Below are positions 1 to 26,421 of a DNA stretch of 26,421 bases, piece by piece. Position numbers and translations under genes: made by a program. Below the pieces are notes generated by a model. The model was not told where the DNA came from and searched no databases. It saw only the letters and a list, made by a program, of their open reading frames with translations. Within the stretch, counting starts at the first letter, position 1, and the number at the start of each line of letters is the position of its first letter. Source of the DNA: a virus; the IMG/VR virus record IMGVR_UViG_3300030106_006588, positions 1 to 26,421 of that record; one strand, given 5' to 3'.

Positions 1-1401
1 CTATTTCAGGAGTTAAATTCTTCTTCTGATAAATTAGATTTTGCTGGAAATAGTACAACTGATTTAAGTGAAGGTTCGAATCAATATTTCACAACATCTA
101 GAGCTAGAGGATCCGTATCAGTAACCGACAGTGGTGGAGATGGTTCTTTAGCTTACAACAGCACTTCGGGAGTAATCACATACACAGGTCCTTCAGCCTC
201 CGAAGCTAGGGCACATTTTAGTGTTGCATCTGGATCAGGATTATCTTACAACTCAAGTTCTGGAGAATTTGGAACATCTGCAATACCAAATAGCCAACTT
301 GCTAATGATGACATAACAATAGGAAGCACTGCAGTTGCACTCGGAGGTTCGCAAGGAACTTTTACAGGTTTAACTTCTTTAGCCTCAACAACCTTAATAT
401 CAGGTGTAGCTGATGCAGCAAACTCTATAAAGTTAGCTAGTGGAAATATTACTTTCGAAGGATCTACAGCAGATGCAAATGAAACAATTCTTACTGCTAC
501 TGATGCAACAGGTGGAGACAAAACTCTAACCTTACCAAATGAGACTGGAACAATATTATCTACTGCATCTTCAATTGCTAACAGTAACCTAGCTAATTCG
601 GCTGTTACTATTGGATCAACTTCTATCAGTCTTGGAGGAACAGTAACTACATTTACTGGTTTATCTTCTTTAACCTCTACAACTTTAGTTGGTACAACAC
701 TTATTTCAGGTACAGCTGATGCAGCAAATTCAATAAAAATTGCAAGTGGAAATATTGTTTTTGAAGGATCTAGTGCAAATGATTTTGAGACAACTCTTAC
801 CGTAACTAATCCAACAGCGGATAGGACAATTACATTCCCAGATTCAACAGGTACCGTAGTTTTATTAGGATCTTTAAGTGTAGCTGCCGGATCGGGATTA
901 ACTTATAACAGTGGAACTGGACAATTTGGGACAAGTTCCATACCAAATGCTCAATTAGCAAACAGTACTGTGACGGTTGGAAGCACAGCTGTAGCTTTAG
1001 GAGCAAGTGCCACGACATTTACTGGATTGGCTTCCATAACTTCAACCGCTGTAGTAACAAATGACAGCGGATTTAGAGTTAGAAATAATAGTGATAATAC
1101 AAAAATACTAGCCCTAGATTGCTCTTCTATATCAGGAAGCACAACAAGGACGTTAGTAGTTCCTGATTCAAATGGAACAATTGCAACTCAAGCTTATGTC
1201 CAAGCTCAGATTACCGCTGAAGATCTCGACATAACCACAGATTCTGGAACGATTGCTATCGATTTAGATTCTGAAACTCTACAGCTATCAGGAGGCACTG
1301 GAATTGATACAAGTGCTTCTGGTAACACAGTTACAGTGGCTGTAGATTCAACTATAGCAACTGAAAGTTTTGCTACCGCAATAGCAGTGGCGTTAGGATA
1401 G
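1..1401 (+). CDS. Repeat-rich phage tail-fibre protein, 5' truncated
   Basis: The frame is open from base 1 to a TAG at 1399-1401, so 466 residues are visible and the N-terminus lies outside the window. The protein is Ser/Thr/Gly/Ala-rich and built of repeats: a module reading roughly (S/A)IPN-x-QLAN followed by TIGSTAVALGG and TFTGL occurs three times (near bases 285, 570 and 940), with a second module ADAANSIK-ASGN (near 415 and 715) and a third, GSGLxYNSxSG (near 235 and 890). This low-complexity beta-repeat style is typical of phage tail-fibre shafts. It ends in AVALG, like the next protein. The gene starts a co-directional virion block. No enzymatic motif is visible. Fibre is a confident class-level call; receptor and exact position in the virion are unknown. 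Confidence 0.8.
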   Translation, partial: LFQELNSSSDKLDFAGNSTTDLSEGSNQYFTTSRARGSVSVTDSGGDGSLAYNSTSGVITYTGPSASEARAHFSVASGSGLSYNSSSGEFGTSAIPNSQLANDDITIGSTAVALGGSQGTFTGLTSLASTTLISGVADAANSIKLASGNITFEGSTADANETILTATDATGGDKTLTLPNETGTILSTASSIANSNLANSAVTIGSTSISLGGTVTTFTGLSSLTSTTLVGTTLISGTADAANSIKIASGNIVFEGSSANDFETTLTVTNPTADRTITFPDSTGTVVLLGSLSVAAGSGLTYNSGTGQFGTSSIPNAQLANSTVTVGSTAVALGASATTFTGLASITSTAVVTNDSGFRVRNNSDNTKILALDCSSISGSTTRTLVVPDSNGTIATQAYVQAQITAEDLDITTDSGTIAIDLDSETLQLSGGTGIDTSASGNTVTVAVDSTIATESFATAIAVALG

Positions 1402-1405
1402 TATT

Positions 1406-1810
1406 ATGGCAACCCAAGTTCAATTTAGAAGAGGAACAACAGCTGAGCACTCAGGATTTAAAGGTGCAGATGGTGAAGTAACTGTAGATACTTCATTAAA
1501 AACTGTTGTTATACATGATGCAATAACAAATGGTGGTTTTCCAGTTTTAAGACAAGATGGTTCTAATTCACAATTTGAAAGAGGATCAACAACAAACTGT
1601 GCATTAAAATTTGCAGGAGATCCTAATACAGGAATAATTAGTCCAGCTTCCGATGAAATTGCTCTCGTAACTGGTGGGTCTACTCATCTTACAATAGATG
1701 CTAATGGAGCTGCTACCTTTACAGGTAATGTCCAAGTAAATGGATCTTTATCAGTCACAGGTAATTTCGATTCCGGAGAAAACTTAGCATTAATTATTGC
1801 TTTAGGATAA
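1406..1810 (+). CDS. Mtd N-terminal-domain-like tail-fibre/tropism protein
   Basis: This 134-aa protein starts 4 nt after the previous stop. Residues 4-48 (QVQFRRGTTAEHSGFKG, then GEVTVDTSLKTVVIHD) match the pattern of the major-tropism-determinant N-terminal domain, a small domain that starts many phage receptor-binding and tail-fibre proteins. The middle (GDPNTGI, TIDANGAATFTGNVQVNG) has the phrases that usually connect this domain to a fibre shaft. The protein is short for a complete fibre and stops after about one shaft module, ending ALIIALG. It may be an adaptor that is completed by a separate fibre polypeptide. Assignment to a receptor-binding tail structure is likely; its partner is inference. 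Confidence 0.72.
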   Translation: MATQVQFRRGTTAEHSGFKGADGEVTVDTSLKTVVIHDAITNGGFPVLRQDGSNSQFERGSTTNCALKFAGDPNTGIISPASDEIALVTGGSTHLTIDANGAATFTGNVQVNGSLSVTGNFDSGENLALIIALG

Positions 1811-1811
1811 T

Positions 1812-2153
1812 ATGGCAAACACCTTCAAAGTCGATACAAAATCAAGTTGTGTTACAGATGCACATACGAGTTCAAATGCGAATGTCTTATCAGCAGGAGG
1901 TTCTGCTACATTAGTTCTTTTAAGTATTTTAGTTGCAAATAAGACAGGAGCTAGTGCTGATGTAGATGTTTTCTTAGTGACGAATACAGGTGATGACGTT
2001 TTTCTTTTAAGAAACGCACCGATACCAGCAGGATCTTCGCTTGAATTAATTAGTGGATCAAAAGTAATTATGGAGAGTAGTGATGTTCTTAGGGTTAGAA
2101 CTGATACCGCTAGTGCTATTGATGTAGCAATAAGTTATCTAGAGCAGACATAA
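1812..2153 (+). CDS. Small virion structural protein
   Basis: 113 aa, starting one base after the preceding TAA. It is predicted to be mostly beta: alternating hydrophobic strands (SATLVLLSILVANKTG, DVFLVTN), then APIPAGSSLELISGSKVIMESSDVLRV and a C-terminal VAISYLEQT. The pattern strand, NPxxAGSS, GSKVxMExxDxLRV matches a recurrent family of small phage virion proteins encoded among tail-fibre genes in marine phages. No signal peptide or membrane segment is seen. Position between a tropism-type protein and a tail-assembly-chaperone-like protein supports a tail/baseplate role. The family is recognised by pattern only; the exact location is not known. Confidence 0.6.
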   Translation: MANTFKVDTKSSCVTDAHTSSNANVLSAGGSATLVLLSILVANKTGASADVDVFLVTNTGDDVFLLRNAPIPAGSSLELISGSKVIMESSDVLRVRTDTASAIDVAISYLEQT

Positions 2154-2154
2154 A

Positions 2155-2472
2155 ATGGGATTATCAGTAAATAACGACCTTGTAAATTTATCTGATAATT
2201 TTGAGATACTTAAGGCAAAGGTTGAGGCTATTGAAATTATACTTTACGGTGAAAGAGTTTTAGAATTAGATGACTCTACTTGGGAAAATATTCGAAAAAA
2301 AAGAGATTATATTTTAAAATCTACAGATTGGACAGTTATACCAGGATGCTCAGTAGATCAAGCACAATGGTCTGCATATAGGCAAAATTTAAGAGATATT
2401 CCTCAGACATACACAGTAATTACAGATGTTACTTGGCCGACGCAGCCCTCTACTTCTGGACCTAACAGTTAG
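2155..2472 (+). CDS. Phage tail-assembly-chaperone-like protein (Phage_tail_APC type)
   Basis: 105 aa, starting one base after the preceding TAA. The C-terminal half has the signature of the phage tail assembly chaperone family: IRKKRDYILKSTDW, then VDQAQWSAYRQNLRDIPQ, then VTWPTQPS. In many phages this module is fused to a fibre C-terminus; here it is free-standing. The N-terminal 40 residues look like a short coiled coil (NDLVNLSDNFEILKAKVEAIE). Its TAG stop (2470-2472) is in the same reading frame as the following fibre gene, with no other stop and no canonical start until 2815, so amber readthrough would give a fused protein. Family call is fairly sure; readthrough is only a possibility. 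Confidence 0.72.
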   Translation: MGLSVNNDLVNLSDNFEILKAKVEAIEIILYGERVLELDDSTWENIRKKRDYILKSTDWTVIPGCSVDQAQWSAYRQNLRDIPQTYTVITDVTWPTQPSTSGPNS

Positions 2473-2814
2473 AAAGTTCCCATATTTACTGAGCTTAAAA
2501 TAATTAAAGAAATAAAGAAGACTTCTAGTTTAATCTGCTATGACATAAGCAGTGGATTCAACGGCAGCACCACAAGTTTTGCATTACAAGTTGCTGGTTC
2601 AGCTCCAGTTCCTTTTCCAAAATCACCTCAACAGGTTTTAATATCAGTAAACGGAGTTATTCAAGAACCTGATCCTACTGGAGCTTCAGGATTTAATTTA
2701 GTTGGTACAAATATAGTTTTTAGTTCTGCTCCTACAAATGGGCATGCATTTTTTGGAATAATATATGCGACTGCTGATTACCTAAATGCAGGTGGTAACT
2801 TCCCTGCAGGTAGT
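2473..2814 (+). other. In-frame fibre N-terminal module without a usable start codon
   Basis: This stretch is open in the same frame as the downstream fibre gene. From 2542 it encodes DISSGFNGSTTSFALQV and further fibre N-terminal sequence (QVLISVNGVIQEP, HAFFGIIYATADYL), closely matching residues 18-90 of the fibre at 4977-6548. There is no in-frame ATG, GTG or TTG from the TAG at 2470 until TTG at 2815. An ATG at 2540 lies one frame away and hits TAA after ATG ACA; one extra base just after it would give Met-Xaa-Ile-Ser-Ser-Gly. So the module is either translated from a rare start, reached by readthrough, or cut off by a one-base deletion. Bases 2473-2541 look non-coding. Confidence 0.7.
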
Positions 2815-4560
2815 TTGGGTGCTCCATCTATCACGTTCATAGGGGATGAAAATAGTGGTCTATTTAGAAAAAGCGGTGGTAGTGTAGGTTTTGTTTCTGA
2901 TGCTACTGAGATAGCTAATTTTGATAGTAATGGAATAACTATTTCCTCTGGTAATTTAATTATTCCTGACAGTATTATTCATAATGGAGATGCAAATACA
3001 AAGATACGATTTCCAGCTGTTGATACAGTAACGATAGAAACTGCTGGTAGTGAGAGACTAAGAGTTGATTCGTCTGGAAATGTAGGTATAGGTACAACAG
3101 GTCCAGCACGTAATTTGGAAGTTAAAGGTGCATCAGGTGATCCAGTTCATTTTAAATTAGAAGGAGATCCAGCTGACTATGCACGTATAATGTTTGCTGA
3201 TGGCACTGACGATAATATTGGTGAGATACGTTATAACTTTGGTAGCGATTTTATGTCGTTCACTGCAAATGCAACAGAGCGTATGCGTATAGATTCGTCT
3301 GGAAGAGTTGGTATAGGTACAACAAGTCCAGGTTCATATAACGGTGGTTTTGATAATTTCGTTATAAGAGGATCTGGTAATACTGGACTGACTATAAGCA
3401 CTGATGATAATAGCTTCGGACAAATCTGTTTTAGTAATGCTGAAGATGCTCATGTCTCAGGAGCTATACAATATCGTAACAGTGATAACATCCTTGAATT
3501 AAGGGCAGGTGAGTCTAATGGAGCAGTAATTTTTTCTACAGTTTCCAATACAGAACGCATGCGTATAGATTCGTCTGGAAACGTAGGTATTGGAATTACA
3601 GATCCAGATCAAAAAGTTGAAGTGGCAGGTGTTGTCGCTGGAAATGATTTAATGGTTGGTCGAACAGCAAATAGATTTCCAATTATACAAAGGCACACTG
3701 TATCTGCAGGAAGTCAAAGTTTGACTATTACAGCAGGGGCAGGGTTAACAACTAACTCTACCTCAGCACCAACCCTTAATGATGCTTTAAATGGTGCTGC
3801 GATACAAATAGTAGGTGGTAATCCAACAAGTGATGTTTTTGGTGGTGGTATTAGATATTATGCAAATGGTCATACAAGTCCTAATAACCCAGGCACTGGA
3901 AATCAACACGTTTTTTATAGAAGGTCAGCAGCAAATACTTTTACTGAAGCAGTAAGAATAACACATACTGGTCACTTTAAAGCTTCAACTGAAGGTAACT
4001 ATGTAGATATTACTGGAAATTATCATGAAAGTTTCACTAATACAAATAATCAACATATTCACTGGTTTCAGCATAGTGGTAGTACGCAAGCACAACAATT
4101 TGGTATAAGAGTCCGGACAGGTGATGATGGTAATGACTCAAATGCTTTAATACAAGCTTCAAGTGGTAGTGCAACTGCTGGTTTAATTTTACGAAATGGC
4201 TCTTTCCAAAGTCGTAATAATTCTTTTGGTGGAATATCTGACATAAAATTAAAAGAAAATATTGTTGATGCAAAATCTCAATGGGATGACATAAAAGCAA
4301 TAAAATTTAGAAATTTTAATTTTAAAGATAATCCAACACAAAAAATGTTAGGTGTTGTTGCACAAGAAATTGAACTTGTTTCTGCTGGTTTAGTTGAAGA
4401 TATTCCAGATAGAGATCCAGATACAAATGAAGATTTAGGCACTGTTACAAAACATGTAAAAAGTTCTATTCTTTATATGAAAGCAATGAAGTGTTTACAG
4501 GAAGCTATGGCAAAAATAGAGGTGTTAGAAACAGAAGTTGCAGCATTAAAAGCAGCTTAA
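2815..4560 (+). CDS. Tail fibre with C-terminal S74 intramolecular chaperone
   Basis: 581 aa counted from the first canonical start, a TTG; the true protein probably includes the upstream module at 2542-2814 (about 673 aa). The shaft carries three copies of the E-R-x-R-(I/V)-D-S-SG-(N/R)-VGIG module (near bases 3049, 3276, 3551). The C-terminus is a peptidase S74 / endosialidase-type intramolecular chaperone: SDIKLKENI with Ser475 and Lys480 five apart, as in the known Ser-Lys self-cleaving dyad, then VVAQEIE and a C-terminal coiled coil. In the family, this domain drives trimerisation and then cuts itself off N-terminal to the Ser. Fibre and S74 calls are firm; the start is the uncertain part. 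Confidence 0.85.
   Translation: MGAPSITFIGDENSGLFRKSGGSVGFVSDATEIANFDSNGITISSGNLIIPDSIIHNGDANTKIRFPAVDTVTIETAGSERLRVDSSGNVGIGTTGPARNLEVKGASGDPVHFKLEGDPADYARIMFADGTDDNIGEIRYNFGSDFMSFTANATERMRIDSSGRVGIGTTSPGSYNGGFDNFVIRGSGNTGLTISTDDNSFGQICFSNAEDAHVSGAIQYRNSDNILELRAGESNGAVIFSTVSNTERMRIDSSGNVGIGITDPDQKVEVAGVVAGNDLMVGRTANRFPIIQRHTVSAGSQSLTITAGAGLTTNSTSAPTLNDALNGAAIQIVGGNPTSDVFGGGIRYYANGHTSPNNPGTGNQHVFYRRSAANTFTEAVRITHTGHFKASTEGNYVDITGNYHESFTNTNNQHIHWFQHSGSTQAQQFGIRVRTGDDGNDSNALIQASSGSATAGLILRNGSFQSRNNSFGGISDIKLKENIVDAKSQWDDIKAIKFRNFNFKDNPTQKMLGVVAQEIELVSAGLVEDIPDRDPDTNEDLGTVTKHVKSSILYMKAMKCLQEAMAKIEVLETEVAALKAA
3274..3596 (+). repeat. Near-identical ERMRIDSSG-coding repeats in fibre genes (first cluster)
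   Basis: Bases 3281-3303 and 3556-3579 share the core GTATAGATTCGTCTGGA nearly unchanged. The same core recurs in the second fibre (5606-5630) and the third fibre (about 20656, 20927, 21167 with one change). The match holds at synonymous positions, so it is more than amino-acid conservation. Confidence 0.8.
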
Positions 4561-4606
4561 AAATAAGTCAAAGTAAAATTAAAATATATTGATTATTTTT
4601 TAAAAA

Positions 4607-4933
4607 ATGGCTGTTACATGGGGTGTTGTTTCTCTTGATTCAACAAAAACAGTAGGAAGTTTATCTAATGTCGTGACTACTGTTCATTGGACTGCTTCGG
4701 AAAGTGAGACTGTTGGTGAAGATACATATACAGGAAGCTCATATGGTTCTGTAGGTTTAGCTGAGGCTGACTCATCATCTTTTACTGCTTATAGTGACAT
4801 TAAAGAATCTGATGCTATTGCATGGGCGAAGGCTGCAATAGGAGCTGATGAAGTTACTGCAATAGAAACAAGTATTGCTAATCAAATTACTGAAGCTAAA
4901 ACACCAACTACAGCCACTGGAGTACCTTGGTAA
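4607..4933 (+). CDS. Small putative virion protein between fibre genes
   Basis: 108 aa. N-terminal half is beta-like and reads MAVTWGVVSLDSTKTVGSLS then VVTTVHWTASESE; the VxxVHW core with a preceding short strand resembles a small protein of unknown function often placed beside fibre genes in marine phages. The C-terminal half (DAIAWAKAAIGADEVTAIE) is helical and rich in Ala/Glu, ending GVPW. No signal peptide or membrane segment. The 46-nt gap upstream is AT-rich (TTGATTATTTTTTAAAAA) with no clear Shine-Dalgarno. A tail-associated role is inferred from position only. Confidence 0.55.
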   Translation: MAVTWGVVSLDSTKTVGSLSNVVTTVHWTASESETVGEDTYTGSSYGSVGLAEADSSSFTAYSDIKESDAIAWAKAAIGADEVTAIETSIANQITEAKTPTTATGVPW

Positions 4934-4947
4934 AATTAGCCATTTTA

Positions 4948-4970
4948 AACTAGATATATCAAAACTAGTT
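4948..4970 (+). other. Short hairpin before second fibre gene
   Basis: AACTAG at 4948-4953 and CTAGTT at 4965-4970 form a 6-bp stem with an 11-nt AT loop, ending 6 nt before the fibre ATG at 4977. It has only a weak T-tail, so it may be a poor terminator for the upstream gene or an RNA element over the ribosome-binding region. Could be chance in AT-rich DNA. Confidence 0.25.
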
Positions 4971-4976
4971 ATTTAG

Positions 4977-6548
4977 ATGGCATACATAGGAGCAGAACCT
5001 GTACCAGGTCAGAATAGAGAAGTTGATGACATATCAAGTGGTTTTAATGGCAGCACTACTGCATTTACCCTTCAAGTTTCCTCATCAAATGTAAGTCCAG
5101 AAAGTGCAAATAACATACTAATAAATCTTGGTGGTGTTTTACAGAATCCCGGAACAGATTATACAATTGCTGCGAGTACCATAACTTTTACTACAGCTCC
5201 AGCAGCCGGTCTTAGTTTCTTTGGATTGATATTAGGAGCTGGAATAAATACAGCAACTGTAGCCGATGACACGATAGGTGCTTCTAAATTAATTGATACA
5301 GCGGTTACCGCAGGTAGTTATACGACTGCTGACATTACAGTTGATGCTCAGGGAAGAATTACAGCTGCAGCAAGTGGAACAATCTCAGGAGCTGAGATAG
5401 CTGATCAGGCCGTAACAAATGCCAAGGTAAATAACTCAGCTGCTATTGCAGGTACAAAGATTAGTCCAGATTTTGGATCTCAGGCAATATCTACAACTAA
5501 TGATTCCGTTACTATCGGTGATAGTATTATTCACTCTGGTGATACAAACACAAAGATAAGATTCCCAGCAGCCGATACAGTCACAGTCGAAACTGCTGGT
5601 TCAGAACGTATGCGTATAGATTCGTCTGGAAACGTAGGTATAGGTTCTTCAGTTACAAATCAATTTGGTCATAAATTATGTATTGAGGATACAAGTGGAT
5701 CAATATTTTATGCACAACACTCAACATCAGGAATACAATTAAAACTGAATTTAGATAATACTAATAATGTTGCATTATTTGGAACAGTTTCTTCAGACGA
5801 CTTACAATTTGTTACCGCAAATAATAATGCCCTTCTTATAGACTCGTCTGGGAGGTTATTAACAGGTGGAGCTACATCTTCGCATGGATCAACAAATGCT
5901 GATGATTTACAGATTGGTGCAAATAATCAAGGTAATCAAACTGGAATTACTTTAGGAAGTGCTAGTGCAAGTAGTGTTAGATTTGCTGACGCTAGTGATG
6001 ACACTTCTGGAGCGATAAATTATATACATAGTGATGATACCATGCGTTTTTCAACTGGATCTAGTGAAAGAGTAAGATTTGATAGTGATGGATTAAAGTT
6101 TAACGGAGACACGTCAGCAGATAACGCACTTGACGACTATGAAGAGGGAACTTTCACGCCACAATTTGCTGGTGTAGGTGGTGGTCCAACCTCAATAACT
6201 TTTGGAACTAACAACGGAGGAAACTATGTAAAAATAGGTCATCTTGTATTTGTTTCAGGCCGATCTGAAATTACTGCTTCTTCAGGTGGTAGTCAGCATT
6301 GGTTAATAACTAATATGCCGTTTGTTTCAAAATCTGGTGGGAAACAATTTGAGTCAATAGGTCATATTGCTCTTGAAAACTTTGCTATTCCTGATGATGT
6401 AATAGACCTTGTTGCAGTTAAGGAGCAAGGTAATAACAATATGCTCTTTAGTGGTACTAGAAAAAATAATACCTTAACTGTTGGTATTAGTCATGGAAAT
6501 GATCAAGTTTATAACGTATCATTTGCAGTTTGTTATAGGACTGCTTAG
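4977..6548 (+). CDS. Tail-fibre protein without S74 domain
   Basis: 523 aa. The N-terminus (MAYIGAEPVPGQNREV, then DDISSGFNGSTTAF) is a common start of phage fibres and is homologous to the orphan module at 2542-2814. Next come a linker (AAIAGTKISPDFGSQ) that is also present at the start of the fibre at 20125, an IIHSGDTNTKIRFPA module shared with the first fibre, one full ERMRIDSSGNVGIG repeat, and a second, divergent SSERVRFDSDG repeat. The C-terminus begins LDDYEEGTFTPQF and continues as a roughly 140-residue globular domain, as in fibres that end with a receptor-binding tip instead of a self-cleaving chaperone. Fibre is firm; tip specificity is unknown. Confidence 0.83.
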   Translation: MAYIGAEPVPGQNREVDDISSGFNGSTTAFTLQVSSSNVSPESANNILINLGGVLQNPGTDYTIAASTITFTTAPAAGLSFFGLILGAGINTATVADDTIGASKLIDTAVTAGSYTTADITVDAQGRITAAASGTISGAEIADQAVTNAKVNNSAAIAGTKISPDFGSQAISTTNDSVTIGDSIIHSGDTNTKIRFPAADTVTVETAGSERMRIDSSGNVGIGSSVTNQFGHKLCIEDTSGSIFYAQHSTSGIQLKLNLDNTNNVALFGTVSSDDLQFVTANNNALLIDSSGRLLTGGATSSHGSTNADDLQIGANNQGNQTGITLGSASASSVRFADASDDTSGAINYIHSDDTMRFSTGSSERVRFDSDGLKFNGDTSADNALDDYEEGTFTPQFAGVGGGPTSITFGTNNGGNYVKIGHLVFVSGRSEITASSGGSQHWLITNMPFVSKSGGKQFESIGHIALENFAIPDDVIDLVAVKEQGNNNMLFSGTRKNNTLTVGISHGNDQVYNVSFAVCYRTA

Positions 6549-6605
6549 ACCGTTAGCAAGTCTTTAAACTATGCCTAAACCTGTTTTAATTGGAGATTAA
6601 TCCTA

Positions 6606-6893
6606 ATGGCACTTACAGAATCAATTGAATACGACAAAATAGAAGTTGTTGGTGAGTACAACATTGTACAAGTAAGAAAGAAAAATGCAGTTAAAAAAGA
6701 TGGAGTGGAAATTGCTTCCAGCTTTGAAAGATATAGCTTAAATCCAGGATCGTTAGATGGTTCTGATAATTTAGTAGATAGAGATTTATCAGCAGAACCA
6801 GAAAAAGTAAAATCAATTTGTAACGCTGTATGGACTGATGATATAAAAGCTACGTGGAAAGCTAGACTGATAGCAGATAAACCAAGCTCATAA
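6606..6893 (+). CDS. Small fibre-adjacent protein, unknown function
   Basis: 95 aa, preceded by GGAG at 6590-6593, a good ribosome-binding site though about 12 nt from the ATG. It begins MALTESIEYDKIEVVGEYN and continues with IVQVRKKNAVKKDGVEIASS; the charged beta pattern and the late KATWKARL helix are typical of a small conserved protein found after fibre genes in marine phages. No membrane or catalytic motif is visible. It closes the first co-directional virion block; 55 nt of AT-rich DNA follow before a membrane-protein gene. A structural or assembly role is inferred from position. Confidence 0.5.
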   Translation: MALTESIEYDKIEVVGEYNIVQVRKKNAVKKDGVEIASSFERYSLNPGSLDGSDNLVDRDLSAEPEKVKSICNAVWTDDIKATWKARLIADKPSS

Positions 6894-6948
6894 TAATTAT
6901 TGCTACATTAAAAACATCTTGATAATATTTAAATAAATACTTTAAAAA

Positions 6949-7161
6949 ATGCAAAAAATTTTTAACGCTATCGCTGTAGCTTCAGGAGTTCTTACTTTAA
7001 CAATAATAGGAGTTGGTATCTATGGCTATAAATATTTAACTAGTGATAATTTTGAAAAATTAATTAAAAACAAAATCATGGGAGATATACAAAATGTTCT
7101 CCCAAAAGCAATAGAAAATGAATTGCCAACAAAAACAGGAGTATCAATACCATTTAAATGA
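6949..7161 (+). CDS. Small single-pass membrane protein
   Basis: 70 aa. Residues 7-29 (AIAVASGVLTLTIIGVGIYG) form one hydrophobic segment after a short basic start, followed by a charged tail of about 40 residues (NFEKLIKNKIMGDIQNVL). Its stop overlaps the next gene start as ATGA (7158-7161), so the two are probably translationally coupled. The upstream 55 nt are AT-rich and contain AATAAATA at 6932-6939, which resembles a phage late -10 box but lies too close to the ATG to be convincing. I do not recognise the family. It begins the envelope-directed cluster reaching to 10341. Confidence 0.6.
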   Translation: MQKIFNAIAVASGVLTLTIIGVGIYGYKYLTSDNFEKLIKNKIMGDIQNVLPKAIENELPTKTGVSIPFK

Positions 7162-7841
7162 CCATCCCTGTTATAGGTGTACCTGATATATCTATACCTC
7201 ATATACCTGTTCAAGTTATAGAGCCAGTAAGAGTATTTGGAGATTACGTAATCCATCCTTCTTTTAGTGAACCATCTCTAATGCTTCCAGGATGCTATAA
7301 AACTCATCGTGATGCGGATAAAAATTCTAATCTTATAAATGATGACCCTAAAGGATCTTTTTGGAATTGCCCTTGGGGTGAAGTAGCAGAAATTATGCCT
7401 TTACAATTTGATAGGTCAAAAATGATCTATTCAAATGATGTAAAGGAAGAAAAGAAAAAAGAAGAACCAGTAATAATAAAAGAAACAAAAGAAACAAAAA
7501 TTCCAGAAAAAAAAGAAAAAAAGATATTTTTTCCTCCATGTCCAGATCCTAATTCAAAGCTTAGAGTAGGATCATTTGCCAATGAAAAAAGATTAGAGAA
7601 AGTTAAAGAGTTTCGCTATAACGAATCAAAAACCGAATGCTTAACCATTTGGGAAGATGTGTCCTATGTTGACCAATGGCTACCAGAACCAACCCTAGTC
7701 ATAAACACAATAATAATAGCCTCGATAGCAGCTTCCAGTCCTATTTTAGTAAATGTTATTAAAGGACTTACGAAGAATATTGTTAAAAAAATTACTTCTT
7801 CTCGGAAGAAAAAGAATGATAATGCTTCTCAATCTGATTAG
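7158..7841 (+). CDS. Putative membrane protein with Lys/Glu-rich linker
   Basis: 227 aa, coupled to the preceding gene by an ATGA overlap. The N-terminus is rich in Ile/Pro/Val (TIPVIGVPDISIPHIPVQVI). Residues 96-122 are a low-complexity Lys/Glu stretch (KEEKKKEEPVIIKET and onward) that could be an extended spacer. Cysteines occur at 46, 71, 128 and 161. Residues 179-202 (TLVINTIIIASIAASSPILV) form a hydrophobic segment followed by a basic tail, suggesting C-terminal membrane anchoring. Linker plus anchor recalls periplasm-spanning proteins, but there is no homology I can name. Its last 50 nt overlap the end of the convergent gene at 7792. Confidence 0.55.
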   Translation: MTIPVIGVPDISIPHIPVQVIEPVRVFGDYVIHPSFSEPSLMLPGCYKTHRDADKNSNLINDDPKGSFWNCPWGEVAEIMPLQFDRSKMIYSNDVKEEKKKEEPVIIKETKETKIPEKKEKKIFFPPCPDPNSKLRVGSFANEKRLEKVKEFRYNESKTECLTIWEDVSYVDQWLPEPTLVINTIIIASIAASSPILVNVIKGLTKNIVKKITSSRKKKNDNASQSD

Positions 7842-8457
7842 GTTGAGGGGTAAGATAAACATCAGCACAGACAGAATGGAAGACCGTTCCTTTTTTTACG
7901 TTTATGCCCTTTTGCATTAATTCTCCACAGTGTTTTACCCTAGCGACATGCCATTCAAGTTCTAAGTTTTTAAGTTTTTGTTTTTGAATATTAATTTGAG
8001 TTTTAGCTGCAGCTTTACATTGTCTACCTAGTTCCCTATCTAATGGTATAGAAAAATTTAGAGTAATCCCTGTGCCCAAGGAATATGCATCTTTATTAGT
8101 TCCTGAATAATTTTGTTGATAATAAAGAATATTACCAGGATTATCAGGAGTTCCATCTCCTATAGGGTTACCATCATCATCAAAATCACCCTTTATATCT
8201 GTTGGATCATATACTGGAGTTTCATATCTGTGATCAAAAGGTTTCTGAAAATTTGAATTAAATGTAGAAAAGGGAGTGATGTTCATCATAGCTCCTTGAC
8301 AGACTATATTTCCTCCATATTGATTGGTGTGAAAACTCCCATTATTGACATTATAATTTTGATTTGTAACACTTCCAGTATTTGATTGACTTACTGCATT
8401 AGCTAATACTGATGTAGGAGAGAGCAGTAAAACTAATGCTATTTTTGAAAAATTGAT
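7792..8457 (-). CDS. Exported protein with lost ATG start (ATC), unknown function
   Basis: The likely mature gene begins at an ATC codon (8457-8455) inside the end of the upstream gene and encodes 221 aa. Read this way it starts NFSKIALVLLLSPTSVLA-NA, a textbook Sec signal peptide, after which come an Asn/Gly-rich region, an Asp-rich loop (DIKGDFDDDGNPIGDG), a strand GTGITLNFSIP and a helical Lys-rich C-terminal part with four Cys in all after the signal. No ATG, GTG or TTG lies near this point; the nearest upstream one (8610) would place the signal peptide internally. A C at + strand position 8455 would make ATG and also give the upstream gene a TGA stop. Family not recognised; export is well supported, function unknown. 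Confidence 0.6.
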   Translation of the reverse strand: MNFSKIALVLLLSPTSVLANAVSQSNTGSVTNQNYNVNNGSFHTNQYGGNIVCQGAMMNITPFSTFNSNFQKPFDHRYETPVYDPTDIKGDFDDDGNPIGDGTPDNPGNILYYQQNYSGTNKDAYSLGTGITLNFSIPLDRELGRQCKAAAKTQINIQKQKLKNLELEWHVARVKHCGELMQKGINVKKGTVFHSVCADVYLTPQPNQIEKHYHSFSSEKK

Positions 8458-8867
8458 TGCGTGACTGTTGTGCTTTCCACGGTTATTTGGCGATTTATAG
8501 TTGTGACGTTGGAGAGCCCTGGCCCCATATAACTTTCCGTTAGTTGGAAGGGAGCTCCGTTTTCTGTCTGTACGAAGGTTGGTTTTGTACTGAAATCTAA
8601 ACCAGTCCATGAGTAACTAACTCCATCTGTAGTTCCATTCGTTTGAACAGCACTTGGTATCATACTACCGCTGTCTTGTAGTTCTACGCCAGTACCTGAA
8701 ACACTATAGGTATATCCTGAATTATAGTCTTTTGAAACCACTGATTCAACTATAGTTTGCTGTGTCGTGGTAGTAGAATTCATAGTCCCAGTTGTGAAGG
8801 CTCCAGTGATAGGTGAGGCTTTTAAAGGGACAGGTAAAAATATAAACAGTAATAAGAACCGTTTCAC
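8439..8867 (-). CDS. Exported Ser/Thr-rich protein, unknown function
   Basis: 142 aa with a GTG start (8867-8865) that overlaps the upstream TAG stop by one base (TAGTG), indicating coupled translation. Residues 1-18 (MKRFLLLFIFLPVPLKAS) are a signal peptide with a basic n-region, Leu/Phe core and a KAS/SP cleavage region. The mature part is Thr/Ser/Gly-rich with beta character (TTTTQQTIVESVVS, YTYSVSGTGVEL), and repeats of SVSGTGV-type text link it to the neighbour at 8867-9352 (SISGSGVN). The last five codons before TAG (S-I-F-Q-K) may be an extension created by loss of a TGA at 8456-8454. No enzyme motif. Export is likely; role unknown. Confidence 0.62.
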   Translation of the reverse strand: MKRFLLLFIFLPVPLKASPITGAFTTGTMNSTTTTQQTIVESVVSKDYNSGYTYSVSGTGVELQDSGSMIPSAVQTNGTTDGVSYSWTGLDFSTKPTFVQTENGAPFQLTESYMGPGLSNVTTINRQITVESTTVTQSIFQK

Positions 8868-9352
8868 TAGTCTAGGGTAAGTCCAACTACAAATTGACCA
8901 GTAACCGTGGTGCCTGCTCCTCCTGCAGTTATTGTAATATCATTTTTAGTATCAATAGTACCTGCTAATGAGCCTGCTACACCAGCCGATGTGCTTGTAA
9001 GATCCCCGAATGGGCTTGTCTCACCAACCGTTAAGCTAGTTGCTACCGTATCACCGGCAGTATAACTACTCGAAAATGAGAAAGCGTCGCCTGAAGTCAA
9101 TTGGCTTGCAGTGATTGGTGTGTAAGCATTTACGCCATTTGTGGCTGCTCCTAGACCGCCTACGCTACCTGTTGTTGTTCCATCGGTAGTATTGACCCCA
9201 GAGCCACTTATACTCATAGAGTTACCAATGCGATCTGCAGCGGTTGCTGCTGCTGAAACCTCTAGTTTTACCGATGAGCTAATTGAGTGAGTAATATCGG
9301 CTTTTACACTAGGGGTTAATAAGATTATTAATAGTGAAAAATACTTTAACAT
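8867..9352 (-). CDS. Exported Ser/Thr/Gly-rich protein, unknown function
   Basis: 161 aa, first gene of a three-gene - strand operon of exported proteins. Residues 1-18 (MLKYFSLLIILLTPSVKA) form a signal peptide with cleavage expected after KA before DITHS. The mature protein is strongly Ser/Thr/Gly/Ala-rich with a beta pattern (SSSVKLEVSAAATAADRIG, SISGSGVNTTDG) and a final strand TVTGQFVVGLTLD that ends in an aspartate after a hydrophobic strand. It contains no cysteine. This composition suggests a secreted or outer-membrane-associated beta protein in the host, but I recognise no named family. An inverted repeat in the divergent intergenic region (9380-9403) may control it. Confidence 0.62.
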   Translation of the reverse strand: MLKYFSLLIILLTPSVKADITHSISSSVKLEVSAAATAADRIGNSMSISGSGVNTTDGTTTGSVGGLGAATNGVNAYTPITASQLTSGDAFSFSSSYTAGDTVATSLTVGETSPFGDLTSTSAGVAGSLAGTIDTKNDITITAGGAGTTVTGQFVVGLTLD

Positions 9353-9379
9353 TTGACTAAAACTAGGGCTTAGTACCTA

Positions 9380-9403
9380 TAAGTTTACATGAAGGTAAAC
9401 TTA
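9380..9403. promoter_or_regulatory. Inverted repeat in divergent intergenic region
   Basis: TAAGTTTAC (9380-9388) and GTAAACTTA (9395-9403) are a perfect 9-bp inverted repeat around a 6-nt spacer, in the 70-nt gap between the exported-protein operon (-) and the membrane protein at 9423 (+). CTTAGTA occurs as a direct repeat at 9369-9375 and 9400-9406. Position fits a shared operator; a hairpin in either leader is the alternative. Confidence 0.5.
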
Positions 9404-9422
9404 GTATGTATGGGATAAAAAA

Positions 9423-9800
9423 ATGACAGAAAATCCAAAAGAAAAGAAGAATGTTTTCTCGAAAATAAAAGAAAACATGGATGACAAAGAAGAACAAATG
9501 GCCTTTTTAGGTACTTTGATTAGACTTGGCGTAATGGTGTGGGCCGGATTTATAATTTCTTTAAACTACATCACAATACCTGGTATCACTGAAGATAGAG
9601 AGGTTAAGGATATAACTTTTATCGCTTCGGTATTTACAGGATGCCTAGCCACCTTTAATATTACCCCAGGTGGTAAGAAGAAAAAAGATGAGAAAGAAGG
9701 AACTAAGTTAGCTTCATCAGGAGTAACTACACAAATATTGCGTATTGAACAAGCTCCTATTAAAATAGTGACTGAAGATATTAATAAAAAGAATGTATAG
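9423..9800 (+). CDS. Two-span membrane protein, holin-like candidate
   Basis: 125 aa. A charged N-terminus (residues 1-25, Lys/Glu/Asp) is followed by two hydrophobic segments, about 28-52 (FLGTLIRLGVMVWAGFIISL) and 63-81 (DITFIASVFTGCLATFNI), separated by a short acidic loop, then a Lys-rich cytoplasmic-looking tail (GGKKKKDEKEG). Size and topology with both termini charged fit a class II-type holin, but many small phage membrane proteins look the same. Its end overlaps the next gene by 8 nt. No other holin candidate of this shape is seen in the window. Membrane location is firm, holin is only a candidate. Confidence 0.6.
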   Translation: MTENPKEKKNVFSKIKENMDDKEEQMAFLGTLIRLGVMVWAGFIISLNYITIPGITEDREVKDITFIASVFTGCLATFNITPGGKKKKDEKEGTKLASSGVTTQILRIEQAPIKIVTEDINKKNV

Positions 9801-10341
9801 TAGACCAAAAAGAAACTGGGGAACTATTGGATTAGTTTCCCTTTTGGGAGTATCAAATATAAGTTTAATAAGTAATTTATCTAATAAAACTAATCTTCCT
9901 GTAATTAATTTACCTGTAGGTCCCTACACTACATATCAGGTAGATGCTTCTGAATTCGGATATAAAATTTCTTATATGGCTAATGATCCCAAGGTTTTAA
10001 ATAGTGTAAGAAGATCTGAAACACCTAAAGGATTTTTTGGTAATAAGACAGAAAAAATCATAATTAGTAAAGAATTTACAATGAACGGTGAGATAATGAA
10101 CTCAGATACCTCTAAAGAAGGATCTACTCCTACAGACAAAGAGATCGCATGTTACAAGATAGAAGGAAGCGGAGAGTCTACAGGAAGGCTTGTAGGAGCC
10201 TCTGTAGGTGTCAAGGCAGCTCCAGCTGTTACTAACATTCCAATAATAGGTTGGATAGCTGCAGGATGGATTACTATGTTTGGTCAGGATAAAGGAGCAG
10301 ATATAGGTGGACAGATAGCCAGAGATTTTAATGATTGTTAA
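9793..10341 (+). CDS. Putative membrane/envelope protein with glycine-rich hydrophobic C-terminus
   Basis: 182 aa, overlapping the preceding gene by 8 nt. Residues 9-29 (WGTIGLVSLLGVSNISLI) are a hydrophobic signal-anchor-like segment after a basic start (YSRPKRN). The central part is polar and beta-like, with one Cys. The C-terminal part, residues 130-175, has glycine-spaced hydrophobic sequence (GRLVGASVGVKAAPAV, IPIIGWIAAGWITMFG, ADIGGQIA) reminiscent of glycine-zipper membrane segments. The operon with the holin-like gene and closeness to exported proteins suggest an envelope role, perhaps in lysis or superinfection exclusion. The family is not recognised. Confidence 0.5.
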   Translation: MYSRPKRNWGTIGLVSLLGVSNISLISNLSNKTNLPVINLPVGPYTTYQVDASEFGYKISYMANDPKVLNSVRRSETPKGFFGNKTEKIIISKEFTMNGEIMNSDTSKEGSTPTDKEIACYKIEGSGESTGRLVGASVGVKAAPAVTNIPIIGWIAAGWITMFGQDKGADIGGQIARDFNDC

Positions 10342-10363
10342 TAAGTTATTCTAGGGTTATACT
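10335..10363 (+). promoter_or_regulatory. Sigma70-type promoter candidate
   Basis: TTGTTA (10335-10340) and TATACT (10358-10363) are separated by exactly 17 nt, matching the bacterial -35/-10 consensus at 4/6 and 5/6 positions. Transcription would start near 10370, about 15 nt before the ATG at 10385. The -35 overlaps the stop of the previous gene. Confidence 0.5.
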
Positions 10364-10384
10364 CTAAATAGTTACTTATTAAAC

Positions 10385-10615
10385 ATGTCTTGTGGATTAG
10401 AAATGGACAAGCTTAAAGATTTTGACAAGCAATTAGATGAACAAGCTACCACATTAGCAAATCAAATTCAACAATTAGAAACTCAATTAGCCACTGCCAA
10501 AAATACCTATTTAAAGGTTTTAGGTGCAAAAGAATTTTCAACTTCATTAATTAAAGAAGCCACACCAGCTGATGAAGCTACAGCTGAAGTTGTGCCAGAG
10601 GCAAGTGGTGATTAA
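10385..10615 (+). CDS. Small coiled-coil protein
   Basis: 76 aa. Residues 6-48 are a clear heptad-like amphipathic helix (KLKDFDKQLDEQATTLANQI, QQLETQLATAKNTYLKVLG) and the C-terminus is acidic and Ala/Pro-rich (ATPADEATAEVVPEASGD). There is no membrane segment. It is the first gene after a well-formed promoter candidate, and the next gene starts 2 nt after its stop. An oligomerising or scaffolding role is possible, but there is no recognisable family. Confidence 0.55.
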   Translation: MSCGLEMDKLKDFDKQLDEQATTLANQIQQLETQLATAKNTYLKVLGAKEFSTSLIKEATPADEATAEVVPEASGD

Positions 10616-10616
10616 G

Positions 10617-10841
10617 ATGTTAAGGGAGATGAATAGAGATAGATATAAAGCCTTACAACTATTAGCAGATCATTTACGCACTCCACCAAAAGATTTGTCT
10701 TTAGATGCTATTTTTAATGACGTAAAAGATGAAGATCTTAAATGGGTAACAGAAAAAATTCATTATTATTTATTAAGACTTCTCGAAGATGCAGACTATG
10801 AAAAAGAAGAAGAGGTGGAGTTAATTTCATTAATGGAATAA
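10617..10841 (+). CDS. Small acidic helical protein
   Basis: 74 aa from the ATG at 10617, one base after the previous stop; the frame stays open further upstream but only inside the preceding gene, so this start is preferred. The protein is helical and acidic towards the end (LREMNRDRYKALQLLADHLR, then TEKIHYYLLRLLEDADYEKE, ending EEEVELISLME). The arrangement resembles small regulatory or inhibitor proteins but I cannot assign it. Coupled to the coiled-coil gene upstream; 58 nt of spacing follow before the HNH gene. Confidence 0.5.
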   Translation: MLREMNRDRYKALQLLADHLRTPPKDLSLDAIFNDVKDEDLKWVTEKIHYYLLRLLEDADYEKEEEVELISLME

Positions 10842-10899
10842 TCAATACACTTGTGTAAGTTTATGCAGCATAAAGTTTCTACAAGGTTGCAAGGTACAT

Positions 10900-11307
10900 G
10901 TGATTCACTGCGAGCAAGATCTTCTAGCAAATTTAATTGAACTCTCTCCAAAAAATGCTCGCCATAAATTTCGACAATGTATATTTGAATCTTGGAATTG
11001 GAAATGTGCTTACTGTGACAAAGTATTAGATAACAAAACAGCAACTATTGATCATATACTTCCAAAATTTAAAGGTGGACATAATGTTAAGTCAAATATG
11101 ATTTGTTCTTGTTCCAAATGTAATAGATTAAAAGGATCACATCTTTTAAAAGATTGGTACAATCCCACATATAAGTTTTACCAAGAGGAGAGACTTGATA
11201 AGATAAAGCAGTGGATGGATCAAGATAACTCTATTAAAATCCTCTCCCCTGATACAGCAACACCATATATCACAAATGAATTCTACATTGGATGGGCAGC
11301 TTCCTGA
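10900..11307 (+). CDS. HNH endonuclease
   Basis: 135 aa from a GTG with AAGG 5 nt upstream; there is no in-frame ATG before it. The core is a zinc-ribbon HNH domain: C36-x2-C39 (WKCAYCDK), D51-H52 (ATIDHILPKFKGGH), N66, and C71-x2-C74 followed by N75 (SCSKCNRLKGS). His52 would be the general base, and the four Cys bind structural zinc. The N-terminal helix (SPKNARHKFRQCIFE) is typical of phage free-standing HNH nucleases of this length. All key residues are present, so it should be active. It may be a homing-type or genome-processing nuclease. The next gene begins inside its last 32 nt. Confidence 0.85.
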   Translation: MIHCEQDLLANLIELSPKNARHKFRQCIFESWNWKCAYCDKVLDNKTATIDHILPKFKGGHNVKSNMICSCSKCNRLKGSHLLKDWYNPTYKFYQEERLDKIKQWMDQDNSIKILSPDTATPYITNEFYIGWAAS

Positions 11308-11485
11308 AGACCAAGCTAAAGCATTTGCAAAGCAGTATGCAAAAGAGTTACAGGAAGAGAAACAAGCAAAAAATGATGCTTTGGTAGAAGCAAGATCCTT
11401 AAAAGAAGGAGATACTGCTTTGTATGGTAAACCAGGCCAAGATTTAAATTCTAAAATACAATCAGGAGAGATAAAAATTATTTAA
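11276..11485 (+). CDS. Small charged protein overlapping HNH gene
   Basis: 69 aa; the ATG at 11276 lies within the last 32 nt of the HNH gene in another frame. Residues 10-45 form a helix rich in Ala/Lys/Glu/Gln (EDQAKAFAKQYAKELQEEKQ), followed by SLKEGDTALYGKPGQDLNSK and a short strand IKII. No membrane segment or known motif. The overlap suggests co-translation with HNH. Function unknown. Confidence 0.5.
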   Translation: MNSTLDGQLPEDQAKAFAKQYAKELQEEKQAKNDALVEARSLKEGDTALYGKPGQDLNSKIQSGEIKII

Positions 11486-11561
11486 CAAGAAATAATCTAT
11501 AAAACCCAATGGCATCTTCAAGTTACAATGACATATATGACTTGTAATAAAGAAAGAACTG

Positions 11562-11849
11562 ATGTCAAAGAGGGCAAAAGCTAAAAAACTTTCAAAAGAA
11601 CATTTGAAATGTAATAAACCTAGAAGGACTCCTAATCATAAAACAAAATCTCATGTAGTAAAAGCATGTGATAATGGCAAAGAAAAACTAATAAGATTTG
11701 GTCAGCAAGGTGTCAAAGGTGCTGGTAAAAATCCAAAAACTGCTAAAGAAAAAGCAAGAAAGAAATCTTATTATGCTAGACATAATGCTCAAGATAAGAA
11801 TCCTAGTAAAATGTCAGCTAGATATTGGTCACATAAAGTTAAGTGGTAA
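11562..11849 (+). CDS. Small highly basic protein, likely nucleic-acid binding
   Basis: 95 aa, rich in Lys/Arg throughout (SKRAKAKKLSKEHLKCNK, KTAKEKARKKSYYARH). The core KSHVVKACDNGKEKLIRFGQ followed by GVKGAGKNPKTAK and C-terminal MSARYWSHKVKW matches a small phage/bacterial protein of unknown function that I have seen as a conserved unit. Basic charge suggests DNA or RNA binding. The stop (11847-11849) abuts the stop of the convergent oxygenase gene with no spacing. The 76 nt before it (11486-11561) contain only a 12-codon ORF and no obvious promoter. Confidence 0.6.
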   Translation: MSKRAKAKKLSKEHLKCNKPRRTPNHKTKSHVVKACDNGKEKLIRFGQQGVKGAGKNPKTAKEKARKKSYYARHNAQDKNPSKMSARYWSHKVKW

Positions 11850-12644
11850 TTAAATAAGACTCCAACTTCTCCACCATTTAGTAATTATATATTTATCTCC
11901 ACTAATAGGTGGTAAAGCCTCATGAAGCGTTTTAAAATTTGGAATTCCGTTAAAAAATAAGTTATTCCAAGCAATTAATAAGCCTTTTTTTGGTTTTATC
12001 TTTAAATTAAGATGTTTGAAATAAGTTTCTCCCCCATCTTCAACATCATTTAGATATATCATTGTTGTCCAAGTTCTCTGACCCATCCATTCACAATAAG
12101 TTTTGTATTCAGCTGTAAATGGAGCAAAGAAATCATGATGTTCTTTGTAATATTCTCCTATTGCATATTTTTGACCTTGCATATTTTCCCCAATAAAAGG
12201 ATTTAAATTTAACAAATTTACTAATTTTTTATCAATATTTAAAAAAAATTCATCTTCAAAGTATCCTAAACTTGCCGATTGACTTGTTCTGTAATCATTC
12301 ACAAGGCAGGAATCATTTGGATCTGCAACTGTAGATGCTGTTAGTCGAGAATCTATAAAAGTAATCATATCAGTGCATTCGTTGTCTGTTAGAAAATTTT
12401 CGTGTTTATATACTTGAGTAAATGGATATTTAATTCTTTCACATTGAGTAGTTAATCTATTTTTATAAAAATCTAAATAATTAATTTTTTTTGGTTTTTT
12501 CTTAAAAGAACAAACTTTAAACAAATATTTAATATCTTCATCATTTAATTTATATGTATTTTTAAATTCACGTATCACTTGCGTTTTACTAGCACCACTT
12601 AAGGCACATTCCATAAATCTTTCTATTATGTAATCGTTTTTCAC
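11850..12644 (-). CDS. 2OG-Fe(II) oxygenase (prolyl 4-hydroxylase-like)
   Basis: 264 aa from GTG at 12644; an ATG at residue 11 is an alternative start. The C-terminal domain has the complete P4H-type iron/cosubstrate set: H169-x-D171 (YYKEHHDFFAPFT), distal H241 (KTLHEALPP) and Lys251 ten residues later for 2-oxoglutarate binding (GDKYIITKWW), plus the usual MIYLNDVEDGGETYF strand. Residues 1-75 are a separate helical Lys-rich region. Such enzymes hydroxylate protein side chains using O2 and 2-oxoglutarate, and they are common in marine cyanophages; the substrate here is unknown. An array of alternating TTTTAG/CTAAAA half-sites lies just upstream. Confidence 0.88.
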   Translation of the reverse strand: MKNDYIIERFMECALSGASKTQVIREFKNTYKLNDEDIKYLFKVCSFKKKPKKINYLDFYKNRLTTQCERIKYPFTQVYKHENFLTDNECTDMITFIDSRLTASTVADPNDSCLVNDYRTSQSASLGYFEDEFFLNIDKKLVNLLNLNPFIGENMQGQKYAIGEYYKEHHDFFAPFTAEYKTYCEWMGQRTWTTMIYLNDVEDGGETYFKHLNLKIKPKKGLLIAWNNLFFNGIPNFKTLHEALPPISGDKYIITKWWRSWSLI

Positions 12645-12650
12645 CCTAAG

Positions 12651-12685
12651 TTTTAGTAGTCCTAAAATGATTTTAGACGCTAAAT
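12651..12685. promoter_or_regulatory. Alternating TTTTAG/CTAAAA half-sites between divergent genes
   Basis: TTTTAG (12651-12656), CTAAAA (12662-12667), TTTTAG (12671-12676) and CTAAAT (12680-12685) alternate in orientation. The middle pair makes a perfect 15-bp palindrome, CTAAAATGATTTTAG (12662-12676). The array fills the 47-nt gap between the oxygenase start (-) and the 32-aa gene start (+), a good place for a shared operator. Confidence 0.5.
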
Positions 12686-12691
12686 AGGATT

Positions 12692-12790
12692 ATGGAAGTA
12701 GTCGCTGTCAGTTTCATCATCTTATTTGGGAGCACATATGGGGTGGGAACACTTTTTTTAACACGAAAAGATTCTGATAAACTAAATTAA
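12692..12790 (+). CDS. 32-aa single-pass membrane peptide
   Basis: The ATG at 12692 is preceded by AGGAT. The peptide begins MEVVAVSFIILFGSTYGVGT, continues with a few more hydrophobic residues, then has a charged tail (RKDSDKLN) and stops at 12788-12790. One membrane span with a charged C-terminus is the shape of photosystem or cytochrome-complex small subunits, but I could not match it to a named one. It is 50 nt upstream of the NblA-like gene and divergent from the oxygenase. RBS and composition support a real gene; its function is unknown. Confidence 0.55.
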   Translation: MEVVAVSFIILFGSTYGVGTLFLTRKDSDKLN

Positions 12791-12840
12791 TTGCTGATTA
12801 ATTCACTGTTGGTACTATATGTATAAAGGTTTTTATTTAT

Positions 12841-13053
12841 ATGGATCTTAACCTTCCGACAAATGTTGAATTTTCTATTCATGCTGCGTCTTTGGCGATA
12901 CAATCTTTAGATAGAGTAGAATTGGAAGAGGCATTTATCGAGCTTTTACATCAAAAAGCATTAGATCGTCAGATGTTTTACGGCATACTGAAGGATCATG
13001 GCATTGATGCCAACATTCAATTCCAGCTCTCTACTGAAGGGCAAATTTCTTAA
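12841..13053 (+). CDS. nblA: NblA-like phycobilisome-degradation adaptor
   Basis: 70 aa. Residues 9-53 align without gaps to the cyanobacterial NblA core (from memory of the family): F-S-I-x9-Q near the start of helix 1, then LEEAFIELLHQKALDRQMFY, then GILKDHGI, paralleling F-N-L...VxNMSxEQAQ-FLVxLYxQM-VRE-Y-ELLKHQWG. NblA is a small helical adaptor that tethers phycobilisomes to the Clp protease during nitrogen or sulphur starvation; phage copies are known in freshwater cyanophages and at least one uncultured marine one. The usual W-G after LKxH is H-G here, so divergence is real. A 50-nt AT-rich leader (TATATGTATAAAGG) precedes it. Moderately sure of the family. Confidence 0.6.
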   Translation: MDLNLPTNVEFSIHAASLAIQSLDRVELEEAFIELLHQKALDRQMFYGILKDHGIDANIQFQLSTEGQIS

Positions 13054-13058
13054 GAAAC

Positions 13059-13442
13059 ATGGCTACAAGAACGATTGAGGCAACTCTAGATAGATTCAGT
13101 GTTGATGCTGGATCTGAGATTACATATCTCGGACCTACAGCAGCAGGTAATAAAGGTGATGCGGTAAGAGGATTTAGGGTTAATCCTGGGAGCACAGGGG
13201 ACATTAAAGTGACTATTGATAGATCAGAGGGTGTAAATACAATTCAAATATTTCAAGAAGATGCTTTTGCCACAGGTAGTGCTCCTACTGGATTTCAAAA
13301 ATTCTTTGACATAGCAAAAGCTGGTAAGGGTAAGGGAGCTGTAGGTGTCACAGTAACTAATGCTGCCAAGAACTATGTTGTACTTTTAGAATTAGATGGT
13401 TATTCTGAAGTAAGCTATAACGGTTCTGTTGTCGTCCCATAA
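13059..13442 (+). CDS. Putative beta-rich structural protein
   Basis: 127 aa, starting 5 nt after the NblA-like gene stop. It is predicted to be beta-rich: TRTIEATLDRFSVDAGSEI, GDIKVTIDRSEGVNTIQIFQ, then GAVGVTVTNAAKNYVVLLEL and YNGSVVVP. Length and strand pattern suggest a compact Ig-like or head-decoration-type fold, but no family is recognised. No signal peptide. The next gene starts inside its final 14 nt. Confidence 0.5.
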   Translation: MATRTIEATLDRFSVDAGSEITYLGPTAAGNKGDAVRGFRVNPGSTGDIKVTIDRSEGVNTIQIFQEDAFATGSAPTGFQKFFDIAKAGKGKGAVGVTVTNAAKNYVVLLELDGYSEVSYNGSVVVP

Positions 13443-14145
13443 ATATTCTTTATTTACTGAAAAAGGTTATCAATTAACAAAAAAATATACTGTTCCTAGA
13501 ACTTATCTAGGAATGGGTAAATATGCTGCATATAAAGATTTTGGTGAAAGTGTTTGGAGAATAGGTTATGGGAGTGAAATTATAGATAATCATTACTTGG
13601 ATGCTAATGATAAAGCAACTCAAGATGACATTGATAAACAATTTTATGAAGATTTAAAGGGCTTTGCAAAAGATGTTGAGCAATACATTTTTGTCAATTT
13701 AAATAAAAATAAACGAGCAGCCCTTTTGAGTTTTGCTCATAGTATTGGTTTATGTTCATTTAAATCTTGTAAATTACTTGATTTAATAAACAGTTACGGG
13801 TCTAAAAATAAAATAATAAAAGAGTGGAGTCCCTATATTAATCGTATATGGATGTCAGGAGGCGACCTGATGATCGATAGGAGGCGTACAGAGTTAGATA
13901 TGTACTTTGCCCCAGATAAAGAAATACCTACCTTCTATCGCCATAAATGCCATGCTAAGGTTTGTCTATTAAATATTGCGGAAACTTATAACGGATCTGC
14001 CACACAAATTAAAGGTATTGAATATTTAGAAAAAAAAATTAAAGAACTTGACCCATCTGGGGACATACTTCGTCAGTTTTTTCGATACTGGAACAGTACT
14101 CCAAGTGGTCTAGGATCTCCTTTGCGTCGTAAGGTCGATCCTTAA
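13429..14145 (+). CDS. Phage lysozyme-like protein with altered active site
   Basis: 238 aa from a TTG overlapping the previous gene by 14 nt. It has the phage-lysozyme frame: YAAYKDFGESVWRIGYGSE (residues 32-50) corresponds to the beta-hairpin of T4-type lysozymes, followed by NLNKNKRAALLSFAHSIGLC and helical ends. Asp37 fits the catalytic Asp, but the position of the catalytic Glu about nine residues before it is a Gly in GMGKY, and the Thr position carries Arg. The last 90 residues add WMSGGDLMIDRRRTELDMYF and a basic tail. It could be a structural or regulatory lysozyme homologue or use another Glu. It overlaps the convergent gene at 14039 by 107 nt. Confidence 0.6.
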   Translation: MSSHKYSLFTEKGYQLTKKYTVPRTYLGMGKYAAYKDFGESVWRIGYGSEIIDNHYLDANDKATQDDIDKQFYEDLKGFAKDVEQYIFVNLNKNKRAALLSFAHSIGLCSFKSCKLLDLINSYGSKNKIIKEWSPYINRIWMSGGDLMIDRRRTELDMYFAPDKEIPTFYRHKCHAKVCLLNIAETYNGSATQIKGIEYLEKKIKELDPSGDILRQFFRYWNSTPSGLGSPLRRKVDP

Positions 14146-14227
14146 GCCAATCAATACAATCCATTAGTAAAAGTTCTCGACTATAATTTTTTTCAAATTC
14201 TTTGTAATTAATCGAAGTCTCGGTCAT
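14039..14227 (-). CDS. Small acidic protein nested between two overlapping genes
   Basis: 62 aa from the ATG at 14227, which lies 20 nt inside the end of the MazG-like gene in another frame. Its C-terminal 107 nt overlap the convergent lysozyme-like gene. The sequence (EFEKNYSRELLLMDCIDWLK, DAKEILDHLEYC) is helical, acidic and ordinary for a real small protein, with a TNYKEF-type start and no low-complexity. Overlap with the preceding same-strand gene is typical of coupling. The long antisense overlap with a real gene makes the final residues less certain. Family not recognised. Confidence 0.5.
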   Translation of the reverse strand: MTETSINYKEFEKNYSRELLLMDCIDWLKDRPYDAKEILDHLEYCSSIEKTDEVCPQMGQVL

Positions 14228-14579
14228 GATCGAGGATATCTCGTGGTTTAAGTTCAATGTTTCCATTTTCGAAGAGTGATCTTGCTGTTTCATGGATTTC
14301 ATCGTTTTGATCAGATGCCATACTTATTTTTAGCAGTACTAAATATCCAATAAGATCATTTACAACATCCTCATCATTAGCTAAGAGTCCAGCTCCCTTC
14401 ATAATTCGATTTAATTTATCATCTATACGAACTAATAACTGTTCTGTTGCAGAGCATTTACTAAAAATTCTGTTTGGTTCTAATGCCGAATTACCATATT
14501 TTCTATTTTTGTGAATTAAAAGTTCTTTAATATCATCACAGACTTCACTGATTTTTATTTCGGTTTGATTCATTGCCAT
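14208..14579 (-). CDS. MazG-like / DUF1599-type nucleotide-modification-associated protein
   Basis: 123 aa from ATG at 14579, chosen because GGAG ends 6 nt upstream; an earlier in-frame ATG at 14624 lacks this and would extend into the divergent gene. Residues 24-30 (KNRKYGN), 51-58 (RIDDKLNR) and 70-80 (EDVVNDLIGYL) fit the all-alpha MazG/dUTPase-type fold as in the DUF1599 family (nucleotide modification associated domain 1). The acidic and basic residues that bind Mg-nucleotides in such folds are present. Phages use these for nucleotide pool control or base modification. A Dam-like gene nearby fits that theme. Substrate unknown. Confidence 0.6.
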   Translation of the reverse strand: MAMNQTEIKISEVCDDIKELLIHKNRKYGNSALEPNRIFSKCSATEQLLVRIDDKLNRIMKGAGLLANDEDVVNDLIGYLVLLKISMASDQNDEIHETARSLFENGNIELKPRDILDHDRDFD

Positions 14580-14603
14580 GTTAATCTCCAATAGAATAAA
14601 CTT

Positions 14604-14801
14604 ATGAAACCTCAGTCTACCCAAAGTTACGACGTTGACAATCGCTATAGATTTTATAAGTCGTTAAATTCCAAAAAAGATATCAGTCCTGACAGGAGGG
14701 GAGTAAGACCTGCTGTGGATAATAATAGTTCAAAAAATTTTTTAAAAACTTATATTGGTCAATTAAGGGACACAAATTTTCCTAGACAAATGCTTGACTA
14801 A
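14604..14801 (+). CDS. Small basic protein, unknown function
   Basis: 65 aa, diverging from the MazG-like gene with only 24 nt between start codons, leaving little room for promoters. It is polar and basic (DVDNRYRFYKSLNSKKDI, SPDRRGVRPAVDNN, KTYIGQLRDTNFPRQMLD) without membrane segments. The stop (14799-14801) overlaps the stop of the convergent Dam-like gene. No family is recognised. Its reality rests on its clean size and the neat abutment with both neighbours. Confidence 0.45.
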   Translation: MKPQSTQSYDVDNRYRFYKSLNSKKDISPDRRGVRPAVDNNSSKNFLKTYIGQLRDTNFPRQMLD

Positions 14802-15418
14802 CAAATAACTTTACCTATATGTGAAAATATATTTTTAAATCTTTCTGTTTGATTAAATCCTAAATTTATTTCAGGTAAATAAATAAAATATCCCCAATTT
14901 ATAGGTGACTCTAAACATTCGAATTTGTTACCGTGTATTAAATTAGCTCTATCTGTTGGGACACACACTGGAAAATCCCACATTTCTGGGCATGTTCTAA
15001 TCATTTCAGGGTATGTAGTAAAAAATAAAGCTTCTGGTATATTTCTAAGTTTCCATTCCCTAAGTAATCTCCTAAACCAAATAACAGAGGGAGCCTTTGC
15101 ACCTCTTCCTGCAGAAACACTCCATCTCCATGTGCCTCTTTTTTCTGCAAAAGAACATCTGCCATATGTTGGAGGAAATAAATAAGTCTTTCCAGTCCAA
15201 GGCTCTTCAATGTTTAAACCATCTATTTCATATGTATATATTTTTGTTGCTCTTAAAAATTGATTATTAGCATCATATGTAGAGCATGGATCTAAATCTA
15301 TATTTTTAAGTAATGCATCTATGTAGGGAATGTATTCACATGGAGTTAACCAATCATGAGTTATATGATCTACTTGTGCTAAAGATCTTTTACTAGCACC
15401 CCATGATCCTTTGGTCAC
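14798..15418 (-). CDS. Dam-like phage adenine methyltransferase homologue with altered NPPY
   Basis: 206 aa, start overlapping the upstream gene stop (ATGA, 15415-15418). The layout follows the phage DNA N-6-adenine-methyltransferase (Dam) family: HDWLTPCEYIPYIDALL, then DLDPCST (residues 41-47), then GLNIEEPWTGKTYLFPPTYG (67-86), where the family has NPPYG. So the catalytic Asn-Pro-Pro-Tyr is Phe-Pro-Pro-Thr. The remainder (APSVIWFRRLLREWKL, EALFFTTYPEMIRTCPEMW) corresponds to later strands. Either a catalytically dead or re-purposed methylase. The fold assignment is fairly likely; the activity is doubtful. Confidence 0.6.
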   Translation of the reverse strand: MTKGSWGASKRSLAQVDHITHDWLTPCEYIPYIDALLKNIDLDPCSTYDANNQFLRATKIYTYEIDGLNIEEPWTGKTYLFPPTYGRCSFAEKRGTWRWSVSAGRGAKAPSVIWFRRLLREWKLRNIPEALFFTTYPEMIRTCPEMWDFPVCVPTDRANLIHGNKFECLESPINWGYFIYLPEINLGFNQTERFKNIFSHIGKVIC

Positions 15419-15822
15419 ATTATTTTAAAACCAGTTCCTTCGCAATCTATTTTATAGTGAACAAGAGACATTTCTTTTGCATCTTGAATTATAAATAAAG
15501 CTTCTTTATCAGGATCTAATTTTTCTGCTCTGACTATAGCTTGCTTCATTACGTCTGCAGCTCCTTCCATATCACGCTTATTAAGGTCATCCACTGCCGT
15601 AATAAGGTTATTAACTGTTAAATAAAACATAGATTTTTTCTCATCTTTGTGGTCTGGTACATAAACCATAGCTCCAGGACCTTCTTTGTTATAAAATCTA
15701 AAATAATAATCACACATATCAGCACATATTCTTTCTATAGTTAATTTATACAGCTTTTTTTCATCCTCTCCTATTGCTGTACCAATTAATTTTTTTAATA
15801 GTTGGTTTCTTCTGCTAGTCAT
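15415..15822 (-). CDS. Unknown helical protein in methylase operon
   Basis: 135 aa, overlapping the upstream gene by 8 nt and the Dam-like gene by ATGA, so translation of the three is coupled. Residues 1-45 are basic and helical (RRNQLLKKLIGTAIGEDEKK, LTIERICADMCDYYFRFYNK), then a Gly/Pro turn and a long helical region (KSMFYLTVNNLITAVDDLNK), with a C-terminal strand HYKIDCEGTGFKIM. No known motif is seen. A DNA-metabolism role is suggested by the operon only. Confidence 0.5.
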   Translation of the reverse strand: MTSRRNQLLKKLIGTAIGEDEKKLYKLTIERICADMCDYYFRFYNKEGPGAMVYVPDHKDEKKSMFYLTVNNLITAVDDLNKRDMEGAADVMKQAIVRAEKLDPDKEALFIIQDAKEMSLVHYKIDCEGTGFKIM

Positions 15823-16423
15823 TTTTTACTCCATCTGTTACATTCTTATCATTTTTTTTATCTTTGTCAATTTTAATTAGATCCCCTAATCCCGATTTTT
15901 TAAGTGTTTCTAATAATTTTGGTAGTGGTCTGTAAAGTACTACAGCCTTTTGCATATTTCCTATTTTTTTAATTAATTTACCGTTTTTATCTCTTAATTT
16001 AGTTAATTCACCTTGTCTAATTAAATACTCTGCCACACATCTATATCTTCTTTTTTCAGCTAAATTTATTTCTGGATATCTATCACAAATTGTACTAGTT
16101 TTCATATCACTGAAAGTTAACCTTATTTGATCTGCCAGTGATAAGCCTAATATTAAATCTTTAGTGCTTGTTTCATAGCTTGAAACTAACTCTAAATATC
16201 TTCTAAGATCTTGATTATTAAAACTACCAGAGGGAGGTATAAATATTTCTACTTGTTCAATCAAGGATTTGCACAATTTTTTTCTAAAATTTTTAGTTGT
16301 TACTGAATTTATATCTAAATCAACAAATCGATAGCTCTGATAGAGATTATCAGGGTCTTTGTGTGGTGCATAATTTGTCGTATCTAAGATATCTACCCAG
16401 TCCTCTAATTGTTGTGCTTCCAT
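15815..16423 (-). CDS. Unknown protein with winged-helix-like segment
   Basis: 202 aa. The first part is polar (DWVDILDTTNYAPHKDPDNL); around residues 115-170, INLAEKRRYRCVAEYLIRQG, then ELTKLRDKNGKLIKKIGNMQ and AVVLYRPLPKLLETLKKSG, resemble a winged-helix DNA-binding unit (helix, turn, beta-hairpin with basic loop). The C-terminus is Lys/Asp-rich (KIDKDKKNDKNVTDGVKND). First in a coupled run 15815, 15415, 14798. It may regulate or guide the neighbouring enzymes. No family is recognised; DNA binding is inference. Confidence 0.5.
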   Translation of the reverse strand: MEAQQLEDWVDILDTTNYAPHKDPDNLYQSYRFVDLDINSVTTKNFRKKLCKSLIEQVEIFIPPSGSFNNQDLRRYLELVSSYETSTKDLILGLSLADQIRLTFSDMKTSTICDRYPEINLAEKRRYRCVAEYLIRQGELTKLRDKNGKLIKKIGNMQKAVVLYRPLPKLLETLKKSGLGDLIKIDKDKKNDKNVTDGVKND

Positions 16424-16452
16424 ATGAGGACACTATCTGTTCAGATACTAGC

Positions 16453-16821
16453 TTACTTTTTAATATCATTCCATTGTTGTCTATGACTAATTAGTAAAGC
16501 CCATATATAGTAATACTTTAGACTCGTAAAATGATCTTTGAGTTTTACATACTCATCCCAATCCTCACCATATAGTTCAGTCAATCTTTTTTTACATTTT
16601 TCTAATGAACCACTATAATTTGTAGCTTCCCAAAATGATTTAGCTAATAACATTTCTTGTAATGTACATAAGCCTTGCAAATCTAAAGTAGACAGACTAT
16701 GTAGAAGTTGGCTAATATCGGAATGATATGGATATTGTTTGTCATGCGTCGCCCTATTACTTATGCTGAATTGATCTTGATTTTGTTCTTGCTCCCTGTT
16801 GGGTACGTCGGAGCTAATCAT
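16453..16821 (-). CDS. Unknown small protein
   Basis: 122 aa from ATG at 16821. The N-terminus is Gln/Asn/Asp-rich (SSDVPNREQEQNQDQFSISN), and the remainder is helical with aromatic residues (DLQGLCTLQEMLLAKSFWE, CKKRLTELYGEDWDEYVK, YYYIWALLISHRQQW). It is the most upstream gene of the - strand run and divergent from the putative virion gene at 16877, with a 55-nt AT-rich gap. No signal peptide or clear membrane span. I do not recognise the family. Confidence 0.5.
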   Translation of the reverse strand: MISSDVPNREQEQNQDQFSISNRATHDKQYPYHSDISQLLHSLSTLDLQGLCTLQEMLLAKSFWEATNYSGSLEKCKKRLTELYGEDWDEYVKLKDHFTSLKYYYIWALLISHRQQWNDIKK

Positions 16822-16876
16822 TTGTATGAGTTTGTTTCGGATAGAATCACTATAGAAGTAAAATTTAAAAAGTAAA

Positions 16877-17455
16877 ATGGGTGGAAGCAGACCATCACCT
16901 CCTACAATAATAATGCCAGAAGAGTCGAACCCACAGGCTTTTCAAACAATAGTTCCGCAAAAGAGTTATAAAGACCTAGCAGAATCTATGCGTAGGACTG
17001 AAAAAGAATATAATCGTTTAGTGGATCAAAGATATGATACTGTTGGAACAGCTGCGGAAATGGGTGCTAGAGATAAAGGTATACAAATGCAGGAAGCTGC
17101 ATCTTATTTATCCTCTCTACCGGCAGGTGGATCTCCAGACACGAGTTTTAAAGAAACACCGAGAGCTTTTCCAATTAAATCCAATAGAAGATCAACATTT
17201 GATACAGTTCCTGGCTCAATGTCAGGTTTTGGTAGCACAAGACCGGGGACAGGTACTGGAACTAGCATGGGAGGATCTTTAGCAAATGATCCGGCAAAGG
17301 AGGCAGCAGCGAAAAGATATGAAGAATCAAAAAAAACATATGCAAAGGCATTAGATAAAGCTAAGAAGACACCTAGATCATTTATGCCGGAAACCAAAGA
17401 TCCAGGATTTGCTCAAAATCCAGACTCTATGTATATTCCACAGCAAATAAATTAA
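16877..17455 (+). CDS. Putative virion-associated protein, low-complexity
   Basis: 192 aa beginning MGGSRPSPPTIIMPEESNPQ, a start often seen in phage structural or scaffold-like proteins. Residues 30-75 are a charged helix (YKDLAESMRRTEKEYNRLVD), then a Gly/Ser/Thr-rich central linker (GSTRPGTGTGTSMGGSLAND) and a helical Lys-rich part (AAAKRYEESKKTYAKALDKA) ending FMPETKDPG. Its stop overlaps the stop of the convergent gene. No enzyme motif; a virion/internal role is inferred from composition and from similar small genes at 19672. Confidence 0.5.
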   Translation: MGGSRPSPPTIIMPEESNPQAFQTIVPQKSYKDLAESMRRTEKEYNRLVDQRYDTVGTAAEMGARDKGIQMQEAASYLSSLPAGGSPDTSFKETPRAFPIKSNRRSTFDTVPGSMSGFGSTRPGTGTGTSMGGSLANDPAKEAAAKRYEESKKTYAKALDKAKKTPRSFMPETKDPGFAQNPDSMYIPQQIN

Positions 17456-18126
17456 ATATTACCAAAGTTGACATTGCTAGTTACTTGTTGAGCAGTTATT
17501 AATCCAAAGTCAATTTGTTCTTCAATATTTTCATTGACAAATCTCCAGTCTAAAACTGACACGTTTAATCCTATAGAATAAGTAGTTTCTAAATATCTAA
17601 TATCATTTGTAATAACAAATAAATATCTACCTACATCAAGTCTGGTAATTGGATAATCTTGATTAAAAAGTATTCCTTCATCATCGTTGTAATCTATAGC
17701 TCCTTCATGATAGACATAACCCTCATCATTTATAGGTAATTCCTGTCTGTGACCATTCTCATCTATTTGATAAAAGGCTAACAAAGTATTTCTATTAGTT
17801 TGTTCTTCATAGGATGTACGAGAAAACTCTTGTGTAAACTGAACAGTTCTAGGTAGAGTTAATCTCATTTCATAAAATGTACTTTGTTTTCTAGATAAAC
17901 CTCCATGACTATTAGATATTATTTGTGTTTTAAATATTGATGAAAAATCTCCTAAATCAATAGGATTATTTAAATTATCGCCTTGTTCTGCAGGTCTTGG
18001 ATCTGATCCAAAATAAGATGTCGGACCATATGCTGTAGGTCCACCACCCCCTGTAGGGTATGACTCGACTTTACCTAAATTAAAAAATCCTAAATTACTT
18101 GGAATAGTAGTAAGAAATCTTGCCAC
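17452..18126 (-). CDS. Putative structural protein with PPC-like beta domain
   Basis: 224 aa from GTG at 18126, which is 1 nt after the HNH-like gene stop; an AAGG lies at the junction. The first 55 residues are Gly/Pro/Asn-rich (LGKVESYPTGGGGPTAYGPT). From about 62 to 215 a beta-sandwich pattern like bacterial pre-peptidase C-terminal domains is suggested: LDVGRYLFVITND, YEMRLTLPRTVQFTQEF, LLAFYQIDENGH, TYSIGLNVSVLDW. Such domains occur in phage virion proteins and secreted enzymes. No protease motif is present, so an attachment or decoration role is inferred. The family call is tentative. Confidence 0.5.
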   Translation of the reverse strand: MARFLTTIPSNLGFFNLGKVESYPTGGGGPTAYGPTSYFGSDPRPAEQGDNLNNPIDLGDFSSIFKTQIISNSHGGLSRKQSTFYEMRLTLPRTVQFTQEFSRTSYEEQTNRNTLLAFYQIDENGHRQELPINDEGYVYHEGAIDYNDDEGILFNQDYPITRLDVGRYLFVITNDIRYLETTYSIGLNVSVLDWRFVNENIEEQIDFGLITAQQVTSNVNFGNI

Positions 18127-18127
18127 C

Positions 18128-19393
18128 TTAACTTTGTTTATTTCTTTCTCTATGATACTGCAGAATATTTTCGTGATGAAGCTTAATCTCTTTTATAGCC
18201 TTGCATTTAGGTATTTCTCTTAAACCTTTTATCATCAAATGTTTTGGATTACAGCAAAATGCTTTGCATTCCGGCTGACTAAATATTCTATATTTACCTG
18301 TATATCCACGGCTTAACCAAAATGCAATTCGTGGTGCCGATTGAGTTTTACCTGAATGGAAAGGAGAAGGAAAATATGCTGTAGATTCAGTCCCATTTTT
18401 TCTGGTTGCACCCTTCCATTCCCAACAATCATCTTCTCCCTTTATATCTACCTGTTCCCAAAATCTTTTTACCTGCCAATACCATTTCATTTCAAATTCT
18501 CTTACATCTACAGTGCATCTAGCTTTTTTGATTTCTTGCATACAATCTAGGCACTCTCCCATTATTCCAAAGTTACCTTTATGTTTAGTGTTACCTTGTA
18601 TATGCCAAGGACATTCATAGTGTTGAGTTTCTGTCACGACTCCTCTAAAATTTTTTGCTTCATTTGGATGTGCTCTCATTAAATTTATACAAACATCTGA
18701 GAGATTAGACCAAATCTTTTCTTCATTATATTGCTCTTCTTTTTCCTCGGCATTCTCATATGTCTCTCCTGAACAGATTCTTCTTACCGAATGATAAGGT
18801 AATCGATAGTGTTTGGATAATTTTCTACTACTGACACCACTATTACTTTCTGTTCTCAACTTACTTATTAAGTCAACATCTATAGATTTATTATTAGTTT
18901 TTGCATTTTCATAAGCCACATCCTTTCTAGTTCCCCAATAATAATGTGCAGGATTAAGACAATATTGAGACTTACATTCACTTCTTTTTACAATTATTGG
19001 ATTTTCTTCTGTATAATTTCTACCTGTCATACTAAGTATTAATGGTCTGGCATCATGACCTTTATACATAAGTTTTGTTTTTTTACTTGTTGTAAATCCT
19101 TTAAATCCAGCATTATTCATTTTGGTTAAACACCAGCAAGATTCTTTACCAAAGTGTTCTAATGCTGTTTGAAATGCTCGTACAAATAATATCTGATCAT
19201 ATGCAGTCAAATTTTTATATAAAAAGGCATCGTTATTTTTCATGCAAAGTAGGGGGTAGGTGTATTCGTAAGCATACAACCCTTTCATAGCAATGGCAAT
19301 CGTTGAACACCCAAATACCAAAAAAATTTCCCTATTTATATTACTTTTATAGAGGATGAGGTTAGGTGCATGACTGTTTAATTTTATGTACAC
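18128..19393 (-). CDS. Large double HNH-like homing-endonuclease-type protein with HTH
   Basis: 421 aa from a GTG at 19393; ATGs at 19288 and 19243 give 386 and 371 aa, and the start is uncertain because the longest form begins inside a repeated dyad element. Two HNH_3-like units are visible: C140, C145-x-N147-P-A-H150 followed by YYWGT, and C323-W-E-W, R355, C376, C380, N382-P-x-H385-L. Between them a helix-turn-helix (about 171-212: DLISKLRTESNSGVSSRKLS, LPYHSVRRICSGETY) resembles the DNA-binding module of free-standing homing nucleases, and C261, C281, C284 suggest another zinc site. The usual catalytic His in both units is replaced or unclear, so activity is uncertain. Confidence 0.65.
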   Translation of the reverse strand: MYIKLNSHAPNLILYKSNINREIFLVFGCSTIAIAMKGLYAYEYTYPLLCMKNNDAFLYKNLTAYDQILFVRAFQTALEHFGKESCWCLTKMNNAGFKGFTTSKKTKLMYKGHDARPLILSMTGRNYTEENPIIVKRSECKSQYCLNPAHYYWGTRKDVAYENAKTNNKSIDVDLISKLRTESNSGVSSRKLSKHYRLPYHSVRRICSGETYENAEEKEEQYNEEKIWSNLSDVCINLMRAHPNEAKNFRGVVTETQHYECPWHIQGNTKHKGNFGIMGECLDCMQEIKKARCTVDVREFEMKWYWQVKRFWEQVDIKGEDDCWEWKGATRKNGTESTAYFPSPFHSGKTQSAPRIAFWLSRGYTGKYRIFSQPECKAFCCNPKHLMIKGLREIPKCKAIKEIKLHHENILQYHRERNKQS

Positions 19394-19463
19394 TCACATA
19401 CCTAACCACCGCTTACATGCAGATAAGTAAAATACCTATATTTTTTAGGGACTTGGGTGTTCA
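19304..19463. repeat. 160-bp imperfect inverted repeat centred on dyad element A
   Basis: TGAACACCCAA at 19304-19314 is repeated inverted as TTGGGTGTTCA at 19453-19463; the match extends inward through a C-C-(A/T)-A6 stretch for about 24 bp with a few mismatches. The centre of this pair is 19383.5, the same as the centre of dyad A (19360-19407). Intermediate arms are only partly alike (ATTTATATTACTT against ATTTTACTT). Confidence 0.6.
19360..19407 (+). repeat. Dyad element A (RNA-hairpin-like)
   Basis: Arms GGTTAGGT (19360-19367) and ACCTAACC (19400-19407) are a perfect 8-bp inverted repeat. Inside are TGACTGT (19371-19377) and ACACTCA (19390-19396), which pair with one mismatch. The same layout recurs as element B 214 bp later. 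It includes the longest-frame start of the HNH-like gene on the - strand. Confidence 0.65.
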
Positions 19464-19573
19464 TAGCAAACCTCAGTCATATAAAGCTACTTAAAAGGCA
19501 AAGTACAAATATTTGCACTAACCCTACCACTATTTTTGAATATAAAAGGAGAAAGATAAGATACAAAGTTTTG

Positions 19574-19622
19574 GGTTAGGTAGATGACTGTTTAAAAAAA
19601 CTGTACACTCACATGCCTAGCC
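19574..19622 (+). repeat. Dyad element B (RNA-hairpin-like)
   Basis: Left arm GGTTAGGT (19574-19581) is identical to element A, the right arm is GCCTAGCC (19615-19622). On the + strand transcript all eight pairs are kept (two as G-U), whereas the - strand transcript would have A-C mismatches. The internal TGACTGT and ACACTCACAT are identical to element A; only the loop differs (A-rich). It lies 50 nt before the next + strand gene. Apart from A and B, the region 19394-19671 holds no convincing gene; an AAGGAG at 19546 has no start codon after it. Confidence 0.65.
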
Positions 19623-19671
19623 TCGAAGTCTTGTCAATGATATTATTGAAATAACAATTTTGTAAAGTTAA

Positions 19672-19893
19672 ATGCCGGGATATTCAATGCAGGCTGGATT
19701 CGATCAAAGTTCTCTTATGTCAGATCCAAAACTTAAACAACAGGAGACTATGAATCAGGGAAATATGGTTAGTCAGCCTTATTTTCAGGCTAATAAGCTG
19801 GCTGCTGAGAATACAAATCCCATGAATGCAAGATCACAAGAGACACCAGTTGGTGATAGGGTTGCTGATTTTTTAAATAGAATGAGTAAATAA
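19672..19893 (+). CDS. Small Gln/Asn/Met-rich virion-like protein
   Basis: 73 aa, starting 50 nt after dyad element B. It is rich in Gln, Asn, Met and Ser (PGYSMQAGFDQSSLMSDPK, AENTNPMNARSQETPVGDRV) and ends in a short helix ADFLNRMSK. The composition and absence of a hydrophobic core suggest an extended peptide that binds to a larger structure, such as a virion-associated linker. The next gene starts directly after its stop. No family is recognised. Confidence 0.45.
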   Translation: MPGYSMQAGFDQSSLMSDPKLKQQETMNQGNMVSQPYFQANKLAAENTNPMNARSQETPVGDRVADFLNRMSK

Positions 19894-20082
19894 ATGTTTA
19901 TGGATAATGATTTTCCAGCTGTAATGGCAAACGGAGGAGGTAAAACTTTTTTATCTGGTTTTGTTAAAGGTAGAAATCTAATTAGTCAGTCCGGAACAGA
20001 CGTAGATGACTTTGAGATGGAGAGAGAATATAAGCAGGAGTTAGGTAAACCAATGATAGAGACAGTCAGATTTCGTAAATAA
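19894..20082 (+). CDS. Small putative virion protein
   Basis: 62 aa, ATG immediately following the TAA of the previous gene, so co-translation is likely. The peptide reads FMDNDFPAVMANGGGKTFLS then GFVKGRNLISQSGTDVDDFE and an acidic/basic C-terminal helix (MEREYKQELGKP). No membrane segment or motif. Placement just before a fibre gene suggests a virion or assembly role. Family not recognised. Confidence 0.45.
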   Translation: MFMDNDFPAVMANGGGKTFLSGFVKGRNLISQSGTDVDDFEMEREYKQELGKPMIETVRFRK

Positions 20083-20124
20083 AGCCATCGTAAAATTGAG
20101 TTAATAATTAAGTTTGAATAATAA

Positions 20125-21981
20125 ATGTCTCAGACTAAGGCTCAATTAATTGATCCAGTAGATGGAACAATAGTAAATGCAGATATAAATGATAGTGCAG
20201 CAATAGCTGGAACAAAAATATCTCCTGATTTTGGATCGCAAAATATAACTACAACTGGATCTTTAGGTGCTAGTGGCTTTAGCACTACTGGAGGGGAAAT
20301 TTCTTTAACTGGAACAGTTCCAAGAATTGGTTTTACAGATTCAAATGCGAATAGTGATTTCAGACTCAAGGTTGATGGTGGTTCTTTTCAAATAGAAGAT
20401 ATTACTAATAGTAGTGCTGATAGATTAGTAATAAATTCATCTGGCAACGTAGGTATAGGCACATCAAGTCCAATTGCAAAATTCGATGTTACAGATGGTA
20501 CAACAAGTATTTCTTTTAATAAGACAAACAATACACCACGAATTGATTTTAAAGGTAATAATGTTTCAGATTTATGCCAAATAAAAGCAGCAGAATCTAG
20601 TGGGGGAGGAATTTTTCAATTTCTTACAAAAACTACTGGTGGCACTGCTACAGAACGCATGCGTATAGATTCGTCTGGATCTGTAAATATTGGATCTACT
20701 GGTTATGCAGGGGGTGGTGTTAATCCAATACTTTATTTAAGAAGCACTAGTGGAAGACAAATGAAAATTCATAATACTGCTAGCTCTACTTGTGGAATAC
20801 AGCTTTCAAATAATACAACAGGTGAGGGAGAAGATGCTGGATTCCAACTTGCAGTTTTAAGTACTGGTGATGGGTTTATAAATAATCCTCATTCTAAAGC
20901 AATAATATTTAATACTGCCAATACAGAACGTATGCGTATAGATTCGTCTGGAAAAATAGGTATTGGTAGAACTGATCCAGTTAACTTTGTTGACATACAT
21001 CGTGGTGCGGATGAAGATAATATTTTAATAGTTCGTGGTCAAGATACAAGTGGTGAATATTGTGCATTAGGTGTAAATGGAAGTAATGCAATCGTTACTG
21101 CTGGAGGTGTAAGCGGTAATAACACTAATTTAGTTTTTAGAACTGCACCTAATGGTAACGAAACAGAACGTATGCGTATAGACTCGTCTGGAAGGGTGCT
21201 TATAGGTACAACTTCTGTTGGAGCACATGAAGGAGGAAATAATTTTACGATTGCAGAAAGTGGACATTGTGGAATGACAATACGATCAAGTACATCTACA
21301 AGTGGAAATATTTATTTTGCCGATGGTACAAGCTCAGGTGAATCAGCTAGAGGAGAAATAAGTTACAGACACGCCACAGATGATTTAAGAATTTTTACCG
21401 CAGCAACAGAACGTATGCGTATCAATAGTACTGGTGATATTTTTATAGCAACTACTACAACAAACCCTGGTTTTGGTAATAATTCTGACCCAGGACATTA
21501 TATAAACCATGTGGGTTATGTAATGCACTCAAGGGATAATGGTACTGCATTATATGTCGCAAGAAATGATAGTACAGGTTCATTAGTTTCATTTAACTAT
21601 AATGGTGGTGGTCAAATAGCAGATATTACAACAAACGGTTCTAGTGTTTCTTATGGTACTGGTTCTGATTACAGGCTTAAGGAAAATATAACTACTTTAA
21701 CAAATGCAATAACAAGATTAAAAAATTTAAAACCTTCAAGATTTAATTTTTTAACAACTCCATCATTAACACAAGATGGATTTATTGCACATGAAGTACA
21801 GGAAGTCGTACCAGAAGCAGTTACAGGAGTAAAAGATGAAGTACGTACAGAAGATGGTGATATGGGACAGAAAAAGGGAGATCCAGTCATGCAAAGCTTA
21901 GATGTTGCAAAACTTGTTCCCTTACTTACTGCTGCTGTACAGGAACTAATTACAAAAGTTGAAACTTTAGAATCTGCTTAG
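20125..21981 (+). CDS. Tail fibre with C-terminal S74 intramolecular chaperone
   Basis: 618 aa. The N-terminus (SQTKAQLIDPVDGTIVNADI, then DSAAIAGTKISPDFGSQ) differs from the other fibres at the start but joins the shared linker also found at 5440-5480. The shaft has repeated modules: a divergent RLVINSSGNVGIG, then ERMRIDSSG three times and ERMRINSTG once, alternating with variable spacers. The C-terminus is an S74 chaperone with Ser514 and Lys519 (SDYRLKENI) and FIAHEVQEVVPEAVTG, then a coiled coil. It should trimerise and release the chaperone by self-cleavage. It sits about 13.6 kb from the other fibre block. Confident class-level call. Confidence 0.87.
   Translation: MSQTKAQLIDPVDGTIVNADINDSAAIAGTKISPDFGSQNITTTGSLGASGFSTTGGEISLTGTVPRIGFTDSNANSDFRLKVDGGSFQIEDITNSSADRLVINSSGNVGIGTSSPIAKFDVTDGTTSISFNKTNNTPRIDFKGNNVSDLCQIKAAESSGGGIFQFLTKTTGGTATERMRIDSSGSVNIGSTGYAGGGVNPILYLRSTSGRQMKIHNTASSTCGIQLSNNTTGEGEDAGFQLAVLSTGDGFINNPHSKAIIFNTANTERMRIDSSGKIGIGRTDPVNFVDIHRGADEDNILIVRGQDTSGEYCALGVNGSNAIVTAGGVSGNNTNLVFRTAPNGNETERMRIDSSGRVLIGTTSVGAHEGGNNFTIAESGHCGMTIRSSTSTSGNIYFADGTSSGESARGEISYRHATDDLRIFTAATERMRINSTGDIFIATTTTNPGFGNNSDPGHYINHVGYVMHSRDNGTALYVARNDSTGSLVSFNYNGGGQIADITTNGSSVSYGTGSDYRLKENITTLTNAITRLKNLKPSRFNFLTTPSLTQDGFIAHEVQEVVPEAVTGVKDEVRTEDGDMGQKKGDPVMQSLDVAKLVPLLTAAVQELITKVETLESA
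20651..21437 (+). repeat. Near-identical ERMRIDSSG-coding repeats in fibre genes (second cluster)
   Basis: Copies at about 20651-20679, 20924-20952, 21164-21192 and, truncated, 21405-21428 share ACAGAACG(T/C)ATGCGTATA followed by GA(T/C)TCGTCTGGA. They match the repeats at 3281, 3556 and 5606 down to silent positions, giving several potential recombination points between fibre genes. Confidence 0.8.
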
Positions 21982-22006
21982 TAGTATTAAATAAATTTAA
22001 AAAGCT

Positions 22007-22210
22007 ATGTTATTTAACGTGATTTGTTGGCATTTAGCATTGCATTTAAGGATTACTCAAATATTATATAAAGAGATGGTTGATTTATACGATTTAGAAG
22101 AAACTAATCATAGGTTACTTCTTATCTTTAAAACAGAAAAACCATTACAAGAAGCATCAGAAGGTGCTTGGACAATTCTTACAAAAGAATTAAAAAAAAT
22201 TAAATTATGA
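22007..22210 (+). CDS. Small protein after third fibre
   Basis: 67 aa from ATG at 22007; an in-frame ATG at 22076 would give 44 aa (MVDLYDLEETNHRLLLIFK and on) and may be the better start, since the first 23 residues look unlike the remainder. The shared part ends EGAWTILTKELKKIKL. It overlaps the next gene as ATGA (22207-22210). Helical and charged without motif. Position suggests a role with the fibre; function unknown. Confidence 0.45.
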   Translation: MLFNVICWHLALHLRITQILYKEMVDLYDLEETNHRLLLIFKTEKPLQEASEGAWTILTKELKKIKL

Positions 22211-22548
22211 ACCTTTTTTTATCTTGCCCTCCTGTATACACATTGCCAGGAACTTGGACTGACCCTGATAAAATTGCTAAATGTAAGGATACTTTAATTC
22301 CGCATGGAAATTTAGGACAGGGTATAGCTTTTGCTTTATTTATTGGAGTATTATTAATATTTTTGATCCTTTATGGGTTATATATGACTTTTGGCAAGGG
22401 TGGTAAAAATTTAAAAGATGAGATCAAAGAGCATGCTAGATTGCATGAATTAGGTATTGCTCATGGTCATGAGGGAGGAGGAGAAAGGTTTAACTTATCA
22501 AAGCAAGCTATGGAGAAAGATTATCCACAACATAAACATAAAAAATAA
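22207..22548 (+). CDS. Single-pass membrane protein
   Basis: 113 aa, coupled to the previous gene by an ATGA overlap. A short N-terminal part (NLFLSCPPVYTLPGTWTDPD) is followed by a strong membrane span at about 38-62 (GQGIAFALFIGVLLIFLILY) and a charged, His-rich tail (HARLHELGIAHGHEGGGE) with a Lys/His end. N-terminus outside and tail inside is the likely topology. No family is recognised. Its stop abuts the stop of the convergent gene at 22549 with no spacing. Confidence 0.55.
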   Translation: MNLFLSCPPVYTLPGTWTDPDKIAKCKDTLIPHGNLGQGIAFALFIGVLLIFLILYGLYMTFGKGGKNLKDEIKEHARLHELGIAHGHEGGGERFNLSKQAMEKDYPQHKHKK

Positions 22549-22680
22549 TTACTTTAATCCTCGATCTTTACTACCTTTAAACCATTTTTTTTCAGACTTT
22601 TCTAATTTATTTTTTTTATCTTCTAAGGCTAATTTAGCGTCTACAAAAAAAGGTAAATTCTTTAATTTGTAAGTTTGCAT
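22549..22680 (-). CDS. 43-aa charged protein ending the hli operon
   Basis: ATG at 22680, TAA at 22551-22549. The peptide reads MQTYKLKNLPFFVDAKLALE then DKKNKLEKSEKKWFKGSKDR and ends GLK. It is Lys-rich and helical with a Trp-Phe pair near the end. It lies 31 nt after the stop of the 33-aa membrane gene and abuts the convergent stop at 22548. Codon and composition look coding rather than random, and the rest of the operon is equally compact. No family is recognised. Confidence 0.5.
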   Translation of the reverse strand: MQTYKLKNLPFFVDAKLALEDKKNKLEKSEKKWFKGSKDRGLK

Positions 22681-22711
22681 TTTTAAAGAGTATTATCTTT
22701 AATTTTATTAT

Positions 22712-22813
22712 TTATACTTCTAATAAACCATTCATTCCTGCTATTGTTCCAACAATAACAAAAAAAATAAACTCAAATAATGAGTAATAAGGGCTGTAGA
22801 AAATTTTAGTCAC
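22712..22813 (-). CDS. 33-aa single-pass membrane peptide
   Basis: Starts at GTG (22813-22811), which overlaps the TGA stop of the preceding gene as GTGA. The sequence begins MTKIFYSPYYSLFEFIFFVI, then VGTIAGMNGLLEV. One hydrophobic span with an aromatic-rich N-side. A TAA lies in frame eight codons upstream of the GTG, which limits the start. Resembles tiny photosystem-type subunits in size, but there is no match I can name. The overlap with its neighbour is the main evidence. Confidence 0.5.
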   Translation of the reverse strand: MTKIFYSPYYSLFEFIFFVIVGTIAGMNGLLEV

Positions 22814-22884
22814 GCAAATACAATTGATCCTACATTAGTAAAAATGTATAAGGAAATTAAAGTTGTAAAAAGAAGATGATTCAT
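22810..22884 (-). CDS. 24-aa hydrophobic minigene
   Basis: ATG at 22884 overlaps the upstream TGA (ATGA), and its own TGA overlaps the next GTG (GTGA). It encodes 24 aa starting MNHLLFTTLISLYIFT and ending VGSIVFA, a single hydrophobic helix or cleavable-signal-like peptide. It is too short to be found by length alone; the double stop-start overlap is the support. It may be a real microprotein or a translational relay that lets ribosomes reach the next start. Confidence 0.45.
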   Translation of the reverse strand: MNHLLFTTLISLYIFTNVGSIVFA

Positions 22885-23051
22885 TTTGCTTTTTGATAAA
22901 TGGGAGTCATAATACCACCGCCTTGATCGTCGTCATCATCGCCATCAATTGCACGTAGTATTAGTTCTATTAAAACTAAACAACCTATGGGATAAAAGAC
23001 CCATAAGGCTGCTGTAGAGGAGGATATTAGATATGAATTTTCTAATATCAT
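22881..23051 (-). CDS. Small membrane protein with acidic cluster, in hli operon
   Basis: 56 aa; ATG at 23051-23049 overlaps the upstream hli stop as TAATG. Residues 13-35 are a membrane span (TAALWVFYPIGCLVLIELIL), followed by RAIDGDDDDDQGGG, an Asp-rich cluster, and MTPIYQKAK. Its TGA overlaps the next ATG. The hydrophobic span plus acidic tail suggests a membrane peptide with a stromal/cytoplasmic acidic end. I believe a similar protein follows hli genes in other cyanophages, but cannot verify this here. Function unknown. Confidence 0.6.
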   Translation of the reverse strand: MILENSYLISSSTAALWVFYPIGCLVLIELILRAIDGDDDDDQGGGIMTPIYQKAK

Positions 23052-23194
23052 TAAATAAAACCAGGAATTAGCTGTCCTGTAGTTAGATAAGCACCAACTG
23101 CAGCAACTACACCTAACATTGCTAATTGACCATTTAATCTCTCAGCAATTATTTTTTGTTTTTCAACTGGTTTTGTATAAGATTGAATGTCCAT
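23051..23194 (-). CDS. hli: High-light-inducible protein (Hli), fourth copy
   Basis: 47 aa from ATG at 23194-23192, which overlaps the previous stop as TAATG; a longer frame reaches 23242 but would run into the neighbouring gene. It has the Hli signature AERLNGQLAMLGVVAAVGAY followed by LTTGQLIPGF, with the chlorophyll-ligand E-x-x-N and the membrane helix. Hli proteins bind chlorophyll/carotenoid, protect photosystem II assembly from excess light and are standard cyanophage auxiliary genes. N-terminus is MDIQSYTKPVEKQKI. Firm family call. Confidence 0.88.
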   Translation of the reverse strand: MDIQSYTKPVEKQKIIAERLNGQLAMLGVVAAVGAYLTTGQLIPGFI

Positions 23195-23307
23195 TACACA
23201 TATCCTGGGATTAGTTGTCCTGTAAAGCCATAGACTGTACATATAACCACAAAACCCATCATTGCTGCTCGGCCTTGTGCTTTAAAAAAAATATCCTTGT
23301 TATCCAT
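23194..23307 (-). CDS. hli: High-light-inducible protein (Hli), third copy, short
   Basis: 37 aa, overlapping both neighbours as TAATG (23309-23305 and 23196-23192). The sequence is DNKDIFFKAQGRAAMMGFVV, then ICTVYGFTGQLIPGYV. It keeps the helix and the TGQLIPG ending but has A-Q-G-R-A-A in place of the E-x-x-N-G-x-(A/W)-A ligand motif, so Glu of the chlorophyll-binding pair is missing and Arg is shifted. It may be a divergent Hli or a partner subunit. Family call is good; pigment binding is doubtful. Confidence 0.75.
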   Translation of the reverse strand: MDNKDIFFKAQGRAAMMGFVVICTVYGFTGQLIPGYV

Positions 23308-23459
23308 TAGAATATGCCAGGAATTATATTACCTGTTGTTGCGTATGCACCAACTGCTGCTACGAATCCAAGCATTGCTGCCCAGCCGTTAAATCTTTCT
23401 GCTTCAGGAGTCATGATGTTGTACCTTTGAGTAATTGTAAATTGGGAATTGATTTTCAT
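23307..23459 (-). CDS. hli: High-light-inducible protein (Hli), second copy
   Basis: 50 aa from ATG at 23459, preceded by AAGGAG 6 nt upstream, the best Shine-Dalgarno of the operon; a longer frame to 23513 is rejected for that reason. Sequence starts MKINSQFTITQRYNIM and carries AERFNGWAAMLGFVAAVGAY followed by ATTGNIIPGIF, with E-x-x-N of the chlorophyll-binding helix. Gene spacing to the first hli copy is 10 nt, and the downstream start overlaps its stop. A thylakoid membrane protein in the host. Firm. Confidence 0.88.
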   Translation of the reverse strand: MKINSQFTITQRYNIMTPEAERFNGWAAMLGFVAAVGAYATTGNIIPGIF

Positions 23460-23469
23460 CCAAGTCTCC

Positions 23470-23661
23470 TTAGAAGATTCCTGGAATAATCTGACCGGTT
23501 GTTGAATAAGCACCTATCAAAGCCACGAAACCAATCATTGCCCAACGTCCATTAGCTTTTTCAGCCTCTTCTGGATAACCCTTATAATTAGGATCTATCT
23601 CAGTATGTGGCTCAATAGAATAGATGTTTTGGCGATTGCCACTTTCTGTAACTGTTGTCAT
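23470..23661 (-). CDS. hli: High-light-inducible protein (Hli), first copy
   Basis: 63 aa from ATG at 23661. The N-terminal 30 residues are polar (TTVTESGNRQNIYSIEPHTE); then come EEAEKANGRWAMIGFVALIG and AYSTTGQIIPGIF, the full Hli motif with E-x-x-N-G-R-x-A-M. Of the four copies this has the complete motif with Arg, so it is the best candidate for canonical pigment binding. It is the first gene of the operon and lies directly downstream of the NtcA-type promoter (23684-23724). Confidence 0.9.
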   Translation of the reverse strand: MTTVTESGNRQNIYSIEPHTEIDPNYKGYPEEAEKANGRWAMIGFVALIGAYSTTGQIIPGIF

Positions 23662-23683
23662 TAGGTATTTATATCTTCTTTAT

Positions 23684-23724
23684 ATTTTACACTTGTTACA
23701 TTTTGTAACAGTACTTAATATTAC
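23684..23724 (-). promoter_or_regulatory. NtcA-type activated promoter of the hli operon
   Basis: On the - strand, GTAATATTAAGTAC (23724-23711) is a perfect GTA-N8-TAC palindrome, the NtcA binding consensus. After 21 nt comes TAAAAT (23689-23684), matching the TAN3T -10 box. NtcA-activated cyanobacterial promoters have 20-24 nt here and no -35. The start would be about 15 nt before the hli ATG at 23661. Confidence 0.68.
23694..23710. promoter_or_regulatory. TGTTACA/TGTAACA dyad between NtcA box and -10
   Basis: TGTTACA (23694-23700), TTT, TGTAACA (23704-23710): a perfect 7-bp inverted repeat of 17 bp, lying in the position of a -35 box next to the GTA-N8-TAC site. It looks like a second binding site for a dimeric regulator of the CRP/FNR class or for a repressor. 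Confidence 0.5.
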
Positions 23725-23765
23725 TTAACAAAAATAATGTATACTATTAGTTTTATTTATATCTC

Positions 23766-26336
23766 TTACTGTGATTGTCTTTCTGGGAGTATAGTTACTG
23801 AGGATTTAAATTTTTCGTCAGAATTTCTTATTGCCAATCCTTTTATAAATGGTCTTCCTTTTTTACTAAAGCTAATTATTTCTTTCATTCCCAACTGATT
23901 TTTACAACAATCTAATAAAAGGGCTATAAATCTTTTCTGACCTACTGGCTTAGAACCTGTATCTTCACAATATGAACAATATGAGGCATAAAGATGAAAA
24001 TTACTATTTACATATCTTTCCTTAGAATCTTTAGCAGCTGGGATTTTTTTACCCACAGCGGATACTGACTCTGGTGAATGAACTACTTCAGACTGTAGCC
24101 ATTCAACTAAATTATTACTAGTTAAAAGAATACTATTTCTTACAGCTTTTAAATGATCAACTTTTTCATAAGTATCAAGTAAATATTCTCTCATTTCTTT
24201 AGTTTCCATTTGTAAGACCCAATTAACTAATCCTGGTAAATAAGACTTCCATAACCCCTTTACCTCGCCATTTTCAAGTTTTATCATCTCTACTGCTTCA
24301 GAATTTTTATCCCAAAGTGGCCTGTTAAATTCAACAGTTAATCTTCTTCTTGTAAGACCAGAGGTATTATCAGTCGTTTGTATTGGCTCATTGGCACAAA
24401 CCATAACCATTCCTGTATATACAAAAGGCTCTCCAACATTTTTATTTTTTTCTTCGAATCTTAAATTATCTCCTCCTGTTAAAGCTTTGAATATTTGTGC
24501 AGATCCTCCATATCTTTCTGAGTCATTAATCAAAGTAAGTCTTTTACCTTTGATAGAAGCAATTTCAAAACGACTTTGCTCTAATTGATTTAATGTTGTA
24601 GATGCATAATTACCATTACCAATTAAAGCACAACATAAATTAGCGAAGGTTGATTTACCTCTACCACCAGGGCCAATAACTTCCAAGAATCGTTGTAATT
24701 CATGGCCTTTCCCTACTAAACATGCTTTTAACCATGCTCTTAATACTTGTACTCTTTCCTCATCATTGTATTGAGTTTTCCTTAACCATTGAATTATAGG
24801 TCCTGATTCAGCGTTAGGATCATACTCAAAATCTAAACCCCAAGTTAGATAATTTTCTTGGTCATGTGGGAGAAACTCTGATGTGCTCATTTCTAAGACA
24901 CCATTACGAAAAGCTAATTTGTCAGGATCATCATTCCAATAAGGTTGAGTAATATAAGCTTTTGTTAAATTTGTTACATCAGATAAAAGATGAGATGTAA
25001 AGCCACCTGGGGTTGGTATACTTTCTCTTAAAAATAAATCCTGAACAAAATGTTTATATTCATCTTTATATTCTTCTCTTCGCCATGTTCCCTTTTTAGA
25101 TTGGTAAAACATAAATGTATCATATTTAGGATCATATCTCCAACCACATTCAATAACCATTCCTGTAACCATTTCAGCTAATTCCGAAGCCGGTGCAGTT
25201 TTAGGTCTTCCTTTGTTGCTAATTTTTTCTTTTATATTTAATTTTTCTTTCTTTGTAGGTTCGCCTATTAACTCGGTTAATACTTGATTTACAAATGGCA
25301 TGGGTAATTCAGCATTATCTTGTTGAAATGCTTTTTTAGCCTTTTCTGCTAATACATCTGCCGATTCAACAACAAAGCCTCCTACGTCTATATATCCGTC
25401 TTCTTTTGCCATAGCTCGAAGATGATGTAAACCACAACGATTTTCTGGGGCAGGACCACCTTCTACGACTTCAAATGTATCCCATTTCTTTTCACATACC
25501 CCATCTTGAAAATTCTCTGCTTGTTTTGACCAATCAATCCAATCACCAAGTAAAGCCTCATCTACTTGTTTAAGACTCATACCTACCTTTAACCAGTCAT
25601 CATAATCAGCCGATCTTTCAGGATTTAAATGATCTAGATAAATTTTTGCTTCATTAACATATTCTTCTTGCTGATATTCCGATCCTTCCTCATAATCTAA
25701 ATTTACTTGCTGGGTTACAATACCTGATTTTACTGGTTTTTTATATTTATTTAAAGGATATGCCTTAGCTATTGCATCGTATAACCACTCAGGCATTTCT
25801 GGAGGATTTTTTGCAAATTCAAATCCACCATGTTGAGTTGTAAAATAACCTTCTGTATCTGGATGACTACCCATTATTGCACCTTGTCTAGATCTAAATA
25901 AGATTTCAAAACAAGGAATACCTATTTTTATCGTTGCTTTATCAGGTAATAAATTTAATTTTGCAGCTGGTACACTGAAAAGCATTCTCTGCCTATCTGG
26001 TTTTCCAGATGAAATAGTAAGGGTTGGTGGAAAAGCACCCGATATAGGAGCTCCTGCAAGCTCTTCAAGGTCTTTTATCGCATCTGTGCCATCTATATCT
26101 ACCCAAACTAAACCACCGCTGTTTGACCATACACCTGTAATTAATCCAATCCCTGTTGCCTTTCCCTGATCAAACTCACGTTTTATCTCTTCTATTGAAT
26201 ATGGTTGAGTAGTCCACCCAGCTACATATGCCCTTTTACCTTGTAATGGAGTAAGAGCCCAATCTTTAGGGATTAAATCAAAATTAATCTCTCCGGGTTT
26301 TAAATGATTATTTGGTTCTGGTGATGCAGTTGGCAT
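23766..26336 (-). CDS. Prim-pol / D5-type primase-helicase
   Basis: 856 aa. Domains in order: N-terminal bifunctional primase-polymerase (AEP) with D80-x-D82 (LVWVDIDGT) and FEILFRSRQGAIMGSHPDT; a PriCT-2-like helical region at about 235-320 (DYDDWLKVGMSLKQ, CEKKWDTFE); a D5-type N-terminal region near 395-515; an SF3 helicase with Walker A G555-x-G-G-x-G-K561-S (GPGGRGKST), Walker B-like LTLINDSE (601-608) and sensor VMVCANEP (644-651) with Arg663-665. It unwinds and primes phage DNA. All three helicase motifs are intact. The start has no strong Shine-Dalgarno. Firm for family; the exact replication partner genes are outside the window. Confidence 0.9.
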   Translation of the reverse strand: MPTASPEPNNHLKPGEINFDLIPKDWALTPLQGKRAYVAGWTTQPYSIEEIKREFDQGKATGIGLITGVWSNSGGLVWVDIDGTDAIKDLEELAGAPISGAFPPTLTISSGKPDRQRMLFSVPAAKLNLLPDKATIKIGIPCFEILFRSRQGAIMGSHPDTEGYFTTQHGGFEFAKNPPEMPEWLYDAIAKAYPLNKYKKPVKSGIVTQQVNLDYEEGSEYQQEEYVNEAKIYLDHLNPERSADYDDWLKVGMSLKQVDEALLGDWIDWSKQAENFQDGVCEKKWDTFEVVEGGPAPENRCGLHHLRAMAKEDGYIDVGGFVVESADVLAEKAKKAFQQDNAELPMPFVNQVLTELIGEPTKKEKLNIKEKISNKGRPKTAPASELAEMVTGMVIECGWRYDPKYDTFMFYQSKKGTWRREEYKDEYKHFVQDLFLRESIPTPGGFTSHLLSDVTNLTKAYITQPYWNDDPDKLAFRNGVLEMSTSEFLPHDQENYLTWGLDFEYDPNAESGPIIQWLRKTQYNDEERVQVLRAWLKACLVGKGHELQRFLEVIGPGGRGKSTFANLCCALIGNGNYASTTLNQLEQSRFEIASIKGKRLTLINDSERYGGSAQIFKALTGGDNLRFEEKNKNVGEPFVYTGMVMVCANEPIQTTDNTSGLTRRRLTVEFNRPLWDKNSEAVEMIKLENGEVKGLWKSYLPGLVNWVLQMETKEMREYLLDTYEKVDHLKAVRNSILLTSNNLVEWLQSEVVHSPESVSAVGKKIPAAKDSKERYVNSNFHLYASYCSYCEDTGSKPVGQKRFIALLLDCCKNQLGMKEIISFSKKGRPFIKGLAIRNSDEKFKSSVTILPERQSQ

Positions 26337-26421
26337 TATTTATAATTTTTTGTCTAACAGTATGAGAGTAACTCTTATTTTCGACTAGGAAACCCCTACA
26401 TATAGGGAAATTTTCTTTTTT
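26337..26421. promoter_or_regulatory. Upstream region of the primase gene
   Basis: The 85 nt before the primase ATG contain an 11-bp palindrome AGAGTAACTCT (26365-26375), about 30 nt from the start codon, which could be an operator. A TATAAATA on the - strand (26344-26337) touches the ATG and is too close to act as a -10 box for this start. No further gene is seen before the window end. Confidence 0.3.
26394..26421 (+). terminator. Weak hairpin with T-rich tail
   Basis: CCCTA (26394-26398), CATA loop, TAGGG (26403-26407), then AAATTTTC and a T-run to the window end. The stem is only 5 bp, and as a + strand terminator it would stop transcription antisense to the primase, so the call is weak. 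Confidence 0.28.

Follow-up and report, generated by a model that had tools for sequence, protein, structure and literature searches.

The S74 tail fibre gene of virus record IMGVR_UViG_3300030106_006588 is almost certainly an ordinary gene that has been broken by, or mis-assembled with, a deletion of 52 bases immediately after its normal ATG, with no unusual translation mechanism involved. Whether the deletion is real or an artefact, the gene as deposited is a damaged copy that is ordinary in other respects. The absent start codon does not indicate readthrough, frameshifting or a rare start, and a false lead is thereby removed.

The sequence analysed, referred to here as the window, covers positions 1 to 26,421 of this record, which is 69,128 bases long. 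It was compared with two near-identical contigs from two other IMG/VR samples, IMGVR_UViG_3300030380_005651 (G001, 38.6 kb) and IMGVR_UViG_3300030103_005108 (G002, 28.4 kb). The chaperone and the fibre N-terminus each matched 80 loci in scans of IMG/VR, and the arrangement in the wider family was assessed on 69 distinct chaperone-fibre junctions in relatives. The features concerned are as follows.

2155..2472, + strand: phage tail assembly chaperone gene, with stop TAG at 2470-2472 (Pfam PF16778, Phage_tail_APC, E 2e-15; 100% identical in G001 and G002)
2473..2539, + strand: intergenic spacer of 67 bases, equal in length to that of the near-identical relatives (relatives' spacing)
2540..2548, + strand: native fibre start ATG at 2540-2542, then, past the deletion point, ACA TAA, leaving a frame of two codons (comparison with relatives)
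2542..2543, + strand: deletion junction, at which 52 bases found in G001, G002 and the family are absent and the ends share ATG (alignment)
2542..4560, + strand: rest of the S74 tail fibre gene, open, with its own start out of frame (PF13884 and PHROG matches; body identical to G001)
4977..6548, + strand: second fibre with intact N-terminus MAYIGAEPVPGQNREVDDISSGFNGS, the comparison copy (open reading frame and similarity search)

On reading of the sequence, the fibre frame is free of stop codons from 2473, immediately after the chaperone TAG, to 4557, and the gene ends at 4560. It encodes DISSGFNGSTTSFALQV. The remainder of the gene is made up of an N-terminal domain from DISSGF, repeats, and a C-terminal intramolecular chaperone. 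Residues 589-636 of the fibre protein (P0002) are the Pfam domain Peptidase_S74 (PF13884), scoring 28.9 bits against a cut-off of 22, and the protein matches the PHROG tail fibre families 9942, 18345 and 18673. The small protein at 1406-1807, which lies beside the fibre genes, contains Mtd_N, the major tropism determinant N-terminal domain (PF18454, E 3.6e-12).

The first-pass annotation described a fibre N-terminus that is in frame but lacks a start codon before TTG 2815, and inspection of the codons from 2473 to 2815 agrees: this TTG is the first in-frame ATG, GTG or TTG, and the list of open reading frames also begins the gene there. The homology to the N-terminus of the second fibre (5028-5237) holds as well, at 47% identity (E 4e-14). 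So does the position of the ATG at 2540, which is one base off the fibre frame and reads ATG ACA TAA, or Met-Thr-stop. Translation from TTG 2815 would leave out the N-terminal domain, by which tail fibres of this kind are expected to attach to the virion. Gene callers that take this TTG as the start would lose this conserved domain.

The relatives identify the native start. In all 69 distinct junctions the DISSGF codon is preceded, at a distance of exactly 54 nt, by an ATG that opens an 18-residue leader of the form MxYIG...ID ahead of DISSxFNG, with sequences such as MPYIGNTIRAADDYRLID, MPYIGNNIRSADDYRLID and MAYIGNDLRSNEDYKIID. The window copy has lost this leader through the 52-base deletion. 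Among 44 aligned relatives the DNA near the ATG has a diversity of about 0.05, with third positions at 0.04-0.05 compared to 0.3-0.5 further into the fibre. This low diversity, third positions included, fits a start site that is in use. The annotation's suggestions of a rare ATT, ATA or ATC start or of frameshifting find no support in a family that uses this ATG throughout, and a rare start codon is made unnecessary by the known native ATG.

The same junctions bear on the proposal that readthrough of the amber codon at 2470 joins the chaperone to the fibre as a fusion protein. In the window the two genes do share a frame, and the absence of stops from 2473 to 4557, which such a fusion would need, is a point that stands against the deletion as the best explanation. 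This shared frame is accounted for by the length of the deletion (about one chance in three) together with a short spacer that is free of stops; in the near-identical relatives the spacer leaves the two genes in different frames. The chaperone stop and the DISSGF codon are 116-121 nt apart in 67 of the 69 junctions and 102 nt apart in the other two; in the window the distance is 69 nt. Both TAA and TAG serve as chaperone stops among the relatives, and the frame relation between the genes varies, so the family is not characterised by a readthrough fusion. Programmed fusions by stop codon readthrough are recognised by a conserved frame relation and a second gene without a start of its own. Here the frame relation is variable and every relative starts its fibre at a separate ATG, which contradicts the readthrough proposal and makes it extremely improbable.

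The deletion itself is seen on comparison with the two near-identical contigs. Positions 1-8417 of the window are identical to G001 and G002 except for a single 52-base gap at 2542, and over 1-8874 only three substitutions (8675, 8679 and 8681) are added to this gap. In the compared region, G001 and G002 are in practice the same strain as the window. In both, 17 codons lie between the ATG equivalent to 2540-2542 and DISSGF. Their fibre genes, in otherwise the same DNA, hold the 52 bases and have their start in frame, whereas that of the window does not. The missing stretch begins exactly after the ATG, removing codons 2-18 and one further base. The annotation had been right in listing a deletion, whether by mutation or assembly error, among the causes. 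Its size and place were not as suggested: 52 bases have been lost after the true ATG, rather than one base. A one-base deletion can be rejected, there being no single-base difference at this location between the window and its near-identical relatives.

Loss of these bases puts the retained ATG out of the fibre frame. Ribosomes that initiate at the native ATG would stop after two codons, Met-Thr-stop, and the gene as written should yield no full-length fibre. The trinucleotide ATG is found at both ends of the lost stretch, and no longer repeat was seen at the breakpoints. Deletion by slippage or microhomology may be responsible, or a similar event during library making or assembly; either would fit the three-base match. 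By simple arithmetic, random breakpoints in DNA of equal base composition would share three bases or more in about 5% of cases, and for this reason the overlap lends weak support to a microhomology mechanism. A deletion driven by a hairpin was rejected, as the segment and its flanks fold no better than shuffled sequences (z 0.26). No structured RNA of a known Rfam family was found in the window.

The junction sequence of the window was found in no other viral contig besides its own record (such scans may leave the own record out), and the exact intact sequence over the start was found in 19 viral contigs. There were no plasmid relatives. The lost stretch was not found elsewhere in the record, either relocated or inverted, with up to 3 mismatches allowed. 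These results bear on the possibility that the fibre is switched on and off reversibly by phase variation, or is started from a rare ATT, ATC or ATA codon. A deletion of this kind would turn the gene off, and rare codons are indeed present in frame before TTG 2815 (ATA at 2482, 2500, 2512, 2545, 2641, 2713, 2758 and 2761; ATT at 2503 and 2659; ATC at 2533). In a phase variable gene, however, both forms recur and a sequence mechanism allows reversal. Here the short form is confined to the window's record and absent from other contigs, the lost stretch is not retained, and the breakpoint repeat is no longer than the ATG. Neither a switch nor a rare start is at all probable.

From the sequences, the odds that the 52-base deletion is present in phages, against its being an artefact, would be roughly even. 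The chance that it arose during assembly or library making, for instance from a chimeric read or by false joining over a coverage gap, is not quite even. The junction is seen in this record alone, and G001 and G002, the two further contigs of the strain, carry the intact sequence. The record is also a scaffold with at least one N gap: the ten N at 26422-26431 stand in for 81 bases of G001, and the assembly is therefore incomplete at that point. The overlap between G001 and the record is 30,118 bases, nearly identical with a handful of mismatches, and this N gap is the sole length difference besides the 52 bases. A 13-base difference to G002 near 12866 is due to a run of N in G002. That the shared 30 kb is otherwise free of indels argues against an artefact, as does the lack of unusual predicted folding in the segment. 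Joining over no more than three shared bases would also ordinarily require one or more reads that cross the join. Just beyond the end of the window, the ten N fall within the gene at L139 385-1239.

The chance is about even that the deletion is instead genuine and carried by some or most of the phages in the sampled population, as a spontaneous loss-of-function mutation in one of several fibre genes. The deletion is clean, with ATG shared by its breakpoints, the assembler kept the short path, and two further fibre-like genes, at 4977 and 20125, are still open. Against this, the short form is in no other viral contig, and the fibre body has not decayed further, so that the deletion would have to be recent. 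If real, it amounts to a fibre knock-out that arose naturally in a near-clonal background. It is distinctly improbable that the short allele is both real and common in the population, with phages switching this fibre off through loss of the start region and keeping the two others as an adjustment of host range.

Like the S74 tail fibres of marine cyanophages (endosialidase-type, PF13884), the window fibre has a C-terminal S74 domain, an N-terminal DISSxFNG domain and a PF16778 neighbour. It differs from them by the loss of the 17 codons that follow the start, which leaves it with no usable start in frame. At the protein level, the fibre N-terminus and the chaperone are closest to those of marine cyanophages and other marine phages, with identities below 60%.

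In many relatives the DNA similarity ends at window positions 2961-3092, just past the fibre N-terminal domain, with the chaperone and the N-terminus remaining alike. On these alignments, fibre bodies seem to be swapped as modules. The spacer between the chaperone and the fibre contains a conserved non-coding stretch, TATTTACTGAGCTTAAAATA, near 2483-2502, with a diversity of 0.036 compared to 0.28 at chaperone third positions in the 44 relatives. The exact 23-mer CATATTTACTGAGCTTAAAATAA is found in 44 viral contigs, and a near-identical 19-mer is present a single time in the window. The conserved stretch may act as a promoter or have some other regulatory role.

The record also encodes a photosystem II D1-like protein (L139 10507-11649) and short proteins resembling high-light-inducible proteins (23051-23661), both recognised by eye from the translations. 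The presence of these proteins suggests that the host is a marine cyanobacterium.

What the first reader, a model, noticed from the sequence alone, without database searches (positions are those of the whole stretch)
22549..23661. Minigene operon: four hli genes chained to four tiny unknown genes by stop-start overlaps
The - strand run has eight genes of 63, 50, 37, 47, 56, 24, 33 and 43 aa. Five successive junctions are overlaps: TAATG at 23309-23305, 23196-23192 and 23053-23049, ATGA at 22884-22881, GTGA at 22813-22810. Hli clusters are known in cyanophages, but the tail of single-span micro-peptides, including a 24-aa one, looks like an undescribed extension. I infer a polycistronic, translationally coupled membrane-peptide module for the infected photosystem.
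Basis: partly seen in the sequence, partly recalled or inferred. Interest (0 to 1): 0.82.

Follow-up and report, generated by a model that had tools for sequence, protein, structure and literature searches.

The report
Phage light-protection operon with micro-membrane proteins
In a marine cyanobacterial virus, four light-stress (hli) genes are chained to three tiny conserved membrane-protein genes, one only 24 amino acids long and never annotated; two have relatives in Prochlorococcus, and the operon carries what looks like the host's own high-light control element, so it is probably a thylakoid-protection kit switched on by light stress.

Summary
In detail: eight minus-strand ORFs at the stated coordinates, with six (hli2 to the 33-aa gene) chained by five stop-start overlaps. 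The first four are Hli. The 56-aa (X), 24-aa (Y) and 33-aa (Z) genes form a real, selected cassette. Of 117 fetched phage loci with Z (some duplicates), 113 carry Y just upstream, 106 of these exactly 24 codons; pN/pS is 0.18-0.28 in frame only. X and Z are already catalogued without function (T4-GC 437 and 554/594; PHROG 7843 and 17067); Y was unannotated in every record inspected. X and Z, but not Y, have homologues in about 20 sampled Prochlorococcus-size genomes, in some inside hli clusters. The cassette occurs in T4-like phages and in this unrelated S-EIV1-like lineage. The 43-aa ORF is soluble, lineage-specific and not part of it.

New here: phage hli operons have HLR1-like sites, the host RpaB high-light element, at their promoters (about 430-fold enriched; absent at the seven distinct phage psbA and the host X/Z upstreams tested).

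Best reading: a high-light-derepressed thylakoid microprotein kit supporting Hli/photosystem function in infected cells. Biochemistry is inferred; a PsbM resemblance of X was tested and is inconclusive.

The parts
23692..23709 (-). HLR1-like element (RpaB-type high-light regulatory site) GTTACAAAATGTAACAAG, upstream of the operon
   Evidence: 2 mismatches to KTTACAWWNNKTTACAWW; near relative L016 has 1; hli-operon upstreams enriched against shuffles, against the rest of the loci and against host X/Z upstreams. On its own the window site is not exceptional.
23470..23661 (-). hli1, 63 aa, canonical ExxNGRxAMxGF
   Evidence: phrog_178 E=1.4e-26; Pfam Chlorophyll A-B binding, just under cut-off
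23307..23459 (-). hli2, 50 aa (or 35 aa from 23414)
   Evidence: phrog_178 E=1.6e-19; 35-aa form in most relatives
23194..23307 (-). hli3, 37 aa, degenerate chlorophyll motif (KAQGRAAM)
   Evidence: phrog_178 E=3.2e-12; starts in the hli2 stop (TAATG)
23051..23194 (-). hli4, 47 aa
   Evidence: phrog_20629 E=3.2e-21; starts in the hli3 stop (TAATG)
22881..23051 (-). gene X, 56 aa: one membrane span plus DDDDD-GGG-MTPxY acidic tail
   Evidence: phrog_7843 E=2.7e-22; same family and place as T4-GC 437 in P-SSM4/P-HM1/P-HM2/P-SSM7; Prochlorococcus homologues E to 2e-23; pN/pS 0.18
22810..22884 (-). gene Y, 24-aa single-span minigene
   Evidence: 113 of 117 Z loci have it, 106 exactly 24 aa; pN/pS 0.28 in frame against 0.72/1.89; unannotated in inspected GenBank/RefSeq records
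22712..22813 (-). gene Z, 33 aa, one span with E-F-x-F-F-x-x-V-G-x-x-A-G-x-x-G
   Evidence: phrog_17067 E=1.5e-5; T4-GC 554/594; Prochlorococcus homologues E to 8e-15; pN/pS 0.18
22549..22680 (-). 43-aa soluble ORF downstream; not part of the general cassette
   Evidence: no hit in 50,697 phage records; relatives only in S-EIV1-like contigs, several with a CxxC/CxHC-rich insert, lost in L015/L029/L030

Best explanation
This is a light-protection operon of a marine S-EIV1-like cyanophage that probably infects Prochlorococcus. One transcript, started from a promoter bearing an HLR1-type element of the host regulator RpaB, encodes four Hli proteins and then three single-span membrane microproteins (X 56 aa, Y 24 aa, Z 33 aa) by stop-start coupling, giving linked amounts. 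X and Z have relatives in Prochlorococcus, some of them inside host hli clusters; Y is phage-specific. The proteins most likely insert into the thylakoid membrane and act as accessory subunits or assembly helpers that stabilise Hli and photosystem (probably PSII/D1) complexes while the phage makes its own D1. Shown by sequence: genes, coupling geometry, selection, synteny, host homology, HLR1-like sites, spread over two phage lineages. Inferred: translation in vivo, RpaB binding, thylakoid location, partner complex and host.
For: ORFs and overlaps. Hli families. Conserved X-Y-Z order, Y at exactly 24 codons in 106 of 113; Y-to-Z overlap -4 in 58 and -26 in 18; X-to-Y overlap -1 in 46 and -4 in 13. 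Frame-specific purifying selection. Host homologues of X and Z in about 20 of 339 sampled cyanobacterial genomes, all 1.6-1.9 Mb; host clusters hli-hli-Z-W-X and hli-X-Z-hli. psbA near Z in 24 of 117 loci, and Z directly after the psbA stop in L105. HLR1-like sites: 38 upstream clusters mean 1.95 mismatches against 4.33 in shuffles (0 of 300); 55 hits per 8.6 kb upstream of hli against 8 per 535 kb elsewhere; 49 of 78 host hli upstreams with at most 1 mismatch. S-EIV1-like backbone. [quoted passage not shown]
Against: No expression or protein data. X, Y, Z lack the Hli chlorophyll motif and match no Pfam, NCBIfam or solved-structure family. Host X/Z genes have no HLR1 and in several genomes lie away from photosynthesis genes (Z beside an adenine-phosphoribosyltransferase-like gene), so their photosystem link rests on hli linkage. 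Y is absent from hosts and from P-RSM1. In T4-like phages part of the HLR1 signal overlaps the -35 hexamer TTGACA; the window site has 2 mismatches and no canonical sigma-70 promoter was found beside it.
Confidence: 0.55

Rival explanations
1. The microproteins act like SliP4: adaptors that bring NDH-1 and the photosystems together to raise cyclic electron flow (ATP) in infected cells, rather than Hli/PSII assembly helpers.
For: SliP4 is a 37-aa high-light-induced protein under RpaB control, with CEF and state-transition defects on deletion (PMC12850537); infected Prochlorococcus is modelled to favour cyclic flow (PMC5082946).
Against: Genomic links are to hli and psbA; no sequence relation to NDH or SliP4 was tested directly.
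Confidence: 0.2
2. Y (and perhaps Z) matters as a translated spacer or regulatory leader whose translation tunes the next gene, the peptide itself being unimportant.
For: Stop-start overlaps, fixed 24-codon length of Y, variable residues in Y.
Against: In-frame purifying selection on Y; conserved hydrophobic pattern; Y-Z spacing ranges from -32 to +67 nt, so coupling geometry is not conserved. Z has an invariant motif and host orthologues.
Confidence: 0.1
3. The small membrane peptides are holin-like or membrane-disrupting lysis/exclusion factors.
For: Single-span tiny phage peptides can form holins or pinholins (general knowledge).
Against: X and Z have chromosomal homologues in Prochlorococcus, some in hli clusters; they sit in hli operons with high-light-type promoters; no lysis genes were noticed beside them in the annotated phage records.
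Confidence: 0.06
4. The tail ORFs are decaying hli duplicates or chance ORFs.
For: hli genes duplicate readily; Y loosely resembles the C-terminal half of an Hli helix by eye.
Against: Conserved length, order and in-frame selection over many divergent loci; X and Z are distinct families with host orthologues.
Confidence: 0.03

Closest known systems
hli clusters of T4-like Prochlorococcus phages (P-SSM4 hli03-hli03-hli03-hli04-T4-GC437; P-HM1 PHM1_199-204)
   Same: Same order hli x3-4, X, (Y), Z, with coupled starts
   Different: Here in an S-EIV1-like phage; Y is unannotated in those records; HLR1-like element lies farther upstream (-51) with a different promoter layout
Prochlorococcus chromosomal hli islands (L274-L278)
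   Same: hli genes with X and Z homologues next to each other
   Different: Host clusters carry W (33 aa, WRDL motif) or another hli instead of Y; order can be Z-W-X
SliP4 (HliR1) of Synechocystis
   Same: RpaB-controlled tiny single-span protein for high light (PMC12850537, PMC5126843)
   Different: Single host gene; no homology shown; not phage-borne
PsbM, PSII small subunit
   Same: X profile ranks PsbM chains first and second among PDB sequences, invariant Pro in register
   Different: E only 0.17-0.64; 31 of 600 column shuffles score as high; X has an acidic tail; hosts keep a separate psbM
phrog_905-like acidic-tail peptides after hli in Synechococcus phages (Syn19, ACG-2014d/j)
   Same: One span then DDDD-GG-M-P tail, directly after hli
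   Different: Different span sequence; no Y or Z seen after them

Membership tests
Hli / high-light-inducible (Lhc-like) proteins | Sequence match to the hli profile | tested here: met
   Genes 1-4 match phrog_178/20629; X, Y, Z, 43-aa do not
Hli / high-light-inducible (Lhc-like) proteins | Chlorophyll-binding motif ExxNxR | tested here: inconclusive
   Full in hli1 (EKANGR); partial in hli2 (ERFNGW), hli4 (ERLNGQ); degenerate in hli3 (KAQGR)
Hli / high-light-inducible (Lhc-like) proteins | Pigment binding and photoprotection | not testable with these tools
   Needs biochemistry
T4-GC 437 / phrog_7843 (X) | Profile match and place after hli | tested here: met
   E=2.7e-22; synteny
T4-GC 554/594 / phrog_17067 (Z) | Profile match and place after X-Y | tested here: met
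   E=1.5e-5; alignment A5; synteny
RpaB/HLR1 regulon | (G/T)TTACA(T/A)(T/A)NN(G/T)TTACA(T/A)(T/A) near the promoter | tested here: met
   For phage hli operons as a class; the window site has 2 mismatches and is not exceptional alone
RpaB/HLR1 regulon | RpaB binding and light-dependent derepression | not testable with these tools
   Needs EMSA/reporter
PsbM | Significant profile match to PF05151 | tested here: not met
   No Pfam match of 18 X members; four viral records with X or Z loci gave no PF05151 match; shuffle p about 0.05
SliP4-like proteins | Sequence homology to SliP4 | not tested
   Used only as a functional precedent

The most novel reading that the evidence does not exclude
Probability: 0.35. 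Interest if true: 0.85.

Novelty: new variant of a known kind. Interest (0 to 1): 0.6.

Why it matters
Cyanophage photosynthesis genes are usually discussed as copies of known host genes (psbA, hli). This cassette adds conserved unknown microproteins, two with relatives in the ocean's most abundant photosynthetic organism and one only 24 residues long and overlooked by annotation, and suggests that phages plug the operon into the host's own high-light regulator. If right, it names new candidate photosystem factors of Prochlorococcus and makes light-gated control of phage genes directly testable.

Tried and rejected
PsbM homology of X: attractive (top two PDB hits in two searches) but 31 of 600 column-shuffled profiles do as well, so not claimed. 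Search for Y in 24 host genomes: nothing. HLR1 at host X/Z/W genes: no enrichment, nor at phage psbA; these serve as negative controls. 43-aa ORF as part of the module: rejected. Frameshift fusion of Y and Z: rejected because their spacing varies from -32 to +67. T4-type late promoter TATAAATA at about 23668-23675: seen in the window and L016/L017/L027 but lost in close relatives, so not claimed. Rfam: no RNA family in 22000-24500. Structure prediction was not run: isolated single helices cannot separate the hypotheses.

Full report
What is there. Genes 2-7 form the chain; gene 1 is separated by 10 nt and gene 8 by 31 nt. Genes 1-4 are Hli by profile. Gene 5 (X, 56 aa) matches phrog_7843 and gene 7 (Z, 33 aa) phrog_17067, both of unknown function; gene 6 (Y, 24 aa) matches nothing; gene 8 (43 aa) is hydrophilic.

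Context. The window is 26 kb of a 69-kb virus record. Its 856-aa primase is 34% identical over full length to that of Synechococcus phage S-EIV1, and psbA lies at about 36.5 kb of the record. Twelve of 24 tested contigs that carry the cassette have this primase at 60-100% identity, while others, up to 210 kb, lack it; cultured carriers are T4-like Kyanoviridae/Eurybiavirus. The cassette therefore sits in at least two unrelated phage lineages. Since Z was found only in Prochlorococcus-size host genomes and mostly in Prochlorococcus phages, I predict a Prochlorococcus host (inference).

Conservation. P-SSM4, P-HM1 and P-HM2 have hli03-hli03-hli03-hli04-T4-GC437, with T4-GC 554/594 following in the latter two. 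The 24-aa frame fills the unannotated space between in P-SSM3/4, P-RSM3, MED4-213, P-HM1/2, S-SSM4/6b, P-SSM2/7 and P-RSM6. Scans of viral contigs gave, with the phage loci, 117 loci with Z (some the same contig fetched twice; 85 distinct Y-Z sequences): 113 with Y, 106 of exactly 24 aa, Y-to-Z overlap -4 in 58 and -26 in 18; X was found in 103. Of the four loci without a detected Y, L123 has a 26-aa Y farther upstream, L019 has a Y-like frame without an ATG, L105 has Z directly after the psbA stop codon, and L025 has Z alone. P-RSM1 has X and Z but no Y. Pairwise pN/pS is 0.28 (Y), 0.18 (Z), 0.18 (X) in frame and 0.72-2.9 in shifted frames. These counts are of related sequences, so they show selection but are not independent events.

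Host origin. Profiles of Z and X hit about 20 of 339 sampled cyanobacterial genomes, all of 1.6-1.9 Mb, with E-values down to 8e-15 and 2e-23; weaker full-span X matches occur in a few genomes of 2.1-2.7 Mb. In some, X and Z lie inside hli clusters: hli-hli-Z-W-X (L277, L278) and hli-hli-X-Z-hli (L274-L276), W being another 33-aa single-span protein overlapping Z. Y was not found in 24 such genomes. None of X, Z, W is in Pfam or NCBIfam.

Promoter. Upstreams of phage hli operons contain HLR1-like sites: 38 sequence clusters have a mean best mismatch of 1.95 against 4.33 in dinucleotide shuffles (0 of 300 as low), and sites with at most one mismatch are 428-fold denser there than in the rest of the same loci (55 in 8.6 kb against 8 in 535 kb; loci related, so treat the fold as approximate). 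Host hli genes give the positive control (28 of 78 perfect, 49 with at most 1 mismatch); host X/Z/W and phage psbA upstreams are negative. S-PM2 hli1 has one too (1 mismatch), whereas hli genes read through from an upstream gene do not. In T4-like phages one copy overlaps the -35 and one follows the -10 box; sites in the core promoter are those through which RpaB represses until high light releases it (PMC6331805; PMC11633204). In the window the site is GTTACAAAATGTAACAAG at 23709-23692; it has 2 mismatches and by itself would not stand out; a near relative (L016) has one mismatch. No held paper was found to report HLR1 in cyanophages, but older subscription papers on HLR1 were not available, so priority is not claimed.

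Mechanism. Shown: genes, coupling geometry, selection, host relatives, promoter element as a class. Inferred: co-translation of X, Y, Z with Hli, derepression under excess light, insertion in thylakoids, and support of Hli/photosystem complexes while phage D1 is made. The closest functional precedent is SliP4, a 37-aa RpaB-controlled protein acting on photosynthetic complexes (PMC12850537). A PsbM-like nature of X was tested and left open: PsbM is the best PDB match (E 0.17-0.64) but about 5% of column shuffles match it as well.

Verdict. What is new is the 24-aa gene as a conserved, unannotated family, the chromosomal relatives of X and Z, the cross-lineage spread, and the HLR1-like control.

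Noticed in passing
L274:1698-2503, L275:1765-2745, L276:2095-3277, L277:1229-2770, L278:2392-3427 (Prochlorococcus-type genomes): Host hli clusters carry X and Z homologues; in two, a 33-aa W protein (motif WRDL) overlaps or follows Z. W also occurs elsewhere as a 31-33-aa gene near host X.
   Followed up: partly
L303:702-848, L304:705-851, L306:706-846: Synechococcus phages have a 46-48-aa peptide right after hli with a different span but the same acidic DDD-GG-M-P tail (phrog_905-like): the tail may be a shared interaction tag.
   Followed up: no
L006:2152-2247, L008:2177-2263, L010:2344-2433, L308:1190-1303: Another conserved tiny peptide (MKPVPLKVVPYIF...) in the hli/X/Z neighbourhood of S-SSM4, P-RSM6, P-HM2 and P-RSM1, unannotated or without function.
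   Followed up: no
22549-22680 and L027, L035, L038, L041, L043 downstream of Z: Relatives of the 43-aa ORF are 52-55 aa with CxCPHCxCxCEHC, a likely metal-binding motif that the window copy lacks.
   Followed up: partly
L105:1-708: Z lies directly after the psbA stop codon (TAAATG) without hli, X or Y.
   Followed up: partly
23194-23307: hli3 lacks the E and N of the chlorophyll-binding motif (KAQGRAAM), as does its P-TIM68 homologue.
   Followed up: no
2815-4560, 4977-6548, 20125-21981: Three large tail-fibre-like ORFs share the repeat 'ERMRIDSSG(N)VGIG'; two of them (2815-4560 and 20125-21981) end in an intramolecular-chaperone-like domain.
   Followed up: no

Follow-up and report, generated by a model that had tools for sequence, protein, structure and literature searches.

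The window analysed here is a stretch of 26,421 nt from an IMG/VR virus record that is 69,128 bp long and has a G+C content of 35%. On its minus strand, a primase-helicase gene and an operon of small genes headed by hli1, which encodes a high-light-inducible protein, flank a 104-bp intergenic stretch upstream of hli1 that is referred to below as the promoter region (Table 1). Hli1 is 66% identical to Hli03 of phage P-HM1, and the 56-aa protein of the cassette shares 66% identity over 50 residues with PHM1_203 of the same phage, while the primase has its closest relative among cultured phages in S-EIV1, a Synechococcus phage, at 34% identity. The hli cassette with its 56-aa protein (22881-23661) is also found in T4-like myoviruses such as P-HM1, despite the S-EIV1-like primase, and a transfer of the cassette between unrelated lineages of phages is probable. 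The record also encodes the photosystem II protein D1 (psbA, phrog_182) at about 36561-37649 on the plus strand, outside the window. Judging from psbA, the hli genes and the S-EIV1-like primase, the phage would infect a picocyanobacterium, and the low G+C content is compatible with Prochlorococcus.

Table 1. Genes and promoter elements at the hli locus, in window coordinates.
Feature	Position	Strand	Basis
primase-helicase (Prim-Pol, PriCT_2, D5_N), upstream gene	23766..26336	-	Pfam
array of four half-sites, GTTACATTTT GTAACAGTAC TTAATATTAC TTAACAAA, in 10-bp steps	23695..23732	+	upstream pair weaker
GTA-N8-TAC (GTAATATTAAGTAC), candidate NtcA box inside the half-site array	23711..23724	-	sequence match
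core HLR1-type box, two half-sites 10 bp apart	23692..23712	-	conservation and host matrix rank
-10-like hexamer TAAAAT	23684..23689	-	invariant in 13 aligned promoters (entropy 0)
hli1, 63 aa high-light-inducible protein	23470..23661	-	phrog_178, E 1.4e-26
hli2, 35 aa (MTPEAERFNGWAAMLG...)	23307..23414	-	translation
hli3, 37 aa	23194..23307	-	phrog_178, E 3.2e-12
hli4, 47 aa	23051..23194	-	phrog_20629, E 3.2e-21
56 aa small protein, hli cassette member	22881..23051	-	phrog_7843

Elsewhere in the window, a 2OG-Fe(II) oxygenase is encoded at 11850-12644 on the minus strand (phrog_61, E 3e-24), a type of gene that others have cited as a cyanophage link to 2-oxoglutarate. Repeated ERMRIDSSGNVGIG-type segments occur in three large proteins, encoded on the plus strand at 2815-4560, 4977-6548 and 20125-21981, which are probably tail fibre proteins.

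Read towards hli1, the box GTAATATTAAGTAC is followed by 21 nt (23710-23690) and the hexamer TAAAAT, and another 22 nt separate the hexamer from the ATG, which starts at the 23rd nt after it, so that the region has the form GTAATATTAAGTAC-T-GTTACAAAATGTAACAAGTG-TAAAAT-(22 nt)-ATG. A first, sequence-only reading had described this arrangement as a perfect palindrome with the geometry of a class II NtcA-activated promoter. Its spacings proved exact, and the 21 nt fall within the 20-24 nt that precede TAN3T in such promoters; the half-sites are symmetric, whereas the middle of the box is asymmetric. Overlooked in that reading was TGTTACAAAATGTAACA (23710-23694), a stretch that separates the box from the -10 and is better conserved than the box itself. 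No sigma-70 promoter with a -35 was predicted at the hli promoter, nor is there a TTGACA-like -35.

The box occurs about as often as chance predicts. GTA-N8-TAC occurs eight times in the window, compared with 5.8 +/- 2.2 in shuffled sequences (20 of 100 shuffles reach eight), and 17 times in the 69-kb record, where 13 are expected; the class II pattern in full (box, then 20-24 nt, then TAN3T) is present six times in the record against 3.5 +/- 2.3. Counting, which had been proposed as a check on the NtcA interpretation, hence finds neither the box nor the class II geometry over-represented relative to shuffles. By proportion, about 0.003 class II patterns are expected per 104-bp intergenic region on one strand; the pattern at the hli promoter is therefore not trivially due to chance, which makes conservation the better test.

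Relatives were taken to be viral contigs with a related primase and an hli operon behind the primase gene, and 13 of their promoters were aligned. GTA-N8-TAC is intact in 6/13; L006-L009 are one base off it (TAC to TAG), and L010-L012, L053, L055 and L086 have nothing like it in the aligned hli promoter. On the primase tree, the box is present throughout one subclade, moderately supported (80/88), to which it is limited, and it is missing from the sister lineage and from all outer branches, though these keep the operon, the -10 and the HLR1-type element described below. When the whole collection was searched for the promoter minus the box, 20 viral contigs were retrieved, all of them at hli starts, 11 with the box. 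Homologous phages hence keep the hli operon and its promoter without the box, an outcome that the sequence-only reading had itself named as refuting its NtcA proposal. As side observations, in L082, L084 and L085 hli1 begins MTQVTESGG... and no HLR1 or NtcA match lies upstream, while a TTTAAAATATTAAGGAAA stretch is kept, and in L013-L021, as in other primase relatives, the primase is directly followed, in place of hli, by a gene for a small protein (MIKTFIALAATTASVAAPAAFAG...) of secreted or porin-like type.

What is conserved in the promoter region is a pair of direct repeats. GTWACA-N4-GTWACA is kept in 13/13 aligned promoters with variable flanks (one relative has ATTACA in the first half-site), always with a spacing of 10 bp. 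Averaged over columns, the entropy of these half-sites is 0.15 (permutation p 0.002) and that of the -10 is 0.0, while the six half-site columns of the NtcA box average 0.62 (p 0.78) and show no more conservation than the rest of the intergenic columns. Between relatives, the central T/A of each half-site flips, so that dyad symmetry is lost and regained and the direct repeat stays, a pattern that we infer to be the trace expected of a tandem-binding, OmpR-type regulator and not of a palindrome-binding one like NtcA. The same flips bear on the reading of TGTTACAAAATGTAACA as an RNA hairpin or a terminator of the primase gene instead of a protein site. It does lie downstream of that gene, and in the window its 7-bp arms are exact inverted repeats of each other, but its folding is no better than that of shuffles (z 0.06), it was not called as a terminator, and its symmetry is lost in relatives (GTAAC/GTAAC, GTTAC/GTTAC) that retain the half-sites, which leaves this reading barely plausible.

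The repeats resemble HLR1, the high-light element of cyanobacteria with the consensus KTTACAWW-N2-KTTACAWW, which is bound by RpaB (PMC13421787; PMC6331805). Towards hli1, the core box reads GTTACAAA-AT-GTAACAAG (23709-23692) and on the plus strand GTTACATT-TT-GTAACAGT (23695-23712), matching the consensus at 14/16 positions in both cases. This level, two letters off the consensus, is also reached at 13 further positions of the 69-kb record. When scored with a matrix based on 11 HLR1 sites that lie in hli promoters of cyanobacteria (ten of them from cyanobacteria other than marine picocyanobacteria, one from Prochlorococcus, and none from a phage), the core box ranks 1 of 138,222 positions in the record, and the probability that the top hit lands in the hli promoter region by position alone is about 0.0015. 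The consensus was taken from the literature and the matrix from host sequences. HLR1 itself was brought in once the alignment had been seen, and these statistics confirm a pattern and do not amount to a blind prediction.

Together with a weaker pair upstream, the core box forms four half-sites in 10-bp steps, which score 20.4 as the best such array in the 69-kb record, the runner-up scoring 9.2. Relatives that lack the NtcA box (L010-L012, L053, L086) have better arrays, with scores of 27-31, and at the place of the core box the HLR1 match is 15/16 in L003/L079 and L053/L073 and a perfect 16/16 in L055/L080. Since box-less relatives have the better arrays and the palindrome lies inside the array, the NtcA palindrome would thus appear to be a by-product of, or a late addition to, the row of half-sites. 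Arrays with steps of 8, 11 or 12 bp do not single out the hli promoter in the record. The 9-bp pair TTTACACTT-GTTACATT (from 23686) also ranks first in it, because its GTTACA half-site is shared with the core box, and a fifth half-site over the -10 is therefore possible.

Half-sites of this kind might instead serve another OmpR-type regulator of the host, such as RpaA or PhoB, or a repressor of the phage's own. RpaA, RpaB and PhoB all occur in Prochlorococcus, and some target promoters are common to RpaA and RpaB. The period of 10 bp, however, differs from the 11 bp of the Pho box, CTTA-N7-CTTA (PMC3037559), the half-sites match hli promoters of hosts specifically, and a phage repressor would leave unexplained why the same boxes occur in unrelated T4-like phages and in hosts. 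Regulation by another factor of this kind therefore seems quite improbable. A Pho box in particular was rejected, the array having 10-bp steps and the hli promoter not being among the best in the record at 11-bp spacing.

The HLR1 match extends to other cyanophages. A non-redundant set of 40 regions ahead of phage hli operon heads was compared with 313 further upstream regions from the same loci: matches of at least 14/16 were found in 19/40 hli upstreams and 12/313 others (p 7e-13), and matches of at least 15/16 in 8/40 and 1/313 (p 1e-7), the sole control at the latter level being the P-HM1 hli site viewed from its divergent gene. NtcA boxes are unenriched (3/40 versus 16/313, p 0.37), and the reversed HLR1 motif and other spacings gave a weaker signal or none. 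The hli regions are richer in A+T than the controls (0.71 vs 0.65), and AT-matched controls agree. Against such controls, with regions that share an hli start removed, 22/44 hli upstreams score above the 99th percentile of the controls when the spacing is 10 bp, compared with 2-14/44 at spacings of 8, 9, 11, 12 and 13 bp. Overall, about half of the cyanophage hli operon heads examined, counted without redundancy, match the host high-light box. Among cultured T4-like phages, P-HM1, P-SSM2, P-SSM3, P-SSM4, P-SSM7, P-TIM68, S-SSM7 and metaG-MbCM1 have HLR1 matches of 14 or 15 and P-RSM6 one of 13, and no match was found in the hli upstream regions of S-CRM01 and S-CREM1. None of seven T7-like podoviruses (0/7) has a match of at least 13, and hli adjoins virion or psbA genes there. 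On the host side, the Prochlorococcus hli operon heads L155, L157 and L185 carry 16/16 boxes, often two of them about 21 bp apart.

The T4-like hli03 promoters (P-HM1, P-SSM2, P-SSM4, P-SSM7, P-TIM68), which precede a cassette homologous to the one studied here (66% identity for hli1), likewise have HLR1-like pairs near the -10, but they are of the TTGACA/TATAAT type with pairs placed both at the -35 and downstream from the -10, whereas the array in the window lies upstream only. In several T4-like hli promoters (L101, L114, L115, L200-L205), HLR1-like pairs flank TATAAT on both sides, one over the TTGACA -35 and one about at the transcription start (e.g., GTTACATAAATTTACAAA, 16/16). HLR1 is known in hosts, and as far as the searched literature shows, its spread through cyanophage hli promoters is apparently undescribed: a literature search, to which subscription journals were largely closed, found no mention of cyanophage genes being controlled by RpaB or through HLR1. 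For phage psbA, HLR1 control was considered and rejected, the upstream region holding only a weak 14/16 HLR1-like site, at 36496. Four further 14/16 HLR1-like matches cluster at 60056-60390 of the record, outside the window.

The hli operon would therefore most probably (about 0.7) be expressed from a host-type HLR1/RpaB promoter, with repression at low light and release at high light. With the cyanobacterial HLR1/RpaB regulon (hliA, hliC, psbA2, nblA), the promoter shares the half-site, the 10-bp spacing, the predicted placement over the core promoter and the gene family; it differs from it in being phage-borne, in a core box that matches at 14/16 and has GTAACA as one half-site, in having four half-sites in a row, and in lacking a clear -35. 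Transcription would start near 23677, about 7 nt past TAAAAT. Relative to this predicted start, the core box is located at about -35 to -15 and the upstream pair at about -55 to -38, so that tandem half-sites of the HLR1 kind would span about -55 to -15, next to a conserved -10 and without a good -35. In hosts, HLR1 represses when located at -38 to +23 and activates at -45 to -66, and hliA and hliC belong to the repressed set (PMC13421787). The core box would overlap the polymerase site at the same position from which RpaB represses host hli genes, and low light would therefore most likely keep the operon down and high light free it.

RpaB of the host would bind the phage array, as its half-sites suggest, and exclude polymerase from the core promoter until high light removes it; repression would be the sign and light the signal. 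The weaker upstream pair could aid cooperative binding of RpaB. As there is no clear -35, an activator is possible, a role that NtcA could fill in the subclade of the window. Prochlorococcus MED4 encodes both RpaB and NtcA (PMC6778093).

A promoter activated by NtcA alone, in which NtcA with 2-oxoglutarate at about -41 would recruit polymerase without a -35, agrees with the exact half-sites, the 21-nt spacing and the missing TTGACA-like -35. It also has precedents: between 1 and 16 NtcA sites per genome have been proposed in T4-like cyanophages (PMC3037559), and these too are GTA-N8-TAC boxes in phage intergenic regions (Sullivan 2010, PMC3037559), although the present box belongs to a different phage lineage, with a primase nearest S-EIV1, and is not conserved among relatives. 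In Synechocystis, the NtcA motif of scpB, which like the present one lies directly upstream of HLR1, one nucleotide apart, before an hli-type gene, binds NtcA in vitro in gel shifts, unstimulated by 2-oxoglutarate (PMC6331805); in the phage, the likeness is a sequence match within one subclade. Against NtcA as sole regulator stand the branches that have the operon, the -10 and HLR1 but not the box, the background-level conservation of its columns, and the missing enrichment of the box at phage hli promoters and of its geometry in the genome. Such a promoter is accordingly very unlikely, and NtcA control as a general feature of the hli operon is not supported by the sequences compared.

By analogy with scpB, NtcA input may still exist in the subclade of the window, where RpaB on the array, which many cyanophage hli operons share, would respond to light and NtcA, on a box that would have arisen within the array through one substitution, to nitrogen. 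The order and 1-nt separation of the two motifs, as in scpB, and retention of the box throughout the subclade are in line with this; however, the surrounding tract is equally conserved in the box-less L006, so that the persistence of the box does not need NtcA. Joint control, which is compatible with the RpaB promoter and additional to it, is thus unlikely overall, and if true, it would mean that a phage promoter integrates two host signals, for light-and-nitrogen control of photoprotection during infection. The general idea that the phage hli operon is wired to a host stress regulator holds up, while nitrogen sensing through NtcA as its main switch is not supported.

Cyanophages carry photoprotection genes derived from their hosts. 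The HLR1/RpaB promoter proposed here predicts that phage hli genes would follow the light and redox state of the host via RpaB.
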